From Paracoccaceae bacterium (lineage in GTDB: Bacteria > Pseudomonadota > Alphaproteobacteria > Rhodobacterales > Rhodobacteraceae): 44,738 nt of DNA. The stretch lies in contig JAFMKS010000013.1 of assembly GCA_017852835.1 (NCBI GenBank), forward strand, positions 1-44,738. The letters are read 5' to 3'. Below the pieces are notes generated by a model. The model was given only the letters and a program-made list of their open reading frames with translations. It did not search any database and was not told where the DNA came from. A program made the translations under genes and the position numbers. Positions 1-44,738 of this stretch are shown one piece after another (the stretch's first letter is position 1; every line of letters begins with the position of its first letter).

Positions 1-522
1 ATGCAGGATCGTCAAACGCCCCATGAATTGGTTTTTCAGATCCTCAAGATCTTCTTTGAACATGATCGTGTTCACACCGCGATTGGCATAGACCAGCGTG
101 AAGTTGGACTGCGGTTCAGCGCGTAGAGTGGTTGTTAGGATGGAAAGAACAGGTGTAATGCCCGATCCACCCGCAAACCCGATGTAGTTTTTTTCGCGTT
201 CAGGCTCGATTGTCGTGTGGAAATTTCCCATGGGCGGCATCGCCTCAACCCGCATTCCGGGGGTAAGCGTATCATTCGCCCAGTTGGAAAAGGCCCCGCC
301 CTCGACACGTTTGATCCCAACCCGTAACCCCTCGCCCTTGCCTGTGCAGATCGAATATGAGCGGCGAATTTCCGTGCCCTCAATCACTTGGCGAAATGTA
401 AGATACTGGCCTTGGGTGAAATCAAACGCCTCTGCCCCCTCTTCGGGGCGCAGGGACACGACAATCGCGTCACGGATTGTATTTTCGACATCGGTCACGA
501 TCAGGGAATGAAATTTTGCCAT
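1..522 (-). CDS. paaE: Phenylacetyl-CoA epoxidase reductase subunit PaaE (partial)
   Basis: This is the electron-transfer subunit of the phenylacetyl-CoA epoxidase complex; it passes electrons from NADPH through FAD and a 2Fe-2S centre to the PaaA di-iron site. The 174 codons present start at an ATG (MAKFHSL) and include the flavin-binding RRSYSICTG motif near residues 54-62 and the nucleotide-binding GGSGITPVLS motif. The C-terminal half, with the plant-type ferredoxin cysteines, lies beyond the left edge; the family is usually about 350 residues. It is the last gene of the paaABCDE run seen here, 10 bases after paaD. The truncation is only the window edge. Family assignment is firm from motifs and context. 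Confidence 0.93.
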   Translation of the reverse strand, partial: MAKFHSLIVTDVENTIRDAIVVSLRPEEGAEAFDFTQGQYLTFRQVIEGTEIRRSYSICTGKGEGLRVGIKRVEGGAFSNWANDTLTPGMRVEAMPPMGNFHTTIEPEREKNYIGFAGGSGITPVLSILTTTLRAEPQSNFTLVYANRGVNTIMFKEDLEDLKNQFMGRLTILH

Positions 523-532
523 TCTAACGCTC

Positions 533-997
533 CTAAATGCATTTGAAGTAATCAAAGGACTCGCGGCACTCCTCACACCGCCAATGCGCCTTGCAGGGGG
601 TGGACCCGAATTGCGACACAAGGCTAACCACCCCTGCGCCACAGATGGGGCAGGCCTCTGGCTGTCCCTTGGCACTGGGTGGGGCGATGCCATAGTCTTG
701 TAATTTCGCCTTGCCCTTGTCGGACATCCAATCGGTGGTCCAGGGGGGAGAAATTTGCTGATTGATGATCAACCGTTCGATCCCATGATCCCGCATGGCT
801 GTGCGCACATCTTCCTCAATCACGCGGGTTGCGGGGCATCCCGAATACGTGGGGCTGAGCGTGATGCGCAACTTATCGCCCTGATAGGCGACATCGCGCA
901 CAATCCCCAAATCCACCAAAGAGATGACGGGGATTTCAGGATCAGGTACCTGGTCCAACCACTGCCAAACTGTGTCGATATCGGGGGTCTTTACCAC
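533..997 (-). CDS. paaD: Phenylacetyl-CoA epoxidase maturation/assembly subunit PaaD
   Basis: PaaD is the small MIP18/DUF59-type protein needed for an active phenylacetyl-CoA epoxidase, probably in iron-sulfur or di-iron assembly. The protein shows the DUF59 core (DPEIPVISLVDLGIVRDV, then SPTYSGCPA) and a C-terminal zinc-ribbon-like region with CPIC and C..C plus a terminal FDYFKC. No ATG fits. The GTG at 997 overlaps the paaC stop (GTGGTAA) and has a G-rich stretch just upstream, giving about 154 residues. Another GTG at 1027 would overlap paaC by 37 bases. I prefer 997. Confidence 0.92.
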   Translation of the reverse strand: MVKTPDIDTVWQWLDQVPDPEIPVISLVDLGIVRDVAYQGDKLRITLSPTYSGCPATRVIEEDVRTAMRDHGIERLIINQQISPPWTTDWMSDKGKAKLQDYGIAPPSAKGQPEACPICGAGVVSLVSQFGSTPCKAHWRCEECRESFDYFKCI

Positions 998-1746
998 GTG
1001 GCCCCCGGATAGGCACGTTGTAACCACTGCATCTGCGTCAGCAGGTGGCCCAAATGTTCGCTGTGGCGTTTCCCCGAACGTCCGCCCGAATGGGCGAATG
1101 TTGTTTCGGGAATATTCAGCGTTGCGTCCCCCAACACGGCAATTGCACGCGTGTTAAACCCAGCGCGTAATTCAGATGGCAGCGGGGCAATACCCGCATC
1201 GTTCAATGCATGATCCCCTGCGTCCGTTTCAAATAGTTCACCTGCAAATGTCCATTGATCATCAAGTGCTGCCTGCATACGCGCATGGCTTTCTTCGCTA
1301 CCATCCCCCAATGCGATCACTGTGGTGGCAGAGCGTTCGAAGTGATACTCTACCTCTTTCAACGATTTGGCGGCAATCGCGGCGATCCGTTCATCCGTGC
1401 TGTTGGCCAATCTGTTCAGCAGTTCCACGTGATAGGCATCAAACAAAAACTGCCGCATCATTGTTTGGCCAAAATCCCCATTTGGACGTTCAACCAAGAT
1501 GGCATTTCGAAAATCCCATGCATCGCGCAGCATTGCCAAATCATCTGCGCTGCGCCCGGCGCCTTCGACCTCGGCCGCCAGTCCCAGCCACATCTGCGTT
1601 TGTCCCAAAAGATCCAGTGCTATGTTGGCTAAGGCAATGTCTTCTTCGATAATGGGCGCATGACCACACCATTCGCTAATGCGGTGCGATAGAATCAGGG
1701 TATTGTCCCCCTGCCGCAGCAGGAATTCAAACAAATGATCGCCCAT
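991..1746 (-). CDS. paaC: Phenylacetyl-CoA epoxidase structural subunit PaaC
   Basis: PaaC is the ferritin-like partner of PaaA that forms the heteromeric core of the ring-1,2-epoxidase; it is structural rather than catalytic. The 251-residue protein begins [14 protein letters not shown] and has the usual PaaC helical signatures, including LGQTQMWLGLAAE, the FLFDAYHVELLNRL helix and a long HFERSATTVIALGDG segment. Length matches the family. The ATG at 1746 shares a base with the paaB stop, so translation is probably coupled. It lies between paaB and paaD in the canonical order. Confidence 0.95.
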   Translation of the reverse strand: MGDHLFEFLLRQGDNTLILSHRISEWCGHAPIIEEDIALANIALDLLGQTQMWLGLAAEVEGAGRSADDLAMLRDAWDFRNAILVERPNGDFGQTMMRQFLFDAYHVELLNRLANSTDERIAAIAAKSLKEVEYHFERSATTVIALGDGSEESHARMQAALDDQWTFAGELFETDAGDHALNDAGIAPLPSELRAGFNTRAIAVLGDATLNIPETTFAHSGGRSGKRHSEHLGHLLTQMQWLQRAYPGATW

Positions 1747-2051
1747 TACATGGCCCCTACATCATCGGGAATATCAAAGAATGTTGGGTGACGGTACACT
1801 TTGGATTGCGAGGGTTCATACATTGGCCCCTTATCTGATGGTGAGGAGGCGGTGATTTTTTCCGCCTCAACCACCCAGATGCTGACACCCTCATTGCGAC
1901 GCGTGTATACATCACGCGCATTTTTGATGGCCATTTCCGCATCTGGTGCATGTAGCGATCCGACATGACGATGTGACATGCCATGCTGACCGCGGATGAA
2001 AATTTCCCAAAGAGGCCATTCGTTGCGGGGGTTTGTATCTTGATAACTCAT
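1746..2051 (-). CDS. paaB: Phenylacetyl-CoA epoxidase subunit PaaB
   Basis: PaaB is a small subunit that bridges PaaA-PaaC units in the phenylacetyl-CoA 1,2-epoxidase. The 101-residue protein carries the family hallmark [15 protein letters not shown] followed by [15 protein letters not shown] and [11 protein letters not shown], and ends near [11 protein letters not shown]. Its start codon overlaps the paaA stop as ATGA (2048-2051), a sign of translational coupling. The size and order (paaA-paaB-paaC) are standard, and nothing unusual is seen. Confidence 0.96.
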
Positions 2052-3034
2052 TCTGCGACCACCTTTGCTGAGGCGGCGCGGGCCGCTTTTTTACGGGCGT
2101 GCGCCATCATACCATCCCGCACCCATTGTCCGTCATCCCATGCCTTATTGCGGGCCTCTAGGCGTTCTTTGTTGCAGGGGCCGTTTCCGTTCAGCACTTC
2201 AAAAAATTCGGTCCAGTCGGGTTCGGAAAATTTATAATGACCTGTTTCAGGATCTAGGCGCAGGTTTTCGTCTGGTACCGTTAGGCCCAGATATTCCGCC
2301 TGTGGCACCGTTTGATCCACAAATTTTTGGCGCAATTCATCATTTGAATTGATCTTGATCCGCCAACTCATGGATTGCGCGGAATGAACGCTTTCTTTGT
2401 CAGAAGGGCCAAACATCATCAGCGAGGGATACCAGTAACGGTTCAACGCATCCTGCGCCATGCGCTTTTGCGCCTCTGATCCTTGGGCCATTTTCATCAT
2501 GATGTCATAGCCCTGACGTTGATGGAAACTTTCTTCTTTACAGATGCGCACCATCGCGCGGGCATAGGGACCGTATGATGTGCGCTGAAGCGGCACTTGG
2601 TTCATGATGGCCGCGCCATCCACCAACCACCCAATCGCGCCAATATCGGCCCATGTCAGCGTTGGATAGTTAAAAATCGACGAATATTTCATGCGTCCAT
2701 CCAACAACATCTCGGTCAACTCATCGCGGCTAACGCCCAGTGTTTCCGCCGCACAATAAAGGTATAGGCCATGTCCAGCCTCATCCTGCACCTTGGCCAG
2801 CAAAATCGCCTTGCGTTCCAAGGTTGGGGCGCGGGTGATCCAATTGCCCTCGGGCAGTTGTCCCACGATTTCGGAATGCGCATGTTGCGAGATCTGACGG
2901 ATCAGGGTTTTACGATAGCCAGCAGGCATCCAATCCTTTGGTTCAATCTTTTCGCCTGCATCAATGCGCGCTTGGAAGGCGTCCAATTCAGGACCGCTAT
3001 CCGTATTTTCCGACTTTACCATTTGTGCATACAT
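2048..3034 (-). CDS. paaA: Phenylacetyl-CoA epoxidase catalytic subunit PaaA
   Basis: PaaA is the di-iron oxygenase subunit that converts phenylacetyl-CoA to its ring-1,2-epoxide with O2. The protein has iron-ligand motifs [14 protein letters not shown] and [13 protein letters not shown] chose ATG 3034 ([10 protein letters not shown]) because AAGGAG lies about 8 bases upstream and the resulting 328 residues match the family. A longer frame opening 23 codons earlier runs into the preceding thiolase gene and lacks homologous character. It follows the thiolase stop by 11 bases in one operon. Confidence 0.96.
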
Positions 3035-3045
3035 CAGATCACTCC

Positions 3046-4254
3046 TTATACACGTTCTAAGATTAGGGCGGTTCCCTGCCCCACACCGACGCACATTGTA
3101 CACAGTGCATAGCGCCCACCGCGTCGTTTCAATTCATGCGCCGCACCCAAAACAAGGCGCGCACCCGACATCCCCAATGGATGCCCCATCGCAATCGCAC
3201 CGCCATTTGGATTGACGCGCGCATCATCATCCGCAACGCCCAAGGCGCGCAGCGTGGCCAATCCCTGACTTGCGAACGCCTCGTTCAATTCAATGATGTC
3301 CATGTCGGCAATCGTTAGACCCGCACGCGCCAATGCCTTTTGGCTGGCGGGAACGGGGCCAATGCCCATAACGCGCGGCGCAACGCCCGCAGAGGCCATG
3401 CACACCACCCGCGCCATTGGCGTCAATCCATGGGACTGCACCGCCGCGGATGAAGCCAGTAAAAGTGCGGCTGCGCCATCGTTCACACCGCTGGCATTGC
3501 CCGCAGTGACCGATTTATCCGCGCCATTAATGCCGCGCAATTTCCCCAAACTTTCTACTGTCGTTTGGGGGCGTGGATGTTCATCTGTATCAACAACGAT
3601 GGGATCCCCCCGACGTTGCGGTATGCTGACAGAACACAATTCGTCTGCAAACCGACCCGCCGCCTGCGCCGCCGCCCAGCGTTCCTGAGAGCGCAGAGCA
3701 AAGGCGTCTTGATCTGCGCGGCTGATCCCATAATCACCCGCAACATTATCCGCGGTTTCGGGCATGCTGTCTGTGCCATAGGCCGCGTCCATTTTCGGGT
3801 TTACAAAACGCCACCCGATGGTTGTGTCATAAACTGCATTGCTGCGGGAAAATGCGGTTTCGGCCTTGGGCATAACGAACGGGGCGCGGGACATGCTTTC
3901 AACGCCCCCTGCGATCACCAATTCGTAATCCCCCGATTTGATCCCACGTGCGGCAAAACCAACGGCGTCCATACCACTGGCGCACAGACGGTTTACAGTG
4001 ATCCCTGGCACATCCTGCGGCAATCCCGCCAAAAGGGCCGCCATACGGGCAACGTTGCGGTTATCCTCGCCCGCTTGGTTCGCATCGCCGTAAATAACCT
4101 CATCCGTTTGCGACCAATCCACCTGCGGATGACGCGCCAGCAGTTCCGTAATTGGCAAGGCCGCCAGATCATCTGCACGCACGGATGAAAGCGCGCCACC
4201 AAATTTCCCAATTGGGGTGCGAACCCCGTCACAGATAAATGCGTCCAATGCCAT
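3046..4254 (-). CDS. paaJ: 3-oxoadipyl-CoA thiolase (PaaJ/PcaF type)
   Basis: A type II thiolase that cleaves 3-oxoadipyl-CoA (and in PaaJ also 3-oxo-5,6-dehydrosuberyl-CoA) with CoA to succinyl-CoA and acetyl-CoA, the last step of phenylacetate and beta-ketoadipate catabolism. Seen: the acyl-enzyme cysteine in [12 protein letters not shown], the histidine in [11 protein letters not shown], the NEAFASQ motif and the second cysteine in [13 protein letters not shown] 4254 ([10 protein letters not shown]) has AAAGGAAA directly upstream and gives 402 residues, the usual size. The 16-codon longer frame is less likely. Its place at the head of the paa operon favours a PaaJ role; the symbol pcaF is the alternative. 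Confidence 0.9.
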
Positions 4255-4307
4255 TTTCCTTTTATTCTGCTTCAAAATAACACGATTCACAGGGTCACTC
4301 AAGATTT

Positions 4308-4348
4308 ATGTTACGAAATATGAAGTATAAAATATTTTTGTAACGCAT
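4308..4348. promoter_or_regulatory. Inverted repeat in the paa/sugar-kinase divergent region
   Basis: Two near-complementary AT-rich arms, ATGTTACGAAATAT (4308-4321) and ATATTTTTGTAACGCAT (4332-4348), face each other across 10 bases. They lie 54-94 bases upstream of the thiolase start and about 60 bases upstream of the sugar kinase. Position and symmetry fit an operator for a TetR- or GntR-type regulator of the paa operon, but no regulator gene is in the window. The arms differ by an inserted base. The role is inferred. Confidence 0.4.
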
Positions 4349-4410
4349 TTCTCACCTTGCTCTTTTCACCCAATTTTGAAACCATCGAGATCAGAGTTTG
4401 AGGAGCCTTC

Positions 4411-5337
4411 TTGACGAAAATTGCATGCATCGGCGAAGTCATGATTGAACTGTCCCTGCAAACAGCAGAGACAGCGCAAATTGGCATCGCAGGCGATACA
4501 TACAACACCGCCGTATATTTAGCGCACCTTCTAAAGGGTCGCGCAAAGGTTCATTATGTGACTGTGTTGGGTCCGGATGCATTTTCTGATCGTATTTTGG
4601 CACATATGCAAACCCACGGAATTACGCAGGATTGCGTGGCACGTCATCCGATAAAGACACCAGGCCTATATGCAATCGAAACAGATGATCAGGGAGAGCG
4701 GCGATTTAGTTATTGGCGATCTGACAGTGCCGCACGCACGTTATTTGGACCCGAATGTACAATTAGCCTGAACATCCTGACACAGTTTGATTTGGTTTAT
4801 GTGTCGGGCATATCCTTGGCCATCTTGCCGCCCATGCAACGCCACGCCCTGATAGAGGCGTTGATATATTTTCAGGCACGCGGGGGCATCGTGGCCTATG
4901 ACAGTAACCATCGCCCGAAACTGTGGGAAAGCCCCGAAATCGCGCGTGAAACAAATGCGGTTATGTGGGATTTTGCAACGCTTGCCCTGCCTTCGGTCGA
5001 TGATGAAATGCATATTTTCAACGATGCAGATGCATCATCAGTGGTTGCACGCCTGTGCAAACATGGTCCACGTGTCGGCGCGCTGAAACAGGGACATTTG
5101 GGACCTTATGATTTGGAACAAGACACCGTGCAAACCTATGGCGCAGCCGCAAACGTCGTGGATTCCACCGCGGCGGGCGATAGCTTTAACGCAGGCTTTT
5201 TAGCAGGGTACATCGCAGGCGCATCCGTGGGCGAACGCCTGATACAGGCGCATGATCTGGCAGCTCGGGTGGTCCAGCACCGCGGCGCGATTTTACCCGA
5301 TAGGGAATTGGTGCACCTTGCAAACAGGCAAGGCTAG
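4411..5337 (+). CDS. kdgK: PfkB-family sugar kinase, probably 2-keto-3-deoxygluconate kinase
   Basis: A ribokinase/PfkB-fold kinase, most like 2-keto-3-deoxygluconate kinases, which make KDPG for Entner-Doudoroff catabolism. Seen: the N-terminal IACIGEVMIEL strand, the GDTYNTAVYLAHL sugar-binding segment, and the C-terminal PfkB signature DSTAAGDSFNAGF with its catalytic Asp. The start is a TTG at 4411, six bases after AGGAG (4401-4405). The first in-frame ATG (4441) would remove the beta-strand IACIGEV. Its last four bases overlap the end of convergent cobF. No sugar transporter or aldolase is adjacent, so the substrate is inferred from family resemblance only. Confidence 0.78.
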   Translation: MTKIACIGEVMIELSLQTAETAQIGIAGDTYNTAVYLAHLLKGRAKVHYVTVLGPDAFSDRILAHMQTHGITQDCVARHPIKTPGLYAIETDDQGERRFSYWRSDSAARTLFGPECTISLNILTQFDLVYVSGISLAILPPMQRHALIEALIYFQARGGIVAYDSNHRPKLWESPEIARETNAVMWDFATLALPSVDDEMHIFNDADASSVVARLCKHGPRVGALKQGHLGPYDLEQDTVQTYGAAANVVDSTAAGDSFNAGFLAGYIAGASVGERLIQAHDLAARVVQHRGAILPDRELVHLANRQG

Positions 5338-6077
5338 TCCAACAACTTCAGAACATAAATATCCATGATCCAGCCATGGTTTTCGCGGGCTTTGGCACGT
5401 GTTTCAACAATCTGATCTGTCACTTGGTCTAATGGACCTTGGATCAAGATTTCCTCTTTCATGCCAACATATGCGCCCCAATAAATCTGGCAATTTTGGT
5501 TTTCCAAACTTTGAAACGAACATTCGCCATCCAGCATCACAGCCACTGTATCGACGCCCGTGGGCCAGCCATTGTCGCGCAACTGACGCCCCGTGGTAAC
5601 GACAAAGGGACGCGCCAATTCATTGATCGGAATGGCATGCGCAGCCGTTAAAACCTGTAATGATGTCAGCCCCGGTAAAACCGAAATTTTGGGCACAGGG
5701 TTCAGGCGCGATGCAATGCGCAGGGAACTGTCGTAAAGCGATGGATCTCCCCAAATCAACAGCGCCACTTTACCCGTTTTGATATTTCCCTGAATGGTCG
5801 CCTGCCACACATCGGCAATCGCATCATGCCAATGATGCACACGGTCCACATAGGGGATCGCAGGATCGCGCACAGGCAATTCAAATTCCACGACACGCGA
5901 CAGATCAACACCTGCAATCTGGGCGCAAATATCATGACGCAAATCGGCCAAATCCGCCTTATTATCCCCCTTGGTTGGGATCATAATCAAATCGGCGCTG
6001 GCAATCGCCTTTTCCGCCTGCCGCGTGATGTGATCAGGATTACCTGTCCCAATGCCGATCAGCAAAAGTTCGATCAT
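5334..6077 (-). CDS. cobF: Precorrin-6A synthase (deacetylating) CobF
   Basis: CobF methylates precorrin-5 at C1 with S-adenosylmethionine and releases the extruded acetyl group as acetate, giving precorrin-6A in the aerobic cobalamin route. The 247-residue protein begins with the methyltransferase motif LLIGIGTGNPDHIT and shows WGDPSLYDSSLRIASRL and VLPGLTSLQVL. It is the last gene of the minus-strand run cobL-E-M-B-A-F. Its ATG overlaps the cobA stop as ATGA. It ends tail-to-tail with the sugar kinase, overlapping by four bases, with no visible terminator between them. Confidence 0.95.
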   Translation of the reverse strand: MIELLLIGIGTGNPDHITRQAEKAIASADLIMIPTKGDNKADLADLRHDICAQIAGVDLSRVVEFELPVRDPAIPYVDRVHHWHDAIADVWQATIQGNIKTGKVALLIWGDPSLYDSSLRIASRLNPVPKISVLPGLTSLQVLTAAHAIPINELARPFVVTTGRQLRDNGWPTGVDTVAVMLDGECSFQSLENQNCQIYWGAYVGMKEEILIQGPLDQVTDQIVETRAKARENHGWIMDIYVLKLLD

Positions 6078-6808
6078 CCGTCCGCCTCATCATATTGGGC
6101 AAGCGGACCATAAAGGATCAGGGCGGGTTTTGGTGAAACCTCCTTCGCCAGATCATCCGCCAATGCACCAACGGTCGTAAACCGCAAAGTTTGCTCGGGT
6201 TTGGACACCGCCTCGGCCAAAAGGGCGGGCGTATCTGTGGGCAATCCTTCTGCAAACAAACGCTCGGAAAATTTGGGGAACGTGCGCTGCCCCATGAACA
6301 CAACTGTGGTGGCCAGCGGATCGGCAAGTGCCGGAAAATTCAAATCCTCAGGCAGAACGCCACCCACGTTGTGCCCTGTTACAAACTGCACGCGCCGCGC
6401 CGACAAACGCCGTGTCAACGGAATGCCCGCCGCCGCCGCAGCGGCAAGGGCCGAGGGGACGCCAGGAATAATTTCATACTTAATGCCCGCAGCATGCAGC
6501 GCATCTTGTTCTTCTTCCAAACGGCCAAACAATCCGCTGTCGCCCGATTTCAGGCGCACAACCTGCGCACCTGTTTCGGCGTAATCCACCAATAGGCGAC
6601 TGACGTGGTGCTGTTTGGGCGATAGTCGTCCCGCACGTTTGCCAACCGCCACCAATTCACAGGACGATGCAGCATGGGACAAAATTGGACCTGAGGACAG
6701 ATCATCAAACAAAATCACATCCGCACGGCGCAGGCGATCAACGGCCTTTACCGTCAACAATTCGGGGTCACCGGGGCCAGAGCCCACAAAACTTACAAAT
6801 CCGCTCAT
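6074..6808 (-). CDS. cobA: Uroporphyrinogen-III C-methyltransferase CobA
   Basis: CobA (SUMT) makes precorrin-2 by methylating uroporphyrinogen III at C2 and C7, the entry step to corrins. Seen: VGSGPGDPELLTVKA at the N terminus, VVRLKSGDSGLFGR, and the VPSALAAAAAAGIPLTRR active-site region. The 244-residue length is that of a stand-alone SUMT; no siroheme dehydrogenase domain is fused. Both ends overlap neighbours by four bases (ATGA), so it is coupled to cobB upstream and cobF downstream. Here SUMT shares the corrin cluster rather than lying with nitrite or sulfite reduction genes. Confidence 0.94.
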   Translation of the reverse strand: MSGFVSFVGSGPGDPELLTVKAVDRLRRADVILFDDLSSGPILSHAASSCELVAVGKRAGRLSPKQHHVSRLLVDYAETGAQVVRLKSGDSGLFGRLEEEQDALHAAGIKYEIIPGVPSALAAAAAAGIPLTRRLSARRVQFVTGHNVGGVLPEDLNFPALADPLATTVVFMGQRTFPKFSERLFAEGLPTDTPALLAEAVSKPEQTLRFTTVGALADDLAKEVSPKPALILYGPLAQYDEADG

Positions 6809-8121
6809 CCGCGTTCTTTCGCAATCAAATGGAAAAAGGTTCCTGAAACATGGCCACGGCGCGACCCTGTTTCGGGCACTGGGGTTCCATCCGCATCTGC
6901 CACCTCAAACAGGGGTTGATCAGGTTGTTCAATGATGCGCGAATAATGAAATTCATGTCCTCGCAACCGATCGCCCGCCGCGAAATTCAGAATGTTTTCT
7001 GTGACCGACACCTGACGATAGCCTAAATGGAATTTACGTTTTTCAAAGCTGGTCACCAATCCTAACAGCCCCGCCATTTTATGATGCGTGCCGTCCTTGT
7101 CGATCAGCGTTTCGCCCAAAACCATATAGCCCCCACATTCGCCATGGACGGGTTTCGTTTCACCATGTGTGCGCAGACCATTTAAAAACACATCCGCACC
7201 TGCGATTCTGCCACCATGCAATTCTGGGTATCCGCCCGGCAACCAGACCAAATCCGCCGTTGGATCAGGGGCCTGATTGGCCAATGGGGAAAAGGGCAGA
7301 ACCTCTGCCCCCTTTTCACGCCATCCTTTTAAGATGTGTGGATAGGTGAACGAAAACGCCTCATCCTGCGCCAATGCAATGCGTTGTGCGGGTGGATCAA
7401 TCAACTGCGCGGTCGCGGCGGGCATGGTTGTTTCAGCGGCCGCTTCCTCAATCGCGTCAAGGTCCAAATGCTCGCTCACGAAATTTGCGTAATCTGCAAT
7501 CGCCGTTTCCAAATCGGGATGTTCAACCGCCTGAATCAAACCAAGGTGGCGTTCAGGCAGGGCCAAATCTCCACGACGGGGAAGTGATCCAAAGACCTTT
7601 AATCCTGCATCCTCCATCCCTTGGCGCACATAGCGTTCGTGGCGCGGACTGGCGACACGGTTCAGGATGACACCCGCAATCGGCAAAGACGGATCAAAAA
7701 GTTTGAAGCCCAAGGCCGCCGCGGCCGCGGACTGCGCCTGACCACTGACATCTATGACGATGATCACGGGCCAGCCGAAATATTTTGCGGTTTCAGCCGA
7801 GCTGCCAAAACCCATGGCCCCTTGGCTTAGGACCCCATCAAACAGCCCCATGGAGCCTTCGGCGATCACCATATCCGCATCAGTGGATGTTTCGATCACC
7901 CCCTGCAAAACACCTGCGCCCATGGCCCACGTATCCAGATTATAGGATGCACGTCCCGAGGCAAAACGATGAAACGCAGGGTCGATATAATCTGGCCCAC
8001 TTTTGTAGGGTTGCACCGCATTGCCCCGATCCCGAAAGGCGCGCAACAATCCCAGTGTGACGGTTGTTTTACCTGTCCCTGATGACGGCGCCGAAATTAA
8101 AAAACCACGTGCCTTAGTCAT
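6805..8121 (-). CDS. cobB: Hydrogenobyrinic acid a,c-diamide synthase CobB
   Basis: CobB amidates the a and c side chains of hydrogenobyrinic acid using glutamine and ATP. The N-terminal half is a dethiobiotin-synthetase-like P-loop domain ([15 protein letters not shown]). The C-terminal half is a class I glutamine amidotransferase domain with the nucleophile in [12 protein letters not shown] and a late HEFHYS. ATG 8121 ([10 protein letters not shown]) is preferred over a TTG two codons earlier, giving 438 residues. It overlaps the end of cobM by 8 bases and is coupled to cobA at its end. CobB and CobQ in this window are paralogues. Confidence 0.95.
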
Positions 8122-8893
8122 GACCAATCTCTGCCCGTGCGGTTAGGGGACGATAGCGGCGCTCGTAATCTTTGTCATAAAGACTGCTTTCCCCGAAATC
8201 ATGCGCGTTCAGGGTTTTGCCCACCATAATCAGCGCGGTGCGCTCTACATCGGGGCCGATCATATCGGCGATGGTGCCCAATGTTGCGCGAAACACGCGC
8301 TCCTCTGGCCAAGATGCGCGATAGACCACGGCACAAGCACAGTCCGCACCATAATAAGGCGTCAATTCCTCGACCACTTTGGGCAAGACTTGAATGGACA
8401 GATGAATGGCCAAGGTCGCGCCCGTTTTCGCAAAATTCGCAAGCGTTTCGGCAGGCGGCATCGAGGACGCGCGTCCCGATGTGCGTGTTAAAACAACAGA
8501 TTGCGCCAGTTCTGGCAGGGTTAATTCCGTTTGCAACGTTGCGGCCGCGGCGGCAAAACTGGGCACGCCGGGCGTCACGGACACAGGGATGTCCAGCGCC
8601 CGAATGCGGCGCAGTTGTTCGCCCATGGCCGACCACACCGACAAATCGCCCGAATGCAGGCGCGCCACATCTTGCCCCGCCTCGTGAGCCTTTTGAATTT
8701 CTGCAATGATGCTGTCCAAATCCATGGGCGCGGTGTTGATGATGCGCGCCCCTTCAGGGCAATGAGACAGCAATTCTTCGGGAACCAGCGATCCCGCATA
8801 AAGGCACACAGGACAGGACGCGATCAAATCACGACCGCGCAATGTAATAAGATCTGCGGCACCCGGGCCTGCACCGATGAAATGGACTGTCAT
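8114..8893 (-). CDS. cobM: Precorrin-4 C11-methyltransferase CobM
   Basis: CobM methylates precorrin-4 at C11 to give precorrin-5. Seen: [20 protein letters not shown] at the N terminus, [14 protein letters not shown] and [13 protein letters not shown], all typical of corrin methyltransferases. The start at 8893 is set by GGAGGG four bases upstream and by the ATGA overlap with cobE. A 9-codon longer frame has no such support. Length is 259 residues. The C terminus ([14 protein letters not shown]) matches the family. Confidence 0.95.
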
Positions 8894-9252
8894 GATCCCT
8901 CCGTAATCGCGATGGCACAAGTTGCCAAGCGATCGTTTGAAATTTTGCGCGTGGATAAAAGTGTGGCGCCCGCCCCAGCCGCGATCAGGGCCGCGGCCTC
9001 TGCCACACTGCCCGTGCCGCGATGATGCAAGGATGCCTGTGATTGCGTGTGTGTCTGTGCGTGATCATGGCCGTCTTGCGATACCGTTCGAATGGGCAGT
9101 TTTTGGGTGCGTGCGAATGCCTGAAATGCAGCAAATTCGGCCTTATCCGCAACCGTTGCGATGGCATCAGGCGCATAGCCTGTTTGATCAAGGGCGTCTT
9201 GCAAACTTGCCTCTGTCACATCTGCACGCATGCCAAATCCCGCAATGATCAT
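8890..9252 (-). CDS. cobE: Cobalamin biosynthesis protein CobE (CbiG C-terminal domain type)
   Basis: A small single-domain protein equivalent to the C-terminal domain of CbiG; the aerobic-pathway CobE is implicated around precorrin-5 to precorrin-6A, but its exact reaction is not settled. The 120-residue protein starts [17 protein letters not shown] and has the glycine/alanine-rich [18 protein letters not shown] segment. ATG 9252 overlaps the cobL stop as ATGA; a longer frame of 14 codons is not favoured. The segment [13 protein letters not shown] is polar and His-containing. Context between cobL and cobM supports the call strongly. Confidence 0.88.
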
Positions 9253-10451
9253 TTTGTCACGCTCCATTGCATGATGGGATAGCTTGCGGCCCACCCCGTG
9301 CGCGATCCGATGGCCTTGGGCGCGGATAATTCAACGCGCAATAAATCCCCACCAAATTCGGACTGTGCACGCATTATATCCGCATCACTTTCCAATGTGA
9401 CTGAATTTGCAACCAACCGTGCCCCATCGGGCATCAGGGGCCACAGCATATTCACCAAATCGTGCGAAAACCCACCACCGATGAACACGACATCAGGCGC
9501 CTCTAAATCGCCAAGCGTGTCAACAATCGCACCTGTGCGCACATCTAAATGCGCCACCCCAAGCATATCTGCATTGGCGCGAATGCGTTTGGCGCGGGTT
9601 TCGTCGCGTTCAACGGCAATGGCGCGCAGACTGGGATGGGACAGCAACCATTCAATCGCAATGGACCCCGACCCTGCCCCCAAATCCCACAAAAGTTCGT
9701 TGGGGCGCGGCGCAAGCGCACTTAGCGTCAGGGCACGAACAGGGCGTTTGGTGATCTGACCATCGTGATCAAACAGATCATCACGGCGACCGGAGGCATG
9801 CGTCATCACCGCATCCGTGCCCGAAAATGTGATCCCCGCGCACACAGGGTGCGTGACATCTTTTAGCGCATATTCATCCGCCTGCACCACACGAATGCGT
9901 TCATTTGGACCACCCAGCGCCTCAAGCACGTGAAGGGTGCTGTGACCAAATCCCTGATCCGTGAGCCACTGCGCCAATTCCCCAACCGCTGCCCCATCGC
10001 GCAACGTGACAATCACCTGCATATCGGGCGCAAGATGGGGCACCAGGGTTTCAAACGGACGCGCATGTAATCCGAGTGTTACAACCGACTGCAATGCCCA
10101 CCCCAAACGGCTTGCCGCCCATGAAAATGTCGAAGGTGCAGGGATCGACACCCATTCCTCTGCCTGCAGATGATGGGTCAGTGTTGTACCCCCGCCAAAC
10201 CAAAACGGATCGCCCGACAACAACACGGCGATTTGTTTGCCGCGCCCGCGTTCGGACAGGACTTCTTCAATACCATCGGCAAATGGCACTGGCCAAGGAC
10301 GTGCGCGCTCGCCCTGAACCCCAACCAATTCCAAATGGCGTGGCGGACCAAAAACCAAGTCCGCGTTTGACAGCGCCTCTTGACGTGCTGCGCAAAACCC
10401 CGCAAGTCCATCTTCACCGACACCAATGATGCTGATCCAAGGATTATCCAT
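9249..10451 (-). CDS. cobL: Precorrin-6B C5,15-methyltransferase (decarboxylating) CobL
   Basis: CobL methylates at C5 and C15 and decarboxylates the acetate side chain at C12, producing precorrin-8X. The first half is the CbiE-type domain (IIGVGEDGLAGF). The second half is the CbiT-type Rossmann methyltransferase with WDLGAGSGSIAIEWL and AVERDETRAKRI. ATG 10451 (MDNPWISII) gives 400 residues. Its ATG is the reverse complement of the cobK ATG, sharing two bases, so the two divergent genes begin at the same CATG. AAGG lies a few bases upstream of the cobL start inside cobK. Confidence 0.95.
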   Translation of the reverse strand: MDNPWISIIGVGEDGLAGFCAARQEALSNADLVFGPPRHLELVGVQGERARPWPVPFADGIEEVLSERGRGKQIAVLLSGDPFWFGGGTTLTHHLQAEEWVSIPAPSTFSWAASRLGWALQSVVTLGLHARPFETLVPHLAPDMQVIVTLRDGAAVGELAQWLTDQGFGHSTLHVLEALGGPNERIRVVQADEYALKDVTHPVCAGITFSGTDAVMTHASGRRDDLFDHDGQITKRPVRALTLSALAPRPNELLWDLGAGSGSIAIEWLLSHPSLRAIAVERDETRAKRIRANADMLGVAHLDVRTGAIVDTLGDLEAPDVVFIGGGFSHDLVNMLWPLMPDGARLVANSVTLESDADIMRAQSEFGGDLLRVELSAPKAIGSRTGWAASYPIMQWSVTK

Positions 10452-11196
10452 GCGCTCACACCTTTTGATCTTGGCAGGAACGACCGAGGCCACAGATTTG
10501 GCCAAACTTGTCGCCGAGGCGAATATCCCCGCAACCCTGTCCTATGCAGGCCGCGTGGAACGCACCAAACCCCAGCCGTTGCCAAAACGTATCGGCGGAT
10601 ATGGCGGCGCGCAAGGATTGGCCGAATATCTGTGTGCCGAACAGGTGACGCATGTGATTGATGCCACCCACCCTTTTGCCAGTCAGATGAGTGTGAATGC
10701 GATCAACGCCTGCCGTGAAACGGGAACCCAGCTTTGCGCCCTGACCCGCCCTGCGTGGGACAGCGTGGATGGGGATCAATGGCACCGTGTTCCAACGATT
10801 GGGGCGGCGGCAGAATACTTGCAAGGCATGGAGGACACCAATGTCATGTTGGCGATTGGCCGCATGCATTTGGCCGAATTTGCCTGTGCGCCCCAGCATC
10901 AATATTTGCTGCGCCTTGTGGACAAAGCAGAAACCCTGCCCCTGCCAAAGGCGACCGCCCTGTTTTCGCGCGGACCGTTTAGCACCGAGGACGACATCGC
11001 GCTGATGCGTGACCATAATATCAAACTTCTGGTGTCCAAAAACGCAGGCGGGCGCGGCACCTATTCCAAGATTGAGGCCGCGCGTCACTTGGGCATTCCC
11101 GTTGTGATGATTGATCGCCCCGCGATCCCCGAACGGGCCGAAGTTCATACCCCCAAGGATGCGCTGGACTGGGTTCATCACACGTCCACCTCATAA
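10450..11196 (+). CDS. cobK: Precorrin-6A reductase CobK
   Basis: CobK reduces precorrin-6A to precorrin-6B with NADPH. The protein begins MRSHLLILAGTTEATDLAK, with the nucleotide-binding AGTTEA motif, and contains DATHPFASQM and LVSKNAGGRGTYSKIEAA, all conserved in CobK/CbiJ. I start it at ATG 10450 because AAGGA lies about six bases upstream and homology begins there; an ATG at 10426 has no ribosome site. It is the only gene on the plus strand inside an otherwise minus-strand cob run. It overlaps cobL head-to-head by two bases and cobJ tail-to-tail by 19 bases. Confidence 0.95.
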   Translation: MRSHLLILAGTTEATDLAKLVAEANIPATLSYAGRVERTKPQPLPKRIGGYGGAQGLAEYLCAEQVTHVIDATHPFASQMSVNAINACRETGTQLCALTRPAWDSVDGDQWHRVPTIGAAAEYLQGMEDTNVMLAIGRMHLAEFACAPQHQYLLRLVDKAETLPLPKATALFSRGPFSTEDDIALMRDHNIKLLVSKNAGGRGTYSKIEAARHLGIPVVMIDRPAIPERAEVHTPKDALDWVHHTSTS

Positions 11197-11936
11197 TAAC
11201 GGGGCGTGTAAACGAATTTTTGTTCCCCATGCTGTACGGTTTTCGTTTTGGACGATCCCACAATCACCACGGTACGCATGTCGGCCATATCAGGTGTCGT
11301 TTCTTGTAACGGCACGACACGAATGGTTTGATCGGGGCGCGATACGTTTCGTGCAAAAATCACCAGACGATTGTCGCCGCACTCTTCCTTAAGCACTTGC
11401 AATGTTTTTTCAAACCCATGCGGACGCGAGGTTGAGCGGGGATTGTAAAACGCCATCGCAAAATCCCCCTGTGCGGCAAGACGCAGGCGGCGTTCAATGA
11501 TGTCCCAAGGTTTCAAATTATCACTTAGGTTGATACAGCAGAAATCATGCCCCAAGGGCGCACCAATCGCCGCAGAGGCCGCAAGCATGGCTGTGATGCC
11601 AGGCAGGACAGTTATGTTAACATCCGCCCAGGCCGCTGACGGGGTTTCCATCGCCTCAAACACAGCGGCGGACATGGCAAACACACTTGGGTCGCCAGAG
11701 GAGACAACAACAACATCCCCGCCCGCTGCGGCCAAATCCAACGCGTGACGCGCGCGGTCCAATTCGACGCGATTGTCCGATGGGTGGCACACCAAATCCG
11801 GGCGTGCGGGCAGCCGTTCAATATAGGGGATATATCCCACGGCATCCGTGGCACGCGCGATTGCGGCGCTGACCTCGGGTGTGACAAAGCCTTGTTCACC
11901 CGGACCGATCCCCACAATTGTTACTGTCTTGCTCAT
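11178..11936 (-). CDS. cobJ: Precorrin-3B C17-methyltransferase CobJ
   Basis: CobJ methylates precorrin-3B at C17 and drives ring contraction to precorrin-4. Seen: TIVGIGPGEQGFVTPEV at the N terminus, VVVVSSGDPSVFAMSAAVFE, LPGITAMLAASAAIGAPLGHDFCC and FYNPRSTSRP, the standard CobJ/CbiH motifs. Length is 252 residues, the single-domain form. The start overlaps the cobI stop as ATGA. It is the last gene before the strand switch to cobK, whose 3' end it overlaps. Confidence 0.96.
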   Translation of the reverse strand: MSKTVTIVGIGPGEQGFVTPEVSAAIARATDAVGYIPYIERLPARPDLVCHPSDNRVELDRARHALDLAAAGGDVVVVSSGDPSVFAMSAAVFEAMETPSAAWADVNITVLPGITAMLAASAAIGAPLGHDFCCINLSDNLKPWDIIERRLRLAAQGDFAMAFYNPRSTSRPHGFEKTLQVLKEECGDNRLVIFARNVSRPDQTIRVVPLQETTPDMADMRTVVIVGSSKTKTVQHGEQKFVYTPRYYEVDV

Positions 11937-12661
11937 GGACGGCGCCCCTGACCGTGGACTACGATGATAGTGAAGTAGGGAACTTTATCGCCCTCAAATT
12001 CCGACAGTTTGGTCACCTTTTGATCTGGCATCGTGGCATATTGCACCATCCACGCACGGTCATACAAATTTGCGTCCCTTAATGCCTGACGCACCTTGGG
12101 GAAATTTGTGCCGATTTTCATGACGACCAGCGCGTCTGTGCTTTTCATGCGGGCAGTTAGCGTGTCCTGATCCAACGTACCCATCAACACGGTTAGGATA
12201 TCGTCGCCCCATGTGATGGGTTGGTTCGTTGCGGTCCATGCCCCCGACATGCCCGTGATTGCAGGCACAACCTCGACATTATAGTCCGCCATTAATCTGG
12301 AATGCAGATGCATGAAGGATCCATAGAAAAACGGATCGCCTTCGCACAAGACGACGATATCGTGTCCTGCATCCAAATGGGTGCGCAAGATTGCACAGCT
12401 GTCTTCATAAAACTGGCTTAGAACTTCGTTATAGCGCGGATCATCTAGCGGAATTTCCGTTGTGACAGGATATTCCATCGGAATTTCCAACGCATCCGCG
12501 GGGATCAATGGATCGGCCAATCGCCTAGCCTGACCCTTTTTTCCAGCTTTGCGAAAATAAGCGATGATTTTGGCATTGCGCACCAAACGGTCCGCGCGCA
12601 CGGACAGCAGATCAACATCCCCTGACCCCAAGCCAACGCCATATACGGTGCCGATACTCAT
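11933..12661 (-). CDS. cobI: Precorrin-2 C20-methyltransferase CobI
   Basis: CobI adds the C20 methyl group to precorrin-2 to make precorrin-3A. The 242-residue protein begins MSIGTVYGVGLGSGDVDLLS and contains VVLCEGDPFFYGSFMHLHSRL and VVPAITGMSGAW, diagnostic for CobI/CbiL. ATG 12661 overlaps the cobH stop as ATGA. A 57-codon longer frame reads through cobH out of frame and is rejected. It is coupled downstream to cobJ. Confidence 0.96.
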   Translation of the reverse strand: MSIGTVYGVGLGSGDVDLLSVRADRLVRNAKIIAYFRKAGKKGQARRLADPLIPADALEIPMEYPVTTEIPLDDPRYNEVLSQFYEDSCAILRTHLDAGHDIVVLCEGDPFFYGSFMHLHSRLMADYNVEVVPAITGMSGAWTATNQPITWGDDILTVLMGTLDQDTLTARMKSTDALVVMKIGTNFPKVRQALRDANLYDRAWMVQYATMPDQKVTKLSEFEGDKVPYFTIIVVHGQGRRP

Positions 12662-13287
12662 TCCATGCGGCTCGCGATTGCATTGATCGCCGCGACTGTA
12701 ATCGCGCTGCCACCCAAGCGGCCTTTGACGATGCAGGATGGCACGGGTAAGGCCTCCCACAACGCATCCTTGCTTTCCATCGCGCCAACAAATCCAACAG
12801 GGCAGCCGATGATGGCGGCAGGGCGCGGGCATTCAGGATCCTCAAGCATATTCAACAAATGAAACAGAGCGGTGGGCGCGTTTCCAATGGCGACAACTGC
12901 ACCCTCCAAGCTGGGACGCCACAATTCCAATGCCGCGGCAGAACGTGTGTTGTTCATGTCCGCCGCCAATTCAGGCGTTTTTGGATCCCAAAGCGTGCAG
13001 ATCACATCATTATCCGCAGGCAGGCGTTTGCGTGTGACACCCTCGGACACCATACGTGCGTCGCAGAATATGGGTGCACCGTTGTTCAGCGCATCACGCG
13101 CGGCCACCACAAATCCGGGCGAAAAATGAATATAGGGGGCCAAATCAACCATACCTGCCGCATGGATCATGCGCACGGCCACTTGTTCCTCATCCGCATC
13201 AAATCGGGCCAGATCGGATTCCGCGCGAATGATTGAAAAGCTTTCTTTATAGATTGCTGCGCCATCTTTTTCATAGGTGTGTGGCAT
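12658..13287 (-). CDS. cobH: Precorrin-8X methylmutase CobH
   Basis: CobH moves the C11 methyl group to C12, converting precorrin-8X to hydrogenobyrinic acid without a cofactor. Seen: the catalytic histidine in VAVRMIHAAGMVDLA, the NGAPIFCDARMVSEGVTR loop and the C-terminal GCPVGFVGAMESK. Length is 209 residues, standard. AAGGGAAAT lies before the ATG. The gene overlaps the end of cobG by 17 bases and its stop overlaps the cobI start. Confidence 0.96.
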   Translation of the reverse strand: MPHTYEKDGAAIYKESFSIIRAESDLARFDADEEQVAVRMIHAAGMVDLAPYIHFSPGFVVAARDALNNGAPIFCDARMVSEGVTRKRLPADNDVICTLWDPKTPELAADMNNTRSAAALELWRPSLEGAVVAIGNAPTALFHLLNMLEDPECPRPAAIIGCPVGFVGAMESKDALWEALPVPSCIVKGRLGGSAITVAAINAIASRME

Positions 13288-14389
13288 TGATTTCCCTTAT
13301 TTTTTGAACAAGTTGGCCTTCATCTAACCCCGAAAAATCGGGTTGATCCCATGTACAGCCATTGATGATCAGGTCAAGCCCATTTACCCCCTGAACAACC
13401 GTCACAGGCGTTTTCGTATGTTTTGCACAGCCTTTGGGACATCCAGACACGTGCAGATCGCTGTCAATTTGGGGCGCAAGGCGTGCGGCCAAGGTATGCG
13501 TTTCCCCCATGGCCTGTGGACAACGCGGGGCGCCTGTGCAGGCCTGCGCCCGCAAAACTGGTGCGCTTAAATCCGTGACAAACCCCTGAATGTCCTGCGC
13601 TTGCAGGGCACCTGCAACGCTAAATTGGCGCCATGGTGTCAGGCGAATGTCATCTGATCCAACATGTCGTGCAAAGCACATCAATCCATCGGATGTCATT
13701 TGCCCAAACGGAACGGCATATATTGCGCCATTGGATGCCTTTGTTTCTGGGGGCAATGGATCGACACACCATTCGGCTGGAAATTGGACCACCTTTAAAA
13801 CCTGTGACATGCGCCGATGATCGGCATCGCCATGTTGCGCAAACCACGTGGCCAATTTTTCGACATGACCCACAGCATCCGCATATGGCAAACAAACTCC
13901 GCCGTGACAGCCATCTGCCCACACAACAACCTTATCCCGCAGCGCACAGAGGCGAATATCCCCCGACTCCTGCATCAACATTTGTCCACCCTGCTCCAGA
14001 ACCATGCCGAACTTGGCAGGCAGCTTGGGCAATTTTGCATGGCGCAAATTGTCGTAAAGCACACGCATATCCGCATCACAATTTGGCGCGACAAGGATTT
14101 GGGGCGCGGCATCCAAGTCAGGATCCATATCCACCAACCCCGCCAGAACCAAGGCATCAATCAGGGCGGGGTGATCAACCATCGACACCCCGCGCAATTG
14201 CAGATTTGCGCGATTGGTCAATTCGATAATGCCGTTCCCAAACTGATCCGCCAGGTGTGCAATTTTTTCCAGCTGCGCGCGCGTCACCCGTCCAAAGGCG
14301 GGTTTGATGCGCACGATATATCCATCGCCAGACTCCATTGGGCGCAATGAACTGGGGCACCAGCCTTTGGGTGCGGGGCGGCGTGTCAT
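13271..14389 (-). CDS. cobG: Precorrin-3B synthase CobG
   Basis: CobG is the oxygen-dependent monooxygenase that forms precorrin-3B and marks the aerobic cobalamin pathway. It is related to sulfite and nitrite reductases and carries a 4Fe-4S centre. The protein begins MTRRPAPKGWCPSSLRPMES, has the NRANLQLRG motif of the ferredoxin-like half, and has cysteines in QACTGAPRCPQA and SGCPKGCAKH that fit the cluster ligands. ATG 14389 overlaps the cobN stop as ATGA; the 20-codon longer frame is not favoured. Length is 372 residues. Confidence 0.94.
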   Translation of the reverse strand: MTRRPAPKGWCPSSLRPMESGDGYIVRIKPAFGRVTRAQLEKIAHLADQFGNGIIELTNRANLQLRGVSMVDHPALIDALVLAGLVDMDPDLDAAPQILVAPNCDADMRVLYDNLRHAKLPKLPAKFGMVLEQGGQMLMQESGDIRLCALRDKVVVWADGCHGGVCLPYADAVGHVEKLATWFAQHGDADHRRMSQVLKVVQFPAEWCVDPLPPETKASNGAIYAVPFGQMTSDGLMCFARHVGSDDIRLTPWRQFSVAGALQAQDIQGFVTDLSAPVLRAQACTGAPRCPQAMGETHTLAARLAPQIDSDLHVSGCPKGCAKHTKTPVTVVQGVNGLDLIINGCTWDQPDFSGLDEGQLVQKIREINATHL

Positions 14390-17300
14390 GCGTGCGACTG
14401 GCGCAGCTGCGCCAGCTCTGATGAAATGGAATTGCGCCGCGTGATCCACAAACCCGCCTCGGCCAGTGCATGAAACCGTTCAATCATCGCGTCCAATGCC
14501 TGTGGGTTATGTTCGCGCAGGAAATCAACCACATCGTCGCGCCCAAGCGTTTCTTGGAAATAGCGATCAAAATGATGCGCCTCGACCAGTTTGGCCAAAT
14601 TGGCAAAGGCCCCCATGTGATCCAATGTTGCGGCCATTTCTGCGCCACCGCGAAACCCGTGCCGCATCATGCCATTGATCCAATCGGGGTTGGCGGCGCG
14701 CGCCATAACGGTTTTGGCAATTTCCTCTTTCAATGTGCGGGCCTTGGGGGCAGATGGGTTTGTTGTGTCCAGATGATACAATGTGGCCTGCTGTCCAAAT
14801 TGCGCCTTGGCCGCGGCAAAACCTGCCTCATGTGCGGCGTAATCTGCGGCCATCAAAACATCACTTTCGCTTAAATCTTGAAGATGGACAAATGTATCCG
14901 CGGCTTTTACACGCTCGGCAATTTGGGCGGGCGCATGATCCATGTTGTCGCCGTCAATCGACCACGACGATTGGGCCAGCCATGCGGTCCCAGCATCCAC
15001 AACACCCGCATCGGAATAATCATCGAGCGCCCCTTGCATCGCAACACCATATTCCCCCGGTGCTGGGCCAAAGACACGATGTTGATCATGGTCTGTGAAC
15101 GGGTTCCAATCAGGCGCCTCATCCCGCGTGGCGAGTGCCCGCACGGCCTGATTATAAAGAATGCTTAACGTAGGAAACACATCACGGAACAATCCCGAAA
15201 TACGCAATGTTGCGTCAATTCGGGGTCGATCCATTTCTGCCAGTGGAATGATTTCCGTTCCCGTGATCCGCTCGGACCCCTCGGCCCAAACGGGGCGCAC
15301 GCCCAGCAGAGCAAGCGCCATGGCAAATTCCTCACCCGCTGTGCGCATTGTGGCCGATCCCCACAGATCAACAACCAATGATTTTGGCCAATCCCCATGA
15401 TCCTGCAAATGGCGGCGCACCAATTCGTCCGCCAATTTACAGCCCTGCTCATAGGCTGCGCGCGATGGCACGGATAGGGGATCAACAGAAAACAGGTTGC
15501 GCCCTGTTGGCAAAACATCGCTACGCCCACGATAGGGTGATCCTGCGGGGCCAGAGGCAATGCGACGTCCACAAAGCGCAGTGCGCAACCCGTCTCTCTC
15601 GGAATGCGCAGCAAGTGATTGATCCCCCTCATACCCCATGCGCCCGAACACATGCAGGCCATCGGCAAACTGCGCCTCTTTGATATCACAGACGAAACGG
15701 TCAATACGGGTCAATGCCTCGCCCTGATCAACATCGCCCGCAATCCCCAAATCCTGTTCTACGCCCAAGGATTGCGCCAAATCGCGGATTTGATCCATCA
15801 GACGATCACGGCGTTTGGGGTCCAATCCATCTGCATTTGAAAATTCATCCAACAGATTTTCCAAGGGCACAAAGGCATCGGGCGTGTGCGATTGCGCCAG
15901 GGGCGGTGGAATATGCCCCAATGTCAGGGCAGAAATACGGCGTTTGGCTTGTGCGGCCTCGCCTGGATCATTGACGATGAATGGATAAATGATGGGGATA
16001 TCCCCCGCCAATGCATCGGGCCAACACGCATTTGACAGGGCCACGGATTTACCGGGCAACCATTCCAACGTCCCATGCGCCCCGATATGCACCATGGCAT
16101 CTGTGTTCATTGACTGAAGCCACAGATAAAACGCGACATAGCCATGGCAGGGCGTGCGCGACAGATCATGATAATCGTCATAACGCGTTTTCAACCACCC
16201 CCGTTCAGGTTGAAGCGCGATCAATGCGTTACCGAGCTGAAGTGCGGGAAATTGAAATGCACCGTTCTGAACATATTGATCCTGCGCGATATCCCCCCAT
16301 GCCTCAAACAACTGCGCGTGCAGGTCACTTGGCACGGTATCAAGCGCGGCAGTATAATCAGCGACAGACCACGTCAGGACTTCTGTCTGCAACCGCTGTC
16401 CCAAATCCCCCAGCGCATCAGGATCGCCCAAGCCTGCATCCTCAACAATCGCGCGACAGGATTGGATGGCATCCAACCCCACTGCATGCGCAATTTGATA
16501 GGCTTTGCCTGGGTATGTTGATAGGATCAGCGCAGTTTTGGGGGCACTGGTATTTTGCAGCGCAATCCATTTATCAACACGGCTCACCACCCGATCAATG
16601 CGATCTACAATGGGGGTATGTTCAAAGCGCGCGTATTCCAAATCCTGATCCTTTTTGGCGGGCTCTTTGGCCGATACGATGCCCGCAAATAGGCGGCCAT
16701 CCACCTCGGGCAACACAACATGCATCGCCAGATCAGCGGGCGACAATCCCCGCTCCGCACCCTTCCAATCTTTGACCCGCGCGGTACTTAGGGCCACCTG
16801 AAAAACAGGGGCATTTGTGGCATCAAGGGGGGATGTCCCATCAACACCGCGCCCTGAAAAGGATGTGGCGTTCACAATCGCCACAGGTTTTAAAAACTGC
16901 AACTGGCGCTTGATCCAACTGGCCGCTTCGGGTTGCTTTAGGGAGGGTGCGAATAACCCAATCACCTGATGTCCCTTGGCCCGAAACGCCGCAAACAACG
17001 CATTGACCGGCTCCAAATCCGCCGCGACCAAAAAAGAACGATAAAAGGTGATCACAATGGGATTTTCCACTTGGCCAAAGGCAATGGGACAGGTGACACC
17101 ATGTTCGGGCGACCATAAACCAACCGTCGGCAAACGGGTCACACCCCGCATCGGCGCCGCATATAGTCCCGAGGCCAAGGCCATCTGTGCCAATGCCGCG
17201 CGCGCGCCTGCGGCCCCGCCCCCATCACAAAGATGGGCCAAGCGGCGCAGTGTGGACACAGGCAGGGTGGAATAGGCATCAAGACGTTCATCCGCACGCC

Positions 17301-17652
17301 CATCGGCAGGCAAAACCGCCAGCGCGATCCCCTGTTTTTGCGCAAGGTCATAGACCTGCTGCAACCCATATTCCCAATAGGGCACGCCACCGATCAAACG
17401 GATCAAAATTCCCTTGGCCCCGATCAGCGTTTGTTCAACATATGTATCCACCGAAAGGGGGTGTTTTAGGGCCACCAAATTTGCCAATCGCAAGGTTGGC
17501 AATTTATCACGCCCCTCACGCCATGCTTGTGCGAATGCTCCAAGGTCGCTGTCAGAAAAGGACAACACAATCAGATCTGCGGGCGTCTGCCCAAGATCCA
17601 TTGGTGTTTCTGTTTCCTCAAGCCCCTGAGTTTCGCGAAAAATGACGTGCAT
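14386..17652 (-). CDS. cobN: Cobaltochelatase large subunit CobN
   Basis: CobN is the large subunit of the ATP-dependent CobNST chelatase that inserts cobalt into hydrogenobyrinic acid a,c-diamide; it resembles magnesium chelatase BchH. The 1088-residue protein starts MHVIFRETQGLEETETPMDL and contains VHIGAHGTLEWLPGKSVALS near the middle and RNLFSVDPLSVPSRAAYEQG later, both conserved. It is shorter than the classical CobN of about 1,250-1,280 residues, with no sign of a frameshift. The partner genes cobS and cobT are not in the window. It follows cobW by 5 bases. Confidence 0.95.
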   Translation of the reverse strand: MHVIFRETQGLEETETPMDLGQTPADLIVLSFSDSDLGAFAQAWREGRDKLPTLRLANLVALKHPLSVDTYVEQTLIGAKGILIRLIGGVPYWEYGLQQVYDLAQKQGIALAVLPADGRADERLDAYSTLPVSTLRRLAHLCDGGGAAGARAALAQMALASGLYAAPMRGVTRLPTVGLWSPEHGVTCPIAFGQVENPIVITFYRSFLVAADLEPVNALFAAFRAKGHQVIGLFAPSLKQPEAASWIKRQLQFLKPVAIVNATSFSGRGVDGTSPLDATNAPVFQVALSTARVKDWKGAERGLSPADLAMHVVLPEVDGRLFAGIVSAKEPAKKDQDLEYARFEHTPIVDRIDRVVSRVDKWIALQNTSAPKTALILSTYPGKAYQIAHAVGLDAIQSCRAIVEDAGLGDPDALGDLGQRLQTEVLTWSVADYTAALDTVPSDLHAQLFEAWGDIAQDQYVQNGAFQFPALQLGNALIALQPERGWLKTRYDDYHDLSRTPCHGYVAFYLWLQSMNTDAMVHIGAHGTLEWLPGKSVALSNACWPDALAGDIPIIYPFIVNDPGEAAQAKRRISALTLGHIPPPLAQSHTPDAFVPLENLLDEFSNADGLDPKRRDRLMDQIRDLAQSLGVEQDLGIAGDVDQGEALTRIDRFVCDIKEAQFADGLHVFGRMGYEGDQSLAAHSERDGLRTALCGRRIASGPAGSPYRGRSDVLPTGRNLFSVDPLSVPSRAAYEQGCKLADELVRRHLQDHGDWPKSLVVDLWGSATMRTAGEEFAMALALLGVRPVWAEGSERITGTEIIPLAEMDRPRIDATLRISGLFRDVFPTLSILYNQAVRALATRDEAPDWNPFTDHDQHRVFGPAPGEYGVAMQGALDDYSDAGVVDAGTAWLAQSSWSIDGDNMDHAPAQIAERVKAADTFVHLQDLSESDVLMAADYAAHEAGFAAAKAQFGQQATLYHLDTTNPSAPKARTLKEEIAKTVMARAANPDWINGMMRHGFRGGAEMAATLDHMGAFANLAKLVEAHHFDRYFQETLGRDDVVDFLREHNPQALDAMIERFHALAEAGLWITRRNSISSELAQLRQSHA

Positions 17653-17657
17653 GGGAT

Positions 17658-18695
17658 TTAGCCGTTCAAAATGCCCTCAATCGCGGCGCGATTAATGTCA
17701 TCATGTTCCGCAATAACGACAACGCGCCCCTGACGGTTTTCGGATGAGCTCCATGGACGATCAAACTGTGATCGCACCCTTGCGCCCACCGCCTGAACCA
17801 GCAACCGCATGGGTTTGCCCGCCACTGATGCATAGCCTTTGACGCGCAAGATGTTTAACTCATTCGCCAAACGTTCAATGCGTGCGGTCAATTCGGCAAG
17901 ATCGGACAACTCAGGGATATCAACGATGATGCTTTCGAAATCTTCATGATCGTGATCATGGGGGGCATCATGATGCGATGGGCGCGCGTCCAAATCATCT
18001 TCTGCTGCGGCCTCAAGCCCCAAAACAACGCGGGCATCCACGTGCCCGTCTGTCACCTCGATCACGGGCAGGTTGCGCGGTGCTTCCGCGGCGATGATGG
18101 CCTTGGCCTTTTCACGTGCATCCGCATCCGCCAAATCACATTTGGTTAGAAGGATCAGGTCAGCACATGAAATTTGATCTTCGAACACTTCTGACAGGGG
18201 TGTCTCGTGATCAATGCTGTCATCTGCTGCGCGTTGGGCATCAACGGCCGCAACATTTGGTGCAAAACGGCCCGAGGCCACGGCCTCGGCATCGGCCAAG
18301 GCGATCACACCATCCACTGTGATCTTGGATCGGATCGCAGGCCATTCAAACGCCTTTAACAAAGGCTTTGGCAGGGCCAAACCAGATGTTTCAACCAGGA
18401 TATGATCCGGGCGCGGGTTTAGGGCCATCAACGCCTCGATCGTTGGGATGAAATCATCGGCCACTGTGCAGCAAATACATCCATTGGCCAATTCAACGAT
18501 ATTTTCCGCAGGGCAATCTGGAATTGAACAGGACTTTAGGATTTCACCATCCACGCCCACATCGCCAAATTCATTCACAACCACGGCCAAACGGCGACCA
18601 CCTGCATTTTGCATCAGATGAGAAATCAGCGTCGTTTTCCCAGACCCCAGAAAGCCCGTGATAACCGTGATGGGAAGTTTGTTTAGATCACTCAT
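17658..18695 (-). CDS. cobW: CobW-family GTPase, probable cobalt chaperone
   Basis: CobW is a COG0523 G3E GTPase linked to cobalt delivery for corrin synthesis. Seen: the P-loop GFLGSGKTTLI, the metal-binding CXCC motif in NGCICCTVADD, ETSGLALP, the base-recognition TKCD, and a histidine-rich linker HHDAPHDHDHEDF near residue 242. The C-terminal CobW domain (LRVKGYASVAGKPM) is present. Length is 345 residues. It lies between the DUF1636 gene (4-base gap) and cobN (5-base gap). Metal specificity is inferred from context. Confidence 0.94.
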   Translation of the reverse strand: MSDLNKLPITVITGFLGSGKTTLISHLMQNAGGRRLAVVVNEFGDVGVDGEILKSCSIPDCPAENIVELANGCICCTVADDFIPTIEALMALNPRPDHILVETSGLALPKPLLKAFEWPAIRSKITVDGVIALADAEAVASGRFAPNVAAVDAQRAADDSIDHETPLSEVFEDQISCADLILLTKCDLADADAREKAKAIIAAEAPRNLPVIEVTDGHVDARVVLGLEAAAEDDLDARPSHHDAPHDHDHEDFESIIVDIPELSDLAELTARIERLANELNILRVKGYASVAGKPMRLLVQAVGARVRSQFDRPWSSSENRQGRVVVIAEHDDINRAAIEGILNG

Positions 18696-18699
18696 AATC

Positions 18700-19068
18700 T
18701 TAGTCCTTTAGCGGCGGAATGCGCGCGATACAGTTTTTTCGGAAATGCTCGGGGCGTTCGCGCCACGGCACAATGCCATCTTCGCTTTGGGCATAGCGTT
18801 CTACGCCCACGGCAATCGCATCCAAATGCGACGTTTCATGCAGGTTTCCATACACATAGGTCCACTTTCCATTGCCCCGCAAAACCATGGAACAGCCTTG
18901 CGAACAATTTGACAGGCATTCGACAGATTTCAGTGTCACGCCATCGGGCAACCCCTGAGCCGTCAGATTATCAAAAAGCTGTTGGCCGGGGCGCGTTTCC
19001 CCCTCTTCCACGGGCAGGCCGCGGCGGCATTTTGTGCAAACCAAAACTTCCACGTTTTTCTGTGTCAC
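18700..19068 (-). CDS. DUF1636 ferredoxin-like metal-binding protein
   Basis: A small cysteine-rich protein of the DUF1636 family, often placed beside cobW in alphaproteobacteria and cyanobacteria; its biochemical role is not established. Cysteines occur as VCTKCRRG near the N terminus and in ECLSNCSQGCSMV, a pattern like a thioredoxin-like 2Fe-2S fold. The chosen start is GTG 19068, eight bases after AAAGGA, giving 122 residues. A longer frame to 19137 would translate part of the leader between gene and riboswitch and is rejected. As the first gene after the riboswitch it is presumably repressed by adenosylcobalamin. Confidence 0.82.
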   Translation of the reverse strand: MTQKNVEVLVCTKCRRGLPVEEGETRPGQQLFDNLTAQGLPDGVTLKSVECLSNCSQGCSMVLRGNGKWTYVYGNLHETSHLDAIAVGVERYAQSEDGIVPWRERPEHFRKNCIARIPPLKD

Positions 19069-19154
19069 GTTTCGTGTCCTTTGTGTTGGGCAAGCGGAAA
19101 GGATGACAGGACGGCACAGGGTGCAGGTTCCAGTCACCGGATCACCTCGCCCGG

Positions 19155-19340
19155 ATGGTTATGTCGGCTGGCAGGTCTCCCGGCTGGCCAAGTGGGTTTT
19201 CCCCTGCGTGAGGCCTTCCCAATCCATGATCAGTGGCGGACACGCGCTTGGTTTACGGTCGCGAGGGCGGCTGCGGCTCACACAAAGTCGTTTGTGCTCT
19301 CGCATTCCCTTTTCACCTGTCCTACATAACAGGCACCAGC
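19155..19340 (-). promoter_or_regulatory. Cobalamin (adenosylcobalamin) riboswitch
   Basis: On the minus strand the leader carries the conserved parts of a cobalamin riboswitch in order. These are AGGTGAAAAGGGAATGCG (about 19302-19319), GCCACTG followed by GGGAAGGC (about 19211-19236), and the B12 box CAGCCGGGAGACCTGCC (about 19171-19187). A closing P1 stem pairs GTTATGT (19324-19330) with ACATAAC (19158-19164). It lies about 90 bases upstream of the DUF1636 start. It should shut off DUF1636-cobW-cobN-cobG-cobH-cobI-cobJ, and perhaps the genes beyond, when cobalamin is plentiful. No second riboswitch is seen for cobO-cobQ. Confidence 0.95.
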
Positions 19341-19346
19341 AGGTGC

Positions 19347-19376
19347 TTATGTCACACCCGCCCCTTCAAAAGTCAA
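19347..19376 (-). promoter_or_regulatory. Candidate promoter of the riboswitch-led cob operon
   Basis: On the minus strand, TTGACT (19371-19376) and ACATAA (19347-19352) are separated by 18 bases. This predicts a transcript start near 19340, just outside the P1 stem of the riboswitch. The -10 lies in an imperfect palindrome, ACATAA-CAG-GCACC-AGCA-GGTGC-TTATGT (19324-19352), which could be an operator or chance. The promoter is inferred from consensus and from its fit to the riboswitch boundary. Confidence 0.5.
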
Positions 19377-19393
19377 CGTGGGAAACACCAAAT

Positions 19394-20020
19394 ATGTCAG
19401 TCACACCCCCAAGCGCCGAGGAACAGGCGCGTCACACCGAAAAAATGAAGAAAATCAAGGCCGCGCGTGACCGTCTAATGGCGGATAAAACCGAAGAAAA
19501 AGGCCTGATTATGGTGCATACGGGCAAGGGCAAGGGGAAATCATCCTCTGGGTTTGGGATGATTCTGCGTTGCATCGCACATGAAATGCCCTGCGCCGTC
19601 GTGCAATTCATCAAAGGCAGCTGGATAACGGGCGAACGCAAACTGTTGACAGAACGTTTCGCGGATGAGGTAAAATTCGTCGTATCAGGCGAAGGTTTCA
19701 CATGGGACACACAGGACAAGGCACGTGATATCGCAGCGGCAGAGGCGGGTTGGGCACAGGCCAAGGCGCTGATCCTTGATCCAAGCATTCAATTTGTTTT
19801 GCTGGATGAAATCAACATCGCCCTGCGCAATGATTATCTGGACATTGATGAGGTTGTGACATTCCTGTTGGAAGAGAAACCAAAAATGACGCATGTCTGC
19901 CTAACAGGGCGCAATGCCAAACCTGAATTGATCGAGGCGGCAGATTTGGTTACCGAAATGGAATTGATCAAACATCCCTTCCGCGATGGCATTAAGGCGC
20001 AATTGGGCGTCGAATTTTAG
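19394..20020 (+). CDS. cobO: Cob(I)yrinic acid a,c-diamide adenosyltransferase CobO
   Basis: CobO transfers the 5'-deoxyadenosyl group from ATP to the cobalt of cobyrinic acid a,c-diamide. The protein begins [18 protein letters not shown] and carries the modified P-loop [26 protein letters not shown] and [15 protein letters not shown], all typical of the CobA/CobO type. ATG 19394 gives 208 residues. The longer open frame upstream runs antisense through the riboswitch and is rejected. It starts 54 bases from the likely start of the divergent transcript and is followed by cobQ after 11 bases. Confidence 0.95.
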
Positions 20021-20031
20021 GGGCGCCCGAA

Positions 20032-21477
20032 ATGTCACGCGCCATCATGTTTCAGGGAACAGGATCCAACGTGGGGAAATCCATGTTGGTCGCAGGGATC
20101 GCGCGCGCGTTCAAAAACCGTGGCCTGCGCGTGGCCCCCTTTAAACCGCAAAACATGTCAAACAATGCGGCTGTGACGGTGGACGGTGGTGAAATCGGGC
20201 GTGCGCAGGCATTGCAAGCTTGGGCCGCGGGGTTGGAACCACATACGGATATGAACCCCGTTTTGTTGAAACCTGAAACCGAAACAGGATCACAAATTGT
20301 GGTTCAGGGTAAGCGGTTCGCAACCGTTGCTGCGCGCGGATATAGCGCCGTCAAACCAAAATTAATGGCGCCCGTTCTCGAAAGCTTTCATCGCCTGAAA
20401 TCGCAATATGATTTGGTTCTTGTCGAAGGGGCGGGCAGCCCCGCCGAGGTGAACCTGCGCCAAGGGGATATTGCCAATATGGGGTTTGCACAGGCGGCAG
20501 ATGTACCTGTGGTGCTGTGTGGCGATATCAATCGCGGCGGCGTGATCGCGCAAATCGTAGGCACGCAAAATGTGCTGGATGATGCAGATCGCAGCAAGAT
20601 TTGCGCGTTTCTTATCAATATGTTTCGCGGCGATCCCAGCCTATTTGATGATGGCTATGACCTGATCAAAACAACCACGGGATGGCCTGGTTTGGGGGTG
20701 GTTCCGTGGTTTCCACATGCATGGAAACTGCCCGCAGAGGATGCCATGGACCTGCGCCACAGTGAAAAAGGATCTGCAAAAATTATTTGCCTGTGCCTGT
20801 CGCGCATGGCCAATTTTGATGATCTGGACCCCTTGGGCCAAGAACCAAACGTCGAGCTGATCATGCTACAGGCGGGTCAGGCGATCCCGGGCGCTGCGGA
20901 TTTGGTGATCATCCCGGGCAGCAAATCAACACGCGGCGATTTGCAATTCCTGCGGGATCAAGGTTGGGACATAGATTTGCAGGCCCATGTGCGCCGTGGC
21001 GGATATGTTTTGGGCATTTGTGGCGGGTATCAAATTTTGGGCCGCACCATTGATGATCCTGAGGGGATCGAAGGGGTCGCAGGATCAGATCAGGGTTTGG
21101 GATTATTGCAAAGCGATACGGTGATGACCCCGAACAAGGTGCTAACCCAAGTGAACGCACACCACCGTGCCACCAATCTGGAATTTCAGGGGTATGAAAT
21201 TCATATCGGTCAAACCAAGGGTCCCGATTGCGCCCGCCCCTTTGCCACGATTGACGGACGCGCAGATGGGGCCACATCCGCAGACGGGCGCATCATTGGC
21301 AGTTATCTGCATGGCATGTTCAGCAATGACACCTTTCGCGCCGCGTTTTTGGCGCAACTGGGCATAAAATCCGAATTGGGCAACTATCGCCAAGATGTTG
21401 AAACCACATTGGATCAATTGGCCGCGCATTTGGAACAGCACGTGGATCTGGATGAAATCCTGCGCCTTGCACATTGA
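20032..21477 (+). CDS. cobQ: Cobyric acid synthase CobQ
   Basis: CobQ amidates the b, d, e and g side chains of adenosylcobyrinic acid a,c-diamide with glutamine and ATP, giving cobyric acid. Seen: the N-terminal [17 protein letters not shown]-loop, [26 protein letters not shown], the amidotransferase cysteine in [10 protein letters not shown] and the histidine in SYLHGMF. Length is 481 residues, standard. It follows cobO by 11 bases and must share its transcript. A 406-base stretch without genes follows. Confidence 0.96.
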
Positions 21478-21638
21478 TGTCTTCGTGTTCATACGACGCT
21501 GTAGAGGCACAACCTGCCTGACAAGAATTTCTCATAACTCCAATCCTCCTGTTTTGCCTCTGACAAAGCTTCGGTTTGAATAGACAGTCGTCATCAACCA
21601 ATCTTATTCCAACTGATGAGATAAACTTACTTCAGTTA

Positions 21639-21667
21639 TTGCCATTTTCCGTATTTCTTGTGCTAAT
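21639..21667 (+). promoter_or_regulatory. Candidate promoter for a small RNA
   Basis: TTGCCA (21639-21644) is followed after 17 bases by GCTAAT (21662-21667), matching the sigma-70 consensus at 5 of 6 and 4 of 6 positions. The predicted start, about 21675, falls just ahead of the first hairpin at 21681. The match is moderate; the positional fit is what makes it worth noting. Confidence 0.35.
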
Positions 21668-21674
21668 CTACGGT

Positions 21675-21795
21675 TAAGCACACGCCCGTGGGCGGTTAAC
21701 AGGGCTGAGGTGACGAAGCCCCCGCCCTTCGGGACGGGCGTGGGCTGGATCATACGCGATTAGTCTTCGCCACGGCTCAGACCGCGCATGATCTG
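21675..21795 (+). ncRNA. Candidate structured RNA with two stem-loops
   Basis: The first hairpin pairs CACGCCCGT (21681-21689) with ACGGGCGTG (21734-21742), GGGCGG (21690-21695) with CCGCCC (21722-21727), and GGGCT (21702-21706) with AGCCC (21717-21721). The second pairs GATCATACGCG (21748-21758) with CGCGCATGATC (21783-21793), with one mismatch, and GTCT with AGAC inside it. No protein-coding frame explains the block and no T-run follows, so it is not a simple terminator. It could be an independent small RNA or a leader for the SRAP gene at 21884. I do not recognise a known RNA family. The rest of 21478-21883 shows nothing I can assign. Confidence 0.42.
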
Positions 21796-21883
21796 AATGC
21801 ACAAAATCTAAGTCCGATGCTATTGATTATGACGCGTGTTTCACTAGGCTATCGCCATTATACGGACATAGGATTTACGCGCC

Positions 21884-22549
21884 ATGTGTGGACGGTTCAT
21901 TTTAGGGGATAGCAATTGGGCGGCCTATCATGATGCGTTGTCGATTTTGCAAGGTGTTCTTGGAAACATCAGCCACAATATCAAACCCACGCAATCTGTC
22001 AGCATGGCCTATATGTACAATGACATCCTGCGGGCGGATGCGGCGCGGTGGTGGTTTGTGCCCCATTGGCATCGCGGCCCCGCCACGGATTGGAAGGCGA
22101 CAACCTTTAACACCAAAATCGAAACCGCCCATGAAAAGCCCAGCTTTCGCACCGCATGGGAACGGGGCCGCTGTATCATCCCTGCCTCGGGATATTACGA
22201 ATGGACGGGGGCAAAGGGACAAAAAACCCCGTGGTTCATCAGCCCCCAAACCAACCTGCCTGTTTTCTTTTTTGCAGGGCTTTACGCCCCCTTGGCCGAA
22301 GGCGGGATGAGCTGTTCCATCCTAACGCGCCCCGCCCTGCCCGAACTGGAACACCTACATCCCCGCATGCCCGTGATGTTGTCAGGGGATGAATTGATGC
22401 CATGGTTGCGTCATGGCGCAACGGATGACGATGTGCGCAATCACTTTGGCCTTTCGTGGTCAGGGCAGATGAACATGCACCCCGTGCGCCCCTTTGGCAT
22501 TCGTGATGATGATCCCAGCCTGATCGAACAGGACGGGTTTGGGTTTTAG
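21884..22549 (+). CDS. SRAP-domain protein (YedK/HMCES family)
   Basis: Family members crosslink covalently to abasic sites in single-stranded DNA through Cys2 and protect them during replication. Seen: the N-terminal MCGRF with Cys2, the conserved PASGYYEWTG with the catalytic-region Glu, and LHPRMPVML with the active-site His. Length is 221 residues, typical. It lies directly upstream of the SOS mutasome operon on the same strand, which suggests a shared role in DNA-damage tolerance, but no SOS box was found in front of it. The annotation 'SOS response-associated peptidase' is the older name. Confidence 0.93.
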   Translation: MCGRFILGDSNWAAYHDALSILQGVLGNISHNIKPTQSVSMAYMYNDILRADAARWWFVPHWHRGPATDWKATTFNTKIETAHEKPSFRTAWERGRCIIPASGYYEWTGAKGQKTPWFISPQTNLPVFFFAGLYAPLAEGGMSCSILTRPALPELEHLHPRMPVMLSGDELMPWLRHGATDDDVRNHFGLSWSGQMNMHPVRPFGIRDDDPSLIEQDGFGF

Positions 22550-22627
22550 GACCTTCAGGGGTAAACGGCAATGTATCGGGGTCTGCCCCTAACAAATGTA
22601 TATTCAAAACACTTTTGGATAGGGGAA

Positions 22628-22656
22628 TTGAAATGAGAACAAAAAGTGAACATAAT
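22628..22656 (+). promoter_or_regulatory. SOS promoter with LexA box in the spacer
   Basis: TTGAAA (22628-22633) and CATAAT (22651-22656) are 17 bases apart, a near-consensus sigma-70 promoter. The spacer and the first base of the -10 hold GAAC-N7-GAAC (22637-22651), the reverse-complement form of the alphaproteobacterial LexA site GTTC-N7-GTTC. LexA bound here would block RNA polymerase. The predicted start is about 22663-22665, on or next to the imuA ATG. Confidence 0.85.
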
Positions 22657-22663
22657 GTTTTTC

Positions 22664-23215
22664 ATGCTGCTACGATTCTCTGATATTTTCCCGCTAAAAC
22701 GCGGACGCGCGCATGAGGTGACGGGACCCAGTGCGCCTGTTTTTGCGGGAATTTCCGTTGGATTATCACGCATGCCTGCATTTTGGTTCGTCGAAGATTG
22801 GATGCACGAAACCCTTAATCCAATGGGGTTGATCCCCTATTGCGATCCACATCACATTTTAATTGGAAAGTGCCCCACGCCCACAGATGTTTTGGCCGCA
22901 ACAGAAGAGGCGCTGCGCTCGGGCGTGGTGCCCTATGTCATCGCCGAGATTAGCAAACCCCTGACCCTAAAGGCAGGGCGGCGATTGCAATTGGCCGCAG
23001 GTCAGGGGCGCGCCACGGGGATTATGATTATCCCCCAGGGCATGGGCAGCAATGCGGCCCAAACCCGCTGGGACGCACGCCCCAAGTTTTCCACCCCAAA
23101 CGATGCCTTAATGCAGTGGTCTTTGGTTAAAAACAAATCTGGCACCGTGGCCAGTTGGGATGTTCGCTGGAATGAAGAAACGCATCATATCTCTGTGGTT
23201 CCCAAGGCTGCATAG
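22664..23215 (+). CDS. imuA: ImuA, SOS mutasome accessory protein
   Basis: ImuA is the RecA/SulA-like partner of ImuB and DnaE2 in damage-induced translesion synthesis. The protein has the family's PLKRGRAHEVTGP opening and RRLQLAAGQGRATGIMI, WDARPKFSTPND and the C-terminal WDVRWNEETHH. Upstream in-frame GTG (22646) and ATG (22655) lie inside the LexA box or -10 element, so ATG 22664 is the first start that could be transcribed; it is probably leaderless. That gives 183 residues. It overlaps imuB by 44 bases. Confidence 0.86.
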   Translation: MLLRFSDIFPLKRGRAHEVTGPSAPVFAGISVGLSRMPAFWFVEDWMHETLNPMGLIPYCDPHHILIGKCPTPTDVLAATEEALRSGVVPYVIAEISKPLTLKAGRRLQLAAGQGRATGIMIIPQGMGSNAAQTRWDARPKFSTPNDALMQWSLVKNKSGTVASWDVRWNEETHHISVVPKAA

Positions 23216-24638
23216 CGATCGCATTTTGCGACGTCAGCCAATGACAGGACCCTTTGCGGTGACCGCACATGCGCAGAACACCGACCGTCTGCTCTGCGTC
23301 AACCAAGAGGCGCAGAGCGCAGGGTTGGAACGTGGCATGTCCCTGTCTGATGCGCATGCGCTCTGCCCCAGTTTGCGCAGCGAACCCCATCACCCCCAAG
23401 CAGATCAATATTTCCTAAGCGGGCTAAGCCGTTGGGCACGGCGCTATTGCCCTTGGGTCGCCCAAGACGGTGGGGACGGGTTGTTAATGGACATCACAGG
23501 ATCCGCACATTTATTTGGCGGGGAAGAGGCCATGTTAAATGATCTGGGCCATCGTTTGGGTCATGCCCGCCTGAACGCGCGATGGGGGGTTGCGGATACG
23601 CGGGGGGCGGCATGGGCATTGGCGCATTATCGCCCCGGCATTGCCGCGATGGGCGAGACAGAGCGTGCCTTAAATTCACTGCCTGTGGCCGCCCTGCGGA
23701 TCGCCCCACAAGAGGATGTGACATTACAGCGTTTGGGGGTGAAAACCATTGGACAGTTAACCAAACTGCCCCGCGCCACCCTTGGGCAGCGCTTTGGCGC
23801 CTCGGTTCTTATGCGGTTGGATCAGGCATTGGGCACACATGGCGAAACCATTTCCCCCGAGGCAGAGGCCCCCGTCTATGCAACCCGCCTGACCTTTCCC
23901 GAACCCATTGGGTTGAGTTCGGATGTCATGGCCGCACTGGAACGATTGCTGCCTGCGCTCTGTGCAAAATTGCGCGATCACCAAATGGGTGCGCGCACCA
24001 TGCTGTTGATTTGTCGTCGCGTGGATGGACAGGATCAGCAGGTTGAATTGCGCCTTGCGCGACCCTTGCGGGATGCTGCGCGTATTCAACCCCTGTTCGA
24101 ACGTGGTGTTGGCACCATTGATGCGGGGTTCGGAATTGACCAACTGCGGCTGGTCGCAACCCAAGTGGAACATTTGGCCGTCGAACAAATCGCCCATCAC
24201 GCCCCACAATCCCAAGATGGGTTACATGATCTGATCACGCGATTGGGAAATCGGATTGGGTTGGACAATATTCAGCGGTTTTTACCCGCAGATAGCCATA
24301 TCCCCGAGCGCAGTTTTAAAATCGCCGCCGCCGCATGGAGCGAGCCAAGCGGCACATGGGTCAGCCCCGCGCCCCGCCCCATTCGCATCTTTCCCCCAGA
24401 GGGGATCGCCGCGACAGGCAATGCGCCCCCCAAACGATTTCGCTGGCGCCGTCAATCCTTGGCCACGGCGCGGGCAACAGGGCCCGAACGCATTGCACCT
24501 GAATGGTGGTTGATGGACGAAAATTGGCGCAGTGGGATGCGCGATTATTGGCGCATTGAAACACAACAAGGGCGCCGTTTGTGGATGTTTTACACCCCGC
24601 AAAACCCAGGGTGGTTCGTACATGGGGAATTTGCGTGA
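23172..24638 (+). CDS. imuB: ImuB, catalytically inactive Y-family polymerase homologue
   Basis: ImuB acts as a hub that brings DnaE2 to the sliding clamp during mutagenic repair. It has the Y-family fold but lacks the metal-binding acidic residues: the usual SIDEAYLD motif is replaced by LLMDITGSAHLFGG, and the N-terminal DMDAFYASVE motif is absent (SLWFPRLHSDRI instead). A helix-hairpin-helix-like segment, LQRLGVKTIGQLTKLPR, follows. ATG 23172 (MKKRIISLWF) gives 488 residues and matches family N termini. It overlaps imuA and its stop overlaps the dnaE2 GTG. Confidence 0.92.
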   Translation: MKKRIISLWFPRLHSDRILRRQPMTGPFAVTAHAQNTDRLLCVNQEAQSAGLERGMSLSDAHALCPSLRSEPHHPQADQYFLSGLSRWARRYCPWVAQDGGDGLLMDITGSAHLFGGEEAMLNDLGHRLGHARLNARWGVADTRGAAWALAHYRPGIAAMGETERALNSLPVAALRIAPQEDVTLQRLGVKTIGQLTKLPRATLGQRFGASVLMRLDQALGTHGETISPEAEAPVYATRLTFPEPIGLSSDVMAALERLLPALCAKLRDHQMGARTMLLICRRVDGQDQQVELRLARPLRDAARIQPLFERGVGTIDAGFGIDQLRLVATQVEHLAVEQIAHHAPQSQDGLHDLITRLGNRIGLDNIQRFLPADSHIPERSFKIAAAAWSEPSGTWVSPAPRPIRIFPPEGIAATGNAPPKRFRWRRQSLATARATGPERIAPEWWLMDENWRSGMRDYWRIETQQGRRLWMFYTPQNPGWFVHGEFA

Positions 24639-27600
24639 TCTATAGCGAACTGTGTACAACCAGCAATTTCACATTTTTACGCGGGGCCTCCCACCCCGAG
24701 GAATTGGTCACACGTGCGGCCGATTTGGGATTGTCGGCCATTGCCATTACCGATCACAACAGCCTTGCAGGGGTTGTGCGGGCCTATGCCGCGTTAAAAG
24801 AGCTGCGGCGCAATATGGATGAAATCACCATCAGATCGACAAAACGTGTTGATCCCAGCAGCCGAGAGGAACTCCAAGGCCAAGACATCACCCTGCATGG
24901 GGATCACCTGCCCAAATTGATTATCGGGGCGCGCCTGATCCTAGAAGATAGTGATGTGGATTGGGTGGCCCTGCCCCGTGATCGCAAAGCCTATGAAGCG
25001 CTGTCACGGCTTTTGACGCTTGGAAAGCGGCGCAGTGAAAAAGGATCTTGTCAGCTTTATTACGCGGATGTTTTAGAGGGGGCACAGGGTATGATCCTGA
25101 TCGCCCTGCCCCACACGCTTGAACAAGAGGCCAGCGCACATATCCGTCAGATGGCGCGCCGCTATCCTGGACATGTCTATTTGGGGGCCGCCCCCCGATA
25201 TGACGGATCGGATCAGGAATATTTCAACGCCTGTCAAACCCTTGCCCATAGTACGGCCGCCCCCATGGTCGCGGTTGGCGATATCCTGATGCATCATGGA
25301 TCGCGCCGCCAATTGGCCGATGTTCTGACCTGTATTCGCGAAGGATGCCGCATTGATAACATTGGCACACGGGCCCTGCCCAATAGCGAACGGCGCCTAA
25401 AATCCCCTGCCGATATGGCGCGCCTGTTTCGTCATCATCCTGCCGCCCTGCGCCGCACGCAGGAAATCGCGGACAAATGCGCGTTTTGTCTGTCGGAATT
25501 ATCCTATGAATATCCCGATGAAATCACCGATGGCGAAGATGCCCAAAGCCGTTTGGAACGTCTAAGTGAGGCGGGGTTAAATTGGCGATATCCAAACGGT
25601 GTCACCGACCAAGTCCGCGCCCTTGCGATCAAGGAATTGGCATTGGTGAAACGATTGGGATTTGCGGCCTATTTCCTAACGGTACATGACATTGTGCAAT
25701 TCGCAAAATCCCAAGGTATCCTCTGTCAGGGGCGCGGATCGGCGGCCAATTCCATTTTGTGCTATGCCTTGGGTGTGACGGATGTGGGGCCTGAAACGAT
25801 CACCATGGTGTTTGAACGCTTTATGTCGGAATACCGCGGCGAACCCCCTGACATCGACGTTGATTTTGAACATGAACGCCGCGAAGAGGTGATCCAACAT
25901 ATCTATGAAAAATATGGACGCGAACGTGCCGGGCTGTGCGCCACAGTGGTGCATTTCAGAACCCGCGCCGCCATTCGTGAGGTGGGCAAGGTTATGGGCC
26001 TGTCCCAAGATGTCCTTAGCAACCTAAGCGGACAGATTTGGGGATCCTATAGCCGCGGTGAAATCGGAGAAGAGCGATTGCGCGCCGTGGGATTGGACCC
26101 AAGTGATCCGCGCCTGATGCAAACCCTGCGCCTGATTGGAGAATTGATCGGATTTCCCCGTCACCTAAGCCAGCATGTCGGCGGATTTATCATCACCAAA
26201 GGACGTTTGGATCATCTATGCCCCATTGAAAATGCGGCCATGGAGGATCGCACAATCATCGAATGGGATAAGGATGACATCGACACTCTTGGGATTTTAA
26301 AGGTGGATATTTTGTCATTGGGCATGCTGACTTGCATCCGCAAATCCTTTGATTTGATCACCCAGCATGAGGGCGAAACCCTAAGTATTGGCACCATCCC
26401 ACAAGAGGATAAGGACACCTATGACATGCTGTGTCGCGCCGATGCGATTGGGGTGTTTCAGGTGGAAAGCCGCGCACAGATGAATTTCTTGCCCCGCATG
26501 AAACCGCAAACCTTTTATGATCTGGTGATCGAGGTTGCGATTGTGCGCCCCGGTCCCATTCAGGGGGGCATGGTGCACCCCTATATCAATCGCCGCCAAG
26601 GCAAAGAGGCGATTGAATATCCATCAGGTGCCCTGCAAGAAGTGCTTGGCAAAACATTTGGCGTGCCCCTATTTCAGGAGCAAGCCATGCAAATCGCGGT
26701 GGTTGGCGCAGGCTTTAGCCCAGAAGAGGCAGACCACCTGCGCAGGTCGCTGGCCACGTTCCGAAAAATGGGTACCATCGGAACCTTTCGCGATCGTTTT
26801 GTGCGCGGCATGTTGGAACGCGGATATGAGGAAGATTTTGCGGTCCGCTGTTTTTCACAGATCGAAGGGTTTGGGGAATATGGTTTCCCCGAAAGCCATG
26901 CCGCGGCCTTTGCCATGCTGGCCTATGTTTCGGCCTGGTTAAAACGGCATCACCCTGCGGTCTTTGCCTGTGCGCTTTTGAATTCACAGCCGATGGGATT
27001 TTATGCGCCCGCGCAAATCGTGCGGGATGCACGTGAACACGGCATCGAAATTCGCCCCATTTGCGTCAACAATTCCAACTGGGACAACCATCTGGAACGG
27101 CGTAGCGATGGGCGTTTGGCTCTGCGCTTGGGGTTTCGACAAATCAAAGGGATGAAGCAAGAGGACGCAGAATGGATCAGCGCCTGTCGCGGCAATGGGT
27201 ATTATGACATCCCCAGCCTATGGTTGCGTGCGGGCCTTGCGCCCGCGGCCTTGGAACGTTTGGCCGAGGCAGATGCCTTTGGCGGTATGGGGCTTAATCG
27301 GCGCGATGCCTTATGGCGGATCAAATCCATCCGTGCGGACAAACCGCTTCCCCTGCTCAGTGATCCAATGGATGGCGAGGCGATCTATGAACCAGGTGTT
27401 GATCTGCCCACTATGAATTTGGGCGAAGAGGTGGTTGAGGATTACGTGTCCATCCGCATGTCCCTGCGCGCCCATCCTGTTGAATTACTGCGTCCCCTGC
27501 TCATAGGATTAACGCCACATGCGGAATTGACCCATATTCCATTGGGGCCTGTGGATGTCTGTGGTTTGGTGATCACACGCCAACGCCCAGGCACAGCATC

Positions 27601-27940
27601 AGGGGTGATTTTCCTAACGCTTGAGGATGAAACAGGGGTCAGCAATGTGGTTGTCTGGCCCAAGGTTTATGAACAATTTCGCACCGCGGTGATTGGCGGG
27701 CGTTTGTTGCGTGTGCGCGGGTATTTACAGCGCGAAGGCATCGTTGTGCATGTCATCGCCCAAGAGGTTCAGGACCTATCGCCCAAATTGGCCGAACTAG
27801 GCCACCCGCGCGATGATGCCATCGGGATTACCGACCCCAAAACGGATGAGGCCCCGCGCCCCGCCACGCCAAAGCCACGCAATGCATGGCACCCAAGGGA
27901 TCAGGCGAAAAAGCTATTTCCAAGTCGAGATTTTCATTAA
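24635..27940 (+). CDS. dnaE2: Error-prone DNA polymerase III alpha subunit DnaE2
   Basis: DnaE2 is the C-family polymerase that carries out SOS mutagenesis with ImuA and ImuB. Seen: the PHP domain at the N terminus (YSELCTTSNFTFLRGASHPE, ITDHNSLAG), the polymerase core with CQGRGSAANSILCYALG and the acidic GEPPDIDVDFEHERREE, a helix-hairpin-helix region, and an OB fold near the end (GLVITRQRPGTA). The C-terminal FPSRDFH is typical. The GTG at 24635 overlaps the imuB stop as GTGA and gives 1,101 residues; no ATG fits without cutting the PHP domain. Confidence 0.95.
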   Translation: MIYSELCTTSNFTFLRGASHPEELVTRAADLGLSAIAITDHNSLAGVVRAYAALKELRRNMDEITIRSTKRVDPSSREELQGQDITLHGDHLPKLIIGARLILEDSDVDWVALPRDRKAYEALSRLLTLGKRRSEKGSCQLYYADVLEGAQGMILIALPHTLEQEASAHIRQMARRYPGHVYLGAAPRYDGSDQEYFNACQTLAHSTAAPMVAVGDILMHHGSRRQLADVLTCIREGCRIDNIGTRALPNSERRLKSPADMARLFRHHPAALRRTQEIADKCAFCLSELSYEYPDEITDGEDAQSRLERLSEAGLNWRYPNGVTDQVRALAIKELALVKRLGFAAYFLTVHDIVQFAKSQGILCQGRGSAANSILCYALGVTDVGPETITMVFERFMSEYRGEPPDIDVDFEHERREEVIQHIYEKYGRERAGLCATVVHFRTRAAIREVGKVMGLSQDVLSNLSGQIWGSYSRGEIGEERLRAVGLDPSDPRLMQTLRLIGELIGFPRHLSQHVGGFIITKGRLDHLCPIENAAMEDRTIIEWDKDDIDTLGILKVDILSLGMLTCIRKSFDLITQHEGETLSIGTIPQEDKDTYDMLCRADAIGVFQVESRAQMNFLPRMKPQTFYDLVIEVAIVRPGPIQGGMVHPYINRRQGKEAIEYPSGALQEVLGKTFGVPLFQEQAMQIAVVGAGFSPEEADHLRRSLATFRKMGTIGTFRDRFVRGMLERGYEEDFAVRCFSQIEGFGEYGFPESHAAAFAMLAYVSAWLKRHHPAVFACALLNSQPMGFYAPAQIVRDAREHGIEIRPICVNNSNWDNHLERRSDGRLALRLGFRQIKGMKQEDAEWISACRGNGYYDIPSLWLRAGLAPAALERLAEADAFGGMGLNRRDALWRIKSIRADKPLPLLSDPMDGEAIYEPGVDLPTMNLGEEVVEDYVSIRMSLRAHPVELLRPLLIGLTPHAELTHIPLGPVDVCGLVITRQRPGTASGVIFLTLEDETGVSNVVVWPKVYEQFRTAVIGGRLLRVRGYLQREGIVVHVIAQEVQDLSPKLAELGHPRDDAIGITDPKTDEAPRPATPKPRNAWHPRDQAKKLFPSRDFH

Positions 27941-28040
27941 CTAAAATGCGAAAATCTTCATATAAAATAACATTTTACCTCATCCAAACCTTAGCACACT
28001 GCGTATATCGATCATATGCTAACATTGAGGAGTTTCAAGC

Positions 28041-28124
28041 ATGGAAGAAGCACTGGTTGCCCTGTCAATTCTTGGCTTTATTGTCGTTGCATGTATCTGG
28101 GTTGTGATGAGTGAAATTAAATAA
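28041..28124 (+). CDS. Small single-span membrane peptide, 27 residues
   Basis: A short ORF starts at ATG 28041, eight bases after GAGGAG, and ends at TAA. The peptide is MEEALVALSILGFIVVACI followed by WVVMSEIK. Two acidic residues precede about 20 hydrophobic residues that could span a membrane once, and the tail is short and polar. It sits alone between dnaE2 (100 bases upstream) and the convergent CoA-transferase gene. I do not recognise a family. The strong ribosome site and clean hydrophobic segment favour a real gene; its length makes chance possible. Confidence 0.55.
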   Translation: MEEALVALSILGFIVVACIWVVMSEIK

Positions 28125-28127
28125 AAC

Positions 28128-29228
28128 TCAACAACCCTCATCCAATTCTGGCACCGGCCCAACTGGACGCGTCACCCCATCAAAACGCGAGGCAGGCGCG
28201 GGATAGGTCACGGGGCCATTTGGCGTTTCAACACTGATGCGGCGCAATTCAGGGTGGGCGGATAATCCTGCCATGTCGTTTAAAAGGGCAAAGGCCACAT
28301 CGGCCTTTGTCAAATCCGCCAAGGCCTGATCCGAACTGCGTTGCAAAAAGGCCTCTGCCACAATTTTGTCGGTCACATCGCGATGTTCAACACGGTTCAC
28401 ATTGCTGGCAAACCGTGGATCGTGGGACAAACTGACATCGCCCAAGAAGCGTTCACATAATTTGGACCATTCCCGATCACTTTGAATGGAAATCAAAATC
28501 TGTTTGCCGTCTTTTGTTTCAAACACCCCATAAGGCGCGATTGAAGGATGGGCCAATCCAACCCGTTTTGGCGTGCGCCCCCCTTCGTGATTTAACAGGG
28601 GCACAGTCAACCAATCGGCCATCACATCAAACATCGACACCGTGATCGCCATTCCCTGCCCCGTGATACCACGCGCGATCAGTGCCTCTAGAATGGCAGA
28701 ATGCGCGGTTACGCCCGTTGCGATATCCACCACCGATACCCCAACGCGCGATGGTTCGTCAGGCCCGCCTGTGATCGAACACAGCCCGCTTTCGGCCTGA
28801 ATCAACAGGTCATAGGCTTTGCGCGAAGCCATGTCACCGTCAGGATCAAACCCCGTGATCGAACAGGTGATCAAACGCGGGTTTTCGCGGCGCAAATCCT
28901 CAAACGAAAACCCCAAACGTTCCAACGCCCGATGGCGTAGATTTTGAACAACAACATCCGCATCAGACATCAAATCGCGCAACCGTTCGCGCCCTGCGTC
29001 CGATGTTAAATCTAGCGCAACAGAAGTTTTGCCGCGGTTCAACCAGACAAAATAACTGGATTGCCCAGCTGCCACATCGTCATATCCACGGGCAAAATCG
29101 CCCTCGGGCCGTTCAATTTTTATGACCTCGGCACCCGCATCCGCCAATCGACAGGTGGCAAAGGGGGCGGCAACCGCCTGTTCAATGGCGACAACCTTTA
29201 GACCCGTCAAAGGTTTCAGCGCAGACAT
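28128..29228 (-). CDS. CaiB/BaiF family (type III) CoA-transferase
   Basis: Type III CoA-transferases move CoA between acyl groups through an aspartyl-CoA intermediate. The 366-residue protein begins MSALKPLTGLKVVAIEQAVA and shows LADAGAEVIKIERPEGDFAR, NRGKTSVALDL and a conserved Asp in VSVVDIATGVTAHSAIL, which fits the catalytic position. It is the last gene of the seven-gene minus operon and overlaps the acyl-CoA dehydrogenase stop by one base. It may load the pathway substrate from an acyl-CoA product; the actual acids are unknown. Confidence 0.87.
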   Translation of the reverse strand: MSALKPLTGLKVVAIEQAVAAPFATCRLADAGAEVIKIERPEGDFARGYDDVAAGQSSYFVWLNRGKTSVALDLTSDAGRERLRDLMSDADVVVQNLRHRALERLGFSFEDLRRENPRLITCSITGFDPDGDMASRKAYDLLIQAESGLCSITGGPDEPSRVGVSVVDIATGVTAHSAILEALIARGITGQGMAITVSMFDVMADWLTVPLLNHEGGRTPKRVGLAHPSIAPYGVFETKDGKQILISIQSDREWSKLCERFLGDVSLSHDPRFASNVNRVEHRDVTDKIVAEAFLQRSSDQALADLTKADVAFALLNDMAGLSAHPELRRISVETPNGPVTYPAPASRFDGVTRPVGPVPELDEGC

Positions 29229-30376
29229 TAAAAGGACCTCGGCATGCCCAAAACATGTTCGGCCACATAGGACAGGATCAAGTTCGTCGAAATGGGCGCG
29301 ACCTGATACAGGCGCGTTTCGCGGAATTTACGTTCCACATCATATTCGGAGGCAAATCCAAATCCACCGTGGAATTGGATGCAGGCATTCGCGGCCTCCC
29401 AACTTGCCTTGGCGGCCAGATATTTGGCCATATTCGCCTCGGCCCCACAGGGTGCGCCCGCGTCAAACAAATCACAGGCCTTGTAGCGCATCAAATTTGC
29501 GGCCTCGATCTCAATATAGGCTTCGGCAATCGGGAACTGCACCCCCTGATTTTGACCGATGGGACGGCCGAACACTTCGCGTTCGCTGACGTATTTGGTG
29601 ACCGTGTCGGTAAACCAATACCCATCCCCAATGCATTCCGCCGCAATCAAAACACGTTCCGCGTTGAGACCCGTCAGAATATATTTAAACCCCTGCCCCT
29701 CTTCTCCGATTAAGTTTTCGGCAGGGATTTCCAGATTGTCGAAAAACAACTCGTTCGTTTCGTGATTGACCATGTTTTCAATGGGGCGCAGTTCCATCCC
29801 CGTTTTCAGCGCCTCTTTGATATCGACCAAGAAAATCGACATGCCTTCGGATTTCTTTTTGACCTGATCCAGCGGTGTGGTGCGCGCCAACAGGATCATG
29901 TAGTCGGAATGGCGTACACGACTGATCCAGACCTTTTGCCCGTTGATCACATAACGATCACCTTTGCGAATGGCCGTGGTTTTTATCTTGGTTGTATCAG
30001 TTCCCGTTGTGGGTTCCGTCACCCCCATGGATTGAAGTCGAATTTCACCTGCCGCAATTTTTGGCAATAGGTCGTTTTTCTGCGCCTCACTCCCGTGATG
30101 CAGCAGCGTGTTCATGTTATACATCTGACCATGACAGGCGCCCGAATTGCCGCCAGCACGATTGATCTCTTCCATGATCACTGAGGCCTCGGCCAACCCA
30201 AGGCCCGACCCCCCATATTCTTCGGGGATAAGGGCGGCCATCCATCCCTCGCGCGTCAATACCTCAACAAATGCATCGGGGTATCCACGATCCCGATCAA
30301 TGTTGCGATGATACTCTGCGGGAAATTGTGCGCATAACGCGCGAATGCCGTCCCGAATATCGTCAAAGCGATCCAT
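29228..30376 (-). CDS. Acyl-CoA dehydrogenase (medium-size, relocated catalytic base)
   Basis: A flavin enzyme of the acyl-CoA dehydrogenase family, 382 residues. Seen: GVTEPTTGTDTTKIKTTA (flavin/substrate loop), KVWISRVRHSDYM, LNAERVLIAAECIGDG and IQFHGGFGFASEYDVERKFRE. At the usual catalytic-glutamate motif (Y-E-G-T) it has YQVAPISTNLIL instead, so the base is probably the Glu in LNAERVLIAA, as in isovaleryl- and long-chain acyl-CoA dehydrogenases. It is 67 bases after the other dehydrogenase gene. A role in oxidising an arylpropionyl-CoA or branched acyl-CoA is inference from the operon. Confidence 0.88.
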   Translation of the reverse strand: MDRFDDIRDGIRALCAQFPAEYHRNIDRDRGYPDAFVEVLTREGWMAALIPEEYGGSGLGLAEASVIMEEINRAGGNSGACHGQMYNMNTLLHHGSEAQKNDLLPKIAAGEIRLQSMGVTEPTTGTDTTKIKTTAIRKGDRYVINGQKVWISRVRHSDYMILLARTTPLDQVKKKSEGMSIFLVDIKEALKTGMELRPIENMVNHETNELFFDNLEIPAENLIGEEGQGFKYILTGLNAERVLIAAECIGDGYWFTDTVTKYVSEREVFGRPIGQNQGVQFPIAEAYIEIEAANLMRYKACDLFDAGAPCGAEANMAKYLAAKASWEAANACIQFHGGFGFASEYDVERKFRETRLYQVAPISTNLILSYVAEHVLGMPRSF

Positions 30377-30443
30377 TTTGCCCCCTGAAATATCAGCAAC
30401 ATTCGAAACTTAGCGCAGGAATTTCAACATGCAATCAGAAACG

Positions 30444-31985
30444 CTACATTCCGCGCCAAGGTTCGGGATCTAGCGCCAAAACGCGGCGGATGCGGTCGGG
30501 GTCGGGATGGGCCTCGACGCAGTCTGACATGCGCTTATGCACAACCGCCTGCATGGCATCAATTGACGCCTGCATAAAGCGGTGTGCCATTTCGGCGGGA
30601 TCAGCATGGTTCGCGGTTTGGGCGCGCATGCTTTGCCATTTCACCAAGGCATCCGCCTCAATCCCCTCTTCAAGCAGCATCTGTTCAAATGCATCTGCAC
30701 TGGGACCTTGGGCCATGCGCGTGGCCAACATCCGTTTGTGGATGCCATTTGCGCCCTCGTAGATCGCCGTGATGCGTGCGTCGCGATAGGTTTGTTCGAT
30801 CCGATATTCGCGCAGAAACCCGTAGCCACCTAATACCTGAATGCCCAATTCCGCAGATCGCATGCCTGCCTCGGTGCAGAAAACTTTGATCAACGGGGTT
30901 AGGAATTCAACCAATGCGCCCTGATCCCCCAGTTCCATCGCAACAAAGGCCATGTGTGTCATTGCCCGCCCAAAAAGGGCGTAGCGGTCGATTACATCCA
31001 AAATACGACGCACATCCGCGTGCTGACCCAACCGCGCGGACGATCCATCAGACAGGCGGCCCTGAACGCGATCCACCGCATAGGTCGCGGCGATTTGATA
31101 CGCGCGTGCGGCATGCGCCACCCCTTGCAGGGCCACATCCCCACGTGCGTGGTTCATCATAGTGAACATGGCAGCCAATCCGCGCCCCTCTTCTCCGATC
31201 AGCTCGGCTTCAGCGCCATCAAATAACATCTGACAAGTGGGCGAGGCATGAAGCCCCATTTTCTCTTCAATCCGCGTGACCTTGACCGCATTTCGGGTGC
31301 CATCTGTTTTGGTTGACGGACACAGGAAGAGAGACAGCCCCTTGACCCCATTGTCCGAGGTACGCGCCAAAACCAAATGCAGGATTTCATCACTGATATC
31401 CTGATCCCCGCCCGAGATGAAAATCTTTTCCCCCGAAATTTGCCATTGCGCCCCGTCTGGAACAGCCCGACAGGTGATCCGCGACAAATCCGATCCTGCG
31501 GAGGGTTCGGTTAAACACATGGTCGCAATCGTTTCGCCAGAGGCAAGAGATGGCAAAAAGCGATCCTTTTGTGCGTCGGTTCCAAAATTCAACAGGGTGC
31601 GGATGGCGCCCGGTACCAACCCTGTCACCATTTGCATGCTGTGATTGGCGCCCGAAAAAATTTCTGATGTCATGGCCAGAATGAGCGCATCCTGCGCCTG
31701 CCCGCCGAATTCCCCGGGCGCGGTAAGGCCCGGCCATCCTTGGTCGCAATAGGCGGTATACATCTCTTTACAGCCACTTGGCAATCGGACGCGCCCGTTT
31801 TCCAATCGGCACCCCTCTTGATCGCCAATTTCATCAATGGGGGCAATTTCGCCCTCGGCAAAAGCCGCGAAATGTTTGCCGATTTCGGCGGCAAAATCGT
31901 GATCCCACGCCGCGATTAATGGCGCACGCGCCACGTGGTGTAGTGAAAACAGGATATCATCCAGCGGTGCAACAAAGGGTGTCAT
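30444..31985 (-). CDS. Acyl-CoA dehydrogenase, large-type
   Basis: A 513-residue acyl-CoA dehydrogenase of the larger subfamily that includes DmdC and FadE5-like enzymes. It starts MTPFVAPLDDILFSLHHV, as in that subfamily, and has CLTEPSAGSDLSRI, GEKIFISGGDQD, VLGGYGFLREYRIEQTYRDA and the catalytic Glu in IYEGANGIHKRM. An extra C-terminal helical domain follows. It is slightly shorter than the usual 570-600 residues, with no break. It starts 6 bases after the amidohydrolase gene. The substrate is unknown; a DMSP-type role is not supported by the neighbours. Confidence 0.88.
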   Translation of the reverse strand: MTPFVAPLDDILFSLHHVARAPLIAAWDHDFAAEIGKHFAAFAEGEIAPIDEIGDQEGCRLENGRVRLPSGCKEMYTAYCDQGWPGLTAPGEFGGQAQDALILAMTSEIFSGANHSMQMVTGLVPGAIRTLLNFGTDAQKDRFLPSLASGETIATMCLTEPSAGSDLSRITCRAVPDGAQWQISGEKIFISGGDQDISDEILHLVLARTSDNGVKGLSLFLCPSTKTDGTRNAVKVTRIEEKMGLHASPTCQMLFDGAEAELIGEEGRGLAAMFTMMNHARGDVALQGVAHAARAYQIAATYAVDRVQGRLSDGSSARLGQHADVRRILDVIDRYALFGRAMTHMAFVAMELGDQGALVEFLTPLIKVFCTEAGMRSAELGIQVLGGYGFLREYRIEQTYRDARITAIYEGANGIHKRMLATRMAQGPSADAFEQMLLEEGIEADALVKWQSMRAQTANHADPAEMAHRFMQASIDAMQAVVHKRMSDCVEAHPDPDRIRRVLALDPEPWRGM

Positions 31986-31991
31986 GGTGAT

Positions 31992-32864
31992 TTACGCAAG
32001 CCCCAACAAACGCACGGCATTGCCCTTGATGATATCGGGGCGCAATTCATCCTTGATCGCAATTTTTTCAAAATCGGACAGCCAGCGTTCGGGCGTAATC
32101 ATGGGCCAGTCAGAGCCGAACAACACCTTTTTGCGCAGGATCGAATTGCAATATTTGACCAAAATGTCTGGAAAATATTTTGGCGACCAGCCTGACAAAT
32201 CAATATAAACATTTGGTTTATGCTGCGCCACGGCCAGCGCCTCTTCCTGCCAAGGGAATGAGGGGTGCGCAAGGATGATCTTCATCTCAGGAAAATCAAC
32301 CGCGACATCATCCATATACATCGGATTTGAATATTTCAGGCGCATCCCATTTCCGCCGGGCATCCCAGATCCAACACCTGTTTGACCCGTATGGAACAGG
32401 GCGATACCCCCCTCTTCTGCAATCGCCTCATAAAGGCCATAGGCCATGCGATCATTGGGATAAAACCCCTGCATCGTTGGGTGAAACTTGAACCCTTTGA
32501 TACCAAAATCACGGATTAGGCGGCGCGCCTCGCGTTGGCCCATTTTGCCCTTATGCGGATCGATTGAGGCAAAGGGGATCAGAACGTCGTCATTTTCCGC
32601 TGCGATTTCAGCGACCTCTTCGTTTGCATAACGGCGGTATCCCGTTTCACGTTCTGCATCGACCGGAAAGATCACCGCAGCAATATTTTGTTCGCGGTAA
32701 TGCTGCGCCGTTTCTGGAACCGTGGGGGGATGTTTCCAAGGGGCGCGAAAATACTGTGCCATAGTCGCCTGTAAATCATCATACCCATCATCTGTGTGGC
32801 ATCCACAGGGTTCTTCGGCGTGCGTGTGGATATCAATCGCGCGAATGTTTTCCAGATCAATCAT
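31992..32864 (-). CDS. Amidohydrolase-family metal-dependent hydrolase
   Basis: A TIM-barrel protein of the amidohydrolase-2 group, 290 residues. Metal-site motifs are visible: DIHTHAEEP near residues 10-18, KGFKFHPTMQGF, HTGQTG, IILAHPSFPW and FGSDWPMI with the terminal Asp. The group includes decarboxylases, lactonases and hydrolases. Its place right after a feruloyl-CoA synthase-like gene recalls CouO of the actinobacterial p-hydroxycinnamate pathway, an amidohydrolase that cleaves the beta-keto acyl-CoA. I infer a similar side-chain-cleaving role. The gap to the ligase gene is three bases. Confidence 0.84.
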   Translation of the reverse strand: MIDLENIRAIDIHTHAEEPCGCHTDDGYDDLQATMAQYFRAPWKHPPTVPETAQHYREQNIAAVIFPVDAERETGYRRYANEEVAEIAAENDDVLIPFASIDPHKGKMGQREARRLIRDFGIKGFKFHPTMQGFYPNDRMAYGLYEAIAEEGGIALFHTGQTGVGSGMPGGNGMRLKYSNPMYMDDVAVDFPEMKIILAHPSFPWQEEALAVAQHKPNVYIDLSGWSPKYFPDILVKYCNSILRKKVLFGSDWPMITPERWLSDFEKIAIKDELRPDIIKGNAVRLLGLA

Positions 32865-32867
32865 ATC

Positions 32868-34691
32868 CTAATCCTTTGGAACGATCACAGCGTCATGTGA
32901 TCCGTTATAGAGGTGATCAAGGATTGCAGAGCGGCGCTGCAAAACCTTGCGGAAATTTAAATTGCCCTTGGCGGTGATCTCAGCATCAACCAAGGATGCA
33001 GGTTCGGCAAAAAGGGCCGCGCGTGCGATCCGTGTAGAAGACGATGCATTTGCTTCGTTCCACGCCGCCAACCGATCCCGAAGCGCGGTCAAAAGAGATG
33101 GATCAGATAACATGCCATCCACATCATCCAAGGCATGTCCTGCCGTTTCAATCGCCTCTTTATTCGGGAAGATCAGAACACCGATGTCAGATTTATCTTG
33201 ACCCGTCATCACCAGATCCGCCGCAAGGGGCGCAAAGTGACTCAAGAGTGACATGCGCAGCGCAGTGGCACGCACCCATGTCCCCGTTAGCAGTTTAAAG
33301 TCCTCTGATATACGACCATCAAACCGCATGCCTGCGTTCACGTTATCGGGATCCACGAACACCATCGCATCGCCCGTGATAAAGTAGCCTTCGCCGTCAA
33401 ATGCCTCTGCGGTTTTTTGTGGATCGTTGTAATACCCTGGCATGATGTTTGGCCCCTTGGCGCGCACTTCATAGCGGCCGTCTTGCTCTGGAACCAATTT
33501 CAACGTCACCCCCGACATCGGCACGCCAATCACACCCGACCGATCGGTCGGTTCTTGCTGGATCATCGTGGCAGGCGCGGTTTCCGTCAGTCCCCATGAA
33601 GACGTCATCAAGGGCACTTCGCCTTTCACATCAAGGGCCATGTGTTCCAAGCCTTGCCAAATATCCTGCGGAAGCGAGGCGCCTGCATAAAAGATCATAT
33701 CCAAATCCTGAAAAAATCTTTGGCGCAAATCTTGATCTGATTTCAGGGCTTGCAGCAGCATTCCAAAGCCAACGGGCACGTTAAAAACCAAGCTGCCTGT
33801 AACCATTTTCAAATTTTCGACCGTGCGATCAAACAATCCCTTTAGCGGTTTGCCATCATCAATGTAAAAGCTGCCACCATTGGCCAGCATCATGTTGAAA
33901 TTATGCGATCCGCCAAAGACGTGATTCCATGGCAACCAATCCACAACGCTGGGTGGACGTTCGGTCAAAAACGGCAATGAATCGGCAATTTGGGTTTGGT
34001 TCACGCACATCATGCGCTGTGTGGTCATCACCCCTTTGGGGGCCGAGGTTGATCCGCTGGTCATCAAAATTTTGACGACACTATCGGGGGTTACTTGACC
34101 CCGTGCCGCATCAATATCCACGCCGCTGTCCCCTTGCAGCAGGGTGTCCATGCCTGTGACACCCGATTGTGATCCCACATCGCTAGCAACGATTTCCACG
34201 CCAGCAAGCGCATCAATCGTGATCGCATGGGCAAATTTGTCCGCATCCACCACATAGGCCATGCTTGGTTTCACCAATGAAATTGCATGTTCCAAACGTT
34301 CACGCGCCGCGGGGATCAGGGCGTATTGTTCCGCAATAGGCGCAGTGGGCACCCCCACATAATGCGCGGCAAGAGTCAGCACCCCATGATCCACACCATT
34401 TCCCGACATGATCAGGATTGGGGTATCTGGCCCCATACCACGCGCAAGCAAAGACGCCGCAATTGCACGCACCTTTTGCAGGGTGGATTGATAGGTTTCT
34501 TCGCGCCAACCCGCACCGCTGCGTTCTGCCAAAAATATGCGCTCGGGCGCCTCCACAGACCACCGATGCAGCCAATCAGCCGAGGTATCAACAACATCGC
34601 CCATCTCGGCATTGGAGCGCAACAACAGGGTCTCATCACTGCGCTGTTCGCTTGAAACATCATGGGGTTTAAAGTTTGAAGTACGCTTCAT
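32868..34691 (-). CDS. fcs: Feruloyl-CoA synthase-like acyl-CoA ligase
   Basis: An AMP-forming ligase that would activate hydroxycinnamates such as ferulate or p-coumarate to CoA thioesters. Seen: the AMP-binding loop MTSGSTSAPKGVMTT, DWLPWNHVFGGSHNFNMML, SWGLTETAPATMI and YFITGDAMVFVDPDN. The histidine-rich NHVFGGSHNF region is typical of feruloyl-CoA synthases rather than general long-chain ligases. ATG 34691 follows the marR stop as TGATG; a GTG one codon earlier is also possible. Length is 607 residues. Exact substrate is inferred from resemblance. Confidence 0.83.
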   Translation of the reverse strand: MKRTSNFKPHDVSSEQRSDETLLLRSNAEMGDVVDTSADWLHRWSVEAPERIFLAERSGAGWREETYQSTLQKVRAIAASLLARGMGPDTPILIMSGNGVDHGVLTLAAHYVGVPTAPIAEQYALIPAARERLEHAISLVKPSMAYVVDADKFAHAITIDALAGVEIVASDVGSQSGVTGMDTLLQGDSGVDIDAARGQVTPDSVVKILMTSGSTSAPKGVMTTQRMMCVNQTQIADSLPFLTERPPSVVDWLPWNHVFGGSHNFNMMLANGGSFYIDDGKPLKGLFDRTVENLKMVTGSLVFNVPVGFGMLLQALKSDQDLRQRFFQDLDMIFYAGASLPQDIWQGLEHMALDVKGEVPLMTSSWGLTETAPATMIQQEPTDRSGVIGVPMSGVTLKLVPEQDGRYEVRAKGPNIMPGYYNDPQKTAEAFDGEGYFITGDAMVFVDPDNVNAGMRFDGRISEDFKLLTGTWVRATALRMSLLSHFAPLAADLVMTGQDKSDIGVLIFPNKEAIETAGHALDDVDGMLSDPSLLTALRDRLAAWNEANASSSTRIARAALFAEPASLVDAEITAKGNLNFRKVLQRRSAILDHLYNGSHDAVIVPKD

Positions 34692-35137
34692 CACGCCTGT
34701 CCCCTTTTTGCGGATTCGATTAGTTTCAATGTTGCAATCATCTGTTCCAATTGCTCGGGCGCGATCCCCGATAACAACTCTGCCTCATGCTGTGTGACAG
34801 CATCGAGTGTTTCACGATAAAGTGCGCGACCTGCCTCTGTTGGATGAAGCGCATAGCTGCGGCGATCCGTTGGCACGCGCTCTCGTGTAATCAATTCGCG
34901 CTCTTCCAGTTCATCAATGATAACAACCAAATTGGGGCGTTCGATATCCATAATTTGGGACAGACGCGATTGGTTCAAACCAGGGTTATCAACAATCAAA
35001 ACCAGGGCCGAATAGGTCAACATACGAAGATCAAAGGGACGCAATGTTTCGATCAGATCAGATTGGATCACGTTAAAAGATCGCTTCATGTGATAGCCGA
35101 CAAAGGTGCGCAGTGTTTCATCATTGATCTTGGTCAT
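34691..35137 (-). CDS. MarR-family regulator of the catabolic operon
   Basis: A 148-residue winged-helix regulator of the MarR family. The DNA-binding region is visible in NQSRLSQIMDIERPNLVVII, DELEERELITRERVPTDRR (the wing) and SYALHPTEAGRAL. It lies second in the operon, directly ahead of the CoA-ligase gene with a TGATG junction, and GGGAGG precedes its ATG. MarR proteins next to hydroxycinnamoyl-CoA ligases (CouR, FerR) usually repress the operon and release DNA on binding the CoA thioester. A similar role here, through the palindrome at 35967-35985, is inference. Confidence 0.88.
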   Translation of the reverse strand: MTKINDETLRTFVGYHMKRSFNVIQSDLIETLRPFDLRMLTYSALVLIVDNPGLNQSRLSQIMDIERPNLVVIIDELEERELITRERVPTDRRSYALHPTEAGRALYRETLDAVTQHEAELLSGIAPEQLEQMIATLKLIESAKRGQA

Positions 35138-35157
35138 GGAACCTCCCAGTGCGCTGC

Positions 35158-35925
35158 CTATCGAAACTTTGGTGCACGTTTTTCCAAAAATGCGCGCAAG
35201 CCCTCTTGGGCGTCCGGTGTTGTTTGCGACATTGATGCGGCCAAGGCTTCCGCGAACAAACCATCATCCCGTCCCATATCATTGATCCGAGGGATCGCCT
35301 GCAACATCAACATATTGGCAAATTGTGCATTGCGCGAAATTTTACCCGCAAGTGTTTGGGCAAGCGACATGGCCTCACCCTCACCAACTGAATAATGCGC
35401 TAGGCCTAGGGTCAGGCCTTCATCCGCCGAATATTTGCGTCCGGTTAGCATCATTTCTGTCATGCGATCTGGACCAATGATCCGCCCTACGCGGGCCGTT
35501 GCACCACCACCCACAAAAATACCACGGCGGCCTTCAGGCAATTGAAAAATGGTTGACGGTTCAGCAATCCGCACATGCGTTGCGGCTGCCAACTCCATGC
35601 CGCCTCCGATCACGGCACCAAACATGGCAGACACAACAGCCAACCCACCAAATTGAATTTTCTCCATCACAGAATGCCAGTGACGGGAATGATAAAAATT
35701 CTCCTCAGGTTCACGATGCACATGTTCTGACAAATCCAAACCTGAGCAGTAATGCCCCGCCGTCCCTGTTAGAATTGCCACCTTCACGCCGCCCGGCGGA
35801 GCTGAAAAAAATGACTCTAGCGCATGCAACAGTTCTTCGCACATAGCGTTGCGCTTTTCCGGCCTGTTCATTACCAATGTGGCGATTGCACCTTCAACTG
35901 AGATTTGTAGAATGTCTTGTCCCAA
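35158..35925 (-). CDS. Crotonase-family enoyl-CoA hydratase/isomerase
   Basis: A 255-residue crotonase-fold protein. Seen: LVMNRPEKRNAM, the oxyanion-hole loop in GHYCSGLDLSEH and the second in FGAVIGGGMELAAATHV, followed by FQLPEGRRGIFVGGGA. It is the first gene of the operon and probably hydrates the cinnamoyl-CoA-type double bond; a hydratase/aldolase that releases an aldehyde is the alternative, but no vanillin-type dehydrogenase is nearby. The start is TTG 35925 with AGGAG eight bases upstream; no ATG or GTG fits before the conserved NRPEKRNAM. Confidence 0.86.
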   Translation of the reverse strand: MGQDILQISVEGAIATLVMNRPEKRNAMCEELLHALESFFSAPPGGVKVAILTGTAGHYCSGLDLSEHVHREPEENFYHSRHWHSVMEKIQFGGLAVVSAMFGAVIGGGMELAAATHVRIAEPSTIFQLPEGRRGIFVGGGATARVGRIIGPDRMTEMMLTGRKYSADEGLTLGLAHYSVGEGEAMSLAQTLAGKISRNAQFANMLMLQAIPRINDMGRDDGLFAEALAASMSQTTPDAQEGLRAFLEKRAPKFR

Positions 35926-35966
35926 AGGGTGCGCTCCTGATGCGTTGTCTGAATTCTTCTTAATTT

Positions 35967-35985
35967 ATGTTATAATGCATAACAA
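35967..35985. promoter_or_regulatory. Palindromic operator candidate for the MarR regulator
   Basis: GTTAT (35969-35973) and ATAAC (35979-35983) form a perfect palindrome around AATGC, and the match extends imperfectly by two bases on each side. It lies 42-60 bases upstream of the crotonase start, in very AT-rich DNA. MarR proteins typically bind 15-20 base palindromes over the promoter. The link to the MarR gene in this operon is inferred. Confidence 0.5.
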
Positions 35986-36060
35986 TATTATGAATGAAAG
36001 AATTTTATTCATGACGACCAAAAATGTACCGAATTCGAAAGAAAAGATGGGATGCAATGT

Positions 36061-36436
36061 CATCTAAGCGGCTTTATTTAAGGCGACCCCAATATTGCCC
36101 ACGACGCGGCCCGATGTGATACGACTTTTGTGATTTAGTCCATATTAGACAAGCGGCGAAACGATCCTGCAATCTCTATCAGATGATGCATTGAAGCAGG
36201 ACAAGATCCTAATAGCCTGCTTGATCTGCGAACGGTTTTCCTACAGGGGTTCAACAAAACTAAATGGAGATTGCTTCCCCCTGCCCTACGACCAGCCAAG
36301 GAGAAATGCAGCCTAGCAGACCGTGAAAAGTGTTCTGCGTGGATGGGACGGAAATCCTAACATCTATGACCTAAGCGGCTTTGTTCGCTGCCAACGTGCG
36401 CTGATCCTAGCGCATCTGGATGAATACGTTTCATAA
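36061..36436 (+). pseudogene. Decayed coding remnant of unknown origin
   Basis: One plus-strand frame is open for 55 codons (36149-36313), is interrupted by a single TAG (36314-36316), and is open again to TAA 36434. The last 37 codons read like protein (VKSVLRGWDGNPNIYDLSGF, then ALILAHLDEYVS). A 15-base near-repeat, CTAAGCGGCTTTATT / CTAAGCGGCTTTGTT, occurs at 36064-36078 and 36371-36385. I recognise no family. The block could be a relic of a mobile element or of a lost gene. The remaining parts of 35926-36514 hold the MarR-type palindrome and nothing else I can assign. Confidence 0.3.
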
Positions 36437-36514
36437 ATCCTACCCTTTTCACCGATTGATGTGTTATTCTCCCATCTCAATTCCGTTTAGAGCGGCTAAA
36501 TAAGGGAATGGGGT

Positions 36515-37291
36515 ATGAATTTTGATCTTGCGGGCAAGCGTGTTTTAGTCAGCGCAGGCGGCTCTGGCATCGGACGCACGATTGTCAAAGGATTCGTGGC
36601 ACAAGGCGCGCGGGTGGTCACATGTGACATCAATTCTGACTTTGTAGACGACCTAAAAACAGCAATGCCAAATGTCATGGCAGAAGTCGTGGATGTGGGT
36701 GATGAAACGGCGGTACATGACTTTTGTAGCGCCGCCATTGATCACCTAGGTGGGCTGGATTGTTTGATTAATAATGCAGGCATCGCAGGTCCTACCCTCC
36801 CATTAGAAGAGATTGACGCAACAGATTGGAATGCCTGTTTAAACGTCTGCTTGAACAGTCAATTTTATTTTTCCAAGGCGTGCATCCCATCCTTGCGTGA
36901 AAGTGGGGATGCATCAATTACCAACCTTTCCTCTGCCGCGGGGAAACATGGTTTTGCCTATCGCACACCCTATGCGGCCGCAAAATGGGGGGTGATAGGT
37001 CTGACGAAATCGCTGGCCATTGAACTTGGCGCTGACAAAATTCGTGTGAACGCAATTTTGCCTGGGCTGGTCGCGGGAGATCGGCAGCGCAATGTTTTGT
37101 CCGCGAAGGCTCAGAGATTAGGCAAATCCTATGATGAGGTCGAGCAGGATGCGTTTTCCTATACTTCGATCAAGGATTACGTCACCGCTCAGGATATCGC
37201 AGATCAAATTATGTATCTCGCTTCGCCATCAGGACGCCGCATATCTGGTCAAGCAATTGCCGTGGATGGTGATACGAAAATGTTGGCCTGA
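36515..37291 (+). CDS. Short-chain dehydrogenase/reductase
   Basis: A classical SDR of 258 residues. The cofactor motif is SAGGSGIGRTI near residue 14, with an acidic residue after beta-2 (TCDIN) favouring NAD(H). LINNAGIAG and the catalytic Ser, Tyr and Lys in NLSSAAGKHGFAYRTPYAAAKWG follow. AAGGGA precedes the ATG. It diverges from the hydroxycinnamate-type operon across 589 bases and converges on a CoA-transferase gene. It could be the 3-hydroxyacyl-CoA dehydrogenase that the operon lacks, but that is a guess from position. Confidence 0.88.
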   Translation: MNFDLAGKRVLVSAGGSGIGRTIVKGFVAQGARVVTCDINSDFVDDLKTAMPNVMAEVVDVGDETAVHDFCSAAIDHLGGLDCLINNAGIAGPTLPLEEIDATDWNACLNVCLNSQFYFSKACIPSLRESGDASITNLSSAAGKHGFAYRTPYAAAKWGVIGLTKSLAIELGADKIRVNAILPGLVAGDRQRNVLSAKAQRLGKSYDEVEQDAFSYTSIKDYVTAQDIADQIMYLASPSGRRISGQAIAVDGDTKMLA

Positions 37292-37304
37292 ATTCTGATC
37301 AGGC
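37286..37304. terminator. Weak bidirectional hairpin between convergent genes
   Basis: GCCTGA (37286-37291) pairs with TCAGGC (37299-37304) across a 7-base loop, exactly over the two convergent stop codons. TTTATT follows on the plus strand after six bases. The stem is short and the T-run poor, so terminator activity is uncertain. Confidence 0.28.
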
Positions 37305-38534
37305 TGCACGTTTATTATACTTAGGGGACGCAACAATGCCACCGTCAAACAGTTGCGCAATTTGCCGTTCAGTTATCCCCACTACATCGCCTAGGATTTC
37401 TTCGGTATGTTCCCCCAACTGCGGCGCTTTCACCGCATTTGGTGTTTCACACGCATCAAACGTCATAGGCGATTTTGGGACCAAGTAAGACCCACTGGCT
37501 CCCTGTTGTGTTTCAACGAACATTGGGTTGTCAGGACTTAAATCCGCATCCTCAGCCAAGGCGCGTTTGGTTGTTCGAAATTCTGACCACGTTAGACCCG
37601 CTGCATCAAACAGGGGCGCAATTTCAGAAAGACTTCGCTCGTGGAACCATGGGGAGAGAAGAGCGGTTATTTGATGACGCAGCGCCCAGCGTGCGCCTTC
37701 ATCATTCAGATCTGTGTTGTTTTCATGTGCCAAACGCTGCATCAACTCAGCACTGTCGGTAGCCTTCACAATCCCGCGCCACTGACGTTCAGTAAGTCCT
37801 ATGATCATGACGCGACGCCCGTCCGCACACAGAAAATCTTGTCCATATGCCCCATAAAGCGCATTTCCCGATTTTCTGCGTTCTTGCGCATTCAGGGTTG
37901 CATCTGCGATCATCCCGAGGTGACCGATCACAGCGGACGCCACATCCTTCAGATTCAGATCAACCGCCTGCCCTGATCCATGGCGCAGGCGATGACGCTC
38001 TGCCGCAAGGAGCGCCGAAACACACATGTTGCCTGCAATCAAGTCCCACGCGGGCAGGGCATTTGCCGTTGGATCGCTTGACCCCTCTTGCCCTGTGATA
38101 TCAGGTATGCCAAGGGCGGGGTTTACCGTGTAATCGACTTGCGGGCGGCCATGTCTGTCTCCACTTAGCGTCACAGACACCAGATCAGGACGGTGCTGTG
38201 ATAGCGTTTCGTGATCCATCCAACCGCGCACGCGCAGGTTTGTTAAGAACAGGCCCGCGTCCTCGCCAGGTGCGGTAATGATCTGCGTGATTAATTCTTT
38301 CCCACGCGGGTCTTTCATATCGATCGCAATCGATTTTTTGCCCTTGTTCATGCCGTCCCAAAAGAGGCTTTGTCCGTTGGGTGCGAGTGGCCAGCGTCCA
38401 GCATCCAAACCGCCCTGAAGGCGATCAAAACGGATCACCTCTGCGCCCATTTGCGCCAATGTCATGCCCGCAAGCGGCACTGCAACAAATGCTGACCCTT
38501 CGACAACGCGCATTCCATTTAAAATCCCGCTCAT
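37299..38534 (-). CDS. CaiB/BaiF family (type III) CoA-transferase
   Basis: A second type III CoA-transferase, 411 residues, with MSGILNGMRVVEGSAFVAVP at the N terminus, QMGAEVIRFDRLQGGLDA, NKGKKSIAIDMKD and a candidate catalytic Asp in LPAWDLIAG. It is not a close copy of the one at 28128. ATG 38534 overlaps the stop of the hydratase-like gene as ATGA, so the pair is coupled. The pairing recalls mesaconate CoA-transferase plus mesaconyl-CoA hydratase of the 3-hydroxypropionate bicycle; the substrate remains unproven. Confidence 0.86.
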   Translation of the reverse strand: MSGILNGMRVVEGSAFVAVPLAGMTLAQMGAEVIRFDRLQGGLDAGRWPLAPNGQSLFWDGMNKGKKSIAIDMKDPRGKELITQIITAPGEDAGLFLTNLRVRGWMDHETLSQHRPDLVSVTLSGDRHGRPQVDYTVNPALGIPDITGQEGSSDPTANALPAWDLIAGNMCVSALLAAERHRLRHGSGQAVDLNLKDVASAVIGHLGMIADATLNAQERRKSGNALYGAYGQDFLCADGRRVMIIGLTERQWRGIVKATDSAELMQRLAHENNTDLNDEGARWALRHQITALLSPWFHERSLSEIAPLFDAAGLTWSEFRTTKRALAEDADLSPDNPMFVETQQGASGSYLVPKSPMTFDACETPNAVKAPQLGEHTEEILGDVVGITERQIAQLFDGGIVASPKYNKRAA

Positions 38535-39379
38535 ACTGTTGTCTCCCAAATCGCATTTGCCTGCATGCATTGATGTCCCGAAGAAGCCGTAAAAAGGCGC
38601 ATGGTTGAGACATCATCATTTACACCCAGAATTGAAAAATCCTCGCCTGCGAAGGCAGGGTGTACGCCGCGGAAATCAAAATACTGCGGCATAGCCCCGC
38701 GGTGCTCCACAGCCGCCTGCATCAACAGCGTCGCCTGTAGCGGACCATGCACAACCAAACCTGGATAGCTTTCTTCATTTCGCGCATACTCCGCGTCGTA
38801 GTGGATGCGATGCGCGTTAAAGGTCACCGCGGAATAGCGGAACAACAGCGGACTGGTCACATCCATTTCAATTTGAAAATCTGAAGTACTAGGAGTGGGT
38901 CGTTTTTTCGGGGGCGAATATGTTTTTGGGATTTCAAGATAGGCGATATCCTGACGTTCGGTGATCGCAACTCCTTGGGGCCCCAAAATAATGTGATCTA
39001 TCGTCACCAATGCCATGGGCCCAGCGCCCGTTTCTTTTTCCACCACCTCACGAATGGTGGATGTACGTGTCATCACATCGCCAACGCGAAGGGGTGCGTG
39101 AAATTCCAACGCACCGCCCGCCCACATACGGCGTGGCAGTTTAATTGGGGGTAGAAAATCGCCACCTTTGGCATGCCCATCCGTTTTCAAATCACGGGTC
39201 ATGGCATCAGGGCCAAACGCACACCAATGCCACAGCCCGGGCATTGGATCCCCCATCTGTGGCGCATCGCTGCCGACCAATCCCACGGTCGCGTGGATCA
39301 TTTTGGCGCGCTCTGCCGTAATACAGTCGCGCTCTGTTTTAGTTTTCCCTGCCCAGACTGATAAGTTCAATTGATCCAT
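38531..39379 (-). CDS. Mesaconyl-C4-CoA hydratase-like hotdog protein
   Basis: A 282-residue double-hotdog hydratase of the FAS1-like/MaoC type that resembles mesaconyl-C4-CoA hydratase. Seen: GLWHWCAFGPDAMTRDLKTD, LPRRMWAGGALEFHAPLRVG and the MaoC-like active-site segment FNAHRIHYDAEYARNEESYP followed by LVVHGPLQATLL. ATG 39379 has GAGGG upstream and begins MDQLNLSVWAG; a 12-codon longer frame is not favoured. It is coupled to the CoA-transferase. Expected chemistry is hydration of an unsaturated dicarboxylyl-CoA, inferred from family. Confidence 0.82.
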   Translation of the reverse strand: MDQLNLSVWAGKTKTERDCITAERAKMIHATVGLVGSDAPQMGDPMPGLWHWCAFGPDAMTRDLKTDGHAKGGDFLPPIKLPRRMWAGGALEFHAPLRVGDVMTRTSTIREVVEKETGAGPMALVTIDHIILGPQGVAITERQDIAYLEIPKTYSPPKKRPTPSTSDFQIEMDVTSPLLFRYSAVTFNAHRIHYDAEYARNEESYPGLVVHGPLQATLLMQAAVEHRGAMPQYFDFRGVHPAFAGEDFSILGVNDDVSTMRLFTASSGHQCMQANAIWETTV

Positions 39380-39417
39380 GGGGTACCCTCGCTGCGTATG
39401 TTTCAAAAATAGCACGA

Positions 39418-39470
39418 GAAAAATATTTTTCCAATAAATTCAATTACTTATATGAATACAATCGTATACA
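39418..39470. promoter_or_regulatory. Two palindromes in the divergent region before the hydratase gene
   Basis: GAAAAATATTTTTC (39418-39431) is a perfect 14-base palindrome. TGAATAC (39453-39459) and GTATACA (39464-39470) form an inverted repeat with one mismatch, a pattern like sites of GntR/FCD regulators. Both lie within 100 bases upstream of the hydratase-like gene. No matching regulator is in the window. The rest of 39380-39687 shows nothing else I can support. Confidence 0.35.
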
Positions 39471-39687
39471 CTCAATAATGCTGCGATTGCAAAGACACAC
39501 ATTCGCGCTGAATTCATTCATCTTTTCCCTGCTTCATGCTGCAACTGCATAGGATATGGGCAAGGTGTCGCATCCCCCTATTTCCATCCAAATTTCACAG
39601 TGTTTTTCGCTTATTTCGCAAAAATACTTGAATAATCTTGTGCCATGGTCACTCTGTCCAAAAACACAGATCACCTTGGGGATGGAT

Positions 39688-40806
39688 ATGACAAAAATCG
39701 GAATTGGCGTTGTTGGCGGTGGCTATATGGGCAAGGCGCACAGCGTTGCCATGGCCGCGGTTGGCGCCGTATTTGACACAAAACTACGGCCTGTTTTACA
39801 GACAATCGCAGCCTCCTCTGCGCAAAGCGCAGAACGCTATCGCGCCAGTTATGGATACGAACGCGCTGCGCGGGATTGGCATGATCTGGTGCATGACCCC
39901 AAGGTTGAGGCTGTTGTCATCGCCTCACCCCAAGACACGCATGAAGCCATCGCGCGTGAGGCGATCGCATTGGGCAAACCTGTGCTGTGCGAAAAACCCA
40001 TCGCCGACACACTCGAAGGTGCGCGCAAAATGGTGGAATTGGCCGAGGGTGCAAATGTGCCCAACATGGTCGGCTTTAACTATATCCGCACGCCTGCATC
40101 CCGCTTTGCCCATGATCTAATCCAAGCAGGAGAGATTGGCGATATCACATGGTTTCGCTGTGAACATACCGAGGATTTTTTATCCGACCCCAATTTGCCC
40201 AAAAATTGGCGGTGCGAGGGTATGGCCACGGGCAACATGGGGGATTTGGCCCCCCACCCCGTCAATGCCGCCCTGCGCCTGATGGGTCCAATTGAACGTG
40301 TAATGGCAGAAGTTGAAACAGTTCACAAAACCCGACCAGGTGGTCAGGTGACCAATGACGATCATGCCCAAATTATGTGCCGGTTTGAGAATGGCGTAAT
40401 GGGGCACATTTATTCCAGTCGCGTCGCGACAGGGCGCAAAATGGGATATGCCTATGAAATTCATGGCACCAAAGGTTCCATTCGATTTGATCAAGAGGAT
40501 CAAAACGCAATCTGGCTCTATCGCACCGAAGGACCAGAGGCCGAGCGTGGGTTTCGCAAGATCCTAACAGGTCCCAAACATCCAGATTATTTGCCATTTT
40601 GCCAGGGTCCGGGTCATGGAACCGGATATCAGGATATGATCATTATTGAGGCCAAAGATTTCCTTGAGGCCATTGAAACAGGGGAAGCACGTTTTCCCAC
40701 ATTTCGCGATGGATTGGCCGTGGCCGAGGTGATTGACGCCGCCATTCGATCCTCGAACACAGGGACATGGGTGGACTTGCCCGATGTATTGGGGGGAGCC
40801 TCATGA
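39688..40806 (+). CDS. Gfo/Idh/MocA family oxidoreductase
   Basis: An NAD(P)-dependent oxidoreductase of the Gfo/Idh/MocA family, usually acting on sugars or inositols. Seen: the Rossmann motif GVVGGGYMGKAH, the AVVIASPQDTHEAIAREA strand, and the catalytic-site CEKPIADT. I place the start at ATG 39688 (MTKIGIGVV), five bases after GGGG; an ATG two codons earlier is also possible. That gives 372 residues. The long upstream extension of the open frame is untypical and rejected. The stop overlaps the thioesterase start as ATGA. The substrate is unknown. Confidence 0.87.
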   Translation: MTKIGIGVVGGGYMGKAHSVAMAAVGAVFDTKLRPVLQTIAASSAQSAERYRASYGYERAARDWHDLVHDPKVEAVVIASPQDTHEAIAREAIALGKPVLCEKPIADTLEGARKMVELAEGANVPNMVGFNYIRTPASRFAHDLIQAGEIGDITWFRCEHTEDFLSDPNLPKNWRCEGMATGNMGDLAPHPVNAALRLMGPIERVMAEVETVHKTRPGGQVTNDDHAQIMCRFENGVMGHIYSSRVATGRKMGYAYEIHGTKGSIRFDQEDQNAIWLYRTEGPEAERGFRKILTGPKHPDYLPFCQGPGHGTGYQDMIIIEAKDFLEAIETGEARFPTFRDGLAVAEVIDAAIRSSNTGTWVDLPDVLGGAS

Positions 40807-41213
40807 TCGCAATCGAAACAGCCCAGGACTTTTTAAAGGACAACTTCGCCCAATGGGTTTTAGACATGGGCATCGAAGTGACCGAGATGTCTGATGATGG
40901 CGCCACATTGGAAATACCCATCACCCCGCATATTGAACGAGTTGGTGGGATCGTGTGCGGTCAGGCGCTCAGCTCGCTTGCAGATACCGCCATGGTGTTT
41001 GCCTGCTTTTCGGCGTTGGGCGGGTTCAAACCTGTGGCGACCACCAATCTTGAAACACGCTTCCTAAGTGGTGCAAAAGGCGAACGGATCACATGCGCGG
41101 CCCGCGTGATCAAACAAGGTCGCTCTTTGATATTTTGCGAAGCGACCCTAACGGCCATGCCCAGCGTGCGTGCAGTCGCCAGCGCGTCGGCCACATTTTT
41201 TGTACCGGACTAG
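40803..41213 (+). CDS. PaaI-type hotdog thioesterase
   Basis: A 136-residue single-hotdog protein of the PaaI/4HBT group, which hydrolyses acyl-CoA thioesters. Seen: HIERVGGIVCGQALSSLADT, in the usual position of the catalytic loop, then VATTNLETRFLSGAKGE and ARVIKQGRSLIFCEATL. The ATG at 40803 overlaps the oxidoreductase stop. Coupling to a sugar-type oxidoreductase is odd and gives no clear substrate. Its 3' end overlaps the convergent sirtuin gene by four bases. Confidence 0.84.
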   Translation: MIAIETAQDFLKDNFAQWVLDMGIEVTEMSDDGATLEIPITPHIERVGGIVCGQALSSLADTAMVFACFSALGGFKPVATTNLETRFLSGAKGERITCAARVIKQGRSLIFCEATLTAMPSVRAVASASATFFVPD

Positions 41214-41956
41214 GCCTTTGCGATAAAATCTGCAGCGTTCATCGCGTGATAGGTCACGCGGTCAATGTTCAAATCAATTGGGGATGGGTCAACCACGTCA
41301 ATTTCAGCCCCCGTCATAATCGCAGCGCGTAGGGCAATGTTCGTGATATTCACGCTAAAGGATGTGCCCATGAAGACGAACCGCCTGGCCGTTGACATCC
41401 AATCTTCCGCCTCGCTAATACGATAAAGATCAGTGTAATATTCATCAAACAGCAAAACAAAAGGTTTTAAGGAATGTCCCATTTCAGGGATTAATGAGGT
41501 TTTCGAAATACAGAATGCATCAAGCAGGGCCGATTTCACCGCCTGATCATCTTCCAAATCAGGGCAGGCATCAACTACCTGTTCCCAAGGCGCATCAAGC
41601 AAGGGCACCAATTCCCCCTGCTGATGCAACATGGTGACCCGATCCAATCGTCCGTGAATTGCGATGTAATCGGGATTGTCCGCCTTGCTGTCCAATCCAT
41701 CAATGTTCTGGGTGATCAAGCGTTTATCGGACAGCCAATGATGCACGTCATTTGGCATTACGTTTCGATAGGCTGCAAAACGACGAAAATACCACAACAG
41801 AAATTCGTCCGGAGCGTTCAAATACATCTCGCGCGTTGCCATTTCTTGGGGTGTGTAATTGACGCTACCCACCGTCCAAAATCCATCCTGCCCGCGAAAT
41901 GTTGGAATGCCGCTTTCGGAGCTGACGCCTGCGCCTGTGATGTAAATTGTGCTCAT
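41210..41956 (-). CDS. Sir2-family NAD-dependent protein lacking the zinc site
   Basis: A sirtuin-fold protein of 248 residues. The NAD-binding signature TGAGVSSESGIPTFRG, QNIDGLDS (residues 83-90), the catalytic His in AIHGRLDR (residue 101), KPFVLLFDE and MGTSFSVNITN are all present. The four zinc-binding cysteines that normally follow the catalytic His are missing: only Cys131 and Cys149 occur in the protein, and the region reads VTMLHQQGELVPLL. It may therefore be a deacylase with a non-zinc small domain or an ADP-ribosyl/NAD-acting variant. It lies between the thioesterase and the divergent M20 gene. Confidence 0.85.
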   Translation of the reverse strand: MSTIYITGAGVSSESGIPTFRGQDGFWTVGSVNYTPQEMATREMYLNAPDEFLLWYFRRFAAYRNVMPNDVHHWLSDKRLITQNIDGLDSKADNPDYIAIHGRLDRVTMLHQQGELVPLLDAPWEQVVDACPDLEDDQAVKSALLDAFCISKTSLIPEMGHSLKPFVLLFDEYYTDLYRISEAEDWMSTARRFVFMGTSFSVNITNIALRAAIMTGAEIDVVDPSPIDLNIDRVTYHAMNAADFIAKA

Positions 41957-42068
41957 CCCTGTGGCTCTTTCATTGCTGTTTCAGTGTGTGATTTTATCAA
42001 ACTAAATTGACCTATCTAAAATCAAGTGTAACGTGAACGCCAACCGCACAGTCGCACAGGGGACCAAT

Positions 42069-43241
42069 ATGAATATCTTGCCAGTCATCTCAAATTTCAA
42101 AGATCAGATGGAAGTGATCTATAAAGATTTCCACCAACATCCTGAAATCGGATTTGAAGAGGTGCGCACAAGCCAGATTGTTGCCCAATACCTGCAGGAT
42201 TTTGGCGTGGATGAGGTGCATACGGAAATCGGTGTGACGGGTGTCGTTGGCGTCATTCGGGGAAAGCACGCAGGAAATCGCCGTGTGGGGTTGCGTGCGG
42301 ATATGGATGCCCTACCCATTCATGAGGAAACGGACCTGCCTTATAAATCGCAAACGGATGGCAAAATGCACGCTTGTGGTCATGATGCCCATACGACAAT
42401 GCTGCTAGGTGCGGCGAAACATTTGGCCGAAACGCGCAATTTTCAGGGCGAGGTGATCGTGATTTTCCAACCCGCAGAAGAGGGTTTGGGCGGCGCAAAA
42501 GCGATGATCGAAGATGGGCTATTTGATCGCTTCCCATGTGACGAAGTTTACGGGATGCACAATTCGCCCAGCGGAAAACCAGGCACCTTTGAGATTTGCC
42601 GTGGGGCAGCGATGGCAGGGGCCGCGTTTTTTGATATTCATGTCACAGGGAAAGGCGCGCATGCGGCCATGCCCCAAAATTCCAAGGATGCCATTCAAAT
42701 CACAAATTCACTGATCACCGATTTGAATGCTATCGTCAGCCGAAATGTTCCCCCATTGGACACCTGCGTGCTCTCAATCACACAGGTGCATGCAGGATCC
42801 GCCTATAACGTCATTCCGCAAACGGCGCATCTGTGCGGGACAATCCGATATTTCAAGGATGATATCTTCGATCTGGTGTGTGATCGCATGCAGGCCATCT
42901 GCAAGGGTGTTGGAACGGCCTATGACGCCGAGGTAACATTGGACATCCGCCATGCCTTTACCGTTTTGGAAAATGATCACGACCTTAGCTCGGCCTATTT
43001 AGATGCGGCTGCCGACATTGTGGGCGCCGATCATGTATCAGATAAAATTCAGCCCGCCACAGGGTCCGAGGATTTTGCCGATATGCTGAAATCCATTCCA
43101 GGTGCGTATTGTCGTGTAGGTCATGTTGGGACAGTTGGTCTGCACAATCCGTCCTTCAACTTGGGGCTTGAGGTCTTGCCCGTCGGCGCATCCATCATGG
43201 CGCGGGTTGCGGAAAAACGGCTGACCCCGAACGCCGTGTGA
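42069..43241 (+). CDS. M20-family amidohydrolase (hippurate/N-acyl amino acid hydrolase type)
   Basis: A dinuclear metallopeptidase-fold amidohydrolase that cleaves N-acyl amino acids such as hippurate. Metal ligands are visible in MHACGHDAHTTMLLGAA and PAEEGLGGAKAM; the dimerisation domain starts about FDIHVTGKGAHAAMP. ATG 42069 (MNILPVISNF) follows AGGGGACC and gives 390 residues, the usual length. The GTG of the LysE-type gene overlaps its stop as GTGA. A linked exporter suggests that the amino acid released, or a toxic relative, may be exported. Confidence 0.88.
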   Translation: MNILPVISNFKDQMEVIYKDFHQHPEIGFEEVRTSQIVAQYLQDFGVDEVHTEIGVTGVVGVIRGKHAGNRRVGLRADMDALPIHEETDLPYKSQTDGKMHACGHDAHTTMLLGAAKHLAETRNFQGEVIVIFQPAEEGLGGAKAMIEDGLFDRFPCDEVYGMHNSPSGKPGTFEICRGAAMAGAAFFDIHVTGKGAHAAMPQNSKDAIQITNSLITDLNAIVSRNVPPLDTCVLSITQVHAGSAYNVIPQTAHLCGTIRYFKDDIFDLVCDRMQAICKGVGTAYDAEVTLDIRHAFTVLENDHDLSSAYLDAAADIVGADHVSDKIQPATGSEDFADMLKSIPGAYCRVGHVGTVGLHNPSFNLGLEVLPVGASIMARVAEKRLTPNAV

Positions 43242-43837
43242 TTTTGTCCATTCTCGCGGCCTCACTCCCCCTGTTGTTGTTCATATTTGCGGGGCTGTTT
43301 TCGCCCGGGCCAAATGTTGTGATGCTTACAACATCGGGGGCACGGTTCGGGTTTCGGGCAACGCTACCGCACCTACTGGGGGTGCCGATTGGAACGGGTC
43401 TGCTGGCCGTGGCCAGTGTTTTGGGGGTGCAAAGCATTTTGTTTGCGCTGCCCGCGATCGAATTCACAATCAAACTGATTTCTGCGCTTTGGATCCTGTG
43501 GCTGTCTTGGAAACTGATCAACGCATCCCGTGCCAAGGCACAAAATACTGATCGCCCATTTACGTTTTTTCAGGCAATCCTATTCCAAGTTGTGAACCCA
43601 AAGGTTTGGGCCGTCGCCCTTGCCGCATCGGTAGGGTTTTCTAGTGATCTTAACATTTGGGCCGAGGCTGCGCGCCTGTTCCTTGGGTTTAGTTTGATCA
43701 ATCTATTCGTGTGCTTATTCTGGACCTCTGCGGGGCACCTGTTGGCCAGTTATTTACAGCGCCCCGTAATTTGGCGCACATTTATGACGACCATGGCCGC
43801 AATAATGGCCAGTTCCGCAGCCCTGATTTTTATTTGA
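43238..43837 (+). CDS. LysE/RhtB-family amino acid exporter
   Basis: An inner-membrane exporter of the LysE/RhtB family with about six predicted transmembrane segments in 199 residues. The first segment carries the family motif FSPGPNVVMLTTSGARFG, and LISALWILWLSWKLI and NPKVWAVALAASVGF follow. The start is GTG 43238, overlapping the amidohydrolase stop. It is followed after 11 bases by a methyltransferase gene, forming a three-gene unit. Substrate is unknown. Confidence 0.88.
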   Translation: MILSILAASLPLLLFIFAGLFSPGPNVVMLTTSGARFGFRATLPHLLGVPIGTGLLAVASVLGVQSILFALPAIEFTIKLISALWILWLSWKLINASRAKAQNTDRPFTFFQAILFQVVNPKVWAVALAASVGFSSDLNIWAEAARLFLGFSLINLFVCLFWTSAGHLLASYLQRPVIWRTFMTTMAAIMASSAALIFI

Positions 43838-43848
43838 CTGAGGAGACT

Positions 43849-44484
43849 ATGCAAAAACCATTTGACGGTGTTGAAAACCTAGAGGCCGCCTATGACCTGG
43901 AAACGCCAGAGGACAACATAAAGCTTTATGCAGCTTGGGCCGACACCTATGATACCGGCTACCGCGCCAGCATGGATTATATTTTGCATCGTCGAGTTGG
44001 CGAAACCTATCACGCACTGGGCGGCGGGCCAAAGGTGTTGGACATCGGCGCGGGCACAGGTGCATTGGCCGAAGTCATGGTTCCCCTTGGCCCATATGAC
44101 ATGGACGCCACGGATATTTCGCAACAGATGCTGGATGTTGCGGCACAAAAGGATCTGTATCACCGTGTCTTTTGGTCGGATGTAACCGATGCCTTGCCCG
44201 TTGATGATGCCACTTATGATGGTGTGGTCAGTTCGGGTACCTTTACCTTGGGTCACGTGGGACCAGAGGCGATCAGCGAACTACTGCGCGTGACGAAAAA
44301 GGGCGGTCATATTGTTATATCGGTCAACGAACATCATTGGCATGCGCTTCATTTTGAACGCGTTTTGGACACGATGGCGGATCATTACGACACCTATGAA
44401 ACCCGCGATGTGGCGATTTACGGGGACAGCGCAAATCATGAGCACAAAGATGATCTAGCCCGCGCATTGATTATCAAAAAATAG
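43849..44484 (+). CDS. Class I SAM-dependent methyltransferase
   Basis: A Rossmann-fold methyltransferase of 211 residues. Motif I is KVLDIGAGTGALAEVM, followed by the acidic MDATDISQQMLDVA and VVSSGTFTLGHVGPEAISEL. ATG 43849 has AGGAG five bases upstream; the open frame extends further upstream inside the exporter gene but is rejected. It resembles the Williams-Beuren-type methyltransferases with the N-terminal YAAWADTYDTGY signature. The acceptor is unknown. Confidence 0.85.
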   Translation: MQKPFDGVENLEAAYDLETPEDNIKLYAAWADTYDTGYRASMDYILHRRVGETYHALGGGPKVLDIGAGTGALAEVMVPLGPYDMDATDISQQMLDVAAQKDLYHRVFWSDVTDALPVDDATYDGVVSSGTFTLGHVGPEAISELLRVTKKGGHIVISVNEHHWHALHFERVLDTMADHYDTYETRDVAIYGDSANHEHKDDLARALIIKK

Positions 44485-44550
44485 CCCCTTTTGGTTTGAT
44501 TTTTTGTGCCGAAACACCACCTTTTCCACACTACATAAGGGAAAGATTAA

Positions 44551-44738
44551 ATGAACGCAGACCGCACAACGCTTGCCTATATTTTTGGCTTTGCTGGGAC
44601 GCTTCCGTTTTTGTGGGGAGCTGTTACGCAGTTCGTGCAACTTCCGCTATCTGCCAATTTGTTGGCCGCCCAGTTGCAGGTGTCCTATGGCATTGTCATT
44701 TTCGCCTATATGTCAGGCACCCATTGGAATTTCGCAGC
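44551..44738 (+). CDS. DUF3429 membrane protein (partial)
   Basis: The start of a membrane protein that runs off the right edge; 62 full codons are present. It begins MNADRTTLAYIFGFAGTLPF and continues with hydrophobic segments and YGIVIFAYMSGTHWNFA, a pattern typical of DUF3429. AAGGGAAAG lies just upstream of the ATG. The family's function is not known. It follows the methyltransferase gene by 66 bases. Confidence 0.78.
   Translation, partial: MNADRTTLAYIFGFAGTLPFLWGAVTQFVQLPLSANLLAAQLQVSYGIVIFAYMSGTHWNFA

Follow-up and report, generated by a model that had tools for sequence, protein, structure and literature searches.

The two-hairpin stretch at positions 21666-21795 of the window (the whole stretch of 44,738 nucleotides that was analysed) is one copy of a dispersed, foldable repeat and not a new single-locus RNA gene. 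We consider it probable that this copy represents a palindromic intergenic repeat of the REP/BIME-like kind, a passive, non-autonomous DNA element that is spreading now or did so formerly. The initial annotation had described an unassigned two-hairpin RNA candidate here; since the stretch is not unique, we read it as a copy of a dispersed repeat and not as an RNA gene. The earlier observation is thus partly confirmed and its interpretation partly supported.

The RNA fold of 21666-21795 has an energy of −61.5 kcal/mol (z −4.00), and none of 200 shuffles was as stable. Both strands fold equally well, and the minus strand (RNA z −4.42) and DNA energies (z −4.64 and −4.87) give better z scores. 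The whole interval originally proposed, 21639-21795, gave a weaker z of −3.09 with two of 200 shuffles as stable; in its best fold the outer stem of hairpin 1 re-pairs with upstream bases, and its first 27 bases (21639-21665) lie outside the repeated unit. The limits 21666 and 21795 are those of the core as the covariance models fit it, matching this short-form copy on the plus strand at exactly these coordinates with 148.4 and 145.1 bits; the ends are approximate, and the best BLAST copies elsewhere begin and stop nearby.

The fold of the core recovered the layered hairpin of 9, 6 and 5 pairs with two 6-base bulges that had been proposed from the sequence. Hairpin 1 (21677-21746, plus strand) consists of an outer stem (21677-21689/21734-21746; nine pairs, a mismatch and three more pairs), a middle stem (21690-21695/21722-21727) and an inner stem (21702-21706/21717-21721), with the 5′ bulge TTAACA at 21696-21701 and the 3′ bulge TTCGGG at 21728-21733, each of 6 bases. 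This 3′ bulge is short in some copies; in others, the long-form copies, it accommodates a further hairpin of some 30 bases. The apical loop GAGGTGACGA (21707-21716; columns 42-53 of the genus alignment) could possibly form tandem G-A pairs, a single closing pair and a GNRA-like loop. The GNRA-like loop is GTGA in the window copy and GCAA, GAAA or GTAA in others, and the closing pair over 35 copies is G-C in 22, A-U in eight, G-U in three and unpaired in two. Hairpin 2 (21748-21793, plus strand) has an outer stem of 11 positions with one A-C mismatch (21748-21758/21783-21793), which agrees with the second stem described before, and an inner stem at 21763-21766/21779-21782. Between genera, changes on both sides of a pair are seen in one outer-stem pair and the inner stem of hairpin 1, and in six outer-stem pairs of hairpin 2.

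The genes on either side of the window copy are tandem and not convergent, which counts against a passive repeat; the copy is on the same strand as both. The upstream gene (20032-21477, plus strand) and the downstream gene (21884-22549, plus strand) have orthologues at the same place in Rhodobacteraceae bacterium HIMB11; we take them to be cobQ-like and SRAP-like, names that come from the initial annotation. The only Rfam match over threshold in the window, a cobalamin riboswitch (RF00174, 83.7 bits), is at 19153-19355 on the minus strand, beside cobalamin-looking genes, and after the SRAP gene there is a run (22646-27940, plus strand) that, judged from its translations, presumably resembles an imuA-imuB-dnaE2 mutagenic-repair cassette.

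The reported absence of a coding frame and of a T-run was borne out: no open reading frame of at least 60 amino acids overlaps 21602-21883, and the scan of 21470-21900 gave no T-run terminator where 0.2 were expected. An intrinsic terminator at the repeat was rejected, no T run being found on either strand. The promoter-like pair with a predicted start at about 21675 was not recovered, since 21470-21900 held no sigma-70-like pair (0.5 expected by chance), and among the genus copies with enough upstream sequence only two of 34, the window copy counted, have such a pair; the promoter and terminator tests were simple sigma-70 and T-run scans only. The failure to match a known RNA family was reproduced. 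At the gathering threshold, Rfam searches of the whole window and 12 related loci returned only cobalamin riboswitch, tRNA and SAM riboswitch, all outside the repeat and none in the gap, and at an E-value of 10 the interval 21470-21900 matched CRISPR-repeat and microRNA models only, far below threshold.

When the 404-base gap was used as a BLAST query against its own genome, 14 further matches were obtained. One is weak and lies elsewhere; the other 13 are pieces of the repeat, spread over 11 places, and all of these fall in query bases 179-316, corresponding to 21658-21795 of the window. BLAST found copies in all four genomes of the genus, which include HIMB11 (G001) and the MAG P03SWT0bin.10 (G002) and two of which are 76-83% complete. 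A covariance model built from 35 copies gave, at E 0.01 or better, 11 matches in the own genome and 16, 15 and 3 in the other three, counts that take in the window copy and fragments. The repeat is therefore present in many copies per genome at unrelated places, with 24 distinct sites.

The copies occur in short, long, truncated and nested forms. Two composites of 323-324 bases (L031 and L044) carry another palindromic module, parts of which are found elsewhere, inside hairpin 2, and two further copies (L022 and L032) are without the 5′ half of hairpin 1. Short and long forms occupy the same site in different species (L004/L040, L003/L039 and L012/L048). The best folds of single copies sometimes leave the common plan: L021 loses hairpin 2, and L061 re-pairs its 5′ part. 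Genus-type repeats had no match in phage or plasmid records, and a phage or plasmid origin of this type was rejected on that ground; a pattern match on a viral contig (L093) and two of 15 genome matches (L085 and L089) were judged by eye to be chance and had no model match.

These results bear directly on whether a stand-alone gene for a trans-acting small RNA lies between cobQ and the SRAP gene. Such a gene would fit the strong fold and the gap without an open reading frame, but the many dispersed copies, the lack of a promoter or terminator in the simple scans and of an Rfam family, and the different truncated module at the orthologous site in HIMB11, where only the hairpin-2 part is common, make it very improbable. 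The single-locus RNA with its own promoter was rejected because of the copy number, the missing promoter and a drift near the flank rate, which is described below.

Copies lie preferentially between convergent genes. The same simple gene caller, taking open reading frames of at least 100 amino acids, was applied to copies and background. Of the 47 loci, 28 lay between convergent and 12 between tandem genes, none between divergent genes and seven at a contig edge; the 24 distinct sites comprised 15 convergent and nine tandem sites and no divergent one. With a 60-amino-acid caller the 47 loci became 29 convergent, 11 tandem, one divergent (L002) and six at an edge. The background, 400 kb of HIMB11, held 15 convergent, 37 tandem and 19 divergent gaps of at least 150 bases (n = 71), and 23, 85 and 38, respectively, of at least 60 bases (n = 146). 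Against the long background gaps, the convergent excess has a Fisher P of 0.0003 and the lack of divergent sites one of 0.003. Gene calls are crude, and a called open reading frame of at least 100 amino acids intrudes on the copy in four of the 47 loci.

Orientation is mixed. Among the tandem loci seven copies are in the same and five in the opposite orientation, and of the 15 sites found in at least two genomes, two have the repeat inverted with respect to its flanks (L031 versus L043/L050, and L002 versus L037, where the gap differs otherwise too). Place and orientation are kept in most orthologous copies, so that movement would be slow or past. The many copies, the modular forms, the gene-end and convergent placement and the mixed orientation speak for a passive repeat; the mostly constant place and orientation and the single divergent copy obtained with the 60-amino-acid caller speak against it.

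The same placement raises the possibility that the hairpins are functional RNA elements of mRNA 3′ ends, selected to block 3′ exonucleases or Rho and copied to many gene ends. This account overlaps with that of a passive DNA element, in that an effect on mRNA would be the reason for the repeat's existence in the one case and a side effect in the other. It is favoured by the position of the copies behind genes, with no divergent case among the distinct sites, but the tandem loci have no clear orientation preference and the two strands fold equally well. Taken with the sequence comparisons below, we regard selected 3′-UTR hairpins as possible but rather unlikely.

Within the genus there is little sign that the structure is under selection. 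Paired cells amounted to 89.0% versus 88.8% in shuffles, which argues against selected 3′-UTR hairpins, and four pairs had both-sided changes versus 4.5 in shuffles. Both-sided cells numbered 11 versus 7.1, a value as high being reached in 25 of 500 shuffles, and eight of these 11 cells belong to one apical pair. Wobble was not biased towards the plus strand (41 G-U versus 68 A-C cells; 20 versus 27 kinds). RNAalifold, when run on the within-genus alignment, proposed another pairing, of long range, whose covariation term was only −0.15; nothing here is based on it. Where a site is shared, the rate of drift is similar in the repeat and in the intergenic sequence that flanks it: in 18 chosen orthologous pairs from 10 sites, with gaps not counted, identity was 88.7% in the repeat, 85.8% in the 60-base flanks and 92.4% in sequence 150-500 bases away. 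That the repeat stays near its flanks, like the lack of a wobble bias, speaks for a passive element, and it is a further point against selected 3′-UTR hairpins; that it is slightly better kept than the nearest flanks is a point against a passive element.

Compensatory changes in relatives, which the initial annotation had named as a check, are hardly above shuffles within the genus and are present between genera. In copies from G149, an uncultured Rhodobacteraceae MAG (CAKZTM) of another genus, the stems differ in sequence and yet pair. When 27 genus copies were aligned with three from G149, there were 12 pairs with both-sided changes versus 6.4 in shuffles, and 38 both-sided cells versus 9.9 in shuffles and at most nine in slid controls. 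As the alignment had been made to fit the structure and two of the G149 copies hardly differ from each other, few events are involved. It is nevertheless hard to explain without selection that six pairs in the outer stem of hairpin 2 have changed, and since the stems covary between genera, the structure is no accident. While this covariation also favours selected 3′-UTR hairpins, a structure that is kept between genera but shows little compensation among the copies of the genus speaks for a passive repeat. G149 carries, beside the two-hairpin repeat, another dispersed repeat of about 80-295 bases (L053 352-629, L096/L158 and L058 308-391).

Related sequences were found more widely in the family. 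When a second model was applied with strict filters to 394 family genomes, 11 of them gave matches. Two belong to the genus and one is G149; the remaining eight, each from a different further genus, gave weak matches (E 1.1e-4 to 7.5e-4). With a weak match as query against 10 genomes, 25 places were found in G436, nine in G052, eight in G406, four in G361, three each in G329 and G437, two in G259, four in HIMB11 and none in G081 or G149; these counts take in weak and partial places, and G081 is known by one model match. Most of the 26 extracted copies of this wider set have the same plan of outer stem, 3′ bulge of about 6 bases, inner stem and small loop, often with the second hairpin directly after the first, and in two (L181 and L185) the 3′ bulge that is enlarged in the genus long form likewise carries an insert. 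The stems covary here as well: for 22 of the 26 copies, aligned from eight genomes, there were 41 both-sided cells versus 11.2 in shuffles and at most three in slid controls, and seven pairs versus 5.2. On one strand, G-U exceeded A-C (42 versus 5 cells; 11 versus 4 kinds, P 0.12). This excess hints at selection on one single strand; it is in favour of selected 3′-UTR hairpins and, as it could favour RNA, goes against a purely passive DNA element.

Common descent of the genus repeat and the wider set appears likely from model searches. In a search of 445 kb, a model made from the wider set only, with no genus sequence, recovered the window element as the second of four matches (21672-21769, E 1.3e-4). 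Run at E 0.01 on 27 genus and G149 loci, this model gave 15 matches, 12 on the two-hairpin repeat and three on other modules, and missed the two-hairpin repeat in 15 of the 27 loci. With its TTAACA/TTAATA bulge and small loop, G149 looks like an intermediate. A further palindromic module of the genus, which resembles the wider set, is seen at L031 1313-1385, inside the 323-base composite, and at L002 1709-1783, L132 5078-5168 and L145 17925-18013. The 26 wider-set copies lie in eight convergent, 14 tandem and two divergent gaps and at two edges; we rest no claim on this placement because gene calls are crude in GC-rich genomes.

The wider-set query also matched 196 plasmid records from six genera, only five of which cover 80% of the query. 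Among the matches listed, query coverage was 63-86% in Leisingera, Phaeobacter, Tritonibacter and Ruegeria and 35-52% in Paroceanicella and Pseudosulfitobacter (128 records); the Pseudosulfitobacter matches listed were not counted as whole copies because their coverage is about 35-37%. Nearly all of the plasmid matches listed have no gene beneath them; a hypothetical protein covers one match, and some records are without annotation. Seven plasmid regions, for which the gene table is incomplete, comprised four tandem and two convergent placements (the latter probably one site in two species) and one assigned to neither kind, with no listed gene over the repeat. One wider-set copy lies within the rfb (dTDP-rhamnose) cluster of Phaeobacter inhibens 2.10 plasmid pPGA2_71 (35795-35865; L190 1201-1271), between rfbB and the gene that follows, again with no listed gene over it, and in three Leisingera plasmids (L191, L194 and L196) the repeat is directly downstream of a death-on-curing toxin/MazE-type antitoxin pair, apparently at one common site.

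Structured, non-autonomous intergenic repeats of about 100-200 bases include RUP, BOX and the Correia-type MITEs. The present repeat is like them in size and in its structured intergenic form, but neither a terminal inverted repeat nor a target duplication was seen here. The RIME elements of rhizobia, reportedly described by Osteras in 1995 and named in PMC2573895, are alike by description, being intergenic mosaic repeats with dozens of copies per genome that mislead sRNA prediction, but their hosts belong to a different bacterial order. In Sinorhizobium meliloti, 56% of 186 sRNAPredictHT loci lie in gaps that hold some repeat (PMC2573895). The Br-REP1 and Br-REP2 repeats of Bradyrhizobium (PMC5082802) are likewise alphaproteobacterial, intergenic and palindromic and are found at gene ends; Br-REP1 was originally noticed between convergent genes, with a palindrome on either flank, and is described as evolving fast between relatives. 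Their consensus is absent here, the best fits having 9 mismatches in 20 and 20 in 40 among 35 genus copies, and 9 in 20 and 19 in 40 among 22 wider-set copies, and there are about 200 Br-REP sites in Bradyrhizobium versus 3-16 copies per genus genome. Transcripts have been suggested there, and the location of Br-REP1 and Br-REP2 in 3′-UTRs, together with complementary sRNAs suggested by dRNA-seq at a Br-REP1 site (PMC5082802), adds support for selected 3′-UTR hairpins.

The REP and BIME elements of enterobacteria and pseudomonads are mosaic, and they are palindromic, extragenic and frequent between convergent genes (PMC1525189). They differ in their 20-40 bp unit (PMC3733652), whereas the unit here is of about 130 bases, and in having a GTAG tag and a RAYT transposase; here GTAG is not conserved as a tag and no RAYT domain over the cut-off was found. 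Transposition by a RAYT, an IS200/IS605-type Y1 enzyme, would agree with the palindromic form and the intergenic position at gene ends, both of which REPs are described to have (PMC1525189), but apart from the size of the unit, GTAG or its complement occurs in the first 25 bases of only four and the last 25 of only eight of the 35 copies, and in none of 22 wider-set copies. Furthermore, Y1_Tnp (PF01797) was absent from all four genus genomes, the two incomplete ones (76-83%) included, in a search whose controls gave a signal in six of 14, and none of 10 genomes tested had a match over the cut-off, with one weak match in G406. A RAYT-moved REP element is therefore most unlikely.

No clean empty site was found among the loci searched for 16 copies, three sites being compared base by base. 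At the three orthologous gaps checked for target-site duplication other modules were present or the sequence was too diverged, and no inverted pair was seen to join the two ends of the unit, which are approximate. That neither a mobilising enzyme nor a clean empty site or target duplication was found argues against the passive repeat. The features of the broad REP, BIME and RIME kind, namely many copies and an extragenic, palindromic and modular or mosaic form, are all present. No description of the two-hairpin repeat was found in the literature searched, which covered few subscription journals, and the HIMB11 genome paper (PMC4148974) is without the terms repeat, palindrom, transpos and mobile. 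Overall, this is a repeat family of a known broad kind that is apparently undescribed within that literature.

We suggest how a passive palindromic element of this type might behave. A folded single strand, either DNA exposed in replication or repair or a transcript, would be recognised by a trans-acting enzyme and so spread; recombination between copies would be an alternative route. Insertions that hit no promoter would survive. At its present location the pair of hairpins may slow 3′-end decay of the cobQ mRNA, or may be a mild transcription roadblock, as is said of enterobacterial REPs. By analogy, such effects on mRNA 3′ ends are plausible, and they would be a side effect and not the reason for the copy's presence. 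On a rather unlikely reading, the genus repeat and the wider set would form one unnamed class of two-hairpin mobile repeat across the Rhodobacteraceae, with a conserved bulge (TTAACA/TTAATA in two genera), a small apical loop of GNRA or GAA type and an optional third hairpin. Its movement or copying would then depend on a system that recognises single strands and is not of the Y1 (RAYT/IS200) type, and its folded strand would have been under selection across genera.

An apparent orphan RNA gene has thus become a repeat family. Repeats can mislead searches for non-coding RNA, in that the folding statistics of a single copy, and even covariation across genera, mimic an RNA gene. At least 10 genera of an abundant marine bacterial family have look-alikes. 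Since the genomes tested had no Y1 transposase over the cut-off, the way in which these palindromes multiply is now a concrete question, and one for which Phaeobacter inhibens, Leisingera and HIMB11 are examples of culturable strains.
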